This document shows, one piece after another, positions 1 to 58,825 of a stretch of 58,825 bases of DNA. The stretch covers positions 1 through 58,825 of the forward strand of contig JAICWV010000003.1 in assembly GCA_025966365.1 (NCBI GenBank), written 5' to 3'. The DNA comes from Chloroflexota bacterium. Its GTDB lineage: Bacteria > Chloroflexota > UBA5177. A program made the position numbers and the translations under genes. How positions within the stretch are numbered: the first letter of the stretch is position 1; each line of letters starts with the position of its first letter. The notes beneath the pieces are model-generated. The model had not been told where the DNA came from. It did no database searches and saw only the letters and a program-made list of their open reading frames with translations.

Positions 1-1948
1 CCTCCCGCTCCTGTGCGTCCTGTCGGTAGATGCGGGCCAGCTCCTCGCCGGCCGGCTTCAGGTTTCCGTGGAAGTCGATGATCGAGGTGTTGGCCGTGCA
101 CGGAAAGCTGTCGTGCCCCATCCAGACGAGAAAGCCGCCGCATCGTGGAAAGCGCCCCCTGGCGGACTGTGCCGCGATCGAAAGCGCCCGCCGCTGGCGT
201 TCCTGGCTCCAGGCCACATACTCCTCCAGGTCGTACGGCTCTCGACCCTGCTCTTCCTCGAATACCGGCCACTCGACCCACCACGACGTTCGCCGCCAGA
301 GCGGATTCTCCTTCGAGCCCGGAATCTCGGGAAGATCGCCCCTGTACCGCCGGATGATCTCGACAGGACTGGCTCCCGCCGCTCCGATCTCGGAGTGGAA
401 CAGGGCGTCATTCAGCTCCCAGTACGCCCGATACTCTCCCTCCAGGTCTCCGTGGACGTGCCAGGGCCCATGAACGTCCCAGTGCTGCCCCTTCCCGAAC
501 CTTTCCCGGTCAGCGCCGAAACGCGGCCCGCTGGGAGAGGTGGGGAGGTACCGGCGGGCCGGATCGAGCTCGGCGACGACCTCGCCGATACGGCGGAGCA
601 TGGGGTGAGCGCTGTCGAGTGGGGTGTGGTGTTCGTCCTGCAGCTCGTTTCCGCCGCACCAGATCACCAGGGAGACATGGTGTCCGCGCCGTTCCACATA
701 CGACCGTGCAATGCGCTCCATCTGGTCTACCGACACGGCGTCGGCCGGAGGCGAGTTATCCAGGCCAGAAGAGGACAGGGGAAACTCCTGCCACACCAGC
801 ATGCCAAGCTCGTCGCACAGCGAGTAAAAAATCTCTTTCTCCAGAAAGGCGCCGCCCCAAACGCGCAGCATGTTCACGCCCATATCGCGATAGAGAGTCA
901 AGAGGCGGCGGTATTGCTCGTCGCTCACGTCGGCAAAGTTGGGGAGAATCGGCGTCCAGTTGACACCCTGCAAGAAGATCGGATTCCCATTGACCACGCA
1001 AATCCAGGGGTCGGCCCCGGCGGGAGCGCCCTCGCAGGGTTCCCAACGGACCTCGGTAAATCCAACCAGCATGGTTCGCGTGTCCTCTGCCTGCCCATCG
1101 TTTCCCCACAGGTCGAGGCGCAGGGAGTAGAGTGGCTGCTCCCCTGCTCCGTTTGGCCACCACGGCCGGACCGGAAGGTCGCTCCAGGTTACGCCTGCCC
1201 GCAGCTGCTCGCTGCTGAACGTCTCCTCACGCACCAGGCCATCGGGGCCGCTAAGGGTTAGAGAGGCGTTCCCCGCGTCCCCGAATATCCCTGCCGACAC
1301 GCGGACCGTTCCCGTGTTGCGAGCCGCGTCGGCCTGCGTGCGGACATCCAGTGCCGCGATCTCCGTGCCGTCGGACACCTCCAGAAGGAGATGGTCCCAA
1401 ATGCCGAGCTGAACCAGACGGGAGGTCCAGTCCCAGAAATAGTTGTAGCGCTCCTTCCACTCGCGCACCTCGGAGGCATAACCGATCTGACCCAGCCAGC
1501 GCGGAGGCGTGTCAAAGATGATCTGAAGGCTGTTGTCGCCGTCGCGCAGGAACGGTGTCAGGTTGAAGACGTGCGGCACGAATGTGCCACGGAAGGTCCC
1601 GGCTTCGCGGCCGTTGACGAGGACCCACCCCGCGTAGTCAAGGCCGAGCGCCCGGAGCCGCACGCAGGGAGCGTCCGCGGTCCAGGCCGCCGGAATCGAC
1701 GCCGTGAATATCCAGTGCCGGTTCTCGACCCACTCGGCCGCTCGCGCTTCCAGCCCGATATTCCAGTCGGGAATGACACCTGCGTCGCGCAGGGCCCCCT
1801 GAACCGATCCCGGAACCCGCGCGGGCGCGGCCAGTACCTCGGCATTGAGCGAGACGCCGGATTCGATACTGCGCTGCTGCTTCCACACGTACGGTGTCCA
1901 GCCGGCAACCGTCCACTCGAGCTCTCCCAGCTCGTACGTCTGCTTCAT
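1..1948 (-). CDS. Glycoside hydrolase family 2, beta-mannosidase-like (3' end outside window)
   Basis: Open frame of 649 codons read leftwards from ATG at 1948 and running off base 1. The N-terminus has the GH2 jelly-roll look (PGSVQGAL, then ENRHWIF), followed by a linker and a TIM barrel with GVNWTP. The acid/base is in WCGGNE (Glu435) and the probable nucleophile in FHSEIG (Glu520). Family knowledge: GH2 beta-mannosidases release terminal beta-linked mannose from manno-oligosaccharides and usually have 800-900 residues, so about a quarter is missing. No signal peptide is visible, so it is likely cytoplasmic. Beta-galactosidase or another GH2 activity cannot be excluded. A long plus-strand ORF over it (68-1261) is a shadow. 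Confidence 0.85.
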   Translation of the reverse strand, partial: MKQTYELGELEWTVAGWTPYVWKQQRSIESGVSLNAEVLAAPARVPGSVQGALRDAGVIPDWNIGLEARAAEWVENRHWIFTASIPAAWTADAPCVRLRALGLDYAGWVLVNGREAGTFRGTFVPHVFNLTPFLRDGDNSLQIIFDTPPRWLGQIGYASEVREWKERYNYFWDWTSRLVQLGIWDHLLLEVSDGTEIAALDVRTQADAARNTGTVRVSAGIFGDAGNASLTLSGPDGLVREETFSSEQLRAGVTWSDLPVRPWWPNGAGEQPLYSLRLDLWGNDGQAEDTRTMLVGFTEVRWEPCEGAPAGADPWICVVNGNPIFLQGVNWTPILPNFADVSDEQYRRLLTLYRDMGVNMLRVWGGAFLEKEIFYSLCDELGMLVWQEFPLSSSGLDNSPPADAVSVDQMERIARSYVERRGHHVSLVIWCGGNELQDEHHTPLDSAHPMLRRIGEVVAELDPARRYLPTSPSGPRFGADRERFGKGQHWDVHGPWHVHGDLEGEYRAYWELNDALFHSEIGAAGASPVEIIRRYRGDLPEIPGSKENPLWRRTSWWVEWPVFEEEQGREPYDLEEYVAWSQERQRRALSIAAQSARGRFPRCGGFLVWMGHDSFPCTANTSIIDFHGNLKPAGEELARIYRQDAQERE

Positions 1949-1976
1949 TCGTCCCTTCTCTGCACCGCGGCTCATA

Positions 1977-2006
1977 CTACTTCTTCACGACCAGGCGAAG
2001 AAGTAG
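1977..2006. promoter_or_regulatory. Perfect 10-bp inverted repeat upstream of the GH2 gene
   Basis: CTACTTCTTC at 1977-1986 and GAAGAAGTAG at 1997-2006, separated by 10 bases. The repeat starts 28 bases upstream of the reverse-strand GH2 start codon. The position fits an operator or a 5'-leader hairpin. The absence of a U-run argues against a terminator. The bound factor is unknown. Confidence 0.5.
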
Positions 2007-2103
2007 CTTGACCTCCATGGGTGTGCCACCCGTCTGCGCAGAGGCCGAGCCCGGCGCGTCGTCTGCCGCCCACACATTCGTAGTTACGTCAGTTCATTGA
2101 TGT

Positions 2104-2130
2104 CTGCATCGCAGTGCAGCTTCGATGCAG
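2104..2130. repeat. 8-bp inverted repeat in the GH2/GH5 divergent region
   Basis: CTGCATCG at 2104-2111 and CGATGCAG at 2123-2130 with an 11-base spacer. It is a candidate operator for either divergent sugar gene. There is no independent support. Confidence 0.35.
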
Positions 2131-2370
2131 GCGCCCTCAATGTCGCTCGGCCGCGCCGTCAACCATGCCACCCTCACCCACCCCTTGGGATGCGTCGCCA
2201 GGAGCTGCGCTGCGGCGCAGCAGCCAATAAAGTGGCCGAACTACGTAGGGTGTCGAGGGGGCTGTCGGGATAACGGTGCAAAAAGTTCTGGCACACCGGA
2301 CCTCGGCTGAACCGCCGATGTACCGAGGCAATACATTGGAGTGACGTGGAGCACACAGGCGGAGGGAAAG

Positions 2371-3747
2371 GTGTTACGAGTTGAAGGTCCGGCGGTCAAA
2401 GACGAGCAGGGCCGCCACGTCCAGCTCAAGGGGCTCGGCCTCGGCGGCTGGATGAACATGGAGAGCTTCATTTCGGGCTATCCGGGAAACGAGTCGGGAT
2501 GGCGCGCCGCTCTACGCGTCGCTCTCGGCGAGGAGCGGTACCGATTCTTCTTCGACCGGTTCCTGGAGTACTTTTTTGAGGATGCCGATGCCGCGTTCAT
2601 CGCGTCCCTCGGGCTCAATTGCCTTCGCCTCCCGATCAACTACCGGCACTTCGAGCGCGACACCGAGCCGTTTGTCATCCGTGAGGAGGGATTCAGGCAT
2701 CTCGATCGGGTGGTCGATCTATGTGCCCGGCACGGCCTTTATACCGTGATCGATCTGCATGCCGTTCAGGGCTATCAGAACCAGGACTGGCACTCGGACA
2801 ATCCGGGATTTATTGCTTCGCTGTGGACGCAGCGACAGTTTCAAGATCGCGCGGCCGGCCTGTGGGAGGCGATCGCACGGCGCTACCGCGGCAACCGCTG
2901 GGTCGCCGGGTACAACCTGATCAATGAGCCGAACGCTCCAGACGCGGAAACATACCTGGGTGTGCACAGGAGGCTGTACGAGACCGTTCGCGACGTGGAC
3001 CCGGACCACCTCGTCTTTATCGATGCCGACGCCTACGGCAGTAACCTCGACCGCTTCGACGAAGTCTGGCCCGATACCGTATATAGCATCCATGACTACG
3101 CCTATTGCGCCTTCAACTTTGGAGGAGAGTATCCCGGTGAAACGCGCGGAGTGTGGTGTGATGAGGCGTGGGCGGAGCGGCACTTCCTGAAAAAGTCGAG
3201 GTTTGCCCGCGAGAATAATGCCCCTGTCTGGGTCGGGGAGTTCGGGGCCGTCTTTTCCGGCGCTCCGGTCCGGGATGCCAACCGCTGCCGCATCATTCAC
3301 GACCAGATCGGCATTTACGACCGACACGGTGCGGGCTGGTCGCTCTGGACGTACAAGGATATCGGGAAGATGGGCCTGGTTTACCTTCCTCCAGACTCTC
3401 CGTACATGCAGAGGCTTCGGTCCGGTCTGGAGCGAAAGGAGCGCATGGGAGTCGACTCCTGGACGAGCACGGGAGTGGAAGTAGCCGAAGCGACGGACCC
3501 GCTTCTCGAGCTCATTTCGCGAGAGTTTCCCGACAGGACATCGCTTGGTTTTGATCCGGTGTGGATGGTGGAGCGGGTGGTTCGCAGCATCATGCTCTCC
3601 CAGGCGCTGGTGCCCGAGTTTGTCGATGCTTTTGCCGGCCTCTCGGAGTCGCAGCTGGACGCGCTCCTGCAGTGTTTCCGCCTGCAGAATTGCGTCGTTC
3701 GTGAGCCGCTGGCCAGGGTTCTTGCCGGTCAGCCGATCGGGGCGTGA
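2371..3747 (+). CDS. Glycoside hydrolase family 5 (cellulase/exoglucanase-like)
   Basis: A 458-residue single-domain GH5 TIM barrel. The N-terminal signature GLGLGGWMNME is followed by LNCLRLP, the acid/base in LINEPN (Glu186) and the nucleophile in WVGEFG (Glu290). The start chosen is GTG 2371, preceded by GGAGG at 2361-2365 with 5-base spacing. An upstream in-frame GTG at 2341 lacks a good ribosome site. No signal peptide is seen, so it probably acts inside the cell on imported oligosaccharides. GH5 covers beta-glucan, mannan and related substrates, and the exact one cannot be read here. It lies divergent from the GH2 gene and convergent with the cupin isomerase, suggesting a small hemicellulose or glucomannan locus. 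Confidence 0.88.
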   Translation: MLRVEGPAVKDEQGRHVQLKGLGLGGWMNMESFISGYPGNESGWRAALRVALGEERYRFFFDRFLEYFFEDADAAFIASLGLNCLRLPINYRHFERDTEPFVIREEGFRHLDRVVDLCARHGLYTVIDLHAVQGYQNQDWHSDNPGFIASLWTQRQFQDRAAGLWEAIARRYRGNRWVAGYNLINEPNAPDAETYLGVHRRLYETVRDVDPDHLVFIDADAYGSNLDRFDEVWPDTVYSIHDYAYCAFNFGGEYPGETRGVWCDEAWAERHFLKKSRFARENNAPVWVGEFGAVFSGAPVRDANRCRIIHDQIGIYDRHGAGWSLWTYKDIGKMGLVYLPPDSPYMQRLRSGLERKERMGVDSWTSTGVEVAEATDPLLELISREFPDRTSLGFDPVWMVERVVRSIMLSQALVPEFVDAFAGLSESQLDALLQCFRLQNCVVREPLARVLAGQPIGA

Positions 3748-3789
3748 GGCAGTCTCCATCGCCAGTTTCCGACGTGACCGGACTCCTGA

Positions 3790-4335
3790 TTACTCGCCGA
3801 TCTCAGGAGCGCGGATAATCCGAGGATTGGCGAAGATGTCGGCGTCGTCGGTACTGGTCGAGGAGAACTCGGAGACGACGGCTCCCTCGTCACCTGCTTG
3901 AAACCAATGCCATGTGTCGGGCGGAATGGTGAACTGCTCGCCAGGCCGCAGGACGATCTCGTTCCGGACGGTGTAGTACGGTTCGCTCCCCGGCGGGACC
4001 TGCGCCCTGGGCTCATTGGATTCGGGGCCGGAGATGGAAAGGTAGACCTCGCCGGACCGGCAGCGGAACGTCTCTTGCTTGCCGGGACTGTCTCCGACCG
4101 GGGGGTGACGGTGCTGGGGGAAGGTCTGTCGAGGCAACAGGACTAGCTCCTTCGCGCAGTAGCGGTTGGTGTTCACGTAGGTGACCAGACACATGCCCTG
4201 GCGCGAGAACTCATCCAGGCCGCAGTCCGCTACCTCGATGGCGGACGCTTCGTCGGGTGTCAGTATCACGCCGACTTTCTGTAGCGCGTCTACCGCGTAC
4301 AGGCGCGCCTCCTCTGCCTGTGCCCGTGTCAGCAT
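3790..4335 (-). CDS. D-lyxose/D-mannose isomerase-like cupin
   Basis: A 181-residue protein. The central cupin motifs FPQHRHPP and PPDTWHWF supply the metal-binding histidines, with Glu in GKQETF between them. This pattern is typical of the D-lyxose ketol-isomerase family, which interconverts D-lyxose/D-xylulose and D-mannose/D-fructose using a divalent metal. Start ATG 4335 was chosen because AGGAGGT lies 7 bases upstream. A longer frame to 4641 has no such site. It lies beside a beta-mannosidase-like gene and xylB, so either mannose or lyxose could be its physiological substrate. Assignment rests on motif recognition only. Confidence 0.8.
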   Translation of the reverse strand: MLTRAQAEEARLYAVDALQKVGVILTPDEASAIEVADCGLDEFSRQGMCLVTYVNTNRYCAKELVLLPRQTFPQHRHPPVGDSPGKQETFRCRSGEVYLSISGPESNEPRAQVPPGSEPYYTVRNEIVLRPGEQFTIPPDTWHWFQAGDEGAVVSEFSSTSTDDADIFANPRIIRAPEIGE

Positions 4336-4455
4336 CGATCGTACCTCCTGCCGCACGCAGAATACGCCGCGCGCTGATTCCAGCGCGAGTAGATCTGTCC
4401 AATTCGGCATGGTTTGTGCATCTCTGAGGCTGTAATCCAGGAAAGGAGATCTGGC

Positions 4456-5031
4456 ATGATTGGATACTCGCAGCCACCCCACGCCGCCACGACAGGCGCG
4501 GGCTGGGCTCTGATCATCATTGGCGCCCTTACCGTGATCGCCGGCATTCTCGCGGTCATTTTTCCCAGCCTGACGCTGTTCACGCTGGTGTTGCTGTTCG
4601 GATGGTTCGCCATCGCCGCCGGTGTCATGGAGGTCATTCACGCCTTTACCGGCAATAGATCCACCGAGGGAAAGGTGCTTCTCGGCCTCTGGGGCCTGGC
4701 AACGATCGTGATCGGCGTGATTGCGCTCGTCTTGCCCGGGATCACGCTGGCGTCATTTGTGGTCCTGCTTGCGGCATACTTCCTGATTACGGGTGTGACC
4801 CAGATCATCGCCGCATTCCGGGGCCACCTGCACGCATGGCTCCTCATCTGGGGCGTCATCGGCGTGATCGCCGGCCTGGCCGCCATGTTCTATCCCGGAG
4901 CCGCCGCTCTGACCCTGGCCATCATCTTCGGCATCTACGCGATCCTGGGTGGCCTGACCGCCCTGGTCTCCGGCATCGCCGTGCTTCGCCATAGCAGCGA
5001 TGAGAGCGGAGCTGTCAGCAGGGTGGCCTAA
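4456..5031 (+). CDS. DUF308/HdeD-family membrane protein
   Basis: A 191-residue hydrophobic protein with about six transmembrane segments arranged as repeated hairpins (for example GWALIIIGALTVIAGILAV and VIGVIALVLPGITLASF). It shows the glycine-rich periodic pattern of HdeD/DUF308 inner-membrane proteins, some of which are linked to acid stress while most are uncharacterised. Start ATG 4456 is supported by AAAGGAG; an in-frame ATG at 4414 is weaker. It is divergent from the isomerase. Its stop overlaps the xylB stop by 4 bases in a tail-to-tail arrangement. The function in this cell is unknown. Confidence 0.8.
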   Translation: MIGYSQPPHAATTGAGWALIIIGALTVIAGILAVIFPSLTLFTLVLLFGWFAIAAGVMEVIHAFTGNRSTEGKVLLGLWGLATIVIGVIALVLPGITLASFVVLLAAYFLITGVTQIIAAFRGHLHAWLLIWGVIGVIAGLAAMFYPGAAALTLAIIFGIYAILGGLTALVSGIAVLRHSSDESGAVSRVA

Positions 5032-6566
5032 CGCCGATCGCCGTTCTCGGCCAATCTGGCGAGCGCGGCGAAATCGCCCGCGAGCGACGGGTAGAGGCGG
5101 TCATACAGCCGGTGATATCCGGAGTACACTCCCTGGAGATACTCATCCGGCGGAGTCTCTTTCGTGATATGGACCAGGGCGTCGGCGGCTTCGGCCACTG
5201 ATGCCCACTGCCCGGTACCAACCCCGGCCAGGATTGCAGCGCCAAAAGCAGGGCCGGAATCGGTGAGGGCGGTAAGGACGCGCGAACCGAGGAGCGAGGC
5301 GAGGATTTCGCGCCAGAGCGGACTTTGCGCGCCTCCACCGGTCGTGCGCACCGTGTGGAGCGGCACGTCGAGAGCTCGCATAAGATCTGCCGAATCAGCC
5401 AGAGCAAAACTCACGCCTTCCAGCACGCTCCGGGTCAGGTGGTCACGGCCGTGACGGAGCGAGAGGCCGAAGAAGGCGCCGCGGGCGTCTGGGTCCCCGT
5501 GTGGCGTGCGCTCTCCGGTCAAATAGGGGAGAAAGATGAGTCCGTCGCTGCCCGCCGGGACGCGCGACGCTCCTTCCAGCATGGCCCCGTACCCGGCATC
5601 GGTCTGGTTCTTTTCGTCACCCGGGAACAGGATGCTCCGCCACCACTGCAAGCTCCCACCGGCCGAGAGGACAACGCCCATGGCGTACCAGGTATCGGGG
5701 ACGGCGTGGCAAAACGTGTGCAGCCGGCCGGCAGGGTCAACCCGTGGCTCGCTCATTGGGGCGACCAGCGTGCCGGATGTCCCGATGCTTGCCAGCACCT
5801 GGCCCGTTCGGACGACGCCGGTGCCCACGGCGGCGCACGCGTTGTCGGCTCCGCCCGCGACTACCGGCGTTCCCGGGTGCAGCCCGCTGGCATCTGCGGC
5901 GTCTGCGCTCACCTGCCCGACCACCTCCGTCGATTCCAGGGCCGCCGGGAACCAGGAAGTCGGCACATCGACCGCTTGGGCCAGCGGCTCGGACCAGCAG
6001 CGATGCGCGACGTCGAAAAGGAGCGTCCCGCTGGCGTCGGAAACGTCCGTCGCCAAGCGGCCGGTTAACCGGAAATTGAGGTAATCCTTGGGCAGCAATA
6101 CCGTACGTATGCGGCTGTAAATCGCGGGCTCATGCCTGCGCACCCAGAGCAGTTTGGGTAGGGTGAAGCCGGCCAGCGCCGGGTTCCCGACCCACTCAAG
6201 CAGGGTGTCCAGGCCGACGCGGCCGGTGATCCAATCGCATTCGGCGCCACTCCGTTGATCATTCCAGAGTATGCAGGGCCGAAGCACGTGTCCCGCTTCG
6301 TCGAGCAGTGTCGCTCCATGCATCTGCCCGGATACAGCGATACCCTGGATCTCCGCCGCGTCGGTCCCGGTTCGACTCAACAGCTCACGGATAGCCCGGA
6401 CGCTTGCCTGCCACCAGTCACCGGGGTCCTGCTCGCTCCAACCGGGCCGCGGCGTGCTGAGTGAAAGAGGCACCGAGTATGAGCGAACCTCGGCTGTGGG
6501 CTCGCCGGACAGCAGAAGGGCTTTGACCGCGGAGGTGCCGAGATCGAGTCCAAGAAAATAGGTCAC
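5028..6566 (-). CDS. xylB: Xylulokinase (FGGY family)
   Basis: A 512-residue FGGY kinase of normal length, phosphorylating D-xylulose to xylulose 5-phosphate. The N-terminus has the phosphate-binding loop DLGTSAVKALLL. SGQMHGATLLDE and CILWNDQRS follow, the latter carrying the catalytic Asp. GTSGTLVAP and TTGGGAQSPLWREI mark the C-terminal ATP-binding domain. Start ATG 6566 overlaps the TGA of the isomerase-like gene (ATGA), indicating translational coupling. It is the last gene of the gmhA-like / isomerase-like / xylB operon. Its product would feed the phosphoketolase encoded at 35-37 kb. Confidence 0.93.
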   Translation of the reverse strand: MTYFLGLDLGTSAVKALLLSGEPTAEVRSYSVPLSLSTPRPGWSEQDPGDWWQASVRAIRELLSRTGTDAAEIQGIAVSGQMHGATLLDEAGHVLRPCILWNDQRSGAECDWITGRVGLDTLLEWVGNPALAGFTLPKLLWVRRHEPAIYSRIRTVLLPKDYLNFRLTGRLATDVSDASGTLLFDVAHRCWSEPLAQAVDVPTSWFPAALESTEVVGQVSADAADASGLHPGTPVVAGGADNACAAVGTGVVRTGQVLASIGTSGTLVAPMSEPRVDPAGRLHTFCHAVPDTWYAMGVVLSAGGSLQWWRSILFPGDEKNQTDAGYGAMLEGASRVPAGSDGLIFLPYLTGERTPHGDPDARGAFFGLSLRHGRDHLTRSVLEGVSFALADSADLMRALDVPLHTVRTTGGGAQSPLWREILASLLGSRVLTALTDSGPAFGAAILAGVGTGQWASVAEAADALVHITKETPPDEYLQGVYSGYHRLYDRLYPSLAGDFAALARLAENGDRR

Positions 6567-7633
6567 AGCGTCCCGGACATCGTATGCGGCGGAAAGGCGG
6601 CCCCGACCATCTCGGGACTCATGCCCAGGGCCCCGAACACGGCGCGGTATGCAGCCAGGGCGTCTTTTTCCCTGTGAGCATCCCGCATCGCGGTCTCATC
6701 CACTTTTCCGGCAATCTCGTCCACAAAGCGCCATTGCAATAGACTCTGCCGCGCCGCCACGATGGGATCTTCGGTGTACGGATAGAGGTCCATCCCCAGC
6801 CGCTCGCCGTTGGAGCCGTATCCCACCTTGCGTAGAGCAAGGGCCATCTCCAGTGTCTCCATGAATCGCGTGGCGCCGACGATGTTGTCGTCGTCGAACT
6901 GGCCCCAGCCGGAATTCGCGTGCTGGTGGCCGAGAAGGCCCTGCATGGCCAGAAGCTCGGCGTACTCCGCCAGGTTCTCGCCGTTCATGATCAGGTGCTG
7001 CCAGTCCATATTGACTTTAGTCCGGGAGGTGTCGATCCCGCGGCGAGCCAGCGCGTTGATGACGAACATGGTCATGCCGATGTCGCGCATGTAGATCTTC
7101 ATCTGCGGCTCACTGTTTTTGTGTTCGAGGAACACGGTCACATCCTTTTCGGCGGCGTACGCCACCGCGTCCCCGAGGCCGTCGAGGAACACCGTCCACT
7201 GGTCGGTGTAGTCGGACTGGAAGGGATAGTTATAGCCCTCGATGCCGGGCCAGATAATGAGATGAGCGTCAAGCTCGGCGCACAGATCCACGGCGCTCCG
7301 GTTGGCGGCTCGGGCGTCTGCCCGGATGCGAGCATCGGGACTGGTCAGGGCGCCGCGCGCGTGGCGCGGAAAGGTATGGGTGCCGGTGGCGATGGCATAG
7401 ATGTCCATGGGCTTGATCGCTTCCATGATTGCCTGCGCGTTGTCCTCGTCGATTTCCCCCGGATAGTGGAACTCCAGCCCGTCGTACAGATCGGAGAGTC
7501 CCGAGGCCACGCGCCGGGCACGGTCGAGGGGCGCCTCACCCTGCACCTCCGGGTGATAGCCGGCCAGTAAGAAGCGCGTTCCCAGCGTCCCGAATGCCCA
7601 GATTCCCAGGCTCGTCTTTAGCTGCTCTGCCAT
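6563..7633 (-). CDS. Xylose isomerase-like TIM-barrel sugar isomerase
   Basis: A 356-residue AP-endonuclease-2/xylose-isomerase-type barrel. Candidate metal ligands lie in VFLEHKNSEP, NMDWQHLIMNG, GHQHANSGWG and GMDLYPYTEDP, and IIWPGIEGYNYPFQ resembles the sugar-binding loop of xylose and rhamnose isomerases. It is shorter than canonical XylA and lacks its usual signatures, so the substrate (xylose, lyxose, rhamnose or another ketose/aldose pair) is uncertain. The coupling to xylB by a 4-base overlap argues for a product phosphorylated by XylB, most simply xylulose. GGAGAGG precedes the ATG at good spacing. Confidence 0.8.
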   Translation of the reverse strand: MAEQLKTSLGIWAFGTLGTRFLLAGYHPEVQGEAPLDRARRVASGLSDLYDGLEFHYPGEIDEDNAQAIMEAIKPMDIYAIATGTHTFPRHARGALTSPDARIRADARAANRSAVDLCAELDAHLIIWPGIEGYNYPFQSDYTDQWTVFLDGLGDAVAYAAEKDVTVFLEHKNSEPQMKIYMRDIGMTMFVINALARRGIDTSRTKVNMDWQHLIMNGENLAEYAELLAMQGLLGHQHANSGWGQFDDDNIVGATRFMETLEMALALRKVGYGSNGERLGMDLYPYTEDPIVAARQSLLQWRFVDEIAGKVDETAMRDAHREKDALAAYRAVFGALGMSPEMVGAAFPPHTMSGTL

Positions 7634-7652
7634 GGAACCTCTCCTTCTCCGC

Positions 7653-8288
7653 TCATTGAACCGCTTGCGAGTCTTGCGCCTCTGCCGCGGCTAGCTCAGC
7701 TTCGGCCAGATCGCATAGCAAATGGGTTGCCATGAGGTGCATCTCCTGAATGATCGGCGTATCGGTGGCCGGCATTCGCAATGCAATGTCGGCGCTCCGC
7801 GATAGGCTGCTGTCGCCGGGGCCGATGAGCGCTATCACGGTCATGCCACGCCCGTGTGCCTCGTCGGCTGCCGCCAAGAGGTTCTTTGATTCGCCGCTGG
7901 TGGTGTAGGCGAGAAAGACGTCGCCCGCTCGTCCCAGCGCTCCCACCTGGCGCGCAAAGACGTCGTCGTAGCCGTAATCGTTGCCGATAGCGGTGAGGAT
8001 GGATGTATCGGTCGTCAATGCTATGGCAGGGTATGGCGACCGCTCGCGCTTGTAGCGGCCGACCAGCTCCGCGGCAAAGTGCTGCGCGTCGGCAGCGCTT
8101 CCGCCGTTCCCCGCGGTCAGTATCTTGTTTCCCTTGCGGACGGCGGAGACGATGGCGGAAGCCGCCTCGGCTACCTGGGAAGCCGAGCCCTGCCACGAGT
8201 CGAGCGCGCGCTGAAGGGCGCTGTTGTGCTGTCTCATAGCGTCCCGAATTGCGGACGTGTAGCCACCGTCCGGAGAGGCGTCGGTCAT
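7653..8288 (-). CDS. SIS-domain phosphosugar isomerase, GmhA (phosphoheptose isomerase) type
   Basis: A 211-residue protein with one SIS domain. AGNGGSAADAQHFAAELVGR, IGNDYG, TTSGESKN and the late IIQEMHL segment match sedoheptulose-7-phosphate isomerase. GmhA makes glycero-manno-heptose 7-phosphate for LPS or glycoprotein heptose. Here it leads an operon with a sugar isomerase and xylulokinase, so it may instead serve a catabolic step on a phosphorylated sugar. Start ATG 8288 has AGGAGGT 5-6 bases upstream; the longer frame to 8321 is not needed. It is divergent from the dehydrogenase at 8372. Confidence 0.83.
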   Translation of the reverse strand: MTDASPDGGYTSAIRDAMRQHNSALQRALDSWQGSASQVAEAASAIVSAVRKGNKILTAGNGGSAADAQHFAAELVGRYKRERSPYPAIALTTDTSILTAIGNDYGYDDVFARQVGALGRAGDVFLAYTTSGESKNLLAAADEAHGRGMTVIALIGPGDSSLSRSADIALRMPATDTPIIQEMHLMATHLLCDLAEAELAAAEAQDSQAVQ

Positions 8289-8371
8289 GCGTGACCTCCT
8301 GCCGCGCGTGTGTCTCCCCATGATAGGGACGCGGTGCGTGGTAGATAGAGTGAGAGCTGAGGAGGGGAGCG

Positions 8372-9433
8372 ATGAAGCAATACCGCATTGCGGTCATACC
8401 GGGTGATGGGGTGGGTCAGGAGGTGGTTCCGGCCGCGCTCCGGGTGTTGAACCGGGCGGCTGACCTGTCCGGGAACTTCGCTCTCCAGTGCAAGGAGTTC
8501 CCCTGGGGGAGCGGCTATTACCTGGAGACGGGCCGGATGATGGACGAGGACGGACTGAGCCGCCTGCGCGACTTCGACGCCATCTTTCTTGGCGCAGTTG
8601 GATATCCGTCGGTCCCGGACCATGTGACGCTTTGGGGCTTGCTCCTCCCCATCCGTCAGCGCTTCAATCTGTACGCCAATCTGCGTCCGGTCAAGCTGCT
8701 GCCGGGCATCCGGGGACCGTTGCGGGACAAGGGACCGGACCAGATCGACATGCTGGTCATCCGGGAGAATTCCGAGGGGGAGTATTCCGGTGTGGGCGGG
8801 CGCGTCCATCTCGGATTCGGCCATGAAGTGGCGATCCAGACGGATGTATTTACCCGCGAAGGCGTGGAGAAGGTTGTCCGCTACGCATTTGTGCGAGCGA
8901 GCGAACGTCGAAAGCGCCTGGCAAGCATCACCAAGTCCAACGCCAGCCCCTTCGCGTTCGTGTTCTGGGACGAGGTGGTGCGGGATGTGGGCAAGGATTT
9001 TCCGGATGTGTCGGTCGATCGAGTCCTGGTAGACGCTGCCGCGGCCTACTTCATCACCCGACCCGAAATGTTCGACGTGGTGGTTGCCTCCAATCTGTTT
9101 GGGGACGTGCTCACCGACATTGGAGCGGTCATTCAGGGCAGCATGGGTCTGGCGGCAAGCGCCAATATTAATCCCGATGGCGGCTACCCCGGAATGTTTG
9201 AGCCCGTCCACGGTTCGGCGCCGGATATTGCCGGCAAAGGCATCGCAAATCCACTCGGGTCCATCTGGGCAGGCGCGATGATGCTGCAGCAGCTCGGTGA
9301 GCCGGCATCCGGCGACCGCGTGCTGTCGGCGATAGAGAAGGCTCTTGCCGAAACCACCGTGAGGACGAGGGACCTCGGAGGGGATGCGACCACCGCCGAG
9401 ATGACCGAGGCGGTGATGGCGGCTCTCGGGTAA
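8372..9433 (+). CDS. Tartrate/D-malate/isopropylmalate-type dehydrogenase
   Basis: A 353-residue member of the beta-decarboxylating hydroxyacid dehydrogenase family (IPMDH/ICDH/TDH), NAD- and Mg-dependent. It has IPGDGVGQEVV at the N-terminus, YANLRPVKLLPGI for the substrate Arg, VIRENSEGEYSG, SNLFGDVLTDIGA with metal-binding Asp, and EPVHGSAPDIAGK for the coenzyme site. The LWGLLLPIRQRFNLYANLRP block resembles tartrate dehydrogenase/decarboxylase more than LeuB, and no leu genes are nearby. GAGGAGGGG precedes the ATG. The stop shares one base with the next start (TAATG), so it is coupled to the SAH-hydrolase-like gene. The substrate is not proven. Confidence 0.85.
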   Translation: MKQYRIAVIPGDGVGQEVVPAALRVLNRAADLSGNFALQCKEFPWGSGYYLETGRMMDEDGLSRLRDFDAIFLGAVGYPSVPDHVTLWGLLLPIRQRFNLYANLRPVKLLPGIRGPLRDKGPDQIDMLVIRENSEGEYSGVGGRVHLGFGHEVAIQTDVFTREGVEKVVRYAFVRASERRKRLASITKSNASPFAFVFWDEVVRDVGKDFPDVSVDRVLVDAAAAYFITRPEMFDVVVASNLFGDVLTDIGAVIQGSMGLAASANINPDGGYPGMFEPVHGSAPDIAGKGIANPLGSIWAGAMMLQQLGEPASGDRVLSAIEKALAETTVRTRDLGGDATTAEMTEAVMAALG

Positions 9434-10638
9434 TGCCTGGCCGCATCGAGTGGGTCCGAAGTCAAACCCGCTTGCTTCGCCGCACGGCCGAAGAATTTGC
9501 AGAAACGCGTCCGTTTGCAGGCATGACCATCGGAACCGGGATCCACCTCGAGCCCAAGACGGCATCCTTGCTCCTGACACTGCAAGCCGGCGGCGCCGGA
9601 CTCGTCTGCACCGGCAATCTCAATTCCACGCAGCCGGAGACGGTTGCCTATCTGGGAGAGCGAGGGGTGGAGGTGATCGCGTCGCAGACCCAGGACCTCG
9701 AGGAACACGAGAAGAATCTGCGTGCCGTTCTGGCCCAGCGGCCGCAGCTCCTTCTGGACAACGGCGGTGATCTGTTTGCGCTCTATCTGACGGATCCCTA
9801 TTCGGGCTTGTTGGGCGGGACAGAAGAGACGACGTCGGGACGCGCACGACTGCTCCCTCTTCGCGACCGGCTGCGAGTCCCGATCCTGGTCATCAACGAC
9901 AGCCCCATCAAGCAGTTCGCGGAGAATGAGCACGCGGTGGGGCAGAGCGTTCTGGAGTCGTATCTTCGGATCACCAACCGGATGACGAACGGTCAGCGAG
10001 TGACGGTGTTCGGTTACGGCGCCTGCGGGAGCGGGGTTGCGGAGAACTTTCGCGCCGCCGGGTCGTTGGTCTCAGTCGTCGAGGTCGATCCGGTGAAGCG
10101 ACTGCAGGCCCTTCTGGACGGATACGACACCCCCTCCCGGGAGGTCGCAACCTCGTCGGCCGACGTGATCATCACCGTGACCGGCGCGCGGACAGTCATC
10201 GGCGCCGACGATCTGCTTCTGCTCAAAGACGGGGCGATCCTGGCCAACGCCGGCCACTTTCCCTTCGAGATTGACGTGCCGGGAATCCGGTCGTCCGGTG
10301 AGATCCGGCGGGAAACCCGTTATGACGACGGTATTCAAGCCTATGAGCTACGAGACGGACGAACAGTGTACGTTCTGACCGATGGTCACATGGTGAACCT
10401 TGCCGGCCCCCGTCCGCTCGGAAACTCGATTGAGTCGATGGATCTCGGGTTCACACTGCAGGCTCGCTGCCTGGAAGCGGTGGCACGGGGCCTGGTGGAC
10501 ACGGAGCAGTGCGTGGTCCCGGTGCCGCCCGAGATTGACCGGCGAGTAGCCCAAGCGTATCTGGACTTACAGTACCCGCTAGCTCAGCCTGGCTCAAGGT
10601 CAACGATAACCACGCGCGCCCACGATGCTTCGCGGTGA
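9433..10638 (+). CDS. Divergent S-adenosylhomocysteine hydrolase-family protein
   Basis: A 401-residue protein that follows the SAH hydrolase fold end to end. It shows GMTIGTGIHLE, LLLDNGGDL, EETTSGRARL, INDSPIKQF with the catalytic-type Lys160, ENEHAVGQS, the Rossmann motif VFGYGACGSG, NAGHFPFEID and LTDGHMVNLAGP. Several residues invariant in true AhcY are changed. The His of the HMT motif is Gly, the Asp before the conserved Asn is Glu164, the Asp of STQD is Pro, the Asp of GHFD is Pro, and the late HPS segment is missing. NAD binding looks intact, but SAH specificity is doubtful. It is translationally coupled to the preceding dehydrogenase. Confidence 0.8.
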   Translation: MPGRIEWVRSQTRLLRRTAEEFAETRPFAGMTIGTGIHLEPKTASLLLTLQAGGAGLVCTGNLNSTQPETVAYLGERGVEVIASQTQDLEEHEKNLRAVLAQRPQLLLDNGGDLFALYLTDPYSGLLGGTEETTSGRARLLPLRDRLRVPILVINDSPIKQFAENEHAVGQSVLESYLRITNRMTNGQRVTVFGYGACGSGVAENFRAAGSLVSVVEVDPVKRLQALLDGYDTPSREVATSSADVIITVTGARTVIGADDLLLLKDGAILANAGHFPFEIDVPGIRSSGEIRRETRYDDGIQAYELRDGRTVYVLTDGHMVNLAGPRPLGNSIESMDLGFTLQARCLEAVARGLVDTEQCVVPVPPEIDRRVAQAYLDLQYPLAQPGSRSTITTRAHDASR

Positions 10639-10656
10639 CATGGAGTGGAGTTTCCG

Positions 10657-10791
10657 GTGCCACCGGTGGCGACAGTCGCGGACGGGATGGTGGAGCGCGG
10701 TTTCATAAAGGCCGGCTTTTTCAAGTACATCGAGGGAAACCTGATCAGCATTGCCGAGTTTCAAGGCGGCGTGTCGTTTCGCCTCCAATAA
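10657..10791 (+). CDS. Short ORF, 44 residues, unknown
   Basis: GTG-started frame of 44 codons ending TAA at 10791, 18 bases after the SAH-hydrolase-like gene and on the same strand. GGAG at 10647-10650 is 6 bases upstream of the GTG. The product includes ERGFIKAGFFKYIEGN and SIAEFQGGVSFRLQ, a balanced, non-repetitive composition. It would be the third gene of the 8372 operon. No family was recognised. Support is the ribosome site and the tight spacing only. Confidence 0.45.
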   Translation: MPPVATVADGMVERGFIKAGFFKYIEGNLISIAEFQGGVSFRLQ

Positions 10792-10799
10792 TTCTGACC

Positions 10800-12182
10800 T
10801 CACAGATACGACGCGGCCGCCTCCGCGGCTCTTTGCCCGGACGCGATACAGTCCGGAATCCCCACGCCCCTGTAAGCCGCGCCGGCCACGAACACGCCGC
10901 GGTGTGAACGGAGTTTGGTCTCGATAGCGTCAACCCGTCTCGCGTGCCCGACCGTGTAGTGCGGCATGGAACGGATCAGCCGGAACACCCGTGTCATCAC
11001 CGGCTCCGCACCGATTCCCACCGTCGAGCGCAACTCCTCCCGCACGGGCCGAATCAGGTCCTCATCGCTCGCCGACTGGATTGATCCGGAGTCGCGAATA
11101 AAGCCGCGAACCAGAAGGGCGCCATCCGGCGCCCGGTGGCGGAATTTGCGCGAGGAAAAGGTTATCGCCATCACCGGGCCTCCTTCTCGGCAGGGAATGA
11201 GGTATCCGTGGCCGAGAGATTTCTCCCTTACCGTGCCAGGAGCGAATCCGAACGAGACGGTTGCGGTCGAGCCGTACGGAATGCCGGCAAGCAGCTCGGC
11301 CAGTTCGGGATCGAGCGACGACAGAACTCCGGCGGTAACAAACGCCGGAGTGGCGAGGATGACCGACCGGCACCGGAGTAGGCGCCCGTCGTCCAGCCTG
11401 ACGTTGTAACCGCCTGCCACCGATTCCAGGGCCTGGGCCGAGCGACCCGTCAGAATCCGCGTGGGACCAACCAATCGAGCAACAGCCTCCGGAAGCGCTC
11501 CCATGCCCTGAGTGGGGGTTATGAATGGCGACGGCCGTGGGCCGTTAGCCTTCTCGCGGGAGGATCGCTTCATGCCTCGCAGCACGCTGCCGTGAACGAT
11601 CTCGAGTCGGCGAAGCTGCGGGAAGGTCGCCTGGAGACTGAGCGAGTCCCCGTTTCCGCCGTAGATCCCCGACATCAGCGGCTCGATCAGTCGTTCGTAT
11701 GCCTCGCTTCCAAATCGGCGGCGCATGAATTCGCCAAGAGACTCGTCCTCGTCTGCGCTGCGCGCTCGAATTACCAGTTCGGCGGCGACTCGCGCTCTGC
11801 CTCCGAGCGACAGAAGGGTTGACCGGAAGAGCGGCTCGAGCCGCGCGGGAACCAGGCCGGACAGGCCCTCCGGAAGTGGATGGAGCCAGCCGTCTCGCAT
11901 GATGAAGGTTCGGCGCGTTTCCTCATTCACCCCTTCAAGGCAGCCATCGAGGCCCGCCTGGTGGGCGAGAGCAACACCGGCCGGCTTTGTCGACAGGAAG
12001 GAGTCGGGACCGGCTTCCACCGTGAACCCCTGGACCTGCTCTGTCCTGATCCAGCCGCCAGGGCGAGAATCTCGCTCCACGAGCGTGATCCGGAGATCGG
12101 GCGCGCAATATTGAAGGTGAAGGGCGGCAGCCAGCCCGGCGATTCCGCCGCCGACGATGATGATGTCCTGCACGCCGTCCAT
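10800..12182 (-). CDS. hemY: Protoporphyrinogen/coproporphyrinogen oxidase, HemY type
   Basis: A 460-residue FAD-dependent oxidase oxidising protoporphyrinogen IX or coproporphyrinogen III with oxygen during heme synthesis. It has the N-terminal dinucleotide fold IIIVGGGIAGLAAALHL, ERDSRPGGWIRTE, the family block EAGPDSFLSTKP, YERLIEPLMSGIYGG, and the C-terminal FAD contact VFVAGAAYRGVGIPDCIASG. Length is normal. It lies convergent with the short ORF ending at 10791 and divergent from miaB, with 68 bases between starts. Whether it works in the protoporphyrin or coproporphyrin branch cannot be told from this sequence. Confidence 0.93.
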   Translation of the reverse strand: MDGVQDIIIVGGGIAGLAAALHLQYCAPDLRITLVERDSRPGGWIRTEQVQGFTVEAGPDSFLSTKPAGVALAHQAGLDGCLEGVNEETRRTFIMRDGWLHPLPEGLSGLVPARLEPLFRSTLLSLGGRARVAAELVIRARSADEDESLGEFMRRRFGSEAYERLIEPLMSGIYGGNGDSLSLQATFPQLRRLEIVHGSVLRGMKRSSREKANGPRPSPFITPTQGMGALPEAVARLVGPTRILTGRSAQALESVAGGYNVRLDDGRLLRCRSVILATPAFVTAGVLSSLDPELAELLAGIPYGSTATVSFGFAPGTVREKSLGHGYLIPCREGGPVMAITFSSRKFRHRAPDGALLVRGFIRDSGSIQSASDEDLIRPVREELRSTVGIGAEPVMTRVFRLIRSMPHYTVGHARRVDAIETKLRSHRGVFVAGAAYRGVGIPDCIASGQRAAEAAASYL

Positions 12183-12250
12183 AGACGTCTCACTCTACGC
12201 GGAAGTTGGTGGGATAGAATGTCGGGCAATTCGGGAGATATGAGATTGCC

Positions 12251-13576
12251 ATGACCGAAACCGAGGCGCCGAAGCGCTACTGGATCTGGACCGTCGGCTG
12301 CCAAATGAACAAGGTCGACAGCGACCGTGTCGCCGACACCCTCAGGGCTCGCGGCTACCTGCCGGCTGTGCGAGAGGAGGATGCGGATATCATCATCCTC
12401 AATTCCTGCGCGGTTCGGGAAAGCGCCGAGCGGCGCGTCAGCGGCAAGCTGGGCAATCTGGTGGCGTTGCGTGAGGAAAAGCCGGAGCTCCTCCTCGGTT
12501 TGACGGGGTGCTCCGTCTCACCGGACTTTGAGGCCACCCGCAAGCGCTTCAAGGGCGCCGACATGTACTTCCAGCCCACGCGCATCGATCAGTTTCTGGA
12601 TCAGCTGAACGAGCGCTGGCCGTCACCGACCGATGCGGGCGTGATGGCGTGCTGGGAAGAGCAGGCTGACGCCACGGAGAGCAAGGGCCCGGTTGCCTAT
12701 GTCCCTATCAGCAACGGCTGTGATAAGTTCTGCACCTATTGCATCGTTCCCTACCGGCGTGGGCGCGAGCGGAGCCGGCCGATGATGGAGATCGTTGATG
12801 AGTGCGGTTCCCTGGTCAAGGCCGGCGTCAAGGAAGTCACGCTTCTCGGCCAGCGGGTCAACGCGTACGGACGAGACTTCAAGAACGGGACCGACCTGGC
12901 CGATCTTCTGGTCCTGGTGAATAACATCCCCGGCCTGGATCGGCTTCGGTTTCTGACCTCCTATCCCAGGGACATGAGCGACAAGCTCATCGAGACCATC
13001 GCCGGCCTGGATAAGGTCTGTGAGCACATTCACCTGCCGGTACAGGCAGGCAACAATGTGGTTCTCGAAAATATGCGGCGCGGCTATACGAGAGAGGACT
13101 ATCTGGAGCTGGTCGCTAGAATCCGCGCTGCCGCTCCGGCCATCGCCCTCTCGACCGACATCATCGTCGGGTTCCCCGGGGAGACCGAGGAGCAATTCAG
13201 GGACACGCTGTCGTTGATTGAAGACGTGCGCTTTTCCACTGTGTACGTGGCAGCCTACTCGCCGCGGGCTGGGACGCTGTCGTCTCGCTGGCCGGATGAT
13301 GTACCGAAAGAGGAAAAGAAGGAGCGGGTCCAGCGGTTGAATGCTGTCCAGGAACGCATCTCGCTGAGTCAGCATCAGGAGCTGCGCGGAGGCGAGGTGG
13401 ACATCCTGGTGGAAAGCACGGAGTCGGAGCGCAGCGACCTGCCACAGTGGCAGGGCCGAACCCGACAGAACCGCAGAGTGTTCCTGCCGCGCGGGGATGA
13501 AGACCTCATGGGCCGAACTGTCCGGGTTCGCGTGGAGAAGGTCAGTCCCTGGGCCATGCAAGCGGTTCCCGCCTAG
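12251..13576 (+). CDS. miaB: tRNA-2-methylthio-N6-dimethylallyladenosine synthase
   Basis: A 441-residue methylthiotransferase that adds the 2-methylthio group to i6A37 of tRNAs. The N-terminal UPF0004 domain carries the auxiliary-cluster cysteines in VGCQMNKVDSD, NSCAVRESAE and LTGCSVS. The radical-SAM motif CDKFCTYCIVPYRRG follows, then a C-terminal TRAM domain (about residues 375-440). MiaB is more likely than MtaB or RimO because of the YRRGRERSR stretch and overall pattern. A TAGAAT -10-like element lies upstream, near 12215. The ribosome site before ATG 12251 is weak. Confidence 0.92.
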   Translation: MTETEAPKRYWIWTVGCQMNKVDSDRVADTLRARGYLPAVREEDADIIILNSCAVRESAERRVSGKLGNLVALREEKPELLLGLTGCSVSPDFEATRKRFKGADMYFQPTRIDQFLDQLNERWPSPTDAGVMACWEEQADATESKGPVAYVPISNGCDKFCTYCIVPYRRGRERSRPMMEIVDECGSLVKAGVKEVTLLGQRVNAYGRDFKNGTDLADLLVLVNNIPGLDRLRFLTSYPRDMSDKLIETIAGLDKVCEHIHLPVQAGNNVVLENMRRGYTREDYLELVARIRAAAPAIALSTDIIVGFPGETEEQFRDTLSLIEDVRFSTVYVAAYSPRAGTLSSRWPDDVPKEEKKERVQRLNAVQERISLSQHQELRGGEVDILVESTESERSDLPQWQGRTRQNRRVFLPRGDEDLMGRTVRVRVEKVSPWAMQAVPA

Positions 13577-13632
13577 CACTTTGCGGGATTTGAGGCGCCA
13601 CTCCCTGCCTGGAACGGCACTTGCAGGTGTAT

Positions 13633-13665
13633 TTGGTGCGCAATGCGCCGACTGCGTATAGTCGG
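13633..13665 (+). promoter_or_regulatory. Promoter with overlapping inverted repeat, upstream of the TPR gene
   Basis: TTGGTG at 13633-13638, an 18-base spacer and TATAGT at 13657-13662. CCGACT (13648-13653) and AGTCGG (13660-13665) form an inverted repeat that straddles the -10 box, a position suited to a repressor site. Confidence 0.5.
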
Positions 13666-13701
13666 GCTTGTGCTATCGAATCACAAGTATTGGCGGGACA
13701 C

Positions 13702-14550
13702 ATGGACGTAGAAGATATTACTTCGACCGAAGAGCTTCCGGAAGAGACGCGCAGGGCGCGCGCCCGACACCTCTCTCAGCAGGCAATCCAGCTTGCGATG
13801 CAGGGGCGTTGGCAAGACGCCATCGAGATGAATTCCCAGATCGCGGAGTTGACGCCGAACGACGCAGAAGCGTACAACCGGCTGGGAAAGGCGTATTCCG
13901 AGACCGGACAGGTTTCCGAGGCCCGGGAGGCCTACGAGTCTGCCCTGCGGGCCGACGCGGCAAATCTGATCGCGCAGCGCAATCTGGAGCGGCTGAGCCG
14001 AATCACGGATGCCGAGGTCGCGGAGTTGATGCGCAAGCGGACCTTCACCCTTGATCCACGCTTCTTCATGGAGGAAACGGGAAAGACAGCGGTCGTGGCT
14101 CTGCAGCACCCTGCCTCACCGACGACACTGGCGGCTCTTGGCGCGGGCGATCAGGTAAAGCTGGAGACTCAGGACAGTCAGGTGGTTGCGACCACCATGG
14201 ACGGAACCTATATCGGGCGCGTCGACGACCAGCTGTCGGCCAGACTTATCCGGCTGATCAACGGCGGCAATGAGTACCAGGCGGGGGTCGTGGGCGTCGA
14301 CGGGAATGCCGTGCGGATCATCATGCGCGAGACCTACCAGAATCCGCAGAACGTGGGCCGCATCTCCTTTCCACCACGTACGGCGCCGGAAACGCTCCCC
14401 CGGCCCTACCTCCGCGAGGGCCTGATGCGGCGGGCGGGTGACGAGGAGGATGAGGACGAACTGGACGTGGATCTCGAGGCGGATTCGGACGACGAGGAAG
14501 AGGACCCGAGCGACTTCGGGTTCCACGAGGGGACGCTCGACGAGACATAA
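13702..14550 (+). CDS. TPR-repeat protein with acidic C-terminal tail
   Basis: A 282-residue protein. Residues about 15-95 form two or three tetratricopeptide repeats (AIQLAMQGRWQDAIEMNSQI; AYNRLGKAYSETGQVSEARE). A globular region follows (about 110-215: VVALQHPASPTTLAALGAGD; TMDGTYIGRVDDQLSARL), then a strongly acidic tail rich in Asp/Glu. Start ATG 13702 was chosen because the in-frame TTG at 13621 lies upstream of the promoter TATAGT. No enzyme motif, signal peptide or membrane segment is present. TPRs suggest a scaffold or adaptor; the partner is unknown. Confidence 0.8.
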   Translation: MDVEDITSTEELPEETRRARARHLSQQAIQLAMQGRWQDAIEMNSQIAELTPNDAEAYNRLGKAYSETGQVSEAREAYESALRADAANLIAQRNLERLSRITDAEVAELMRKRTFTLDPRFFMEETGKTAVVALQHPASPTTLAALGAGDQVKLETQDSQVVATTMDGTYIGRVDDQLSARLIRLINGGNEYQAGVVGVDGNAVRIIMRETYQNPQNVGRISFPPRTAPETLPRPYLREGLMRRAGDEEDEDELDVDLEADSDDEEEDPSDFGFHEGTLDET

Positions 14551-14571
14551 CGGACCTGTTTTGGCGTCTGC

Positions 14572-14600
14572 TTGCGGGTTCTTGACACCTCCCGTATAAT
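14572..14600 (+). promoter_or_regulatory. Sigma-70-type promoter of the zinc-ribbon gene
   Basis: TTGCGG at 14572-14577, a 17-base spacer and a perfect TATAAT at 14595-14600. This gives a leader of roughly 85 bases before the GTG at 14693. It is one of the best promoter matches in the window. A TTGACA at 14582 is wrongly spaced for any -10 box. Confidence 0.65.
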
Positions 14601-14692
14601 TCCGTCTTGGTGCGACAGCTTAGGTCTCAGGCGATTCCCGAAGCTCAACTGCTGACCTACTGGGCCCAAATTCTGGAAAGGAGGTTAGCAGG

Positions 14693-14992
14693 GTGAGCTT
14701 GGCGGACAAGACCATCGCGTGTAGGGACTGTGGCGAGGACTTCCTGTTCACCACCGGTGAGCAGCAGTTTTACCAGACCAAGGGTCTACTACACGAACCG
14801 GGTCGATGCCCGTCCTGTCGCGCGATTTACAAGCGCGAGCGTGGACTGGCCTCGGACCGACCGATTCGCGAGTACCACGACACTGTCTGCGCCGAGTGCG
14901 GGCGCCCGGCACGTGTCCCGTTCGTTCCGCGGAATGATCGGCCGGTCTACTGCAGTCCTTGCTTTGACAAAGTTCGCGCCGCGAACTACTAG
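14693..14992 (+). CDS. Small double zinc-ribbon protein
   Basis: A 99-residue protein with four CxxC knuckles: CRDC near the start and CPSC as one pair, CAEC and CSPC as the second. It resembles the CxxC zinc-ribbon small proteins common in Chloroflexota and related phyla, whose role is unknown; nucleic-acid or ribosome contact is a guess. GTG 14693 is preceded by AAAGGAGG at proper spacing. A consensus promoter upstream and a strong terminator 20 bases after the stop make it a single-gene, probably well-expressed unit just ahead of rpsO. Confidence 0.85.
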
Positions 14993-15010
14993 GGAGACAA
15001 GGAAGCCATC

Positions 15011-15042
15011 GCGGGCCGGGACACGTTCCCGGCCCGCTTTGT
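15011..15042 (+). terminator. Rho-independent terminator after the zinc-ribbon gene
   Basis: An 11-bp perfect GC stem, GCGGGCCGGGA (15011-15021) with TCCCGGCCCGC (15027-15037), loop CACGT, then TTTGT. Confidence 0.85.
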
Positions 15043-15047
15043 ATACT
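15018..15047 (+). promoter_or_regulatory. Candidate rpsO promoter overlapping the upstream terminator
   Basis: GGGACA at 15018-15023, an 18-base spacer and TATACT at 15042-15047. Transcription would start near 15054, just before the leader hairpin. The -35 box is weak and lies inside the terminator stem. Confidence 0.4.
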
Positions 15048-15063
15048 TGGCTGATTGGACGTA

Positions 15064-15131
15064 CGGTGCCCGGTGGTTGGCGCCTGCCGGCGAGCTGGAG
15101 TTCGCCGCCAGGCGCCAATCACGGAGCACCG
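15064..15131 (+). ncRNA. Structured rpsO leader RNA (candidate S15 autoregulatory element)
   Basis: Nested complementarity within the leader. CGGTGC (15064-15069) pairs with GCACCG (15126-15131). Bases 15073-15086 pair with 15109-15122 over 14 bp including one G-U. After a C-C mismatch, CGGCGA (15088-15093) pairs with TCGCCG (15102-15107). The structure ends 12 bases before the GGAG of rpsO. Known biology: S15 represses its own mRNA by binding leader structures that differ between phyla. That this one does so is an inference. Confidence 0.6.
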
Positions 15132-15152
15132 ATTAATGCATTGGAGAATCGA

Positions 15153-15422
15153 GTGCCCGTTACGAAAGAGAAGAAAACCGAGATCATCGAGGAGTATCAG
15201 ACCCATCCGGGGGATGTCGGGTCGGCCGAGGTGCAGATCGCGCTGCTGACGCAGCGCATCGCCGAGCTGACCGACCATCTACGGGAGAATAAGCACGACT
15301 ACCACACGCAACGCGGCCTGCTGAAGCTGGTTGGCCGACGTCGCCGGCTCCAGGCCTATCTGGCGCGGAAATCGCCGGAGTCCTATCGGTCGGTCGTCAC
15401 TCGTCTCGGGCTGCGCAAGTAG
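15153..15422 (+). CDS. rpsO: 30S ribosomal protein S15
   Basis: An 89-residue protein, the usual S15 length, binding helices 20-22 of 16S rRNA and nucleating platform assembly. Typical blocks are [50 protein letters not shown] and the C-terminal VVTRLGLRK. Start GTG 15153 has GGAG 6 bases upstream; a longer open frame extends through the leader and is not coding. A folded leader precedes it and a terminator hairpin begins inside its last codons. pnp follows, the same order as in E. coli. Confidence 0.97.
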
Positions 15423-15436
15423 CCCGAGTTTCTTTT
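15405..15436 (+). terminator. Terminator overlapping the rpsO stop codon
   Basis: CTCGGGCT (15405-15412) pairs with AGCCCGAG (15421-15428) across an 8-base loop, followed by TTTCTTTT. The 5' arm is coding sequence and the stop TAG (15420-15422) sits at the loop edge. It probably gives partial termination between rpsO and pnp. Confidence 0.75.
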
Positions 15437-15442
15437 CGTTGT

Positions 15443-15547
15443 GAGTTTTAAGTTCTGAGTTGTCGGCTCTCACGTGCTTGTGCATCTGACCCTGCGATGA
15501 GATGCCGCAGTCGAAGCTTTCGGCTCACGACTCACAACTTACGACTC
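15443..15547 (+). promoter_or_regulatory. Long imperfect inverted repeat between rpsO and pnp
   Basis: Bases 15443-15463 are complementary to 15527-15547 at 17 of 21 positions. The arms are AT-richer than the surroundings and built from TGAGTT/AACTCA-like words. Inside the loop are two further small pairs, GCATCT/AGATGC and CTGCG/CGCAG. The repeat ends shortly before the GGAG of pnp. The position matches the RNase III-cleaved hairpin that controls E. coli pnp, but sequence identity with it is not claimed. A mobile-repeat remnant is an alternative. Confidence 0.5.
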
Positions 15548-15561
15548 GTTTTGGAGACTAT

Positions 15562-17853
15562 ATGGATATTCACCACGTAACCAAGGAGGTCGCCGGACGC
15601 GACCTCACCATTGAGTCCGGCAAAGTTGCCTGGCAGGCGGGCGGAGCAGTGACGGTTCGCTACGGCGACACCCTCGTCCTGGCCACAGCCACCGCGTCGA
15701 AAGAGCCCCGGCCCAACGTCGACTTCTTTCCACTTACGGTGGACTTCGAGGAGCGATTGTATGCGGCGGGAAAGATTCCCGGCGGATACATCAAGCGTGA
15801 AGGCCGGCCCAGTACGGAGGCGATCCTCACGTCGCGGCTGACGGACCGACCGCTTCGGCCGCTCTTCCCCAAGGGGTTCCGCAACGACGTTCAGATCGTC
15901 ATCACCCCGCTCTCCGTCGATCAGGAGAACGACCCGGGTGTGATGGCGGTGATCGGAGCCTCTGCCGCGCTGACTATCTCCGACATCCCGTTTAGCGGCC
16001 CGGTGGCTGCCGTGCGCGTGGGCTATATAGACGGCCAGATTGTCGTGAATCCCAAGCTGCAGGATCTGGAGCGCAGCGAGCTGGATCTGGTCATGGCCGC
16101 AACCCGCGACGCCGTCGTCATGGTCGAGGCTGGAGCCAATGAGGTTCCGGAGGAGACCGTCCTGGAAGCACTGCGGCTGGGACACGAGGCCATCATTCCC
16201 ATCATCGACATGCAGGAAGAGCTTCGGGAGCTATGTGGCAAAGAAAAGCGCGAGTTCCCGCTGAAGACATCGCCCGAAGCGTTGCAGACGGCGATGAAGG
16301 ATTACATCGGTACGCGCCTTCACGATAATCTCGTACACCCGGACAAGCAGCAGCGCGAAGCAGCCGTTGACGCGCTCGAAGCAGAAGTCACTGGCCACTT
16401 TGAAGCAGAGGAGACCTGGGAGACGGGAGACATCCGGTCAGTCTTCGAGAGCCTGGTCAAGAAGACAGTCCGCGAAATGATTCTGAAGGAAAACATCCGT
16501 CCAGACGGCCGCTCGCGGACGGAGATTCGTCCCCTTTCTGTTGAGGTCGGTGTGGTGCCTCGCGTCCACGGCAGCGGGCTATTTAGCCGCGGTCAGACGC
16601 AAGCGCTGACGATTGCCACACTGGGCTCCGGATCTGACGAGCAGATCATCGACGGACTGGGCATCGAAGAGTCGAAGCGCTACATGCATCACTACAATTT
16701 CCCACCCTTCAGTGTGGGTGAGACGAGGCCGCTGCGCGGCCCCGGTCGACGAGAAATTGGGCACGGCATGCTGGCGGAGCGTGCGCTTGAGGCGGTCATC
16801 CCGAGCCAGGACCAGTTCCCGTACACCATTCGGCTGGTGTCTGAAATTCTTTCCTCCAATGGCTCGACCTCCATGGCCGCCACCACCGGCAGCACCCTGG
16901 CCCTCATGGATGCGGGCGTGCCGATCAAGGCTCCCGTGTCCGGCATTGCCATGGGACTGATCACCAACGACGAAGGCGATTACGCGATTCTGACCGACAT
17001 CCAGGGTGTCGAGGATGCCCTGGGTGATATGGACTTCAAGGTGACGGGTACCCGGGATGGCGTGACCGCCATTCAAATGGACATCAAGGTGTCGGGGCTC
17101 TCCGGCCAGATCATGACGGAGGCACTGGAGCAAGCGCGCCGGGCCCGTCTCGTGATCCTGGATAAGATGCACGAGGTCATACCGGAGCCCCGCAAGGATC
17201 TGTCCCGATATGCCCCGCGCATCACCCGCATCCAGATCAACCCCGACAAGATCGGGACCGTGATCGGACCGGGCGGAAAGATGATCAAGCAGATCATCGC
17301 CGAGACCAAGGCCCAGATCGACATCGAGGACGACGGCACGGTGTTCATCGCCAGCAACGACGGCGATGCCGCCCAGAAGGCGATCGACATGATCAAGGGC
17401 CTCACGGCCGAGGTCGAGGTGGGTCAGACCTACAACGGCACAGTGCGCCGGATTCTTGACTTCGGAGCCTTCGTCGAGGTGCTTCCGGGTAAAGAGGGCC
17501 TTGTCCACATCTCGCAGCTGGCTGCCGAGCGCGTGAATCGGGTCGAGGACGTGGTCAATGTGGGGGACAAGTTCGAGGTAAAAGTGACCGGGATCGACTC
17601 GATGGGACGCATCAACCTGTCCCACCGCGCGCTGGTCGATCCCGAGGGTGCCGAGGAGGCAGCAGCTCGCTCCGAACGAGCGCGTGGGGGCGGGGGCGAT
17701 CGGGGTCCGCGACGCGGGTCCGGAGGCGGCGGAGACCGGCGCTTCGGCGATAACGGCCGGCGCGACGGCCCCCCCAGAGGCGACGGATTTCGTCGTGACG
17801 GGGGCGGGGAGCGCCGTGAGCCCACTGAGTCCCGGGATCGGGGCAGCGAGTAA
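15562..17853 (+). CDS. pnp: Polyribonucleotide nucleotidyltransferase
   Basis: A 763-residue PNPase performing phosphorolytic 3'-5' RNA decay and tailing. It has two RNase PH cores (about 15-230 and 315-550) with [20 protein letters not shown] and [31 protein letters not shown] in the second core carries the catalytic Asp region. A KH domain ([12 protein letters not shown]) and an S1 domain ([20 protein letters not shown]) follow, then a Gly/Arg/Asp-rich disordered tail. ATG 15562 follows GGAG; the in-frame ATG at 15502 lies in the inverted repeat. A 596-codon reverse-strand frame over it is a codon-bias shadow. Confidence 0.97.
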
Positions 17854-17859
17854 GGAAGA

Positions 17860-18504
17860 ATGACGAACGCCGCGGCAGAGCTTGAGTCTCTCGAGGGGGA
17901 GATTCGACTCTGCACTCGGTGCGATCTGCACACGGTTGCAAACAAGGCGGTCCCGGGAGAGGGACCGGCGGACGCCGAGGTCATGCTGGTGGGCGAGGCG
18001 CCCGGATTCAACGAAGACAAGCAGGGCCGCCCCTTTGTCGGGGCGGCCGGCCGCTTTCTCGAGGAATTGCTGGGCGCCGCCGGACTGAAGCGGGAGGAGG
18101 TGTATATCACCAACGTGGTCAAACACCGTCCGCCCAACAACCGCGATCCTCTGCCCAACGAGCTTGCGGCCTGTCTGCCCTGGTTGGAGCGGCAGATCGA
18201 GATCATCAATCCGCGGTTTATCGTCACGCTTGGCCGCTTTTCTCTCGGAACCTTCTTTCCCGGCTCGATGATCTCGAAAGTCCACGGGGAAGTGCGCGAG
18301 AAGGATGGCCGGTTTTTCTTCGCCATGTACCACCCGGCCGCCGCGCTCCACCAGGAGAAGCTCCGGCAAACCCTGCTTGAGGACGCGGGGAAGCTGGGCG
18401 AGTTTCTACGCGAGAAAGCGAAGCCAACCGGACAGGCTGACAAGCCGGAAACCGCGAACGGGGCCGGTGAGGACGACTCGCCGGAGCAGCTCAGCTTCTT
18501 CTAG
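17860..18504 (+). CDS. Uracil-DNA glycosylase, family 4 (one Fe-S ligand changed)
   Basis: A 214-residue protein, 6 bases after pnp, with AAGGAAG before ATG. It removes uracil from DNA. Motif 1 is GEAPGFNEDKQGRPFVG and the late motif is MYHPAAAL. Family-4 enzymes hold a 4Fe-4S cluster with four cysteines. Here Cys18, Cys21 and Cys105 are present at the expected spacing, but the third ligand is His89 in VVKHRPPNNRDP. The C-terminal 30 residues are acidic and end EQLSFF, reminiscent of a sliding-clamp-binding peptide (inference). It probably works in base excision repair. Confidence 0.88.
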   Translation: MTNAAAELESLEGEIRLCTRCDLHTVANKAVPGEGPADAEVMLVGEAPGFNEDKQGRPFVGAAGRFLEELLGAAGLKREEVYITNVVKHRPPNNRDPLPNELAACLPWLERQIEIINPRFIVTLGRFSLGTFFPGSMISKVHGEVREKDGRFFFAMYHPAAALHQEKLRQTLLEDAGKLGEFLREKAKPTGQADKPETANGAGEDDSPEQLSFF

Positions 18505-18584
18505 GAGCGAGGGGGGCGCGGGCGGGAAACGTCCGGGGAATCCATACAATCGGGCGACATTGCCCAGAGCAGGAGCAACTTTCG

Positions 18585-20243
18585 GTGGCAAGAGGAAAGC
18601 TGCGCATCATTCCGCTAGGCGGGGTGGGCGAGATCGGGAAGAACATGACGGTGCTGGAGTACGGCAACAGCATCATCGTGGTTGATTGCGGGGTTATGTT
18701 CCCGAAGGAGAACATGCCGGGTATCGATCTGGTCATCCCCGATGTCACCTACCTACTGGAAAAGAAGCACAAGGTGAAAGCCTTCTTCATCACCCACGGA
18801 CATGAGGATCACATTGGCGCTTTGCCGTACGTGCTTCCCAACTTCGAGGTTCCGGTGTACGCTACCAAGCTGACTCGCGGCCTGATCTCGGTGAAGCTTC
18901 GCGAGCACAAGCTCCTCGACAGCACCGATCTGCGCGCAGCCGAGTTCAACCAGCCCATCGACTGCGGCCCATTCAGAATCGAGTATTTTCGGGTGGCCCA
19001 CAGCGTCCCGGACGCGGCCGGATTGGGCATTCGAACGCCGATAGGCACCGTGGTTCACACCGGCGACTTCAAGATCGATCTGAGCCCGATTGACGCCAAG
19101 CCGACTGACATTCGCTCGCTGGCACGGCTTGGCACCGAGGGAGTCCAGATCCTTCTGGCCGACAGCACTGGCGTGGAGCGGCCCGGCTACACCCCATCAG
19201 AGTCAACCGTCGGGCGCGCGCTTGACGAGTACATTCGCAACGCCGAAGGGCGAGTCATCGTTGCCACATTTTCCAGCCTGATCGCCCGAATTCAGCAGAT
19301 CGTCAATATATCGGCAAAGCACGGGCGCAAAGTTGCGTTCATGGGTCGAAGCATGACGCAGAATTCGCGCATGGCTCTCGATCTCGGATATCTCTCCGAC
19401 CCCGGCGGCGTGATCCTGCCCTGGGAGAGGGTGGCCCAGTTGCCGGCCGGCCAGATTACGGTGCTGACCACCGGCGCGCAGGGAGAGCCCTCCTCGGGCC
19501 TGAGCCGGATGGCCAATCGGGATCACCGGCAGATTCAGATTCGCAAGGGCGACACCGTGATCCTGTCCGCTGCCGCGATTCCGGGAAACGAAGAGTTGGT
19601 GGCCCGAAATATCGACAATCTCTTCGAGCTGGGCGCTACGGTCATCTACGGCCCGGAAGCGCACGTTCATGTCTCCGGGCATCCCGGGCGGGAAGAGTTG
19701 AAGATTTTGACCAGTATCATCAGTCCCAAATACCTGATTCCAGTCCACGGGGAGGCGAGGCACCTTATCTTGCATGCCCGCATGGCGGAGTCGATCGGGA
19801 TGCCGCCCGGGCATGTCCTGGTTCCGCAGAACGGACGCGTGATGGAATTTACCGAGGACTCCGCCCGTTTTGACGGTCGGGTGCCGGCGGACAATGTGTT
19901 CGTTGACGGGCTGGGCGTGGGCGATATCGGCGATATCGTTCTTCGCGACCGCCGTCACCTCTCGCAGGATGGCGTGGTCATCGCAGTGTTGACGGTCGAC
20001 CGGCGCTCGGGGCGTCCGGCCGGACCGGTCGAGCTCATCTCACGCGGGTTCGTGGACGGCAGCGACGAGCCCATCATGGACGACGCACGAAAGCAGCTCG
20101 TGAAGTCACTGCAGGGCATCCACTCCAGTGCCGCGGCTGAGCCGTCGTACATTCAGAACCGGGCCAGGGACATTCTGCAGAAGTTTCTGTACGAGCGAAC
20201 CAAGCGCCGCCCGATGGTGCTCGGACTCGTCGTCGAAGTGTGA
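18585..20243 (+). CDS. rnj: Ribonuclease J
   Basis: A 552-residue metallo-beta-lactamase/beta-CASP RNase with 5'-3' exo- and endonuclease activity in mRNA decay and rRNA maturation. Features are IIPLGGVGEIGKNM at the N-terminus, the zinc motif ITHGHEDHIGALPY, VVHTGDFKID, the beta-CASP blocks and VHVSGHPGREEL, and a C-terminal oligomerisation domain. GTG 18585 has AGGAG 9 bases upstream. Its place after pnp groups two RNA-decay enzymes. A 12-bp terminator hairpin follows. Confidence 0.95.
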   Translation: MARGKLRIIPLGGVGEIGKNMTVLEYGNSIIVVDCGVMFPKENMPGIDLVIPDVTYLLEKKHKVKAFFITHGHEDHIGALPYVLPNFEVPVYATKLTRGLISVKLREHKLLDSTDLRAAEFNQPIDCGPFRIEYFRVAHSVPDAAGLGIRTPIGTVVHTGDFKIDLSPIDAKPTDIRSLARLGTEGVQILLADSTGVERPGYTPSESTVGRALDEYIRNAEGRVIVATFSSLIARIQQIVNISAKHGRKVAFMGRSMTQNSRMALDLGYLSDPGGVILPWERVAQLPAGQITVLTTGAQGEPSSGLSRMANRDHRQIQIRKGDTVILSAAAIPGNEELVARNIDNLFELGATVIYGPEAHVHVSGHPGREELKILTSIISPKYLIPVHGEARHLILHARMAESIGMPPGHVLVPQNGRVMEFTEDSARFDGRVPADNVFVDGLGVGDIGDIVLRDRRHLSQDGVVIAVLTVDRRSGRPAGPVELISRGFVDGSDEPIMDDARKQLVKSLQGIHSSAAAEPSYIQNRARDILQKFLYERTKRRPMVLGLVVEV

Positions 20244-20327
20244 CCTGGTTCACTGACAATTGCGCGCCTGGGGCGCAGAATAGTGGAAAGCACGTCCCCT
20301 AGAGCGCGGGCCAGCCCGCAAGACGCA

Positions 20328-20361
20328 CAGAAACCGGCGAGTCTCCTCCCGCCGGTTTCTG
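20328..20361. terminator. Convergent terminator hairpin between rnj and the 20363 gene
   Basis: CAGAAACCGGCG (20328-20339) and CGCCGGTTTCTG (20350-20361) form a perfect 12-bp stem with a 10-base loop. It lies between two converging genes and could stop both. No clear T-run follows on either strand. Confidence 0.7.
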
Positions 20362-20362
20362 C

Positions 20363-20611
20363 TTATGTGTCGTCGCCGTGGACGAAGCCGATGGAGCCCT
20401 TGTGACGCCGCTTGCCCTCGCGCAGCGCCACCACCTGGGCACTGCGGATTACCACCCTGTCCTCTGACTCGACCAATTCGAACGTGGGCCATTCCTCGGC
20501 CACCAGCCGCTCGGTGACCTCATGCATGGATCCCTTCACCAGGAATCCTCCTCCCTGTGTGAATACCAGCACCTCACCCGCAGACGGTTCCTTGGTGAGA
20601 TCTACTTCCAA
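20363..20611 (-). CDS. Hypothetical protein, 82 residues
   Basis: Starts at TTG 20611 with GGGAGG 6 bases upstream, a convincing ribosome site for a non-ATG start. The product is a small mixed beta/alpha protein: EVLVFTQGGGFLVKGSM, then a charged helix (HEVTERLVAEEWPTF), VESEDRVVIRSAQVVALREG and a basic tail. No family was recognised. Its start lies only 23 bases from the TTG proposed for the divergent gene at 20635, so at least one of those starts is probably wrong. Confidence 0.6.
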   Translation of the reverse strand: MEVDLTKEPSAGEVLVFTQGGGFLVKGSMHEVTERLVAEEWPTFELVESEDRVVIRSAQVVALREGKRRHKGSIGFVHGDDT

Positions 20612-20634
20612 CCCGGGCCTCCCGCGATAATTAC

Positions 20635-20949
20635 TTGTTCCGCGATGTCACTCTCACTATCCATGCTGCCGCGCTCCAGGTCCAAGCCGTGACCCAGCCG
20701 GATGATTCCTCGGTCGGGGACCAGTTGGTACGGGCTGCCCGGGACCTGTGGTCCAGCGTCGTCGAGTCGGGGGAGGACTATGTCGTCTTTACCGATCATC
20801 GGCGCCTCTCCACCCGGGTGCAGCGGACTCAACTGGGGACGTACCGGGTGAGCTGGGAGGATGCTGACGGCGATGGATGGATCGTGTATGAGCGGGAATT
20901 CGAGAACTTGCGCGAAGCAGCGTTCCATGGTTTTCAAGGGCCGCATTAA
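20635..20949 (+). CDS. Hypothetical protein, about 86-104 residues
   Basis: Open frame with LVRAARDLWSSVVESGEDY and YRVSWEDADGDGWIVYEREF, a plausible soluble domain. The start is uncertain. TTG 20635 has no ribosome site, though GATAAT stands at 20626 so a leaderless start is possible. GTG 20689 would give 86 residues and leave room for a divergent promoter. The reverse-strand frame 20602-20991 over it looks like a shadow. No function recognised. Confidence 0.5.
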   Translation: MFRDVTLTIHAAALQVQAVTQPDDSSVGDQLVRAARDLWSSVVESGEDYVVFTDHRRLSTRVQRTQLGTYRVSWEDADGDGWIVYEREFENLREAAFHGFQGPH

Positions 20950-21011
20950 TCTGGAGCAGACCGGGTCGCGGTTCCGCGCACAGCCGCCCACGGCAGGGAG
21001 GAGGAGATTGG

Positions 21012-21479
21012 ATGCCCACCGTCCAGCGGAGCATTGACATAAACGCTCCTATTGGCGACGTTTTCGCGGCGGCCACCGACCCCAATCGCGGACCGGAATG
21101 GAATCCTAACATCCAGCAAGTCGAGGCGATGGCAGCGCCGATTGGCGAGGGATCGCAGTGGCGGCAGACCGCTGTGGCCATGGGCCGACCGGTTCAGCTC
21201 ACCTGCACTGTCGCTCGATTTCAGCCTCCCAGTTACGGCGAGCTGGTTATTTCCGGGGAGCAGCAGGGTCGGACCATTACGCGATGCGAGGAATTGGACG
21301 GGATTACGCGGCTGACGCAGGCTCTCGAATTTGTTATGCCCGGGGGCATGCTGGGCCGGGTGGTGAGTGGAATGGCCGAGAATATGCTCGGCCGGGAGCT
21401 CGACCAGTCGCTGCGCCGGATCAAGATGACTCTCGAGCTTGAGAAGGGGAGCGGGAATGGATCTGGGTCTACGGAATAA
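21012..21479 (+). CDS. SRPBCC (START-like) family protein
   Basis: A 155-residue helix-grip protein. It starts TVQRSIDINAPIGDVFAAA and continues with DPNRGPEWNPNIQQVE, the usual opening of polyketide-cyclase/dehydrase-type SRPBCC proteins. The fold makes a hydrophobic ligand pocket; the ligand is unknown. GGGAGGAGGAG precedes the ATG. Its last 23 bases overlap the next gene in another frame, so the two are coupled. Confidence 0.75.
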   Translation: MPTVQRSIDINAPIGDVFAAATDPNRGPEWNPNIQQVEAMAAPIGEGSQWRQTAVAMGRPVQLTCTVARFQPPSYGELVISGEQQGRTITRCEELDGITRLTQALEFVMPGGMLGRVVSGMAENMLGRELDQSLRRIKMTLELEKGSGNGSGSTE

Positions 21480-22245
21480 AGTAGCGATCGTGTCGGCCTC
21501 ATCGGCGGGCCTGGGAAAGGCGACCGCCTTGACCTTCGCGCAGGAGGGAGCCCGTGTCGTCATTAACGGACGCCAGGCAGAATCGCTACGGCAGACGGCT
21601 GACGAGATTCGCCGCCAGACCGGTGCCGAGATCGAAGAAGTGGTGGGCGACGTCGCCGTCCCGGCGGACTGCCGGCGGCTGGTGGAAGCCGCGGTTGAGC
21701 GGTTTGGCCGCATTGATGCCATGGTCACGAACGCGGGAGGGCCCCCGGCAAAACGCTTTGAAGACGTCACCAATGAGGATTGGGACAGTGCCTATCACCT
21801 CACGCTGGGGAGCGTGATCTCTCTCGTTCGCTCGGCACTGCCGCACCTCCGCCAGACTCGAGGGGCGGTCACGGCCATCGGCTCCTACGTAGTCAAGCAG
21901 CCGGATCCGGTCATGACGCTTTCCAACACCTTTCGCACCGGTGTGGTTGCGCTGTTGAAGACATTGTCGGAGGAACTGGCCGGCGAGGGCGTGCGGTTCA
22001 ACCATGTGGGTCCCGGCCTGATCATGACCAACCGGCAGGTGCATCTCACCGAAGTCCAGTCGCAACGGGAAGGCATCTCCTATGAGGAGGCACTGGCCGG
22101 GCGAGAAGCAAGCGTGCCGCTCGGTCGCTTCGGCGACCCCCAGGAATTCGCGAGGGTGGTCGTGTTCCTGTGCTCCGATGCCGCCGCCTACGTGACCGGG
22201 CAGACGATTCTGGTGGACGGCGGTCTGTACAAGGGCCTGATGTAG
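21457..22245 (+). CDS. Atypical short-chain dehydrogenase/reductase lacking the Tyr-Lys pair
   Basis: A 262-residue Rossmann protein. It has VSASSAGLGKATA at the nucleotide loop, VTNAGGPP, IGSYVVKQPDP and the C-terminal YVTGQTILVDGG. Ser143 is present, but at the Tyr and Lys positions of the YxxxK motif stand Ser156 and Arg160 (LSNTFR). I recall an FabG-annotated SDR subgroup with a similar LSNxxR block, so this is probably a real variant and not decay. ATG 21457 with AAGGGGAG was preferred to the in-frame ATG at 21439. Substrate unknown. Confidence 0.82.
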   Translation: MDLGLRNKVAIVSASSAGLGKATALTFAQEGARVVINGRQAESLRQTADEIRRQTGAEIEEVVGDVAVPADCRRLVEAAVERFGRIDAMVTNAGGPPAKRFEDVTNEDWDSAYHLTLGSVISLVRSALPHLRQTRGAVTAIGSYVVKQPDPVMTLSNTFRTGVVALLKTLSEELAGEGVRFNHVGPGLIMTNRQVHLTEVQSQREGISYEEALAGREASVPLGRFGDPQEFARVVVFLCSDAAAYVTGQTILVDGGLYKGLM

Positions 22246-22341
22246 CAAGGCCATTCCAGCAGGAATCAGCCTGTAGAATGTCCCACACCGACCGCTACGC
22301 GCGGCCGGCACGTGGTCTTTCGGTCCTAGCGGGAGTTGTTC

Positions 22342-23736
22342 ATGTCGTTACCCAGCACCATTGGCGAGCTGCGAGCCAGCGAGTATCAGGTCCTTCCCAT
22401 CCGCGACGAGATGCGCAAGAATCTCATCGCGAAGATCGAAGCCGACGAGCCCCTGTTCCCCGGAATTGTCGGCTATGAGGAAACCGTACTTCCACAAATC
22501 GAAAATGCCATCCTTTCCGGGCAGGACATGATTCTGCTGGGAGAACGGGGCCAGGCCAAAACCCGCCTTGCTCGCGCCCTAATCTCCCTCCTGGACGAGC
22601 AGGTACCGGTCATCGAAGGCTGTGAGATCAACGACGATCCGTACGATCCTATTTGTGCCACGTGCCGGGAGAAGGTGCAGTCGCAGGGGGACTCGGTCGC
22701 CATTACGTGGATCGGTCGCGACCAGCGGTACGGAGAGAAGTTGGCCACGCCGGATACCACCATCGCCGACCTTATCGGCGAGGTAGACCCGATCAAGGTT
22801 GCCGAGGGTCGGTATCTCTCTGACGAGTTCGTCATCCATTACGGTCTGGTGCCGCGCACAAATCGCGGGGTTTTTTGCATCAATGAGCTCCCCGACCTGG
22901 CCGAGCGCATTCAGGTCGGCTTGCTTAACATCATGGAAGAGCGCGACGTTCAGATCCGAGGATTCAAAATCCGCCTTCCGCTGGACATTTTGCTCGTCGC
23001 CAGCGCCAATCCCGAGGACTATACCAATCGCGGCCGCATCATCACGCCACTGAAAGACCGCACCGGGTCCGAGATCCGGACGCACTACCCGCGTACCATC
23101 GAGCACGAGATCGACATTATGGAGCAAGAGGCCCAGGCGTTCGACAGCGCGGGGTACACAGTTCAGGTCCCGGGCTACATCAAGGAGATCCTCGCCGAGA
23201 TGACGCATCTGGCGCGCAAGAGCCCGGACATCAGCCAGCGATCGGGAGTGAGCGTGCGAGTCTCGATCGCGAACTACGAGAATGTGACCAGCAACGCGTT
23301 CAAGCGGGCCATTCGCCTGCATGAGTCAAACGTGGTGCCGCGAATTTCCGATCTCTCCGCGGTGACGGCATCGACTGCAGGGAAGATTGAGCTGGAAACG
23401 CTCGGCGACGTCAACGAGGACAAGATCATCGACAAACTGATCCAGGGCTCGATCGTCAATGTCTTCAATCGCTACTTTCTGGTGCAGGAGTTTGACGACC
23501 TGCTCAGAAGCTTTGAAAACGGGCTGAGTATCGACGTCTCCGACGATATGCCGTCGCTGGAGTATGCGCAGAAGGCATTTCGCGTAAACGGATTGAAGTC
23601 GGCGGTGTCGAAGCTGGGAGCGCAGGGTAACCCGGCGGCGATTGCTTCCGGCACCGAGTTCATCCTTGAAGGGCTTCATCTCAATCGCAAGCTCAACAAG
23701 GACCGCACCGAGGGGCGCGCTCACTACCGGAGGTAG
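22342..23736 (+). CDS. MoxR/magnesium-chelatase-like AAA+ ATPase
   Basis: A 464-residue ATPase. The P-loop is GERGQAKTRLARAL (MoxR form, Ala before Lys), Walker B is VFCINELPDL and sensor 1 is LLVASANPEDYTNRGR. An insertion has CATC (DPICATCREK). MoxR ATPases pair with VWA proteins to load metals or remodel partners; the VWA gene follows directly. Start ATG 22342 has GGGAG 6 bases upstream; TTG 22336 is less likely. A TAGAAT -10-like box lies near 22273. The client is unknown. Confidence 0.88.
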   Translation: MSLPSTIGELRASEYQVLPIRDEMRKNLIAKIEADEPLFPGIVGYEETVLPQIENAILSGQDMILLGERGQAKTRLARALISLLDEQVPVIEGCEINDDPYDPICATCREKVQSQGDSVAITWIGRDQRYGEKLATPDTTIADLIGEVDPIKVAEGRYLSDEFVIHYGLVPRTNRGVFCINELPDLAERIQVGLLNIMEERDVQIRGFKIRLPLDILLVASANPEDYTNRGRIITPLKDRTGSEIRTHYPRTIEHEIDIMEQEAQAFDSAGYTVQVPGYIKEILAEMTHLARKSPDISQRSGVSVRVSIANYENVTSNAFKRAIRLHESNVVPRISDLSAVTASTAGKIELETLGDVNEDKIIDKLIQGSIVNVFNRYFLVQEFDDLLRSFENGLSIDVSDDMPSLEYAQKAFRVNGLKSAVSKLGAQGNPAAIASGTEFILEGLHLNRKLNKDRTEGRAHYRR

Positions 23737-23739
23737 GGC

Positions 23740-25731
23740 ATTTCTCGATACACGTACTCGCGGTGGGACAGGACCCAGAGCGTCGAGGGATTTGATCCCG
23801 ACGAGTTGATGGAGGCCCTGTCGGACGACCTCATGTCGGACGGCGACATCTGGAATGCGCTGCAGCGGATCACTCGCTGGGGATTGCAGCGAGAGAACGA
23901 GCCCGCGGCGCCGGGCTTGCAGAGTCTCGTCCAGCGGCTTCGGTCGCAGCGGCAACAGGAGCTGGAGAAGTACAATCTCGATTCGCTCATGGATGACGTC
24001 CGCGAGCGCGTCACCGAAATCGTTCGAGCGGAGCGCGCGGGCATCGAACGAAAGGTTGCCGGGGCAGACGCGGGAGGTGATGCCGCGCTGCGCGCGATGC
24101 TCGAGGCTATTGCGAGCCGAAAGCGCGAATTTCTGGACACGCTGCCGGACGATCCCGGAGCCGCAATCTCTGCGCTGGCCGACTATGAATTCCTCGACGA
24201 GAGCGCCAGGACACAATTCGAGGCGCTGGAGGCGATGCTGGAGGAGCAGGTACTGCAGAGCCGCTTTCAGAACATGCAGGAATCTCTGGCCGCGCTTGGC
24301 GGTGCAGAGCTTGGCGACTTGAAGGCGATGATGCGCGACCTGAACTCCCTTCTCCGTGATCATCTGGACGGCCGGGATACCGACTTCGACCGGTTCATGG
24401 AGCAGCACGGCCGTTTTTTTCCGGGTGCCGGTTCCTTCGACGAGATTGCGTCCCAGCTGCACGATCAGTCACAGCAAATGGAATCGCTGTTGCGGAGCAT
24501 GTCACCGGAAATGCGCCGCTCACTCGACGACTTGATGAAGGCGCTTCTGCGGGATGAAGAGCTGCAAGATGAGCTGGCTACCATGGCTGAGATTCTGGAA
24601 TCGGTGGCCCAGTTCAGACGCCCGCCGCCGGGCTATGACTTTTCCGGCCATGAGTCCATCACTCTGGAAGAGGCTCTCAGGCTGATGCGGAGGCTGCACG
24701 ATCTCGACCTGCTGGAGCGCGAGATGCGCCGCGCGCAGGACACCGGCGACCTGGAGACCCTGGACCCGGCACGCGTTGCCGATCTGATGGGAGATGACGC
24801 AGGACAGGCCGTCGACCGGCTGAAGCAGCTGAGCCAGGTCCTGCAGGATGCCGGGTATATCCAGGGAGACGGCGGGGCCCTGACTCTGACTGCCCGGGGG
24901 ACGCGGATGATCGGCCAAAAGGCCCTCCAAGACATCTTCCAGCACCTGAAGCGTGAAGCCTTTGGTGGCCACGAAGTCTCGCAGCATGGACTTGGCGGCG
25001 ACCGAACCGATGATGTGAAAACCTATGAATTCGGCGACAACTTTCTGCTCGACATGTCCCGCACGGTCATGAACTCCGTCCGCAGAACCGGGGGTGGACG
25101 CCCGGTCAGCGTTCAGGTGGAGGACTTTGAGGTGTACCGGACCGAGCAGCTCTCCCAGGCATCGACAGTCCTGATGCTGGACATGAGTCGCTCCATGCCA
25201 CTCCGCGGCTGCTTCGTCGCTGCCAAGAAAGTAGCCCTGGCGCTGAATAGCCTCATTCGGACTCAGTTCCCGCGAGACAACCTGTACATCATCGGATTCT
25301 CCGACTTCGCCCGGGAACTTCGGCCGGAGAGTCTGCACCAGATCGCGTGGGGTGACTACGTCTACGGGACCAATATGCAGCACGGTTTCGTCATGGCCCG
25401 CAGGCTGCTCGGTCGGCATCAATCGGGTACGCGGCAGATCATCCTCATTACCGACGGCGAGCCCACGGCGCACCTCGAGGGCGACCGCGTGGAGTTTGCC
25501 TATCCGCCCACATTTCGCACCTTTCAGGAAACACTGCGAGAAGTGTCCCGCTGCACCCGGGAGGGCATCGTGATCAACACTTTCATGCTGGAGCGCAGTC
25601 ACTACTTGACCGACTTTGTCAATCAGATGACGCGCATAAACCGGGGCCGAGCTTTCTTTGCCACTCCCGAGCGGCTCGGCGACTACGTGCTGGTGGATTA
25701 CGTTGCCTCCAAGCGGAAGCGGATCAATTGA
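23740..25731 (+). CDS. VWA-domain protein, probable AUU start
   Basis: A 663-residue partner of the preceding ATPase. The middle (about 60-400) is helical and charged. The C-terminal von Willebrand A domain has the MIDAS motif LMLDMSRSM (Asp481) and ITDGEPTAH. ATG 23809 or TTG 23806 would remove RYTYSRWDRTQSVEGFDPDE, which looks like the normal N-terminus of this family. The only upstream codon able to start is ATT 23740, with GGAGGT at 23729-23734 and 5-base spacing. The frame is the same as the ATPase, whose TAG lies just before. Confidence 0.85.
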   Translation: MSRYTYSRWDRTQSVEGFDPDELMEALSDDLMSDGDIWNALQRITRWGLQRENEPAAPGLQSLVQRLRSQRQQELEKYNLDSLMDDVRERVTEIVRAERAGIERKVAGADAGGDAALRAMLEAIASRKREFLDTLPDDPGAAISALADYEFLDESARTQFEALEAMLEEQVLQSRFQNMQESLAALGGAELGDLKAMMRDLNSLLRDHLDGRDTDFDRFMEQHGRFFPGAGSFDEIASQLHDQSQQMESLLRSMSPEMRRSLDDLMKALLRDEELQDELATMAEILESVAQFRRPPPGYDFSGHESITLEEALRLMRRLHDLDLLEREMRRAQDTGDLETLDPARVADLMGDDAGQAVDRLKQLSQVLQDAGYIQGDGGALTLTARGTRMIGQKALQDIFQHLKREAFGGHEVSQHGLGGDRTDDVKTYEFGDNFLLDMSRTVMNSVRRTGGGRPVSVQVEDFEVYRTEQLSQASTVLMLDMSRSMPLRGCFVAAKKVALALNSLIRTQFPRDNLYIIGFSDFARELRPESLHQIAWGDYVYGTNMQHGFVMARRLLGRHQSGTRQIILITDGEPTAHLEGDRVEFAYPPTFRTFQETLREVSRCTREGIVINTFMLERSHYLTDFVNQMTRINRGRAFFATPERLGDYVLVDYVASKRKRIN

Positions 25732-25763
25732 CGCCCTTCTCTTGACAGATGCGACAACGGGAG

Positions 25764-25793
25764 TTGCCGGCGACGCCGATTTCGTGCTATTTT
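25764..25793 (+). promoter_or_regulatory. Candidate promoter of the A-type Fe-S gene
   Basis: TTGCCG at 25764-25769, an 18-base spacer and TATTTT at 25788-25793. It lies 38 bases upstream of the ATG. A better TTGACA at 25742 has no -10 partner at the right distance. Confidence 0.35.
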
Positions 25794-25831
25794 GAGGCCA
25801 GATAGGGCATTCCGCCCACGGAGGACACGTC

Positions 25832-26191
25832 ATGATCAGCCTGACAGATCAGGCAAAATTCCAGCTCAAGTCACTGATGGACCAGCAAGGGCTGACTGAT
25901 CTCGGGCTCCGGGTCTTTGTGGCGCCCGGGGGCTGCTCCGGGTTTCAGTACGGGATGCGCTTTGAGGACTCCACCCTCGACGGTGACATGATCGAAGCGC
26001 AAGACGGCATTCAACTTTTCGTGGACGAATTCAGCGCCCAGTACCTGGAAGGCGCGCAGATTGACTATGTGGACGAACTGATGGGCGGCGGGTTTACGAT
26101 TCATAATCCCAACGCTGTAACCAGTTGCTCCTGTGGTCAGTCCTTCACATCCGCCGACAGCGGTGGTGCAGCTCGTCCTTGCGGCCACTAA
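25832..26191 (+). CDS. A-type iron-sulfur carrier (IscA/ErpA/SufA family)
   Basis: A 119-residue protein starting MISLTDQAKFQLKSLM. The three conserved cysteines are in APGGCSGFQYG and TSCSCGQSF (CxC). It also has the DELMGGGFTIHNPNA block. It would carry and deliver Fe-S clusters to targets. The tail after the CxC (SADSGGAARPCGH) is extra. It has its own candidate promoter and a terminator after it. It stands apart from sufS-sufU at 48-50 kb. Confidence 0.93.
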   Translation: MISLTDQAKFQLKSLMDQQGLTDLGLRVFVAPGGCSGFQYGMRFEDSTLDGDMIEAQDGIQLFVDEFSAQYLEGAQIDYVDELMGGGFTIHNPNAVTSCSCGQSFTSADSGGAARPCGH

Positions 26192-26206
26192 TCTCGACCA
26201 GTCCTG

Positions 26207-26234
26207 GAGGCCGGCGCAATGTCGGCCTCTTTTT
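26207..26234 (+). terminator. Rho-independent terminator after the A-type Fe-S gene
   Basis: GAGGCCG (26207-26213) and CGGCCTC (26223-26229), loop of 9 bases, followed by five T. It lies 19 bases upstream of the next ATG, so the DksA-like gene may depend partly on readthrough. Confidence 0.85.
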
Positions 26235-26252
26235 GCGTAAAGGAGACGGACC

Positions 26253-26639
26253 ATGATCAGCAAGGAGCTGTCGAACCAGCTGCATGAGGCGCTCGTGCAG
26301 GAAAAGAGCCGCCTCAAGAGGGAAATCGGCAACTTGCAGGAAGGCGTCAATGCCGGGACATACGACCTTGAGGGAATGGACGCTGTCGACCAGCACCCGG
26401 CTGACGAAGGCAGCGAGCTCTTTGAACGCGAGAAGGATCTGGCGGTGCAAAGCACCCTGATGCGCGAGCTGGATGAGGTGAACATCGCCCTTAAGAAATT
26501 TGACGACGGCACCTACGGCATTTGCGAGATGTGCGGAAAGCCGATCGACGAGCGGCGTCTCCGCGCCTTTCCGGCCGCAACTCACGACGTCGAGTGTCAG
26601 GCCAAAATTGACCGCGCCCAGGGGCGGGTCCACGCCTAG
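26253..26639 (+). CDS. DksA/TraR-type zinc-finger protein with one ligand changed
   Basis: A 128-residue protein with an N-terminal coiled coil (VQEKSRLKREIGNLQEG) and a DksA-like acidic stretch (MDAVDQHPADEGSELFEREK). The C-terminal finger is CEMCGKPIDERRL, then ATHDVECQAK. The usual C-x2-C-x17-C-x2-C would need Cys at 91, 94, 112 and 115; position 112 is Asp with His111 beside it. DksA family members bind the RNA polymerase secondary channel with ppGpp. AAAGGAGACGG gives a good ribosome site. Confidence 0.88.
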   Translation: MISKELSNQLHEALVQEKSRLKREIGNLQEGVNAGTYDLEGMDAVDQHPADEGSELFEREKDLAVQSTLMRELDEVNIALKKFDDGTYGICEMCGKPIDERRLRAFPAATHDVECQAKIDRAQGRVHA

Positions 26640-26656
26640 CGCCCCGTCTGCTCCTA

Positions 26657-26684
26657 TTGACAACCGAGCAGAAATCCCTATAGT
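26657..26684 (+). promoter_or_regulatory. Consensus sigma-70-type promoter
   Basis: TTGACA at 26657-26662, a 16-base spacer and TATAGT at 26679-26684, 33 bases before the GTG of the 26717 gene. It is the best -35 box in the window with a matching -10. Confidence 0.65.
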
Positions 26685-26716
26685 GGCAGGGAGACGAGGG
26701 GCGGAAGGAGTGGACC

Positions 26717-27004
26717 GTGGAATGCACATGTGGCGCTGAGTTGAGGCCATTCTGGATCTGGCGTGATGGAAACGGGACGCTGCACGCGTCGCGGTTCCGG
26801 CCGTCCGTCGGGTTTGAGCGTGGCCTTCTGGCCTCCTCGCCTCGCGATGCGCTGACGGCGGTGCTGGCGTCAAGTGCTCCCCGGCACCTCGTGGTGGCCG
26901 CCGACGATACCGCCGTCAGGTGGTCCGGGCGGTGCTCGGCTCCATCCGAGCTTCTTACGGCGGCGGCTCCGTCCGTGAGACTCGCGCCAACGAGCGTGCA
27001 ATAA
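26717..27004 (+). CDS. Hypothetical protein, 95 residues
   Basis: GTG start with AAGGAG upstream and a near-consensus promoter, so expression is likely. The N-terminus has CTCG and a tryptophan-rich stretch (FWIWRDGNG). A hydrophobic segment (RHLVVAADDTAV) follows. No family was recognised. Its last 50 bases overlap the tail of the converging XRE regulator gene, so transcripts of the two would be complementary there. Confidence 0.55.
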   Translation: MECTCGAELRPFWIWRDGNGTLHASRFRPSVGFERGLLASSPRDALTAVLASSAPRHLVVAADDTAVRWSGRCSAPSELLTAAAPSVRLAPTSVQ

Positions 27005-27422
27005 CCAGAAGCGATACCTGTTGCTCGGTGGAAAGCAGCCGTGCAATCAGGTAGAGGTCAAACGCTGTCTCATCGTTTGCCCGCGCGACACCGGTCAGAT
27101 AGTCTGCCCGTCCTTCCCGCAGGTGCAAGGGCAGTGACGTCTGCTCTTCGGCACCGGCCGTGGCTTCGCCATCCAGCCAGGCCGCTACCCGCAAGTAGAG
27201 CTCTGAGAGTGGAGCATCGAGTGCCGTGGCCAACAGCGTCAGAGTGTTGGATGAAGGGTCCTTCTCCCCGCGCTCGATCTCGCCCAGGAAGACGGGAGAC
27301 ACGCCAGCCCGTGCCGCCATTTCCCGGCGTGAAAGACCCTTCCATTCGCGGTAGCGCCGGATCACCGATCCCCATGCTCGTAGCACAACCGCGCTGCCGT
27401 CTGCCCGCTGATCGGCTACCAT
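26955..27422 (-). CDS. XRE-family transcriptional regulator
   Basis: A 155-residue protein. Residues about 18-75 form a Cro/C1-type helix-turn-helix: YREWKGLSRREMAARAGV, then SPVFLGEIERGEKDPSSNTL. This is close to ClgR-like stand-alone regulators. The remaining half is helical and could be for dimerisation. ATG 27422. TATAAT on the opposite strand (27439-27444) lies just upstream, so the divergent region to the 27492 gene carries at least one promoter. Targets unknown. Confidence 0.85.
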   Translation of the reverse strand: MVADQRADGSAVVLRAWGSVIRRYREWKGLSRREMAARAGVSPVFLGEIERGEKDPSSNTLTLLATALDAPLSELYLRVAAWLDGEATAGAEEQTSLPLHLREGRADYLTGVARANDETAFDLYLIARLLSTEQQVSLLVIARSLARVSRTEPPP

Positions 27423-27491
27423 CGCGCACCTCGCCGCCTATAATGTGGACGCTCTGGGCATATCCTACGCTTCGATTGAGGCTCCGTCAAC

Positions 27492-27893
27492 GTGGTTACT
27501 CCGACATTCATTGATGCGGCTTATGCCGCCGACTCGCTGCACGTTCCACTCGACACCATTCTCGACCTGGTTCGAGCCGGGCGTCTCCGCACCTACGGCG
27601 GAAGGACATCCAATCCCTTCTTGCGTAGCGCTGAGGTGACAGCCCTGGCCGGCGAGCTGGGCCTGGGAGATGACACGGAGTCGGAGACGCCACGGCGCGT
27701 GAAGAGCCCCTCTGCTCGGGTGCAGCAGCGGATCACGGCCGATTCGCGCTGGGGAGATGTGAGTGAGGCCGACATTCGCGACTGGGTAGAGCGAGCAGAT
27801 GACACTCGACTGCAGGCGGCCCGGAAGGCGGCGCAGCTCGCAACCGGCCGACTGAGCTTTCTGCTCGCGGCGCTGGAGGAGCGGCTGGGCTAG
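27492..27893 (+). CDS. Hypothetical protein with excisionase/MerR-like N-terminal domain
   Basis: A 133-residue protein, GTG start. LHVPLDTILDLVRAGRLRTY followed by NPFLRSAEVTAL looks like a winged-helix DNA-binding module of the MerR/excisionase type. The rest is helical (ADIRDWVERADDTRLQAARK). TATAAT at 27439-27444 may be its -10 box. It is divergent from the XRE gene and converges with the class-V aminotransferase 6 bases away. No recombinase is nearby, so a phage role is not supported. Confidence 0.6.
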   Translation: MVTPTFIDAAYAADSLHVPLDTILDLVRAGRLRTYGGRTSNPFLRSAEVTALAGELGLGDDTESETPRRVKSPSARVQQRITADSRWGDVSEADIRDWVERADDTRLQAARKAAQLATGRLSFLLAALEERLG

Positions 27894-27898
27894 GGGCC

Positions 27899-29074
27899 TC
27901 AGCTCATCCCGCTCTGCACCTCGTCCAGGGCGTCCATACATCGCTCGACGTCGTCACGCGTGTTGTAGAAGTGCGGTGAGACGCGTAGCAGACCGGGCCG
28001 GTAATCAACGGTGAAGCCTCGGCGCAATAGCTCCGCCACGCTGTCCTGCGGCTGCTTGATCTCCAGCATCACGATGCCGCCGCGGCCATCGCCTAGCAGC
28101 GGCGAGCGGATTCCGTAGCCTGCCCGTTGGGCGCGAGTGATCACGCAATCGGTCAGAAATTTCAGTCGCGAGTAGATGCGGTCGGGCCTCGCCTCCAGAA
28201 TCATATCCATGCCTTCCACTCCGGCGTAGGCAGTTGCCACGGCTGGAGTTCCCAACTCGAGCCGGTTCGCAGTATCCGGCCAGACGAGATCGAGCGGGTC
28301 GAATGCAAATTGGTCCGCCGACGAAAACCACCCGGTAATGGACGGCTGCAATTGAGAAATGAGCTCTTCTCGAACGTAGATGAAGGTGAGGCCGGGACCG
28401 CCGAGCAGCCACTTCAGCGTACCGCCCACATAGAAATCGACGCCCAGGTCTTTCACATTCACCGGCAGGACGCCGACCGCGTGGTAGCCGTCCACCACGA
28501 TCCTGGCGCCGGCCGCGTGCGCGAGCTCCGAAAGCTGCGGAATCGGCATGATGGCCCCCGTGTTGTACAGGACGTGCGACACGGCGACGAAGGAGACCCG
28601 CGAGTCGATCAATCCGGAGAAACTGTCCACGGGGAAGGTCACGCGGTCGAGAGAACGTGCAAACCGCACGTTTACCCCCTCCCGTCCCTTCGCCAGCCAC
28701 TGGTAGGGGATGGTGGGAAAGTCGAGTTCAGCGCACACGACAGCGTTGCGCTCGTTGTAGGCGGCGGTGCTGGCGATCGAGGAAAGGGCCGAGGAGATGG
28801 AGTGGCTGATGGTGACCTCGTGCGTGCCCGCGCCGATGAGACGAGCGAACCGCTCTCTGGCCTCATTGAGCTTGGGAAGCCACGTCAGCCACCACGCGGG
28901 CGCTCCGTACCGGGACCAGTCCTCCCGGTACCGGTCCAGCGCATCAAAGACGCGGACGCTTGGCGGCCCGAGCGAGCAGCTATTGAGGTAGGTGGTGTGC
29001 TCAAAGATGGGGAACTCCGCCCGATAGCGCGCCGCATCCTCCTCGTCGATCGTCGCCGACACCGTCTGACTCAT
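27899..29074 (-). CDS. Class-V aminotransferase (kynureninase/cysteine-desulfurase-like)
   Basis: A 391-residue PLP enzyme. Landmarks are FEHTTYLNSCSLGPPS at the start, ISHSISSALSSIA, VDGYHAVGVLPV with the PLP-ring Asp, the Schiff-base Lys in GGTLKWLLGG, and a C-terminal YRPGLLRVSPHFYN. The resemblance is closest to kynureninase-like and desulfurase-like class-V members. No conserved desulfurase Cys loop is seen, so sulfur transfer is unlikely. ATG 29074 with GGAGG at 8 bases was preferred to a longer frame from 29137. Substrate unknown. Confidence 0.82.
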   Translation of the reverse strand: MSQTVSATIDEEDAARYRAEFPIFEHTTYLNSCSLGPPSVRVFDALDRYREDWSRYGAPAWWLTWLPKLNEARERFARLIGAGTHEVTISHSISSALSSIASTAAYNERNAVVCAELDFPTIPYQWLAKGREGVNVRFARSLDRVTFPVDSFSGLIDSRVSFVAVSHVLYNTGAIMPIPQLSELAHAAGARIVVDGYHAVGVLPVNVKDLGVDFYVGGTLKWLLGGPGLTFIYVREELISQLQPSITGWFSSADQFAFDPLDLVWPDTANRLELGTPAVATAYAGVEGMDMILEARPDRIYSRLKFLTDCVITRAQRAGYGIRSPLLGDGRGGIVMLEIKQPQDSVAELLRRGFTVDYRPGLLRVSPHFYNTRDDVERCMDALDEVQSGMS

Positions 29075-29123
29075 GGCTTTGCCCTCCAACCGGAGGATAG
29101 CAACGGCTGCGATAGAGTTAGAC

Positions 29124-29465
29124 GTGGATGATGTCATTGCCGTGGTCCCGGACCTGTTCTTCCAGTCGCGGATCAGCGCTGCTGCACGCCGGCTGGGACG
29201 AGCCGTGCGCTACACCACGCCGGAAGCTGTGGGTGTTGGAGATTTCCGCCTTGCCCTCATTGACCTCGACGCCGCACCGGACATCGCGTCGACGATCGTT
29301 CGGATCCGGGGGATGGGAAGCGGACAGGTAGTCGTCTTCGGTCCCCACGTGGACACGGAGCGGCGCAAGCTGGCCAGGCGGGCGGGTGCCGACAGAGTGC
29401 TGGCAAAATCAAAGTTTGTCACCGATCTGGCCTCAATTCTTGGCGCGGGCCGCGGCGAGGCGTGA
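29124..29465 (+). CDS. Receiver-like small protein
   Basis: About 113 residues. It opens DDVIAVVPDLFFQSRI, then FRLALIDLDAAPD with a possible phospho-Asp, VVVFGPHVDTERRKL and ADRVLAKSKF with a Lys near the end, a CheY-like alternation without output domain. The acidic pair at the start is imperfect, so phosphorylation is doubtful. Start GTG 29124 is tentative: no ribosome site, but TAGAGT lies 5 bases upstream and could give a leaderless message. Its stop overlaps the NUDIX start (GTGA). Confidence 0.6.
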   Translation: MDDVIAVVPDLFFQSRISAAARRLGRAVRYTTPEAVGVGDFRLALIDLDAAPDIASTIVRIRGMGSGQVVVFGPHVDTERRKLARRAGADRVLAKSKFVTDLASILGAGRGEA

Positions 29466-29947
29466 AAGACTGGCGAACCGAACAGTACCGGTGGGCGAGG
29501 CGGCTGGGCAGGATCACCGTCCGGGTCGCGGCGGCGCTCACTCTTGGGCGGATGCCGTCGTTTGTCTCGACATCGGCGGTGGTGGTGCGGGGCAGCAAGC
29601 TGCTGGTTGTCATCGATCCTATTCGGGACGAGCCGGTGCTTCCCGGCGGCCATCTGAAATGGGACGAGGATCCGCGCGACGCGGTGGTGCGCGAAGTGCG
29701 GGAGGAGACGGGCGTAACCGTGTATCCGACCGGTATCGTGGGGGTATTCTCCGGACGGAAGTGGGCCGGGGAGCGCGGGATCGTGCGGGTCATTTATCGA
29801 GCCGAACCGGGCAATGGGACGCTGAGGTCGTCGCCGGAAGGAGAAGCTCGTTGGGTACCGCTGGATGAAATCGCGCATTCCGGCACCCGAGATGCGGCTA
29901 TCCTCCTGATCCACCTCGAGCAGACGTCGCGCGCCGCGGTTCCCTAG
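29462..29947 (+). CDS. NUDIX hydrolase
   Basis: A 161-residue protein. The Nudix box, GGHLKWDEDPRDAVVREVRE then ETGV, is complete (G-x5-E-x7-REVREETG) with its metal-binding glutamates. Such enzymes cleave nucleoside diphosphates linked to other moieties; the specific substrate cannot be read. GTG 29462 overlaps the receiver-like stop by 4 bases. The N-terminal 35 residues are basic and partly hydrophobic. Confidence 0.88.
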   Translation: MKDWRTEQYRWARRLGRITVRVAAALTLGRMPSFVSTSAVVVRGSKLLVVIDPIRDEPVLPGGHLKWDEDPRDAVVREVREETGVTVYPTGIVGVFSGRKWAGERGIVRVIYRAEPGNGTLRSSPEGEARWVPLDEIAHSGTRDAAILLIHLEQTSRAAVP

Positions 29948-29966
29948 CGCGGGTGGATGACGGCTC

Positions 29967-30713
29967 ATGAGGGTGATGACCCTCAACATGTGGAACTACG
30001 AGTCAGGCTGGGAGACGCGTCGCGCCGCGATCGTTCAGATCATCGGGGACTACCTGCCGGACGTGATCGCACTCCAGGAGGCCAGGCATGATTTCCGCTT
30101 CGAGCGTGGAGTCGGACAGGGCGAACAAATCGCCGGCCGAACAAACTATACGGCCATAAGCGCCGTTTCCCAGGTCTATGTCCCCTTTCCGCGCATAGAC
30201 GAGGGGCTGGCAGTGCTCGCCCGCGACGCCCCGATACGCTCAAGGGTGCATCCGTTTACCCTCCATGCGCACCGCAGGGCCGACGAGAATCACCGCATTT
30301 GTCTCTCGATCACTGTCGACCGCGGCGGGACCGCCGTGCACGTGTTCGACACGCACTTTTCACTCGACCCCGTCGCTCGGCTCTCCAATGCGCACGAGCT
30401 TGCCGACCTGGTCGACCGGGTCGCGGGAGCGCAGCCAGCCGTGATCATGGGCGATCTGAACGCCGAGCCGGGGTCTCCGGAAATCGAATATCTGACTAGT
30501 GACGCCGGGTTTCTGGACATCTGGCCGGCTGCGCATGGAGAAGAGCCCGGCTTCACGTACGCCAGCTTCCATCCCGTGCGGCGCATTGACTTTATTCTTG
30601 TCAAGAACATGCCCGCCGGCTTCGTTTCGGCCCGATTGGTCGGCACGCAGCCGCTCGACGGTATCTACCCTTCGGACCATCTGGGAGTGGTTGCCGACCT
30701 GCCCCTGCCGTGA
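29967..30713 (+). CDS. Endonuclease/exonuclease/phosphatase (EEP) family protein
   Basis: A 248-residue DNase I-like fold. Motifs in order are MTLNMWNYESGW with the catalytic Asn, VIALQEARHDF with metal Glu, VHVFDTHFSLDP, VIMGDLNAEPGSPE, RRIDFILVK and SDHLGVVADL with the terminal Asp-His. All catalytic positions are kept. The substrate (nucleic acid, phospholipid or inositol phosphate) is open. No signal peptide. It begins 20 bases after the NUDIX gene, probably in one operon. Confidence 0.87.
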   Translation: MRVMTLNMWNYESGWETRRAAIVQIIGDYLPDVIALQEARHDFRFERGVGQGEQIAGRTNYTAISAVSQVYVPFPRIDEGLAVLARDAPIRSRVHPFTLHAHRRADENHRICLSITVDRGGTAVHVFDTHFSLDPVARLSNAHELADLVDRVAGAQPAVIMGDLNAEPGSPEIEYLTSDAGFLDIWPAAHGEEPGFTYASFHPVRRIDFILVKNMPAGFVSARLVGTQPLDGIYPSDHLGVVADLPLP

Positions 30714-30765
30714 CTTCCACAATCTCGTATCCTGATCTGCGCACTACCGCTAGAAGTGAGTTGTT

Positions 30766-32583
30766 ATGACTGCTGCTCAGACTGCCCCGCGCTGGGACAT
30801 GAGCGTCGTCTTCCCCGGACTGAACTCCGACGAATTTCGCGACGAGTTTGCCGACGTGCTCGCCGCGATTGACGCCCTCGCGCATCTCTTCGACCAGCTT
30901 CAGATCGGGCCACGGGACCACACTGACGTCGACGCGGATACGGTAGATGCGTTTGACACAGTCATGGAGCAGTGCGGCCGGCTCATTGAGCGCGTGCAGA
31001 CGCTCAGTGCCTACATCGGCGCCTTTATCAGCACCGACTCGCGAGACACGGCCGCGCAGGCACGGATGAGCGAGCTGCAGCAGCACCTGGTCCGGCTTTC
31101 CCAGTTGCAGACGCGTTTTCTCGGCTGGATCGGCTCCCTCGACATCGGAGCCCTGATCGATCAGTCACCGGTGGCCTCGGACCACTCATACATGCTGCTC
31201 AAAGCGCAGGTCAGCTCTGAGCACCTTATGCCGCAGGGAGAGGAGGATCTTGCTGCCGAGCTGTCGCCGAGCGGAGGGGCGGCGTGGGGCAAGCTCCACG
31301 GCACATTGACATCACAGCTTACGGTCTCTGTCGAGCTCAAGGGTGAGAAGGCGGAACTGCCGATGAGTGTTGTGCGGAACCTGGCGATGGACGCGGACCG
31401 AGAGACCCGGCGCATTGCCTATGAGGCGGAGCTAGCGAGCTGGGCGCGCACCGCGGTCCCGCTGGCGGCGGCGCTCAACAGTGTCAAGGGAGAAACGAAC
31501 ACGCTGGATGACCGCCGCGGCTGGGAGTCGGTGCTGGATGTTTCGCTTTTCAATGGCAGCATCGACCGGCAGACGCTGGACGCCATGCTGAAAGCGGCCC
31601 GCGCCTCGTTTCCTGACTTTCGACGCTATCTCCGCGCCAAGGCCCGTGCTCTGGGTTTTCCGTTACTCACGTGGTATGACCTGTTCGCTCCGCTCGGACA
31701 GGATGAACGGTCATGGGACTTCGACTCGGCGCAGGAGTTCTTGCTGGATCAGTTCGGGGCGTATTCTGATCGGCTCCGCGCGTTTGCTGAGCGCGCGTTT
31801 CGGGAGCGCTGGATTGACGCCGAGCCGCGCGAAGGTAAGCGGGACGGCGCCTTCTGCATGCTGCTGCGCCGGGACGAGTCGCGCATCCTGTCCAACTTCG
31901 TCCCTACCTACGACGGCATGACTACCCTGGCACACGAGCTGGGCCACGCCTATCACAATTACAACCTGGCCCAACGCAGTCCGTTCCAGCGCTCTAACCC
32001 CATGACACTCGCCGAAACCGCCAGCATATTTTGCGAAACGATCGTGGAGCAGGCTGCCCTGGAGGGAGCCGGCCAGTCGGAGCGCCTGGCCATCCTGGAA
32101 TCGGCGCTCCAGGGCGCAACGCAGGTGGTCGTCGATATCTCGAGCCGGTTCATCTTTGAGACCGAAGTCCTGCAGCGTCGACGGAACCGAGAGCTGTCCG
32201 TCGACGAGCTGAATGCGCTCATGGTTGAGGCGCAGCAGGAAACATATGGAGACGGGCTGGATCAGACTGTCCTGCACCCCTACATGTGGGCGGTCAAAGG
32301 GCACTACTACAGCACGGCGCGAGCCTACTATAACTTCCCGTACATGTTCGGCCTTCTGTTCGGCCTCGGGCTCTACGCGCGGTACGAGGAGGATCCCGAC
32401 ACCTTCCGGGCCGGATATGACGATCTCCTGTCCTCAACTACTCTGGCGGACGCTGCTACCCTTGCCGCCCGGTTCGGCATGGACATTACCACTCCGGACT
32501 TCTGGGATGCGAGTCTGGATGTGATCCGGCGGAAAGTGGACGAGTTCGAACGCCTGGTAGATGCTGCCGCATCGGGCGTGTGA
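30766..32583 (+). CDS. pepF: Oligoendopeptidase F (M3 family)
   Basis: A 605-residue cytoplasmic zinc metallopeptidase that cuts oligopeptides. Zinc motif LAHELGHAYHNYNL with the third ligand in TLAETASIFCE. HPYMWAVKGHYYS and YYNFPYMFGLLFG are typical M3B late blocks. Length matches the family. It may process peptides brought in by the Opp/Dpp transporter encoded at 42-44 and 52-55 kb. Confidence 0.94.
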   Translation: MTAAQTAPRWDMSVVFPGLNSDEFRDEFADVLAAIDALAHLFDQLQIGPRDHTDVDADTVDAFDTVMEQCGRLIERVQTLSAYIGAFISTDSRDTAAQARMSELQQHLVRLSQLQTRFLGWIGSLDIGALIDQSPVASDHSYMLLKAQVSSEHLMPQGEEDLAAELSPSGGAAWGKLHGTLTSQLTVSVELKGEKAELPMSVVRNLAMDADRETRRIAYEAELASWARTAVPLAAALNSVKGETNTLDDRRGWESVLDVSLFNGSIDRQTLDAMLKAARASFPDFRRYLRAKARALGFPLLTWYDLFAPLGQDERSWDFDSAQEFLLDQFGAYSDRLRAFAERAFRERWIDAEPREGKRDGAFCMLLRRDESRILSNFVPTYDGMTTLAHELGHAYHNYNLAQRSPFQRSNPMTLAETASIFCETIVEQAALEGAGQSERLAILESALQGATQVVVDISSRFIFETEVLQRRRNRELSVDELNALMVEAQQETYGDGLDQTVLHPYMWAVKGHYYSTARAYYNFPYMFGLLFGLGLYARYEEDPDTFRAGYDDLLSSTTLADAATLAARFGMDITTPDFWDASLDVIRRKVDEFERLVDAAASGV

Positions 32584-32672
32584 AACGAGGGACAGGTTCT
32601 CCCCGCACGAAGACAGTCAGGTTTGTGCCGATGTCGGGGGAGTGCCCATAATGCCGCACCAGGAGGCCCGGA

Positions 32673-32981
32673 TTGACTGACGAGTATTTCTCGACGCACA
32701 CCTACGAGCTTGATCCGGAGCGCTGGATCACGGTGGAAATCTCGCGCCGCTGGCCCAAGTACGTGGCGACCTGGTCGATCCGGCAGCGAGCCGGAGAGAG
32801 CGACTTCCCGCTGGCCTCGGGAGAGCTGGAGCGTATGCCACCCGGAAACCCCGGGGACATCGAGGCTGAGCTTGACGAGCTGAGGGAGCAGGCGCGACAG
32901 GTGGCCCGGGCTGCTCTGCCCCAGGAACAGCCAACCGAAACACACAGTCGGGGGTTCTTCAGCCGGCTCTTCGGCGGGTGA
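32673..32981 (+). CDS. Hypothetical protein, 102 residues
   Basis: TTG start with AGGAGG 6 bases upstream. The N-terminal half has a tryptophan pattern (ERWITVEISRRWPKYVATW). A charged helix and a Pro-rich linker end in RGFFSRLFGG, a possible amphipathic C-terminal tail. No family recognised. Its last 23 bases overlap the DUF1992 gene tail to tail. Confidence 0.7.
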   Translation: MTDEYFSTHTYELDPERWITVEISRRWPKYVATWSIRQRAGESDFPLASGELERMPPGNPGDIEAELDELREQARQVARAALPQEQPTETHSRGFFSRLFGG

Positions 32982-33519
32982 GTTTTCGCATGTGTCGCCG
33001 CCAGCCCTCTTGTTGACGTCCGCCTTCGGGCACCTGTGCTTCGATAGGCGGTATCTCCGATGCGAGCCGCTCCAGGGTTTCGGCCAGCGGGAACGGCCGG
33101 CGATGCAGGGCATCTGGAACCATTAAGTTGTGGTCGCGGATCACCCGATTCAGCTCCGGCAAGCGGACGCGCGCCTCTTCAAGCGCGTGCTCGCGGCGCA
33201 AGTTGAAGGCGGACGCATCTCTCTCAGTCACCTGGGGCTCAAGGGCCGTGAGTCTTGCGTGTCTTTGCCGGACCGGCTCCAGCAGTCGCCATACCTCGGC
33301 AATGGCTTCGTCAACGTCGCGGCCCCGCTCGATGAGCGGGTGCGACACTCCTTCTCGGCGCAGTAGCCGGTTCATGAACCAATTCGGGCTCTCGTCGCTC
33401 AGGTCGAGTGGACGGCCCCAAAGCGCGCGCAACTCGTCTCGCTCGCGGGCTTCCTGGAGGAGTTGCTCCTCAATTTCGAGCGCTGCTTCACGCCGTGTGC
33501 GTAATCGTTCCCTGGCCAT
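32959..33519 (-). CDS. DUF1992 / DnaJ-C28-like domain protein
   Basis: A 186-residue protein. IEEQLLQEARERDELRALWG and SPNWFMNRLLRREGV are typical of DUF1992, a domain of unknown role found alone in bacteria and in the DNAJC28 protein of animals. The remainder is a long basic helix (LEEARVRLPELNRVIRDHN). ATG 33519; the open frame to 33672 is not needed. It is divergent from the ABM gene with a 61-base gap holding GATAAT. Confidence 0.82.
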   Translation of the reverse strand: MARERLRTRREAALEIEEQLLQEARERDELRALWGRPLDLSDESPNWFMNRLLRREGVSHPLIERGRDVDEAIAEVWRLLEPVRQRHARLTALEPQVTERDASAFNLRREHALEEARVRLPELNRVIRDHNLMVPDALHRRPFPLAETLERLASEIPPIEAQVPEGGRQQEGWRRHMRKLTRRRAG

Positions 33520-33580
33520 GACTGTCCAACCCAGGATAATCGGTGTGCAGGCTGAACAAAGAAGTAGGAGGGATGGAACC

Positions 33581-33889
33581 ATGATGACGGTTGTCACGGA
33601 GATTGAGATCACGTCGGGGCAGGAGCCGCGGTGGGACGCGGCCTTTCGCGATCGGCTGGAGGACGCGCCCAACCAGCCCGGCTGGGTCGCAATTCAGCTC
33701 GTGATTCCGCTCGACGCGGCCAATAAGCGCGTGGTGATCGGGACCTGGGAGAGCCGTGCTGACTGGGAAGCGTGGCACAACACTGATGTGTTCAAGTCGA
33801 CCCGCGATCGTTTGAATGAGGTTGAGCAGACGAGTAGCGAGGAGGCCTGGTATGAGGTGATTGACTTTCGCTCCATTGCTCGCCAGTGA
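33581..33889 (+). CDS. Antibiotic-biosynthesis-monooxygenase-like (ABM) domain protein
   Basis: A 102-residue ferredoxin-like dimeric alpha-beta-barrel protein: VVTEIEITSGQEPRWDAAF, then QPGWVAIQLVIPLD and the signature TWESRADWEAWHNTD. Small ABM proteins include heme-degrading and quinol monooxygenases, and many have no known role. AGGAGGG lies 8 bases before ATG 33581. It overlaps the ackA start (GTGA), so it is the first gene of the ackA-xfp operon. Confidence 0.75.
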   Translation: MMTVVTEIEITSGQEPRWDAAFRDRLEDAPNQPGWVAIQLVIPLDAANKRVVIGTWESRADWEAWHNTDVFKSTRDRLNEVEQTSSEEAWYEVIDFRSIARQ

Positions 33890-35091
33890 CGGTACAGGGC
33901 ACCCAGGACGCGCTGATCACGATCAACGCCGGCTCCTCCAGCGTCAAGGCTGCGGTGTATGATGCGACGCGCGTCGAAATTCCGCTCTGCCGCATTTCGA
34001 TTGAGCACGTCGGCGTCGGCGCCGGGGTGCGGGTGTCGGATGGCGACGGATTGTTGATCGACGAGCGCACGCTGGCTGGTGCGGGGTTTGAAGCGGCGAT
34101 AAAGGCTGTGGTCAGGGTGGCTGCCGCTCAGGGTTTTGCGCATCCGGAGGCAGTTGGTCACCGGATCGTGCACGGCGGCCCTCACCACGCCGGCCCACAA
34201 GCGGTGACGCCCGATCTGCTGTCCGAGCTGCGCGGTTTGGTGCCCATCGACCCCGAGCATCTCCCGCAAGCACTCGCCGCTATCCAGACGATGCAGGAAG
34301 CCTTCCCGGAGGCGTTGCACGTCGCGGCCTTTGATACGGCATTTCACCGCGCCATGCCCCGGGTTGCCCAGCTCTATGGGCTCCCAGTTGACCTGGCGGA
34401 CGAGGGCATCGTGCGCTACGGGTTCCACGGCCTGTCGTACGAATCGATCGTTACCCAGCTCCGGGGGCTTGGGGATCTGCCGGAACGTGTCGTCGTCGCG
34501 CACCTCGGCAATGGCTCGAGCATCGCCGCGATATACCGGGGCCGGAGCACAGACACGACCATGGGGTTCAGCCCCACCAGCGGGTTGGTCATGGGTACGC
34601 GGTCGGGAGATGTTGATCCCAGTGCGGTTCTCTACCTGCTGGAGTCGCGAGGACTCGCTCCTCCCGCCGTTCGAGGCATGCTCAACCGTGAATCCGGACT
34701 GCTCGGACTGTCCGGCATGAGCAGCGACATGCGAGCGCTACTGGAGGCGGCGGCGACGAATACGCGGGCCAATCTGGCGGTTGATGTGTACTGCTATGTC
34801 GCTCGCAAATTTGTGGTGTCGATGGCGGCGGCAATGGGAGGACTGGACGGTGTGGTGTTCACGGGGGGAATAGGCGAACATGGAGCGGAGGTACGCAGGC
34901 GCATCTGTTCTCAGCTCGGCTTTCTGGGAATATCCCTGGACGACGAGCGGAACCAGGAGAATGCGCCCGTCATCTCGAGCCAGAGCGGCATGACCGTGCG
35001 CGTCATGCACACGGACGAAGAGGCAGTGATTGCCCGGCATACGGCAGAAATTTTGAGTAGGGAGAACGGGCCGGACCATGTACGCATTTGA
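33886..35091 (+). CDS. ackA: Acetate kinase
   Basis: A 401-residue ASKHA-fold kinase making ATP and acetate from acetyl phosphate. It has [24 protein letters not shown] with the catalytic Asp, [39 protein letters not shown] and [20 protein letters not shown] 33886 overlaps the ABM stop. The 3' end overlaps xfp by 14 bases. The pairing with phosphoketolase gives the energy-conserving end of that pathway. Propionate kinase activity is also possible. Confidence 0.95.
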
Positions 35092-37522
35092 TACGCGCAT
35101 CTCCAGCCAGGTCGAGTCGAATGGAGCAGTAGCGGAACTGGCGCCGGTCGAAGGACCGCTGAGCTCGACACAGCTCGAGCTCATGAATCGCTACTGGATG
35201 GCCGCTAACTACCTGACTGTCGGCCAGATCTATCTTCTGTCGAATCCACTCCTCCGCTATCCGCTGCGGTCGGAGGACATCAAGCCCCGATTGCTTGGAC
35301 ACTGGGGCACCTCTCCGGGCCTCAGCCTGATTTACGTCCACCTGAACCGTCTGATTACAGAGCGAGATGCCAACATCATGTACCTGGCGGGACCGGGACA
35401 CGGTGGTCCGGCCATCGTATCCAACGTGTATCTGGAAGGGACGTATTCGGAGATCTACCCGACCGTCACTCAAGACGTGGAAGGAATGCGGCACCTGTTC
35501 CGCCGATTTTCCACCCCGGGCGGCATTCCCAGCCATGTGAGCGTGCAGACCCCCGGATCCATCCACGAGGGAGGGGAGCTCGGATACGTCCTTACTCACG
35601 CATTTGGCGCCGCCTGGGACAATCCGGACCTCCTGGTGGTGGCGGTGGTGGGCGATGGCGAAGCGGAGACCGGCCCGCTGGCCGCGTCCTGGAAGAGTAC
35701 CTACTTCCTCAATCCGGCACGCGACGGAGCGGTCCTGCCAATCCTGCACCTCAATGGCTACAAGATCGCAAGCCCCACCGTGCTGGGACGGAGCTCAGAT
35801 GATGACGTGCGCCAGCTGATCGAAAGCAACAGCTACGAGGTGTTCTTCGTTGAAGGGGATGACCCGGCCCGGGTTCACCAGCAATTGGCTGCCACGCTGG
35901 ATACCTGCTATGAGAGGATCCGCGCGATCCAGAACGAGGCACGCGCCCATGGGGTGTCGGATCGGCCGCGCTGGCCGGCAATCGTCATGCGGACCCCGAA
36001 AGGGTGGACCGGCCCGCTGGAAGTGGGCGGCGTGCCGGTAGAGGGAACGTTCCGCGCGCACCAGGTTCCGCTGGCCGACGTCAAAACCGACCCGGAGCAG
36101 CTGCGGATGCTCGAAGAGTGGATGCGCAGCTACGGTCCCGACGAGCAGTTCGACCGGGAAGGTCGCCTTGTCCCGGAGCTGGCAGAGCTGTCACCTGAAG
36201 GTGACAGACGCATGGGAGCCAATCCACATGCCAACGGCCGGCCCACCGTGGATCTCAACCTTCCCGATTTCCGCGATTACGCGGTGGACATCACACGCCC
36301 GGCCAGTGAGTATCTCGAGTCCCCTCGCCGGCTGGGAATGATGCTGCGGGATACTTTCTCCCTGAACGCCGATGCCACCGGTTTCCGCATAACCTGTCCC
36401 GATGAACTCAACTCCAACCGCCTGGGCGCGGTCTTTGAGGTCGAGAACAGGTGCTTCGTCGGGCCCACGGTCTCCATCGACGACAAACTCGCTCCAGATG
36501 GACGCATCATGGAGGTGCTGAGCGAGCATCTGTGCGAGGGCTGGCTGGAGGGCTACAACTTGACGGGCCGCCACGGCCTCTACGTGACCTACGAAGCGTT
36601 TGCCATGGTTTCCGCCTCGATGACGGTTCAGCACACGAAGTGGCTGCAGGAGGCAATTCAGCTCTCCTGGCGGAATCCCGTGCCGTCGCTCAACATCATG
36701 CTCACGTCCACCTGCTGGCGGAACGACCATAACGGCTTCAGCCACCAGGGCCCCGGGCTTATTGACGTCATGCTGTCCAAGCGCGGGACCGTTGCCCGCA
36801 TCTACCTTCCCCCCGATGCCAATTGCCTGCTTTCCGTGGCAGACCACTGCTTCCGCAGCCGGAACTATGTGAATCTGATCGTGATTGATAAGCAGCCGCA
36901 ACTTCAGTACCTGCCAATCGGGGATGCCATTGACCACTGCACGCGCGGCGCATCGATCTGGTCATGGGCGGGCAACGAGCAGGGCGTCGAGCCCGACGTG
37001 GTCCTCGCTTGCGCCGGTGATATCCCCGCCATGGAAACCCTGGCGGCCGCGGACTGGCTGCGGCGCCATGTCCCTGAACTACGGCTGCGGGTAGTCAACG
37101 TGGTGGATCTCATGACCCTCTTCCCGCCCGAGGAACATCCGCACGGCATGAACGAGACAGAATTCGTCAACCTGTTTACGGCCGATCGGCCGGTGATCTT
37201 CGCCTTTCACGGCTACCAGCGGGCCATGCACGAGATCCTCCATGGCCGCGTCAATGCCGAGCGGTTCCATGTGCGCGGCTACAAGGAGCAGGGCACCACG
37301 ACCACCCCGTTCTACATGGTCATTCTCAACGGCATGAGCCGCTACCATCTCGCTATCGAAGCGCTGCGGCGTGCCACCCGCATTCGCTATCAGGCGCCCG
37401 GACTGATCGCCCAGCTGGAGAACCAGATCGCCAGAGCGAGTGACTACGCCGAGGAGCATCTGGAGGATGCGCCCGAGATTCGAGACTGGACGTGGGATCA
37501 GCAGGCCCATGTGATGCCGTGA
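35078..37522 (+). CDS. xfp: Xylulose-5-phosphate/fructose-6-phosphate phosphoketolase
   Basis: An 814-residue thiamine-diphosphate enzyme of normal length. It splits Xu5P (or F6P) with phosphate to acetyl phosphate and a triose or tetrose phosphate. Signatures are [21 protein letters not shown], the TPP-binding [32 protein letters not shown], and the C-terminal [11 protein letters not shown] and [14 protein letters not shown]. It is coupled to ackA by overlap. Upstream suppliers in the window are xylB and the two pentose/hexose isomerases. Confidence 0.96.
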
Positions 37523-37609
37523 ACCGATGGACCAGGCACGGCGCTCTGATAGAATGATCCGCTAATTTGGCTCCAGTGCTGGTATTGGGGCCGCTGGTAT
37601 GAGGGACGG

Positions 37610-38695
37610 GTGGAGAAAAGGACGCCGCTCTACGCCGAGCACGTACAGGCCGGAGCGCGGATGGTCCCTTTCGGGGGATACGTCATGCCCCTGCAGTACA
37701 CGGGCATCATCCCGGAGCACCGGGCGGTACGCGAGGCAGCCGGGCTCTTTGACCTCTCGCACATGGGCGAGTTTCGGGTCTCGGGTCCGGGCGCCGTGCA
37801 GGCGATCGATGGACTTGTCACCAATGACATCGCCGATCTCGGGGTCGGACAGGTGCGCTATACGCCCATGACCTACCCTGATGGCGGCATCGTGGACGAT
37901 CTCCTTGTGTATCGATTTGCAGATCATCTGATGCTGGTGGTCAATGCGGCCAACATCGAGAAAGACTTCGATTGGATTAGCAAGCATCTCCCCGAAGGAG
38001 TCGAGTTGCGGGACGAGAGCGATGCAACCGCGCTCATCGCTATCCAGGGTCCGCGCGCGGAGAAGATCCTGCAGCCGCTGACGGAGACTGATCTGACCGG
38101 CATACCCTACTACCACTTTGTAGAGGGGCAGGTTGCCGGTATCGGGAGCGTGATATCGCGGACCGGGTACACGGGTGAAGACGGCTTCGAGCTCTATGTC
38201 TCCGCCCGTGAGGCACCAGCGGTATGGACGGCGTTGCGGGAAGCTGGGGCCGGTCTGGTGCCGGTGGGACTGGGAGCGAGGGACACGCTACGACTGGAGG
38301 CCGCGTACATGCTCTACGGGAACGACATCGACGCCACCACATCTCCACTGGAAGCGGGTCTGGGATGGACCGTGAAGTTTGGTCCGCGGGACTTCCTGGG
38401 GCGAGAGGTGATGGAGAGTCAGAAGGCGGCCGGGCTCTCGCGCCGGCTGGTGCAGGTAGAGATGATGGACCGGGCTATACCTCGCCCGCATTACACAGTC
38501 TGGGCCGGAGGGGAGCAGGTCGGCGAGCTGACCAGCGGAACCTTTTCCCCGACATTCGGGCGGGGGGTCGGCCTGGGGTATGTTCGTGCTGAGTATGCGA
38601 AACCCGGAACGCAGCTGGAGATCGAGGTGCGGGGCGAGCGGCACCCCGCGCGGGTAGTAAAGAAGCCGTTATACCGTCGAGAAGGAGCCCGATGA
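37610..38695 (+). CDS. gcvT: Aminomethyltransferase (glycine cleavage T protein)
   Basis: A 361-residue folate-binding T protein releasing ammonia and passing a methylene group from lipoyl-H to tetrahydrofolate. It has VPFGGYVMPLQY, GLFDLSHMGEFRVSG with the catalytic Asp/Ser region, VNDDI-like TNDIADL, ISRTGYTGEDGFELY and LGARDTLRLEA. GTG 37610 is preceded by GAGGGAC. A TAGAAT -10 box with TGGACC at 16 bases lies near 37550. No glycine riboswitch was recognised upstream. Confidence 0.95.
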   Translation: MEKRTPLYAEHVQAGARMVPFGGYVMPLQYTGIIPEHRAVREAAGLFDLSHMGEFRVSGPGAVQAIDGLVTNDIADLGVGQVRYTPMTYPDGGIVDDLLVYRFADHLMLVVNAANIEKDFDWISKHLPEGVELRDESDATALIAIQGPRAEKILQPLTETDLTGIPYYHFVEGQVAGIGSVISRTGYTGEDGFELYVSAREAPAVWTALREAGAGLVPVGLGARDTLRLEAAYMLYGNDIDATTSPLEAGLGWTVKFGPRDFLGREVMESQKAAGLSRRLVQVEMMDRAIPRPHYTVWAGGEQVGELTSGTFSPTFGRGVGLGYVRAEYAKPGTQLEIEVRGERHPARVVKKPLYRREGAR

Positions 38696-39087
38696 TGGCA
38701 GGAGACTATCCAGACGACCTTCGCTACACCACATCCGATGAGTGGGTCCGCCGCGAGGGAGACGAAATGGTCTCCGGGATCACCTCCTTTGCAGCGGAGC
38801 AGTTGGGAGACGTTGTCTATCTTCAGCTGCCCGAGAGCGGGAATCACTACGATGCCGGCCAGACCTATGGCGAGATCGAATCTGTGAAGGCGGTGTCCGA
38901 CCTGTATTTTCCGCTCGCCGGAACTGTTGCCGCCGCCAACGCAGACCTGGACCAGAATCCGGGACTGGTCAATGAGGAGCCCTACGGGCTGGGCTGGATG
39001 CTTCGATTCCGGCCCGATAATCCAGGAGACTACGATTCACTGCTCTCGGCTCAGGACTACGAGCAGTCTACAAAGGATCGCCATTAA
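38695..39087 (+). CDS. gcvH: Glycine cleavage H protein
   Basis: A 130-residue lipoyl carrier. The N-terminal block LRYTTSDEWVRREGDE is followed by SFAAEQLGDVVYLQLPESG. The lipoylated Lys is in GEIESVKAVSDLYFPLAG. NPGLVNEEPYGLGWMLRF is close to the C-terminus. The sequence ATGATG offers two starts. ATG 38695 has better spacing (7) from GGAG than ATG 38692 (4). Either way it overlaps gcvT. Confidence 0.95.
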   Translation: MAGDYPDDLRYTTSDEWVRREGDEMVSGITSFAAEQLGDVVYLQLPESGNHYDAGQTYGEIESVKAVSDLYFPLAGTVAAANADLDQNPGLVNEEPYGLGWMLRFRPDNPGDYDSLLSAQDYEQSTKDRH

Positions 39088-40469
39088 TGTCGTATCTTCC
39101 CCACACGCCTGAAGAGCGCGATGAGATGCTCCGGGCTATCGGGGTCGAGTCGGTTGACGACCTCTTCTCCAATGTGCCGGAGGGCTTGCGCAGCGGTCCC
39201 CTTCCCATCCCTCAGGGCATAAGTGAGATGGAGGTACTTCGGCTCCTGCAATCGCTCGCGTCCGAAAATCTGAATCTGGACACGCACCCCGGCTTTCTGG
39301 GCGGCGGCGCCTATCACCACTACATACCCGCGGCGGTCGGCGCCATTACGGGCCGGTCGGAGTTCTATACCTCGTACACGCCGTATCAAGCCGAGGTGAG
39401 TCAGGGCACGCTTCAGGCGATGTATGAGTACCAGACGATGGTGGCCGAGCTGACCGGGCTGGATATCTCCAATGCTTCCCTCTACGATGCGGCCACCGCC
39501 ATCACCGAAGCGTGTACCATCGCCATCAATCAAACGAGGCGGGAACGGGTCGCTGTGCTCGGCGGACTGAATCCCGAGTATCGAAAAGTGATCGAGACTT
39601 ACATGCATGCGCAGGATTTCGAGGTTCTCGACATTCCGGAAACCTGGACGCTTGACCCCGCTGACCTCGAGGCCGCTCTCGACGACACAATTGCTGGGGT
39701 TATCGTGCAATCTCCGAACTTTTGGGGTGCGCTGGAGCGGATGCCGCAATTGACCGACGCGGCCCACGCTCACGGAGCGCTGGTGATCGTGGTCGGAAAC
39801 CCGCTCTCGTACGCTCTCCTCACCCCGCCGGGAGAGTACTCGGCGGACGTTGCCGTGGGATGTGGGCAGCCCTTCGGCATTCCCCTCAGCTACGGCGGGC
39901 CGTACCTCGGAATCATGGCGACCCGTGCCGGCCTGGAACGCAGGCTCCCCGGCCGGATCGCGGGGGAGACGGTCGACAACACGGGGAAGCGCGGATTCGT
40001 CCTGACGTTGCAGGCGCGCGAGCAGCATATCCGGAGGGAAAAAGCAACCTCCAACATCTGCACGAATCATCAGCTGATGGCACTGGCAGCCACCGTCTAC
40101 CTGTCGCTGATGGGCAAACAGGGCATCCGGGACCTCGCCAATCAGTGCGTCCAGCGCGCGCACTACGCGGCCGGACGGCTGGTGGAGATTCCGGGTTTCT
40201 CCCTGGCATTTGAGGCCCCGTTCTTCAACGAGTTCACGCTGCGTGCGCCTGTTCCCGCTGCCGAGGTCAATCGATTTCTGCTGTCCAGAGGGATCGTCGG
40301 CGGTGTGGACCTGGGCACCGTGTCAGGGGACATGGGTGACTGTCTCTTGCTCGCTTTCACCGAGATGAACTCGCGCCAACAGATCGACGATTTGGTTACA
40401 ACACTCCACCAGCTGCAACCGCAGACGGCAGCAGAATTTGTGGCCGGCGCCACGGGAGGGGCATCGTGA
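39087..40469 (+). CDS. gcvPA: Glycine dehydrogenase (decarboxylating) subunit 1
   Basis: A 460-residue subunit of the split P protein: [49 protein letters not shown] and [17 protein letters not shown]. With subunit 2 it decarboxylates glycine and transfers methylamine to H protein. ATG 39087 shares a base with the gcvH stop (TAATG). The two-gene form is common outside proteobacteria. Confidence 0.95.
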
Positions 40470-41971
40470 CCGAGCCGCTGATCTTCGAGCTGAGCTCACC
40501 AGGCCGGAAAGCGTATAGCCTGCCGGCGCTCGATGTTCCCGAGGTGCCGCTCACGGAGCTCATCCCCGAACCGTACCTCCGCAAAACACCGGCGCAGCTG
40601 CCTGAGCTGTCCGAGCCCGACGTCGTCCGGCATTTCACCCATCTCTCCAAGCTCAACTACAGCATCGACAGCGGCTTCTATCCGTTGGGCTCATGCACGA
40701 TGAAGTACAACCCCAAGATCAATGAAGTCGCCGTGAGCCAGCCCGGCTGGAAAGACATCCACCCGTTACAGGCGCAGAGCACGGTGCAGGGCGCGCTACG
40801 GCTCATGGTTGAGCTTCAGGAGCTCCTGGCCGCGATCTCAGGAATGGATGCATTCACGCTCCAGCCCGCCGCGGGAGCTCACGGTGAGCTGACTGGTCTC
40901 TTTATCATTCAGGCCTACCACCGCGCGCGGGGAGAGATGCGTGACCAGATCATCGCTCCCAACTCCTCCCACGGCACCAACCCGGCCAGTGCGGCCATGA
41001 TCGGGGCGCAGTTGGTTACGGTGGGCACCGACGAGCGAGGGCGGGTCAATATCGAGGAGCTTCGCTCGCTTGTCAACGAGCGGACGGCTGCCCTGATGCT
41101 CACCAATCCGAGCACGCTCGGCCTGTTCGAGGAAGATGTCGTCGAAATGGCCGACATCGTCCACCGGGCTGGTGGGCTGATGTATTACGACGGCGCGAAC
41201 ATGAACGCCATTATGGGAGTGGCCCGCCCGGGCGATATGGGCTTCGACGTCGTCCATCTGAATCTCCACAAGACCTTTACCACCCCTCACGGCGGAGGCG
41301 GGCCGGGGGCCGGCCCGGTCGGGGTCAAGCAATTTCTTGCCGGATATCTTCCCGTGCCGGTACCCACCCGCCGGGACGGAGTCTATATCCTCGACGCCGA
41401 TCGACCCGAGTCGATCGGTAAGGTGCGGAGTTTCTACGGTAATTTCGGCATGCTGGTCCGCGCGTTCACCTACATCCGGCGGATGGGCAGTGACGGCCTG
41501 GGGCAGGTAAGCCGTGACGCGGTGCTCGCTGCAAACTATGTCCGCGCCAGGCTCAACGACCTGTACCCCCAGGCGTACCCGGGGACCAACATGCACGAGG
41601 TGGTGCTTTCCGGTCGCGGTCTCAGAGAGCACGGCGTGCGGACGTTGGACCTCGCCAAGCGATTGATGGACTACGGGTTTCACTCACCCACGGTGTACTT
41701 CCCGCTCATCGTGGACGAGGCCCTGATGATCGAGCCCACGGAGACCGAGAACAAGGACACGCTGGACGCGTTTGTTGATGCCATGCGGGCCATCGCGGCC
41801 GAAGCGGAGGTGAATCCGGAGGTGGTCACCTCCGCGCCGCACTCAGCGCCGGTGGGCCGGCTGGACGAAGCACGGGCGGCCCGAAAGCCCAATCTTCGTT
41901 GGCGGCCGGGGGGAGACCAGGAGCCGGCACAAGTTCCACCAGCAGGGGAAGAGAAGCCGCTCGGCGTATGA
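40466..41971 (+). CDS. gcvPB: Glycine dehydrogenase (decarboxylating) subunit 2
   Basis: A 501-residue PLP-bearing subunit. PLP Lys is in [19 protein letters not shown]. Other blocks are [48 protein letters not shown] and [21 protein letters not shown] 40466 overlaps the gcvPA stop (GTGA). It closes the gcvT-H-PA-PB operon. No lipoamide dehydrogenase gene is in the window, so L protein must come from elsewhere. Confidence 0.95.
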
Positions 41972-42080
41972 CCGCGCCCTCCCGAAACACCTCTCTTTCC
42001 ATAACACAGAAGAAGCAGGCGATATGAAGTACGATAAGACTAAATTCCGGTCATGTTGCCCGCTGAGGATGAGCTGATAC

Positions 42081-43145
42081 ATGAGTGAGAGTGCGGAGAC
42101 TCGTGACGGAGGCCCTCTCCTTCGTATCGAGAACCTGAGAACGTATTTCCAGACCCACGCCGGCGTTGTTCGCGCCGTTCAGGGAGTCAATATCGAGCTC
42201 GCCAAGGGCGAGACGCTGGGGATCGTCGGCGAATCGGGCAGTGGGAAGAGTGTCACCGCGCTATCCATCATGCGCCTGATTCCCCGGCCGCCGGGGCGCT
42301 TCGAGGGCGGAAAGATCATATTCCGCGATATCCCGATCGTCGATATTGAAACCCAGCGGGATAACGGCAGCACCCGGCGCGTTGATCACAGCGTGTCCGA
42401 AAGCCGCATGCGAGAGATTCGAGGCGGGGACATCTCGATGATCTTCCAGGATCCGATGACCTCACTGAATCCGCTGCTGACCATCGGCCGGCAGATTGCC
42501 GAGACGGTTCAGGAACACATGGGGCTCAACAAGAAAGAGTCGTACGAGCGTGCCCGCGAGATGCTGGAGAAGGTGGGTATTCCCAGCGCCAAGGCAAGGC
42601 TGGGCGATTACCCCTTCCAGTTCAGCGGCGGCATGCGACAGCGGGTCATGATTGCCATCGCGCTGGCTACCAACCCGGACCTGCTCATCGCCGACGAACC
42701 GACGACGGCTCTGGACGTGACGATCCAGGCACAGATTCTGGATCTAATGCGGGAGCTCTCCCGAGAGTTCGGGTCCTCGGTCATTTTGATCACCCACGAT
42801 CTTGGAGTCGTGGCGGGCATGGCCGACCGGGTGGCAGTGATGTACGCCGGGTACGTGGTGGAGACAGGGTCCCTGGAAAGCATCTTTTACCGCGGCCAGC
42901 ATCCGTACACGCATATGCTGCTTCAGTCGATTCCTCGGATGGATCAACCACGCGACGAGCCCCTGGTCCCTATACCGGGAGCGCCGCCTGACCTGCTGAC
43001 CCTGGGCCCCGGATGCCCGTTCGCGCCGCGGTGCCCGAACGTCCTACCGGTGTGTCGCCAGCAGATGCCTCCGCTCGATCCCGTGACCGGAGGACAGGGC
43101 CATCTGGCTGCCTGCTGGAATCCGGTGAAAGAGGCAGCAGCGTGA
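42081..43145 (+). CDS. Oligopeptide/dipeptide ABC transporter ATPase (OppD/DppD type)
   Basis: A 354-residue ATP-binding subunit. It has Walker [16 protein letters not shown], an extended region after the Q-loop, signature [15 protein letters not shown], Walker [14 protein letters not shown]-loop [10 protein letters not shown], and the C-terminal Opp/Dpp block [15 protein letters not shown], where cysteines may hold an Fe-S cluster. It is coupled to the second ATPase gene by 4 bases. No permease or binding protein adjoins; those lie at 52-55 kb. Confidence 0.93.
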
Positions 43146-44179
43146 ACGGGCACAACTCTATCGTCGATATCCGCAATCTGAGCATCCACTTTCCCATCAA
43201 GGGAGGTTTCCTCGGGCGTCAGGTCGGCGCTGTCCACGCAGTCAACGACGTCAACCTTCAGGTCTATGAAGGCGAGACACTGGGCCTGGTGGGAGAGAGC
43301 GGATCGGGGAAGACGACCCTCGGCCGCGCCATTCTCAAGCTCCTGCCCATTACCGCGGGGAGTGTCGAATTCGAAGGCACTGACATCACCCGGATGAGCG
43401 CCGGGCAGGTGCGTCCCCTGCGCCGACAGATGCAGATGATTTTCCAGGACCCGTTCGGGTCGCTGGATCCGCGCATGACGGTCTTTCAGATCGTGTCGGA
43501 GCCTCTGGTCAACTTTGACATGGGCAGTAAGCGCGAGCAGAAGACCCAGGTGCAGGAATTGCTGCGCATCGTGGGACTTAACCCCGACCACATCAATCGC
43601 TACCCCCACGAGTTCAGTGGCGGCCAGCGGCAGCGCGTTGGCATTGCCCGGGCCCTGGCACTGCGACCGAAGTTCGTTGTCGCGGACGAGCCCGTTTCGG
43701 CCCTTGATGTCTCAATTCAGGCGCAGATCCTGAACCTGCTCGAGCAGCTCCAGTCCGAGTTTGGACTCACGTTCCTGTTCGTCGCTCATAACCTGAGCGT
43801 CGTGCGTCACATTAGCGACCGCGTTGCGGTGATGTACCTCGGTCATCTGGTCGAGTTGGCCGGGGCCGACACGTTGTATGCGGAGCCGCTCCATCCGTAC
43901 ACTCAGGCGCTCATGTCGGCCATTCCGCTGCCTGATCCGATCCAGGAACGAAAGAAGGAACGGATCATCCTCAAGGGCGACATGCCCAGCCCGGTCAATC
44001 CTCCGCCCGCCTGCCCCTTCCACACCCGGTGCTTCAAGGCTCGCCCCATCTGCGGTCAGGTTGCGCCCGCGTTCGAGGAGAAGTCGCCCGGGCACTGGGC
44101 CGCATGCCACTTCGCGGAAGTACCAGGCGTCACGCATCCGGAGGAGATCAAGGGACCGCTGGCGCAGGAAACCGCCTGA
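43142..44179 (+). CDS. Oligopeptide/dipeptide ABC transporter ATPase (OppF/DppF type)
   Basis: A 345-residue ATP-binding subunit. Walker A is GESGSGKTTLGRAIL, then QMIFQDPFGSLDPRM, signature FSGGQRQRVGIARAL, Walker B FVVADEPVSALD and C-terminal CPFHTRCFKARPICG. GTG 43142 overlaps the preceding TGA; the open frame upstream to 43013 lies within the first ATPase gene. It should pair with the OppD-like subunit. It converges with the MarR gene 7 bases away. Confidence 0.93.
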   Translation: MNGHNSIVDIRNLSIHFPIKGGFLGRQVGAVHAVNDVNLQVYEGETLGLVGESGSGKTTLGRAILKLLPITAGSVEFEGTDITRMSAGQVRPLRRQMQMIFQDPFGSLDPRMTVFQIVSEPLVNFDMGSKREQKTQVQELLRIVGLNPDHINRYPHEFSGGQRQRVGIARALALRPKFVVADEPVSALDVSIQAQILNLLEQLQSEFGLTFLFVAHNLSVVRHISDRVAVMYLGHLVELAGADTLYAEPLHPYTQALMSAIPLPDPIQERKKERIILKGDMPSPVNPPPACPFHTRCFKARPICGQVAPAFEEKSPGHWAACHFAEVPGVTHPEEIKGPLAQETA

Positions 44180-44186
44180 CCGTCTC

Positions 44187-44630
44187 TCAGGCAGGCACCT
44201 CGTCCTCATCGGGTTTGATGACGTCCTGCAAAGCGGCGCTGAAGAGCGAGGACTCCAGGCGCCCCAGATCCCGCCGGTTGGCTTCCATGATGTCGTCCAG
44301 CAGGGCCTGACCATCGTCACTCAGGCGCACCAACGCGCGCCGGCGGTCCGTGGGGTCCTCGGTACGCCACACCAGGCCTCGCTTGACGCAGCGCTCAACC
44401 AGGAGGGAGGTGGACGACTGCTGCAGCTTGAGCGAGTCTGAGATATTGCTGATGGACACCGCAGGGTATTTCCCGTGTCCTCGAACCGCGAGCATAAGTA
44501 CAAACTGTTGCGATGTCAGTCCCTGCTTTCGCGCCCGTTCATCTGCCCGTCTCAGGAACTCGTGAAGGGCGCGATAGAACTCCGCCCTCTCACGGTATTC
44601 CTCTTCCTCGAACGCACCACGAGTATCCAT
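44187..44630 (-). CDS. MarR-family transcriptional regulator
   Basis: A 147-residue winged-helix regulator: LTSQQFVLMLAVRGHGKY, recognition region ISDSLKLQQSSTSLLVERCV and wing TEDPTDRRRALVRLSDDG. The tail is acidic (KPDEDEVPA). ATG 44630 was chosen over the GTG at 44699 because a good promoter lies between them. Its position beside the Opp ATPases suggests, but does not show, control of them. Confidence 0.9.
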   Translation of the reverse strand: MDTRGAFEEEEYRERAEFYRALHEFLRRADERARKQGLTSQQFVLMLAVRGHGKYPAVSISNISDSLKLQQSSTSLLVERCVKRGLVWRTEDPTDRRRALVRLSDDGQALLDDIMEANRRDLGRLESSLFSAALQDVIKPDEDEVPA

Positions 44631-44644
44631 GTCCCTGTAACACG

Positions 44645-44673
44645 ATACTAAATGTTCAAGAGCACAATGTAAA
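44645..44673 (-). promoter_or_regulatory. Promoter of the MarR gene, nearly leaderless
   Basis: Read on the minus strand: TTTACA (44673-44668), a 17-base spacer and TAGTAT (44650-44645). The expected transcription start is only about 8 bases before ATG 44630. The AT-rich block contains ACATT twice, a possible half-site for autoregulation. Confidence 0.6.
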
Positions 44674-44711
44674 GCGATTATGGCAATTCCCGCCTGCACC
44701 GTGCCTGGATG

Positions 44712-47123
44712 TCAGTCCTCAGGAATGGAGACGACAGTCCCTGGCTCCGCGGTCGGCACCAACCGGACATCCTGCGCCCGGGTCACGCTTCGTATGTCTG
44801 CAGCGGACTCAGAGAGTGTTGGAACGATCGAGGACTGGACTTCCACAAGCAGTCTCGGAACCGGGGCTCCAAGCGACATGCCGCGATCGCTCTTATACCG
44901 GCGTACTGCTGCCGCGATGTCCAGTAGGGCCCGTCCTGCCGCTTCCGCCTGAGGATTGCGCCAGTCGGGGACGGGACGGGGCCAGCGGGTGCCGTGAATG
45001 GAAGTGGGCCAGGACGAGTCCTGGAACACTTCTCGGTACACGGCGTCGGTAACGAACGGAAGAAAGGGGGCAAAGAGCTTGAGAACCGTGAGAAGCAGAT
45101 TGTAGAGCGTGTACCGCGCTGCCCCGGCAAGGGGATCATTCAGGTCATAGAGCCGTCCCTTCGCCATCTCCAGATAGTTGTCGGCCAGGTCGTGCCAGAA
45201 GAAGATCTCGATATCGTTCTTCGCCGTCGCGTAGTCGTACTCGTCCATCGCGGTGGTGCAGCGCTCGATCAGGGCCTCGAGTGAGGTGAGAATCCAGGCG
45301 TCTGCGGCAGACAGCCGAGGGCAGGCATGGGGTGGCCGGTAGTCCTGTAAAAACCTACGTCCGAACATTCCCACATTCCACAGCTTGGTGGCCAGTTTGG
45401 AGCCGGCGGCAATCTTGTCCTCACTGATCACCGTGTCCTTTCCCGGGCCGGTGCTGGCCGCCCAGTAGCGAATCGCGTCGGCCGACCACTGGTCGAGCAT
45501 GGCCATCGGGGACATCGGGCCACCGCCCTTGCTCTTGCTGATCTTTCCTTCCCCCTCCGGCGCCAGGCCCCAGCCCGAAATCATGATCGTTTTCCACGGA
45601 GCCATGCCTGAGCCGTACAGGGACTGAACGATGGTGTAGAAAGCCCATGTTCGAATAATCTCGTGCGCCTGCGGCCGGAGGGCCATCGGAAATACGTCGC
45701 GGTAGAGGGGTGGATCTTCGAGCTGCCGGCCGGCAATCTGGGGCGTCAGTGAGGACGTCGCCCACGTGTCCATCACGTCGGTCTCGGGCATCCACTCCGT
45801 GCTTCCGCAGCGGCACGGACGCGGCGGCGTGATGGTCGGATCGATTGGCAGCTCGCTCTCGTCGGGCGTCAGGATTTGACCGCAGGAGCAATACCAGATG
45901 GGAAAGGGAACCCCGTACGTCCGCTGCCGGGAGATCAGCCAGTCCCAGCGCAGGTTTTCGATCCAGTCACGGTAGCGCGATTGCATGGCAGCCGGCACCC
46001 ACCGGATTGCGTCACCCGCGGCCAGTAGCTCCTCTTTGCGATCAAGTACCCGGATAAACCATTGGCGGGTCACGAGGTACTCGACCGCGGTCCCGCAGCG
46101 CTCGTGCACCCGGACGGTTTGTTCCGCGGGACGGGTCGCGAGGAGCAGACCGGTGTCCTGCGCGCCCTCAATGGCACGGCGCCTGGCGTCGGCCACCTCC
46201 AGCCCGGAAAGGTTTCCCGCCGACGATCCAAGCCGGCCTTCCGGGGTCAGTATCGGCTTCAAGGGCAGGTTGCGTTCATACCACCACTCGATGTCGGTGG
46301 GATCTCCGAAGGTGCAGCACATGACGGCGCCGGTCCCCTTGTCGGGCTGTGCTTTCTGGTCGGTATACACCGCCACCGACTCACCCGTGAGCGGAACGGT
46401 GACACTCTGGCCGACGAACGCCGCATACCGCTCGTCACCGGGATGGACGAACACGGCCACGCAGGCGGGAAGAAGCTCCGGCCGCGTGGTGGCGACAGGC
46501 AGCTCCCGGCCGGCCAGGGTACGAAAGGAAAGAGTTACGAACTCTGTCTCGCGGTCCAGGTCGTCCACCTCTGCCTGGGCGATGGCGGTGCGACAGAGCG
46601 GACACCAGATCACCGGAGCTTCGCGCCTGTATGCGCTGTCATCTCTCATGAGGGCAAGAAAGGCAGCTTGCGCAGCTCTCCGCGCGTCCGCGTCGATGGT
46701 GTGATAGGTGTACTTCCAGTCGATCGAGAGCCCCAGGCGCTCCCAGACGGCACGATACCGCTCGGCAAAGGTACGGGTCGTTTGCAGGCACGCCTCGATG
46801 AATTCCTTCCGACCCACGTCAGCCGGCGTGATGCCCAGCTCACGCTCGACCAGGCGCTCACTGGGAAGGCCGTTGTCGTCAAATCCCATGGGATAGAAGA
46901 CGTTTTCGCCGCGCATGCGGCGGTATCGAGCGATGAAGTCGGTGTGGCTGTAGGAGTACACATTGCCAAGGTGCAGGTTGCCCGAGACCGACGGCGGGGG
47001 AGTATCGATTGCGTAAACGGCTTCGGCGGAGCCGCGGTGGAAGGCATACACATCCCGCCGCGCCCAGGATGCGGCAATTTCCGGCTCCGCCAGGCGCGGT
47101 TCATAACGTGGAGGTTTACTCAC
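44712..47123 (-). CDS. valS: Valyl-tRNA synthetase (short, archaeal/Rickettsia-like form)
   Basis: An 803-residue class-I synthetase charging tRNA-Val. HIGH-type motif SGNLHLGN, then MGFDDNGLPSERLVE, the editing domain (VATTRPELLPACVAVFVHP), two zinc-type Cys pairs (WCPLC; CSCG and CRCG), and KISKSKGGG (Ile for Met in KMSKS). It lacks the long C-terminal coiled coil of usual bacterial ValRS, which are about 880-950 residues. Start GTG 47123 is the only start codon downstream of TATAAT (47268-47263, minus strand), leaving a leader of about 130 bases. The ribosome site is poor. Confidence 0.93.
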   Translation of the reverse strand: MSKPPRYEPRLAEPEIAASWARRDVYAFHRGSAEAVYAIDTPPPSVSGNLHLGNVYSYSHTDFIARYRRMRGENVFYPMGFDDNGLPSERLVERELGITPADVGRKEFIEACLQTTRTFAERYRAVWERLGLSIDWKYTYHTIDADARRAAQAAFLALMRDDSAYRREAPVIWCPLCRTAIAQAEVDDLDRETEFVTLSFRTLAGRELPVATTRPELLPACVAVFVHPGDERYAAFVGQSVTVPLTGESVAVYTDQKAQPDKGTGAVMCCTFGDPTDIEWWYERNLPLKPILTPEGRLGSSAGNLSGLEVADARRRAIEGAQDTGLLLATRPAEQTVRVHERCGTAVEYLVTRQWFIRVLDRKEELLAAGDAIRWVPAAMQSRYRDWIENLRWDWLISRQRTYGVPFPIWYCSCGQILTPDESELPIDPTITPPRPCRCGSTEWMPETDVMDTWATSSLTPQIAGRQLEDPPLYRDVFPMALRPQAHEIIRTWAFYTIVQSLYGSGMAPWKTIMISGWGLAPEGEGKISKSKGGGPMSPMAMLDQWSADAIRYWAASTGPGKDTVISEDKIAAGSKLATKLWNVGMFGRRFLQDYRPPHACPRLSAADAWILTSLEALIERCTTAMDEYDYATAKNDIEIFFWHDLADNYLEMAKGRLYDLNDPLAGAARYTLYNLLLTVLKLFAPFLPFVTDAVYREVFQDSSWPTSIHGTRWPRPVPDWRNPQAEAAGRALLDIAAAVRRYKSDRGMSLGAPVPRLLVEVQSSIVPTLSESAADIRSVTRAQDVRLVPTAEPGTVVSIPED

Positions 47124-47244
47124 CTCTCGGCTTTCTGTGGCATAACGTCCGGGGACAGCGCCGTGCGTCGACCGTGCCGGCTTTGAACCTGCGGTGGGAC
47201 CTTCGCTGACGGCGTGTGCATGCGCGCCCGAACCGAACGGCGAA

Positions 47245-47270
47245 CGTATAGAACTGTGGAGAATTATACG
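47245..47270. promoter_or_regulatory. Symmetric -10 boxes between valS and the LarA-like gene
   Basis: CGTATA (47245-47250) and TATACG (47265-47270) form an inverted repeat in the divergent region, so each strand carries a TATACG. TATAAT for valS overlaps the right arm. -35 boxes are weak on both sides. Confidence 0.4.
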
Positions 47271-47315
47271 GTCCTGCGGACTCACGGTCCGGTAACGGGG
47301 GACTATCCTGGGGGT

Positions 47316-48623
47316 ATGGAGGTCTCATTCGAAATCCCGGAGGGGATCCTGGCGACCCTGCTGGATGGCGTGCCCGTTCCTGCGATGTCGTGTATCCGCT
47401 ACCGGCAATCAACCCCGTCCGCGCTGACGGATGTGGGAGCGCGCATTCGGTCGGAGATGCAAAACGCCGGAGACGGGGTCGCGTTTCGCCCGGGCGAGCG
47501 TATCGCGGTGGCCGTCGGGAGCCGGGGGATTGCCCGGCTTCCGGAGATCGTCGCCGCGGTGGTGGCCGAGATCAAGGCGTGCGGGGCGACGCCCTTTATT
47601 GTCCCGGCCATGGGAAGTCATGGTGGCGCCACCGCTGAGGGCCAGCAAGAGGTGCTGACACGTCTCGGCGTCACCGAGGAGGTTGCCGGCGCTCCCATTC
47701 GCTCTCAGATGGACACCGTGCGGCTCGGCAAGACGGCTGAGGGAGCAACTGTGTATCTGGACCGTCTTGCTGCCGGAGCGGACGGTATTGTCCCGATCGT
47801 GCGCATCAAGCCGCACACGGCCTTTCGTGGACCATACGAGAGCGGGGTGGCGAAAATGCTGGCCATCGGGCTGGGCAAGCAGAGCGGGGCGGCTTCCACC
47901 CACGCGCGAGGGTTCGGAGCGATGAGTCGCATGGTGCCGGCGATGGCCGAGATCGTCCTGGCCAGGTCGCGGGTGGTGATGGCGGTCGCCGTTCTCGAAA
48001 ATGCCCGCGACGAGCCCTTCAAGCTTGTGATCCTTCCGGCATCGCGGATCATGCAGGAGGAGCCAGGATTGCTGGACGAGGCGCGGGCGGCCATGCCCCG
48101 CCTCCCTTTTAACCGGTTTGACATTCTTGTTATCGACCGCATTGGCAAGAACATCAGTGGAGACGGAGCCGACCCCAATGTCACCGGCCGCTATCCGACT
48201 CCCGACGCGTCCGGGGGACCGCTGGTGAACAAGCAAGTCGTGCTTGATCTCGACACGGCCTCAGCAGGAAATGCCAACGGGCTGGGAACCGCTGATTTCA
48301 CAACCATACGCGCCGCCAGGCGTGTCTCTCTGGCCGCCACCTATCCGAACGCGCTCACTTCCACCGTTCCAGGCCCGGTCAAGATTCCGATGATCCTTCC
48401 GTCCGACCGGCGCGCATTTCAGGCCGCGATTCTCACATGCAACACCATCGGCCGCGCCCCCCGCATGGTGCGGATAAGAGACACCCTTCATCTGGAGACG
48501 ATGTGGGTCTCACAGGCGCTGCTGGAGGAGGCGGAGGCGAATCCTGAGATCGAGTTTGAGGGCGGTCCGGAGGAGGTCGAGTTCACGGCCGACGGCAACT
48601 TACCGGACCTGGCTTGCCCGTAA
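47316..48623 (+). CDS. LarA-like (DUF2088, lactate-racemase N-terminal domain) protein
   Basis: A 435-residue protein. AVGSRGIARLPEIVAAVVAE and FIVPAMGSHGGATAEGQ match the LarA-family Rossmann part. VRIKPHTAFRGPYESGVAK carries the His and Lys corresponding to metal-cofactor contacts. LarA racemises lactate with a nickel-pincer nucleotide, and many relatives act on other 2-hydroxy acids. No larB/C/E cofactor genes are present in the window, so racemase activity is unproven. ATG 47316 follows GGGGG. Confidence 0.75.
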   Translation: MEVSFEIPEGILATLLDGVPVPAMSCIRYRQSTPSALTDVGARIRSEMQNAGDGVAFRPGERIAVAVGSRGIARLPEIVAAVVAEIKACGATPFIVPAMGSHGGATAEGQQEVLTRLGVTEEVAGAPIRSQMDTVRLGKTAEGATVYLDRLAAGADGIVPIVRIKPHTAFRGPYESGVAKMLAIGLGKQSGAASTHARGFGAMSRMVPAMAEIVLARSRVVMAVAVLENARDEPFKLVILPASRIMQEEPGLLDEARAAMPRLPFNRFDILVIDRIGKNISGDGADPNVTGRYPTPDASGGPLVNKQVVLDLDTASAGNANGLGTADFTTIRAARRVSLAATYPNALTSTVPGPVKIPMILPSDRRAFQAAILTCNTIGRAPRMVRIRDTLHLETMWVSQALLEEAEANPEIEFEGGPEEVEFTADGNLPDLACP

Positions 48624-48677
48624 TCCGCCGGCCCTGGCACGGCCCCAGCTGAGTTAGGTTTCTCGCGTGCAGGCGCC

Positions 48678-48689
48678 CATAATGAGTCG
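48678..48689 (+). promoter_or_regulatory. -10 box 6 bases before the sufS ATG (possible leaderless start)
   Basis: CATAAT at 48678-48683, with ATG at 48690 and no purine-rich ribosome site between. If this is the -10 box, transcription would begin at the start codon. The -35 region is weak. Confidence 0.35.
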
Positions 48690-49934
48690 ATGACAACAGC
48701 CCTCGACACCTCGACACCGCTTGACGTCACGACCGTTCGGAAGGACTTTCCGCTCCTGACCCGGTCCATGCACGACCGGCCGCTCGTCTACCTGGACAGC
48801 GCGGCGACATCGCAGAAGCCCGAAGTGGTCCTGCGCGCCCTCGACGACTACTATCGCTTCCACAACGCCAATGTGCATCGGGGAGTGTACGAGCTCGCCG
48901 AGGAAGCGACCGCCCACTACGAGACTGCCCGCTCGGTGCTTGCCTCCTTTATCGGCGCAACGCCGGAAGAGACAATATTCGTGCGGAATGCTACGGAGGG
49001 AATCAACCTCGTGGCGAATGCCTGGGGTCGGGCCAACCTGTGCGCAGGAGATGCGCTCCTGCTGACGGAGATGGAACACCACAGCAACCTGGTGCCGTGG
49101 CAAATCGTGGCGGAGGCCACCGGAGCGGAATTGCGTTATGCCGCGCTGCATGAAGACGGATCGCTCGATCTCGAAAGTCTGGAAAACCACCTGTCGGATG
49201 GGCGGGTCCGGATGGTCGCTACGACATTTATCTCCAATGTGCTGGGCACGGTGGTGCCGGTTGGGCGGGTCGCGGCGATGGCGCACAGCGCCGGAGCGCT
49301 CTACCTGGTGGATGCCGCGCAGGCAGCACCGCACGTTACCGTGGACGTGCGGGAGCTGGAGGTGGATTTTCTGGTTGTGACGGGCCACAAGATGCTGGGA
49401 CCGATGGGTATCGGCGTCCTGTATGGGCGGAAAAGCGTCCTCGATGCCATGCCGCCGTTTCTTGGCGGTGGAGAGATGATCCGGCGGGTGAGGTTACAAG
49501 GATCCAGCTGGAACGAGCTGCCCTGGAAGTTCGAAGCCGGCACTCCCAGCGTCGGCGACGCCGTAGGTCTGGCGGCTGCGGTTGGATACCTGCGTGACCT
49601 CGGCATGGACCGAATTGCGGCCCATGACATGGTGCTGGCGAACTACGCCCTGAGGGCGCTCGAAAGCGTACCGGGCGTGAATATTGTCGGGCCGCGAGAA
49701 CGGGGCGCCCTGGTGGCTTTCGCCGTCGACGGAATCCATCCGCACGATCTCGCCTCCGTCCTGGACGAGCAGGGTATCGCAGTTCGGGCCGGGCACCATT
49801 GCGCGCAGCCGCTCCATGACCGCCTGGGACTGGCGGCGACCACGCGCGCCAGCTTTTACGTGTACAACGACGAAGCCGATGTGAACCAACTGATTTCCGG
49901 CATCGGCGTCGCGCAGCAGGTGCTGCGGGCATGA
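48690..49934 (+). CDS. sufS: Cysteine desulfurase SufS
   Basis: A 414-residue PLP enzyme supplying sulfur for Fe-S assembly. It has YLDSAATSQKPEVV, FIGATPEETIFVRNATEG, TEMEHHSNLVPWQ, the PLP Lys in VVTGHKMLGPMGIG and the catalytic Cys in RAGHHCAQPLHDRLG, all at the family positions of group-II desulfurases. The stop overlaps the sufU start (ATGA), so persulfide donor and acceptor are made together. sufBCD are not in the window. Confidence 0.96.
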   Translation: MTTALDTSTPLDVTTVRKDFPLLTRSMHDRPLVYLDSAATSQKPEVVLRALDDYYRFHNANVHRGVYELAEEATAHYETARSVLASFIGATPEETIFVRNATEGINLVANAWGRANLCAGDALLLTEMEHHSNLVPWQIVAEATGAELRYAALHEDGSLDLESLENHLSDGRVRMVATTFISNVLGTVVPVGRVAAMAHSAGALYLVDAAQAAPHVTVDVRELEVDFLVVTGHKMLGPMGIGVLYGRKSVLDAMPPFLGGGEMIRRVRLQGSSWNELPWKFEAGTPSVGDAVGLAAAVGYLRDLGMDRIAAHDMVLANYALRALESVPGVNIVGPRERGALVAFAVDGIHPHDLASVLDEQGIAVRAGHHCAQPLHDRLGLAATTRASFYVYNDEADVNQLISGIGVAQQVLRA

Positions 49935-50347
49935 GCACGCTGTACACCGAGATCATTCACGACGCTTACCGCAATCCGCGTCTCCGGGGCCGCATCGACC
50001 GGCCGTCGCACTCCTTCGAGGATGAGAACCCACTGTGTGGAGACACGCTTCATATCGAACTCCGTGTGGAGGATGGACGCGTTGTGGATGCCCGGTTCGA
50101 CGGCCGCGGATGCGCCATCAGCCAGGCCTCAGCTGAGCTGCTGCTGGACCGAATCACGGGAGAGTCCACGGAGACCATTGCGGGCCTGGATCGCGAGGAC
50201 GTGCTGGAAGAGCTCGGGATACCGTCGATCTCACCTGCCAGGCTCAAATGCGCCCTGCTGGCGCTCAAGGTGCTGAAGGGCGCGCTCTATGGTCTGGACA
50301 CGGCGACAGGGCCTGGCACGGCACCTGCAACGCAGCCGATAGACTAA
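49931..50347 (+). CDS. sufU: SUF sulfur-transfer protein SufU
   Basis: A 138-residue IscU-fold, zinc-dependent partner of SufS. YTEIIHDAYRNPRLRG at the start, first Cys in NPLCGDTLHIEL, second in GRGCAISQASAELL, third in LKCALLALKVL. The GRGCAIS insertion form separates SufU from IscU. It is coupled to sufS by a 4-base overlap. The C-terminal 20 residues (TATGPGTAPATQPID) are a disordered extension. Confidence 0.95.
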   Translation: MSTLYTEIIHDAYRNPRLRGRIDRPSHSFEDENPLCGDTLHIELRVEDGRVVDARFDGRGCAISQASAELLLDRITGESTETIAGLDREDVLEELGIPSISPARLKCALLALKVLKGALYGLDTATGPGTAPATQPID

Positions 50348-50384
50348 TATCGAGCGACGCGAACGGCGCAAGGGAGGATGACGC

Positions 50385-50573
50385 ATGGAGACGAGGACGG
50401 ACCTCGGCGGCCCGGCACTGGCGGAAGCGGAGCCAGACGCCGTCTCCCCGGCTGACGCCGGTGTTCGGATGGGTGAAGAGCGTCAGATACTCCTCTTTGG
50501 GTTCGGCCTGGGAATGACCATCGGCCTGATCTTCTTGCTCTACGTCGTCCTCGGCACCGCGCACCTGCTCTAG
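50385..50573 (+). CDS. Small single-pass membrane protein
   Basis: A 62-residue protein with GGAGG about 6 bases before ATG, 37 bases after sufU. A hydrophilic acidic N-terminus (about 35 residues) is followed by one transmembrane segment (ILLFGFGLGMTIGLIFLLYV) and a very short tail. Unknown function; co-transcription with sufSU is likely from spacing. Its stop overlaps the reverse-strand gene by 4 bases. Confidence 0.7.
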   Translation: METRTDLGGPALAEAEPDAVSPADAGVRMGEERQILLFGFGLGMTIGLIFLLYVVLGTAHLL

Positions 50574-51067
50574 TCGTTCGGCCCTTCCAGCTGCTCGCGC
50601 ATCCAGCCGGCTTCGGGTGCTCGCCGGGTGGCGATCTCACCGGCGACGATGCCCGGGTCTCGCAGCCACAGCTTCTCGGTGGCTCGACCCAGTTTTCCGG
50701 CCAGCACCTCTCGTGCGGCAAGCTGCGCCGCCGACAGGCGGCGCCTGGATCGTTTCGAGTTCAGACTGGACAGCGCTCTGCCCCAGAACGCCACCAGCGA
50801 GCGCGGAGTGAACGCAACCTCGCGGGTCCCGCCCGCGCCCTGATCGCGGACCGACTCGACGAAGGCACCGAGCCACCGACTTTCTTCGGCGACGAAGTCA
50901 AACCTCTGGCGGATCGGTCCCGGAGAGGTGAGCCGCACAACGTGGCGCATGAATCCCATGGAACGCTGGTAGTATGCCGCCAGTTGCGCCAGGTCTTCTA
51001 TCTCCTCCGCGGTCAATGTGACGCTCACGGTAGAGGGGGAGCGGCGAGCCTGACTGTTTTTCGGCAT
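50570..51067 (-). CDS. Hypothetical protein, 165 residues
   Basis: A basic, mostly helical protein: TVSVTLTAEEIEDLAQLAAY, MRHVVRLTSPGPIRQRF, VAFTPRSLVAFWGRALSSL and a Lys/Arg-rich centre (LNSKRSRRRLSAAQLAARE). No domain recognised. A promoter with good spacing lies about 110 bases upstream and a 9-bp GC hairpin sits in the leader. The ribosome site GGGAAGG touches the ATG, which is unusual. Confidence 0.6.
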   Translation of the reverse strand: MPKNSQARRSPSTVSVTLTAEEIEDLAQLAAYYQRSMGFMRHVVRLTSPGPIRQRFDFVAEESRWLGAFVESVRDQGAGGTREVAFTPRSLVAFWGRALSSLNSKRSRRRLSAAQLAAREVLAGKLGRATEKLWLRDPGIVAGEIATRRAPEAGWMREQLEGPND

Positions 51068-51093
51068 CCTTCCCGATTATGCAGGACAGAGAG

Positions 51094-51122
51094 AGCGGCC
51101 GGACCGAGGTGGCCCGGCCGCT
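51094..51122 (-). promoter_or_regulatory. Leader hairpin of the 50570-51067 gene
   Basis: AGCGGCCGG (51094-51102) and CCGGCCGCT (51114-51122), a perfect 9-bp stem with an 11-base loop. It is transcribed before the ATG at 51067. No U-run follows, so it is not an obvious attenuator. Confidence 0.4.
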
Positions 51123-51158
51123 TGTCCGCCTCATAGGCGGGACTCAGCACGCACTCAA

Positions 51159-51194
51159 AGCGTAAAGCACGCTCGGACCCGGGTCAACTTGACA
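51159..51194 (-). promoter_or_regulatory. Promoter with palindromic -35 region
   Basis: On the minus strand, TTGACC (51187-51182), 17-base spacer, TACGCT (51164-51159). The -35 box is half of a perfect 11-base palindrome, GTCAAcTTGAC (51183-51193), whose other half is a plus-strand TTGACA. It could be a divergent promoter or an operator. Confidence 0.5.
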
Positions 51195-51261
51195 GCATCG
51201 CGAATTTGTGCATGTGCAAAACTCTGTGGAGGAAGTTGTGGACGGCTCTGTCAATTGGGGT

Positions 51262-51586
51262 GGCAGCGGTGGATGAGTGGTGGTAAAGGATCCGCCGCTG
51301 CCGATCTGCGGGCCCCGACACCACAAAAAGCGCTCGACATAACGCGCGTGGCACCACCAGGTGCCGGCGGACGGGGCTGTACGTAACGGCCGCCGATGGG
51401 TATCGTATGCCCAGGTAATCTGTGGAGGTGGGGGATTACCGACGGGTGGCCACCGGCCACCCGGGTCCTCATTACCTAGTCCTTCTCCTTTCCGTCCCGC
51501 CTGCCGGCGAAGCCCGATATTCACACTTCGCCGGCAGGCACCGCCCTCCGAACAGAATTCGGCCCCGATGGGGCCGTTGTTCGTTT
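51262..51586 (+). ncRNA. Candidate structured RNA ending in a terminator
   Basis: Stem-loops in order: 51262-51273 with 51291-51302 (12 bp, one G-U); 51350-51355 with 51360-51365; GGTAATC/GATTACC 51414-51440; GGGTGGCC/GGCCACCC 51444-51462; a 14-bp perfect stem 51499-51512 with 51526-51539; and CGGCCCC/GGGGCCG 51560-51576 followed by TTGTTCGTTT. No clear -10 box was found behind the TTGACA at 51189, so the 5' end is unknown. Identity unknown. Confidence 0.35.
51560..51586 (+). terminator. Terminator-like hairpin with T-rich tail
   Basis: CGGCCCC (51560-51566), loop GAT, GGGGCCG (51570-51576), then TTGTTCGTTT. On the plus strand no gene lies directly upstream, which implies an unannotated transcript. 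Confidence 0.6.
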
Positions 51587-51631
51587 CTGGGCCGGGAAAA
51601 TGGGAGATCCGGGGGGTTCCCAGCCGAATGC

Positions 51632-51952
51632 TCAGGCCGTAAGGGACAGGAGACTGGGGAGCCCGTCCAGCCTGGACAGCCCGGACGGGTCCACCAGGTA
51701 CATATCGACCTCATTGCGATCCAGCGACGAGACGGCGATCCGTACCGGCGAGACCAGGCTGGCCAGAAGTAAGAGCACGTCCTGCGCCAGGACCCCGGTC
51801 ACGTCGAGGACGACGAGGCCAGCGTCACCGTGCAGGCACTTCTCGCGGTCGGCCCAGGTCAGGTCGACGACGGTGTGGCTTCCCTCGAGGGAGCGGCGAA
51901 TACCCGTCGAGAGGATCGGGTAATCAGATATGACGTACGCGAGCGGGCCCAA
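51632..51952 (-). CDS. Orphan receiver-like domain protein
   Basis: A 106-residue protein. TTG start at 51952 with AAGGAG 6 bases upstream. YVISDYPILSTGIRRSLEG has the look of a NarL-type receiver start, and GLVVLDVTGVLAQD carries the candidate phospho-Asp. The final Lys of receivers is not evident and there is no output domain. No kinase is nearby. It could be a degenerate receiver acting through protein contacts. Confidence 0.6.
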   Translation of the reverse strand: MGPLAYVISDYPILSTGIRRSLEGSHTVVDLTWADREKCLHGDAGLVVLDVTGVLAQDVLLLLASLVSPVRIAVSSLDRNEVDMYLVDPSGLSRLDGLPSLLSLTA

Positions 51953-52204
51953 TGAATTCTCCTTGCGCGAGAATACCCCGCTTTCCCGCGCCGGCGCATG
52001 GGTCGAAAGGCCCGACTTGACGATCCAATGAGTACGACTGAAACGCGATCCTCGGACTGCCGCCGGGAGAAGCCTGGTCCGGACGGGCCGGCAGGTCCTC
52101 GCCCCATTTTGTATCTTCCCTGCGTATCTGCTTGCTAAGGGCTATATTCCTAGAGAAGGCACCCCGGGCCCATCGGAAATCCATAGTGTCGGGAGGAGAA
52201 GACC

Positions 52205-53743
52205 ATGAGGATTTCTCGCTTGGTAGGCCGCGTCCTACCGTTACTGGTTATTGCCGGAATCGCCTTGCCGGCGTCGCTCGGGCACGCGGCAAGCCCGCGG
52301 GGGCCGGCGAAGGCGAGCAATGGCACGCTCGTCATTCAGCTGAATGCCGATCCTCCAAGTCTGGATCCGTCCTACTCGACGGCACTGGTAGATCGGCAGG
52401 TGCTCAACAACCTCTGTGACAAGCTCTTCGACCTCAATGCCAGGGGAAAAATCGTCGGAGACCTAGTGCAGAAGGTGACCACATCCAAGAACGGCAAGAC
52501 GTACACGCTGACGCTGCATAAGGGCATCAAGTTCACGGATGGAACGCCGCTGGATGCCAATGCGGTGAAATTCAACCTCGACCGTTACCGCCAACCGGCT
52601 TCCCTGCGCGCACTTGAGGTCCAGTACATCCAGAACATCACGGTAACCGGGAAGTACACCCTCAAAATCGCACTGACAACTCCATTCGCGCCGTTCCTGT
52701 CGATCCTCACCGACCGCTCCGGCATGATCGTCTCGCCGAAAGCAGTCCAGGACGAGGGTGAGACCGGATTCCGCAACAACCCCGTTTGCAGCGGACCGTA
52801 CAAGTTCGTGGACCGCGTCAAGGCAGACCACATTGACCTGACGGCGAACACCCACTACTGGAAGAAGGGACTTCCGAAGACCAAAAACCTGGTGTTCAAG
52901 ATCTTCACCGACGCGAACTCTGCGCTCGTCAATCTCGAGTCAGGTGAGCTCGATTTCATCATCCCGCCCCCGACGGCCCTTGCCGTCCTGAAAGGGCAGA
53001 AGAAGTTCACCGTGGTAAACAAGTCGAGCATCAGCTACTTCGGCATCTATCTCAACGTGACGGCGGCTCCGCTGAATAACCGTGATCTGCGACAAGCCAT
53101 CGACGCAGCGGTGAACCGAAAGGGGCTGGCCCGGGTTGTCTACCAGAACACGGTTCGGGCTGCATGGTCGCCTTTCGGGGCTGGTGTGCTTGGCCACGAC
53201 AAGAACGACATCGCACCAAAGCCGGACGTCAAGAAGGCAAAGCAACTGGTAGCGAAGTCCGGCATCTCCAACCCGACGTTCACCTTGAAGATCGCATCCG
53301 GAAGCACCATCGCCCAGCAAGAAGCCGCTTTCATCCAGAGCAACCTGAAACTCGCCGGCATCACGATGAACATCCAGCCGGAAGATTTCGGCACGCTGCT
53401 GAGTGACGGTGGAAAGCACAACTTCCAGGCGATGGACCTTGGTTGGTCGGGCCGTCCCGACCCGGACCAGAACATTTACGACTTCTTCGTGACCGGGAGC
53501 AAGAACAACTACGAGGCCTACAGCAATGCCACCGTGGACTCTCTGCTGGCGAAGGCGCGCAAGACCTTGAAGTCGAGCAAGCGAAGGGCACTCTACGACC
53601 AGGTGATGTCCATCCTGCACAAGGACGTGCCGTACGTGTTCACCTACCACGGCAACAACGTCTTTGCCTACAGCAGCAAGCTCACCGGTTTCGAGTACGT
53701 GCCGGACGGGATCATCCGCGCGTACCGGATTTCGAAGAAGTAG
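52205..53743 (+). CDS. Peptide ABC transporter substrate-binding protein (SBP family 5)
   Basis: A 512-residue exported protein. The signal peptide has basic MRISRLVGR, a hydrophobic core, and a likely cut after GHAA. No lipobox Cys is present. The mature part has DPPSLDPSYSTALVDRQV, the family signature around YTLTLHKGIKFTDGTPLDA, and NPVCSGPYKFVD. It binds di/oligopeptides or a similar solute outside the membrane. GGGAGGAGAAG precedes the ATG. It is the first of three ABC genes with no ATPase attached. Confidence 0.93.
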   Translation: MRISRLVGRVLPLLVIAGIALPASLGHAASPRGPAKASNGTLVIQLNADPPSLDPSYSTALVDRQVLNNLCDKLFDLNARGKIVGDLVQKVTTSKNGKTYTLTLHKGIKFTDGTPLDANAVKFNLDRYRQPASLRALEVQYIQNITVTGKYTLKIALTTPFAPFLSILTDRSGMIVSPKAVQDEGETGFRNNPVCSGPYKFVDRVKADHIDLTANTHYWKKGLPKTKNLVFKIFTDANSALVNLESGELDFIIPPPTALAVLKGQKKFTVVNKSSISYFGIYLNVTAAPLNNRDLRQAIDAAVNRKGLARVVYQNTVRAAWSPFGAGVLGHDKNDIAPKPDVKKAKQLVAKSGISNPTFTLKIASGSTIAQQEAAFIQSNLKLAGITMNIQPEDFGTLLSDGGKHNFQAMDLGWSGRPDPDQNIYDFFVTGSKNNYEAYSNATVDSLLAKARKTLKSSKRRALYDQVMSILHKDVPYVFTYHGNNVFAYSSKLTGFEYVPDGIIRAYRISKK

Positions 53744-53771
53744 CCTAGATACCCATCACGGGGAGAAGACC

Positions 53772-54710
53772 GTGACGTTTCTCATCAGGCGAATCATCCT
53801 TACCATTCCGATTCTCCTGCTGGTCACCATCATGGTCTTCTCCCTGATCCACCTGATTCCCGGTGATGTGGCGACGGTCGTTTTGGGGCAGGAGGCCACT
53901 CCCCAGGCGAAAATTGCCATGCGTCACCGGTTGGGGCTCGATCAATCGCTTCCAGTTCAGTACGCCAACTGGCTGGGAAACGTTCTGCACGGAAACCTTG
54001 GACGCTCGCTCACGGACGAAACTCCGGTGTCGGCAGAGATCCAGCAGCGACTGCCAGTCACCGGTGAGCTGGCTCTGGCGTCATTTATCGTCGCTATTCT
54101 GATCGCGATTCCCACCGGCATTATCTCGGCGGTATACCGGGGCCGCGCGGTCGACTATCTCGCCACCCTGTTCGCATTTCTTGGCATGAGCGTTCCGGGA
54201 TTCTGGCTGGCCATGCTGATGATCATCCTATTTGCCCTGAAGCTGGGCTGGCTCCCGTCGTCCGGGTACGTGGCCTTTACCCACGACCCCGGCGCTAATC
54301 TCCGGGCCATGGTCCTGCCCGCCGTCGCCACCGGCGTACGTGAGTCCGCGGTGTTGATGCGAATGATGCGTTCCAGCTTGCTGGAGGTGCTGGGTCAGGA
54401 CTACATCCGGACAGCCCGCGGGAAAGGACTCGCGCTGCGAACGGTGGTCTTCGCTCACGGACTTCGCAACGCGCTGGTTCCGGTTATCACGCAGTCTGGT
54501 CTCCTGATTGCCGGACTCCTCGGCGGATTGGTCATCACCGAAACCCTCTTTTCGATTCCGGGATTCGGCAGGCTCATCGTGACCGCGATATTCGAGCGGG
54601 ACTTTATCACCGTCCAGGGCGCGGTTCTCGTATCCGCGCTCCTGGTGGTCCTGGTCAACCTCCTCGTCGATATTCTGTACGGAGTGCTCGATCCGAGGAT
54701 CCGCATATGA
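53772..54710 (+). CDS. Peptide ABC transporter permease (DppB/OppB type)
   Basis: A 312-residue inner-membrane permease with about six transmembrane segments. It has FLIRRIILTIPILLLVTI at the start, FSLIHLIPGDVA, and the EAA loop around RTARGKGLALRTVVFAHGLR. GTG 53772 has GGGAG upstream; the open frame back to 53664 lies inside the binding-protein gene. It overlaps the next permease by 4 bases (ATGA). Confidence 0.93.
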   Translation: MTFLIRRIILTIPILLLVTIMVFSLIHLIPGDVATVVLGQEATPQAKIAMRHRLGLDQSLPVQYANWLGNVLHGNLGRSLTDETPVSAEIQQRLPVTGELALASFIVAILIAIPTGIISAVYRGRAVDYLATLFAFLGMSVPGFWLAMLMIILFALKLGWLPSSGYVAFTHDPGANLRAMVLPAVATGVRESAVLMRMMRSSLLEVLGQDYIRTARGKGLALRTVVFAHGLRNALVPVITQSGLLIAGLLGGLVITETLFSIPGFGRLIVTAIFERDFITVQGAVLVSALLVVLVNLLVDILYGVLDPRIRI

Positions 54711-55630
54711 GTCGGGAACTCGAAGATCGCTCGCCTCTCCTGATCGTGGAGACCGGCGACGATCTGGGCCTCACCATCGTTCGCAGCGAATCTCCCACGC
54801 GGATCTTTCTGCGTCGATTCGCCCACAACAAACTCGCGCTCATAGGCGCGGCCATCATTCTGATCATGCTTCTGGCGGCGCTCACTGCGCCGCTGATATC
54901 TCCCTACGACCCCCAATACCAGGACTACAGCAGCCTCTACAGTCAGCCAAGCCGGGCTCACTTCATGGGGACCGACCAACTGGGCCGGGACATGCTGTCA
55001 CGCATCATCTTCGGCGCACGGATCTCGATGGCCGCGTCCGTCATCGCCGTCCTCATCGCTCTCATCATCGGTCTCCCTATCGGTCTCATCGCCGGGTATT
55101 ACCGGGGCATCCTGGGTGAGTGGATCATCATGCGTATCGTGGATGCCGTACAATCGTTTCCCTTTCTCATCCTGGCCCTGGCGCTGGAGGCCACTCTCGG
55201 CATTTCCTTCATCAATGCCATGATTGCGATCGGCATCGGCTTTTCACCGGCCTTCATTCGCATCGTCCGAGGCGAGGTTCTCCGCGTCGGCACCCAGGAC
55301 TACATCCTGGCCTGCCGCGCCATCGGAACCCGCGACCGGCGCATTATTCTGCGCCACATTCTGCCCAATTCCATGCCTCCGCTCCTGGTACTCACATCGG
55401 TCAGCATGGCCGGCGCGGTACTCGCCGAGGCCGGGCTGGCTTTTCTGGGCCTTGGCGTGGCGCCGCCGACGCCGTCGTGGGGCGTCATGCTGACCGACGC
55501 GCAGAGTTACATATTTCTGGACTACAACCTGGCTATCTGGCCCGGTCTCGCCATTTTTCTGGTTGTATTCGGGTTCAACGTGCTCGGCGACGGCGTTCGC
55601 GACAGCCTTGACCCGCGGTTCAGTCCCTGA
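54707..55630 (+). CDS. Peptide ABC transporter permease (DppC/OppC type)
   Basis: A 307-residue permease. It has the N-terminal FLRRFAHNKLALIGAAIIL and ISPYDPQYQDY, FMGTDQLGRDMLSRIIFGAR typical of DppC, and an EAA loop in CRAIGTRDRRIILRHILPN. About six transmembrane segments. It would form the pore with DppB and needs two ATPases, which could be those at 42081-44179. Confidence 0.93.
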   Translation: MSRELEDRSPLLIVETGDDLGLTIVRSESPTRIFLRRFAHNKLALIGAAIILIMLLAALTAPLISPYDPQYQDYSSLYSQPSRAHFMGTDQLGRDMLSRIIFGARISMAASVIAVLIALIIGLPIGLIAGYYRGILGEWIIMRIVDAVQSFPFLILALALEATLGISFINAMIAIGIGFSPAFIRIVRGEVLRVGTQDYILACRAIGTRDRRIILRHILPNSMPPLLVLTSVSMAGAVLAEAGLAFLGLGVAPPTPSWGVMLTDAQSYIFLDYNLAIWPGLAIFLVVFGFNVLGDGVRDSLDPRFSP

Positions 55631-55651
55631 CGCCACGCGCTATCCTGTTCG

Positions 55652-56830
55652 GTGGTCCTTTCCCTGTCCCTCGCCGAGGCGACGCGCATCCTCGTCGCGT
55701 ACCAGCTAGAGCGCTCCGACATTCCAGGTGTCTTCGACCGGCTTGGAAGCATTCAGTACGATCCGCTCAATCCTGTGGGTCGGAATGTGGATCTGGTACT
55801 TCAGGCGCGTGTGCCGGGGTATCGCGTCCACGGCTGGCTCGCGCCGACCTACCGTGACCGCGTCGCCTATGATGCCTGGGACAAGCAAGCCTGCCTCGTC
55901 CCGGTGTCCGACTGGCCGCACCGCCATCCCATCCGCGACCGGTTTCATCCGTGGCACGACCGGCAGATTCTCGGAGAGTACCCGGATACGGTTGGCGCTG
56001 TCTTCCGTGAACTTGACGCGCGTGGCCCGATGTCGTCGATTGACTTCGAAGACCGGACGCAGGCGCCCGGACGGCACACCTGGTATGGGCCGACGGTGGT
56101 GAAGAGAGTCCTGCGTGCACTGTGGGCCAGGGGTGAGCTGGTGACCCATCACCGGGTGGCGGGGCGTCACTATTATCATCGGCCGGAGCATGTCATTCCT
56201 GAGCCGTACCGCTCTCAGCCCGGTAGCCAGGATCTCAGCGCATACTTTCGCTGGGTCGTGTTGCGCAGGCATCAAACGGCGGGTCTCCTGCGTCCGGGCG
56301 CGCCGGCCGAAATCTGGAGCGTGTGCGGCGCTCGCCCTGACCGCGACCGCGCCGTCCGCGAGCTCGTGGACGCGGGGGACCTCATTCCGGCCCGCGTGGG
56401 ACCGCGCCAGGTTCCCTTCCACCTGCCCGCGTCAGCGGTGCCCTACCTCGGCGGTGGGCCGGTGGTCCGGTTGGTCAGATTCCTGGGACCGCTCGACAGT
56501 CTTCTGTGGGACCGGCGAGCGGTGCGCGAGATTTTCGGATTCGACTATATCTGGGAGGTATACAAGAAACCGCAGGATCGCCGGTGGGGGTATTACGTGC
56601 TCCCGGTGCTATGGGGTGACCGGTTTGTGGCTCGGATCGATTCGCGCTTCGAGAACGGAACATGGCGAATTGCGCGCTGGTGGTGGGAAGAGGATGTACG
56701 AGTGACGGTGGATCTGCTGGCGGCGGTGCGATCCGCTTCCCGCCGGTTTTCCCGTTACCTGGGCGCTTTCGCCATCGAAATCAGCGAGTCGGTCGAACCG
56801 CGAGTCCGGGCGGCCCTCGGCGCTCGATGA
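55652..56830 (+). CDS. YcaQ/AlkX-type winged-helix DNA glycosylase family protein
   Basis: A 392-residue protein of the HTH_42 family. The catalytic QxD motif is present in GSIQYDPLNPVGRN. A winged-helix series follows (YGPTVVKRVLRALWARGELV), with VRFLGPLDSLLWDRRAV and IWEVYKKPQDRRWGYYVLPV near the C-terminus. E. coli YcaQ unhooks interstrand DNA crosslinks; the same role is inferred here. GTG 55652. Its stop overlaps the flippase start (ATGA). Confidence 0.87.
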   Translation: MVLSLSLAEATRILVAYQLERSDIPGVFDRLGSIQYDPLNPVGRNVDLVLQARVPGYRVHGWLAPTYRDRVAYDAWDKQACLVPVSDWPHRHPIRDRFHPWHDRQILGEYPDTVGAVFRELDARGPMSSIDFEDRTQAPGRHTWYGPTVVKRVLRALWARGELVTHHRVAGRHYYHRPEHVIPEPYRSQPGSQDLSAYFRWVVLRRHQTAGLLRPGAPAEIWSVCGARPDRDRAVRELVDAGDLIPARVGPRQVPFHLPASAVPYLGGGPVVRLVRFLGPLDSLLWDRRAVREIFGFDYIWEVYKKPQDRRWGYYVLPVLWGDRFVARIDSRFENGTWRIARWWWEEDVRVTVDLLAAVRSASRRFSRYLGAFAIEISESVEPRVRAALGAR

Positions 56831-58311
56831 ACCGCCCCGACGCGGTCCTTCGCTCGCCCAACCGGTTTCCGGCGGCGCAGGGCGTGGTCTGGGTCGTCGT
56901 CGCCCTGGGCATTCCGCGCTTGATCGGAGCCATCATCACGGTGGCGCTGCGCCGCTATCTTGGCCCGGCAGCGTCCGGCATCTTCGATCTCGCGTTCACC
57001 CCGTACAAGCTTCTGGACACGTTTCGCAGCTTCGGTACCGGCCCTGCACTGGTCTTCGAGCGGGAACTGACCCCGGTCATCGCCGACACCGCCTGGACGC
57101 TCAATATGATCGCCGCGGTTGTGATCGCGCTGCTGCTACAGCTGATCGCTGCTCCCGCCGCCGAGTACTTTCGTCACCCTGCCATCGAGGGGGTCGTGCG
57201 GGTGCTCTCGATCGCGTATATCTTCGCATCGCTGGCGTCGGTGCACTACTTCTTGCTACTGCGAGACCTGAACTTTCGGGCAAGGGCGGTGCCCCCGGTA
57301 GGTCAGGTCTCGGTGGCAGGAATGGTGGCGGTGCTGTTTGCCGTGTGGGGCTTCGGCGTCGGTGCACTGGTAGCGCGGGAAGTCGCGAGTGCCGCGGCCG
57401 GCGCGGTGCTGCTATGGCTCATTCACCCTTTCCGCCCGGGGATTCGGATTAACCGTGACGTCGCGCGCAAGATTCTGAGCTACGGCGTATGGGTGGGAGC
57501 CGGCCTTTCGCTTCTCTATCTGTCTCAAAACGCGGACCTGTTTGTCGGTGGCCGCATCATTCGTCGCGCACGGGATATCGGGTTCTATTCCACCAGCTGG
57601 ACGCTCGCCTTCATGATGGCGGGCATTCTCACTGTGCTCGTGGGGAACGTCGTCTTTCCGACACTCAGCCGGGTTCGGGACGACTCCGAACAGCTACACG
57701 CCAAACTGCTTACCGGATTGCAGCAAGTGTCGATTGTTATGCTACCGGCGGGTGTGCTGCTCGCCTGCGTCGCGCCGGTGCTGATCGTGCCGGTCCTCGG
57801 CCACCGATTCGCTCCCTACCGCGCGTCCTTCGTCGTCCTCTCCGTCCTGGGCGTCTATGCGGCCGTCAGGACCCTGCTGGGGGTCTTTTTCGAGGGATAC
57901 AAGGCGGTTGGGAAGCCATGGCTGGTGCCCCTCTATAACGGCTGCAAGCTGGTGGTACTGGTCCCGTCGATGATTGTCGGCGCGCACCATGGCGTGGTGG
58001 GCCTGGCGCTGGGGTACATTCCCGTGACGGTATTGGAGATCCCGGCGGCGCTTGGCTTGGTTTTCGTCGTTCTCGACGTGACGCCAAGGCAGGTCTGGGC
58101 CAGCATCCGCTCGCCGATCCTGGCAACTGCCTGCATGGCGTCGGTTACCGTCGCCGTGGAAACCGCAGTGGTGGCCGGAACCGGCGGCCTGGATGTGGCC
58201 GCTCTCGCGCTGTCCATCATCGGCGGCGCCGCCACGTACGCGGCGGCGCTCTACCTGTTCGATCGCGCGCTCCTGGTGGAAGCCCGGCTGGTACTCCTTG
58301 CCGGGCTCTGA
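56827..58311 (+). CDS. Polysaccharide/lipid-linked oligosaccharide flippase (Wzx/MATE-like)
   Basis: A 494-residue integral membrane protein with about 12-14 hydrophobic segments. It opens PAAQGVVWVVVALGIPRLIG, then YLGPAASGIFDLAF, and has the mid-protein loop SYGVWVGAGLSLLYLSQNAD typical of the RfbX/Wzx group. It would move undecaprenyl-linked sugars across the membrane. No glycosyltransferase genes adjoin in the window. ATG 56827 is coupled to the YcaQ-like gene. MurJ is less likely from the motif pattern. Confidence 0.85.
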   Translation: MNRPDAVLRSPNRFPAAQGVVWVVVALGIPRLIGAIITVALRRYLGPAASGIFDLAFTPYKLLDTFRSFGTGPALVFERELTPVIADTAWTLNMIAAVVIALLLQLIAAPAAEYFRHPAIEGVVRVLSIAYIFASLASVHYFLLLRDLNFRARAVPPVGQVSVAGMVAVLFAVWGFGVGALVAREVASAAAGAVLLWLIHPFRPGIRINRDVARKILSYGVWVGAGLSLLYLSQNADLFVGGRIIRRARDIGFYSTSWTLAFMMAGILTVLVGNVVFPTLSRVRDDSEQLHAKLLTGLQQVSIVMLPAGVLLACVAPVLIVPVLGHRFAPYRASFVVLSVLGVYAAVRTLLGVFFEGYKAVGKPWLVPLYNGCKLVVLVPSMIVGAHHGVVGLALGYIPVTVLEIPAALGLVFVVLDVTPRQVWASIRSPILATACMASVTVAVETAVVAGTGGLDVAALALSIIGGAATYAAALYLFDRALLVEARLVLLAGL

Positions 58312-58434
58312 GCTGTCGTACACGCCGCGGCGGGACTCGGTTGCTCGTGCCCTATGGGACGATAATGAGACCGATGGTGAACATGTGGCGGCACGCGAAC
58401 AGGTCCCACGCCCTTCCCTCCAGCGGCGGTCGCG

Positions 58435-58825
58435 ATGAGTGACACTCGCTTCGCTCCCGAATTCGTGTGGGGCAGCGCCACTGCTGCGTATCAGATCGAG
58501 GGAGCGGTGGACGAGGATGGCCGGGGCCGGAGCATCTGGGACACCTTCTGCGCTGAGCCGGGCAATGTGCGTAACGGCGAAACGGGAGCCGTGGCCGACG
58601 ATCACTACCACCGCTTCCGCCAGGATGTTGCGCTCATGAGCCAGCTCGGCCTCAACGGCTATCGCTTCTCCATCGCCTGGCCCAGAGTGCTTCCCCAGGG
58701 CACGGGGTCCGCCAACGAGGCCGGCGCGTCCTTCTATGACGCACTCGTCGATGTCCTGCTCGAGGCCGGAATCGAGCCGTTTGTCACTCTGTATCACTGG
58801 GATCTCCCGCAGCCTCTCGAGGATC
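58435..58825 (+). CDS. Glycoside hydrolase family 1, beta-glucosidase-like (3' end outside window)
   Basis: 130 codons visible, running off the right edge. The GH1 N-terminal signature [15 protein letters not shown] is complete, followed by [42 protein letters not shown] and [13 protein letters not shown]. Acid/base and nucleophile would lie beyond the window. GH1 enzymes split beta-glucosides or galactosides inside the cell. The ribosome site before ATG 58435 is weak. Confidence 0.92.

Follow-up and report, generated by a model that had tools for sequence, protein, structure and literature searches.

An AUU codon as the probable start of the VWA-domain gene in a MoxR/VWA pair from a Chloroflexota genome

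This study was concerned with where translation begins in a VWA-domain gene whose reading frame encodes a conserved segment upstream of every ATG, GTG and TTG. The gene lies on a 58,825-nucleotide stretch of Chloroflexota DNA (contig JAICWV010000003.1), referred to here as the window. An earlier note on this DNA, made from the letters alone, had proposed that the gene starts at the rare codon AUU. The best reading of the present analysis is that translation begins at AUU 23740, with a probability of about 0.83, because the codon occupies the position of the ATG in relatives, the strongest Shine-Dalgarno (SD) sequence of the family precedes it, the alternatives are lacking, and AUH and CUG starts seem to be accepted in the lineage.

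The gene pair and the segment upstream of the canonical starts

The VWA gene (23740 to 25731 on the + strand, stop codon included) encodes 663 amino acids when translated from the AUU. It was recognised by Pfam VWA_2 (PF13519, 1.5e-6), and a MIDAS-like DMSRS in its translation (within LDMSRSM) fits the DxSxS motif. The adjoining gene, at 22336 to 23736 on the + strand, encodes a MoxR-type AAA+ ATPase (ORF from TTG 22336 with an in-frame ATG at 22342; Pfam AAA_5, PF07728, 2e-8), which also matched magnesium/cobalt-chelatase ATPase models weakly in the profile search. The two form a MoxR/VWA gene pair, similar to the RavA-ViaA and NorQ-NorD operons in that an AAA+ ATPase gene is followed directly, in the same order, by a VWA-domain gene. 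Unlike those systems, the window pair is recognised by general Pfam domains only, and no NCBIfam family covering the VWA protein was matched.

The MoxR gene ends at a TAG (23734-23736, + strand) that shares its phase with the VWA frame, a point absent from the earlier note. From this TAG the VWA frame is open through the stop ending at 25731, and no ATG, GTG or TTG occurs in it between the TAG and TTG 23806. The first canonical codons are thus TTG 23806 and ATG 23809 (23806 to 23811, + strand), located 22 and 23 codons after the ATT. These are the starts that an automatic caller would pick, and the loss of 22-23 residues predicted by the earlier note agrees with their positions. The proposed start, ATT (23740 to 23742, + strand), is the sole start-like codon 5' of the conserved N-terminus, as had been claimed, and it is followed by the codons TCT CGA TAC ACG TAC TCG CGG TGG GAC AGG ACC CAG.

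The conserved N-terminal segment RYTYSRWDRTQ (23746 to 23778, + strand) was compared with that of genome G001, which holds the nearest relative at 61% identity. The peptide is identical in the two, while six of its 11 codons differ, and all six differences are synonymous; if single bases changed at random, the chance of such a pattern would be about 1e-4. The segment upstream of the canonical starts is therefore, to judge from its pattern of substitution, translated. In addition, the family alignment shows the motif RYxYSxWDGTQ to be conserved across the phylum, which bears out the view that this is the usual start of the family.

Start codons and Shine-Dalgarno sequences among homologues

Homologues were sought in 400 genomes of the phylum, and the comparison covered 92 distinct start regions, the window included. 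A canonical start (ATG, GTG or TTG) is present at or before the motif in all 91 other homologues, mostly at the same place, and the window copy is the only one of the 92 that has none. None of the 91 starts at the position of ATG 23809, which excludes the first of the two refuting outcomes that the earlier note had named. It is thus highly improbable that translation begins at TTG 23806 or ATG 23809 and that the conserved upstream segment is a relic. No canonical codon comes earlier in the frame, but neither of the two is preceded by an SD at suitable spacing, no homologue begins at either of them, the upstream segment changes only synonymously, and a start at this point would delete the conserved N-terminus.

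The alignment with relatives suggested in the earlier note was carried out at the junction of the two genes (window, TACCGGAGGTAGGGCATTTCTCGATAC; G001, TACCGGCGGTAGGCATGCGATAT; G003, TATCGCAGGTAGGGTATGTACTTT; G004, TTCCGTCGGTAGATAATGCGCTAT), and homologues were found to start at the ATT position with ATG or GTG. ATT 23740 is aligned with the ATG of the three nearest relatives (G001, G003 and G004), and the GTG of three other homologues (G025, G042 and G054) stands at or beside this position. The TAG-NNN-ATG of G003 and G004 and the TAG-NN-ATG of G001 match TAG-GGC-ATT in the window, and therefore ATT 23740 is most simply explained as an ancestral ATG, in its original place, altered at the third base. 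The window also carries a 3-base insertion, TCT, directly after the ATT. AUU was found at the VWA start in none of the 91 other homologues, and the three nearest relatives have ATG; on this comparison the AUU is private to the window lineage and its relatives keep AUG. A search of the GTDB contig collection for a close relative with the VWA protein found none.

The shared phase of the two genes allows a different explanation, in which the UAG of the MoxR gene is read through to give a MoxR-VWA fusion. TAG 23734 is in frame with the VWA gene in the window, and the same is true in G003 and G004; however, in both of these relatives the VWA gene has an ATG of its own. Homologue frames are mostly 660-800 codons in length, which is too short for a fusion (a few are of 1,000-1,230 codons), and a fusion would have no need of GGAGGT. 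Read-through was rejected as very unlikely because in the nearest relative, G001, the two genes are out of phase and the VWA gene has its own ATG.

The SD sequence GGAGGT (23729 to 23734, + strand) is located within the final MoxR codons CGG AGG TAG, and the gap between it and ATT 23740-23742 is exactly 5 bases, as the earlier note had stated. Its duplex with the anti-SD has an energy of -10.9 kcal/mol, the strongest of the 92 start regions; none of the other 91 homologues reaches this value, the three nearest relatives having -6.4, -4.0 and -3.1 kcal/mol and the family a median of -5.6 kcal/mol. The SD core differs from that of G001 by one base, which changes the codons of an R-R pair from CGG CGG to CGG AGG. 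In the window genome, SD matches of at least six bases at suitable spacing occur at 1.3% of random in-gene positions versus 14.5% of called starts. The pairing of weaker start codons with stronger SDs is a known compensatory trend (PMC5622118). Folding of the start site was no better than that of shuffled sequences (z 0.13) and indicated no special RNA structure. A small CUACC-GGA-GGUAG hairpin does cover the SD; it follows from the Y-R-R-stop codons and was not counted as evidence.

A young pseudogene that has recently lost its start codon would also account for an AUU private to the window genome. However, the frame is intact and full-length, the N-terminus is conserved, and the SD is stronger than those of the relatives, not weaker, which makes recent loss of function as improbable as a start at the downstream codons.

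Rare start codons elsewhere in the genome and its lineage

Start codons of the AUH and CUG type were found at several other genes. The infC gene of the window genome (L072, G000:C213:14626) starts at ATA behind GGAGG, and the infC genes of family members start at ATC or ATA in frames offering nothing else. In most of the other genomes of the phylum that were examined (L067-L086) the likely infC start is ATA, ATC or ATT.

A codon-usage scan for coding upstream of canonical starts was applied to 998 gene-like frames in 1.22 Mb, about a third of the window genome, and triage by eye left three further good cases. First, a permease gene (SO_0444/SaoE-like; L137, G000:C84, - strand) starts at ATC 12753 behind AGGAGG. 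Its homologues (L237, L238 and L239) have at the same residue ATC in G001 and G003 and ATT in G004; a GTG stands two codons upstream in G001, inside the SD, and six codons upstream in G003. These three loci share identical stretches with JAJPIP010000066.1 (G001), JANWJD010000078.1 (G003) and DHWR01000036.1 (G004; Chloroflexi bacterium UBA5177), identities that place the window's family in Chloroflexota; the Proteobacteria label of JAJPIP01 is probably mistaken. Secondly, in an SMC gene (L182, G000:C53, - strand), the conserved N-terminus (LQLKSLYIAGFKSF) has no possible start near it other than CTG 3532, which stands behind GGAGG. For this CTG there is no canonical codon from the upstream stop to +40 in G000 and G004, and in G005 the nearest upstream canonical codon is 51 codons off; G003 has the CTG with a TTG five codons before it, and the starts in G001 and G002 are canonical. 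Third, a gene for a NAD-dependent epimerase/dehydratase (L177, G000:C48, - strand) has CTG 6263 directly after a TAA, and the first canonical codon follows only 90 codons later. The CTG is also present in G001 and G002, where a GTG lies four codons further downstream but is less likely to be the start. When 400 kb of G005 were scanned as well, the only additional candidates (glmU-like and dihydroorotase-like) were ambiguous.

These cases, judged from sequence comparison, suggest that the window lineage accepts AUH and CUG starts and uses them repeatedly in the same genome. A larger claim, that CUG and AUH starts are in wider use in this class-level Chloroflexota lineage (near Chloroflexi bacterium UBA5177) than in known bacteria, is tentative and rather doubtful, the cases having been drawn from the window lineage alone with triage by eye. 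If it were true, the AUU of the VWA gene would belong to a larger set of starts, possibly responsive to IF3.

The repeated use of such starts also bears on the possibility of a consensus or assembly error within 23740-23742, the true codon being ATG or GTG. The window genome is the single assembly of its genus that was compared, a metagenome bin of 253 contigs, and the ATG of the nearest relatives lies exactly at the ATT position. However, no other member of the family has so strong an SD, and the site has also gained the 3-base insertion, as would be expected of a weak codon that has been compensated, and the 663-codon frame is otherwise intact. The other non-canonical starts of the genome are conserved in other genera and are thus not sequencing errors, which weakens the general argument that the ATT must be one. 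The earlier note had named such an error as a second way in which its proposal could fail; the strong SD and the conserved AUH and CUG starts make it less likely, and it retains a small share of the probability, larger than that of any other alternative considered.

An altered initiator tRNA was also considered as a cause and was rejected: the initiator tRNAs of relatives are normal, with a CAU anticodon and a GGG/CCC anticodon stem. In the window genome assembly only an elongator tRNA-Met was found; an initiator tRNA(fMet) carrying the GGGCTCATAACCC stem typical of such tRNAs was not, and its absence probably reflects an assembly gap.

Three separate observations were made at other loci. A possible ATA start at 3001 (ATA ACC ATT TGC, [M]TICTSCG) belongs to a cyclase-like zinc-ribbon protein (L214, - strand), and a possible start at ACG 234 or ATT 237 to a phosphoesterase that has a signal peptide (L211, + strand). 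An AhpD-like protein (L152, - strand) has an in-frame TGA at 3308-3306 within a CxxC-like motif (IECEYUGVQRSAQAG), with the frame open on both sides. No Rfam match was found near this TGA, and the gene may encode a selenocysteine protein or carry a point mutation.

Possible initiation at the AUU and comparison with known systems

Initiation at this site may be envisaged with ordinary components. The initiator fMet-tRNA(CAU) would read AUU by a third-position mismatch, and the duplex between GGAGGU and the anti-SD would hold the 30S subunit at the codon. Ribosomes terminating on the MoxR gene, whose stop is 3 nt before the AUU, would be delivered to the site by coupling. The yield of VWA protein from AUU would be below that from AUG, and IF3, whose own gene starts at AUA, would reduce initiation at the AUU, so that VWA synthesis would fall below that of MoxR and respond to IF3. 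Such tuning of VWA synthesis by IF3 is plausible by analogy with known systems. In E. coli, for example, an increase in IF3 is inhibitory to initiation at non-canonical codons and, where there is no SD, to re-initiation (PMC2268962). A shift from AUG to AUU accompanied by a stronger SD would be consistent with weak selection for reduced output and also with compensated, near-neutral drift; the latter is as tenable as the former because the AUU is not conserved even within the family.

The AUU starts of Escherichia coli infC, the gene for IF3, and of pcnB are known cases, and the rare start codon of infC is widely kept among bacteria and is autoregulatory. The VWA gene resembles infC and pcnB in having an AUU behind an SD, and infC of the window lineage likewise starts at AUH. 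In contrast to E. coli infC, the AUU in the window is confined to a single genome, and the VWA protein is not a translation factor. To our knowledge, verified AUU starts outside infC are few. Thus, each additional case supported by comparison is of use in defining the conditions under which AUU starts work, and the location of the family's strongest SD next to a stop codon is a clear pointer in this respect.

In Staphylococcus aureus, cvfC1 (AUU) and ccpN and infC (AUA) all have extended SDs, and the AUU and AUA sites tested gave about 10% of the output of AUG, with up to 30% in one case (PMC13009471). The VWA gene is similar to cvfC1 and ccpN in combining an AUH start with an unusually strong SD, and a reduced output is predicted for it. 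However, the S. aureus starts were established with ribosome profiling and reporters, and related bacteria share them, whereas the VWA start is proposed from comparison and its relatives use ATG. The same study reported an AUA start of citZ only for the NCTC 8325 lineage (PMC13009471).

In Streptomyces, an IF3-repressed GTC start of sigR sets the ratio of sigma to antisigma factor (PMC5472188). The likeness to the window is a non-canonical start in one of two partner genes that automatic annotation misplaces. The effect on the ratio was shown genetically in Streptomyces, while a corresponding effect on the ratio of MoxR to VWA may only be suggested by analogy. The AUU of the VWA gene very probably adds one more example to a rare but established phenomenon that gene callers overlook. 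Such callers assume ATG, GTG or TTG and would remove 22-23 conserved residues from the VWA protein. Non-canonical starts common to several genera of an uncultured lineage suggest that these starts are under-counted, and they provide candidate sites for control by IF3.
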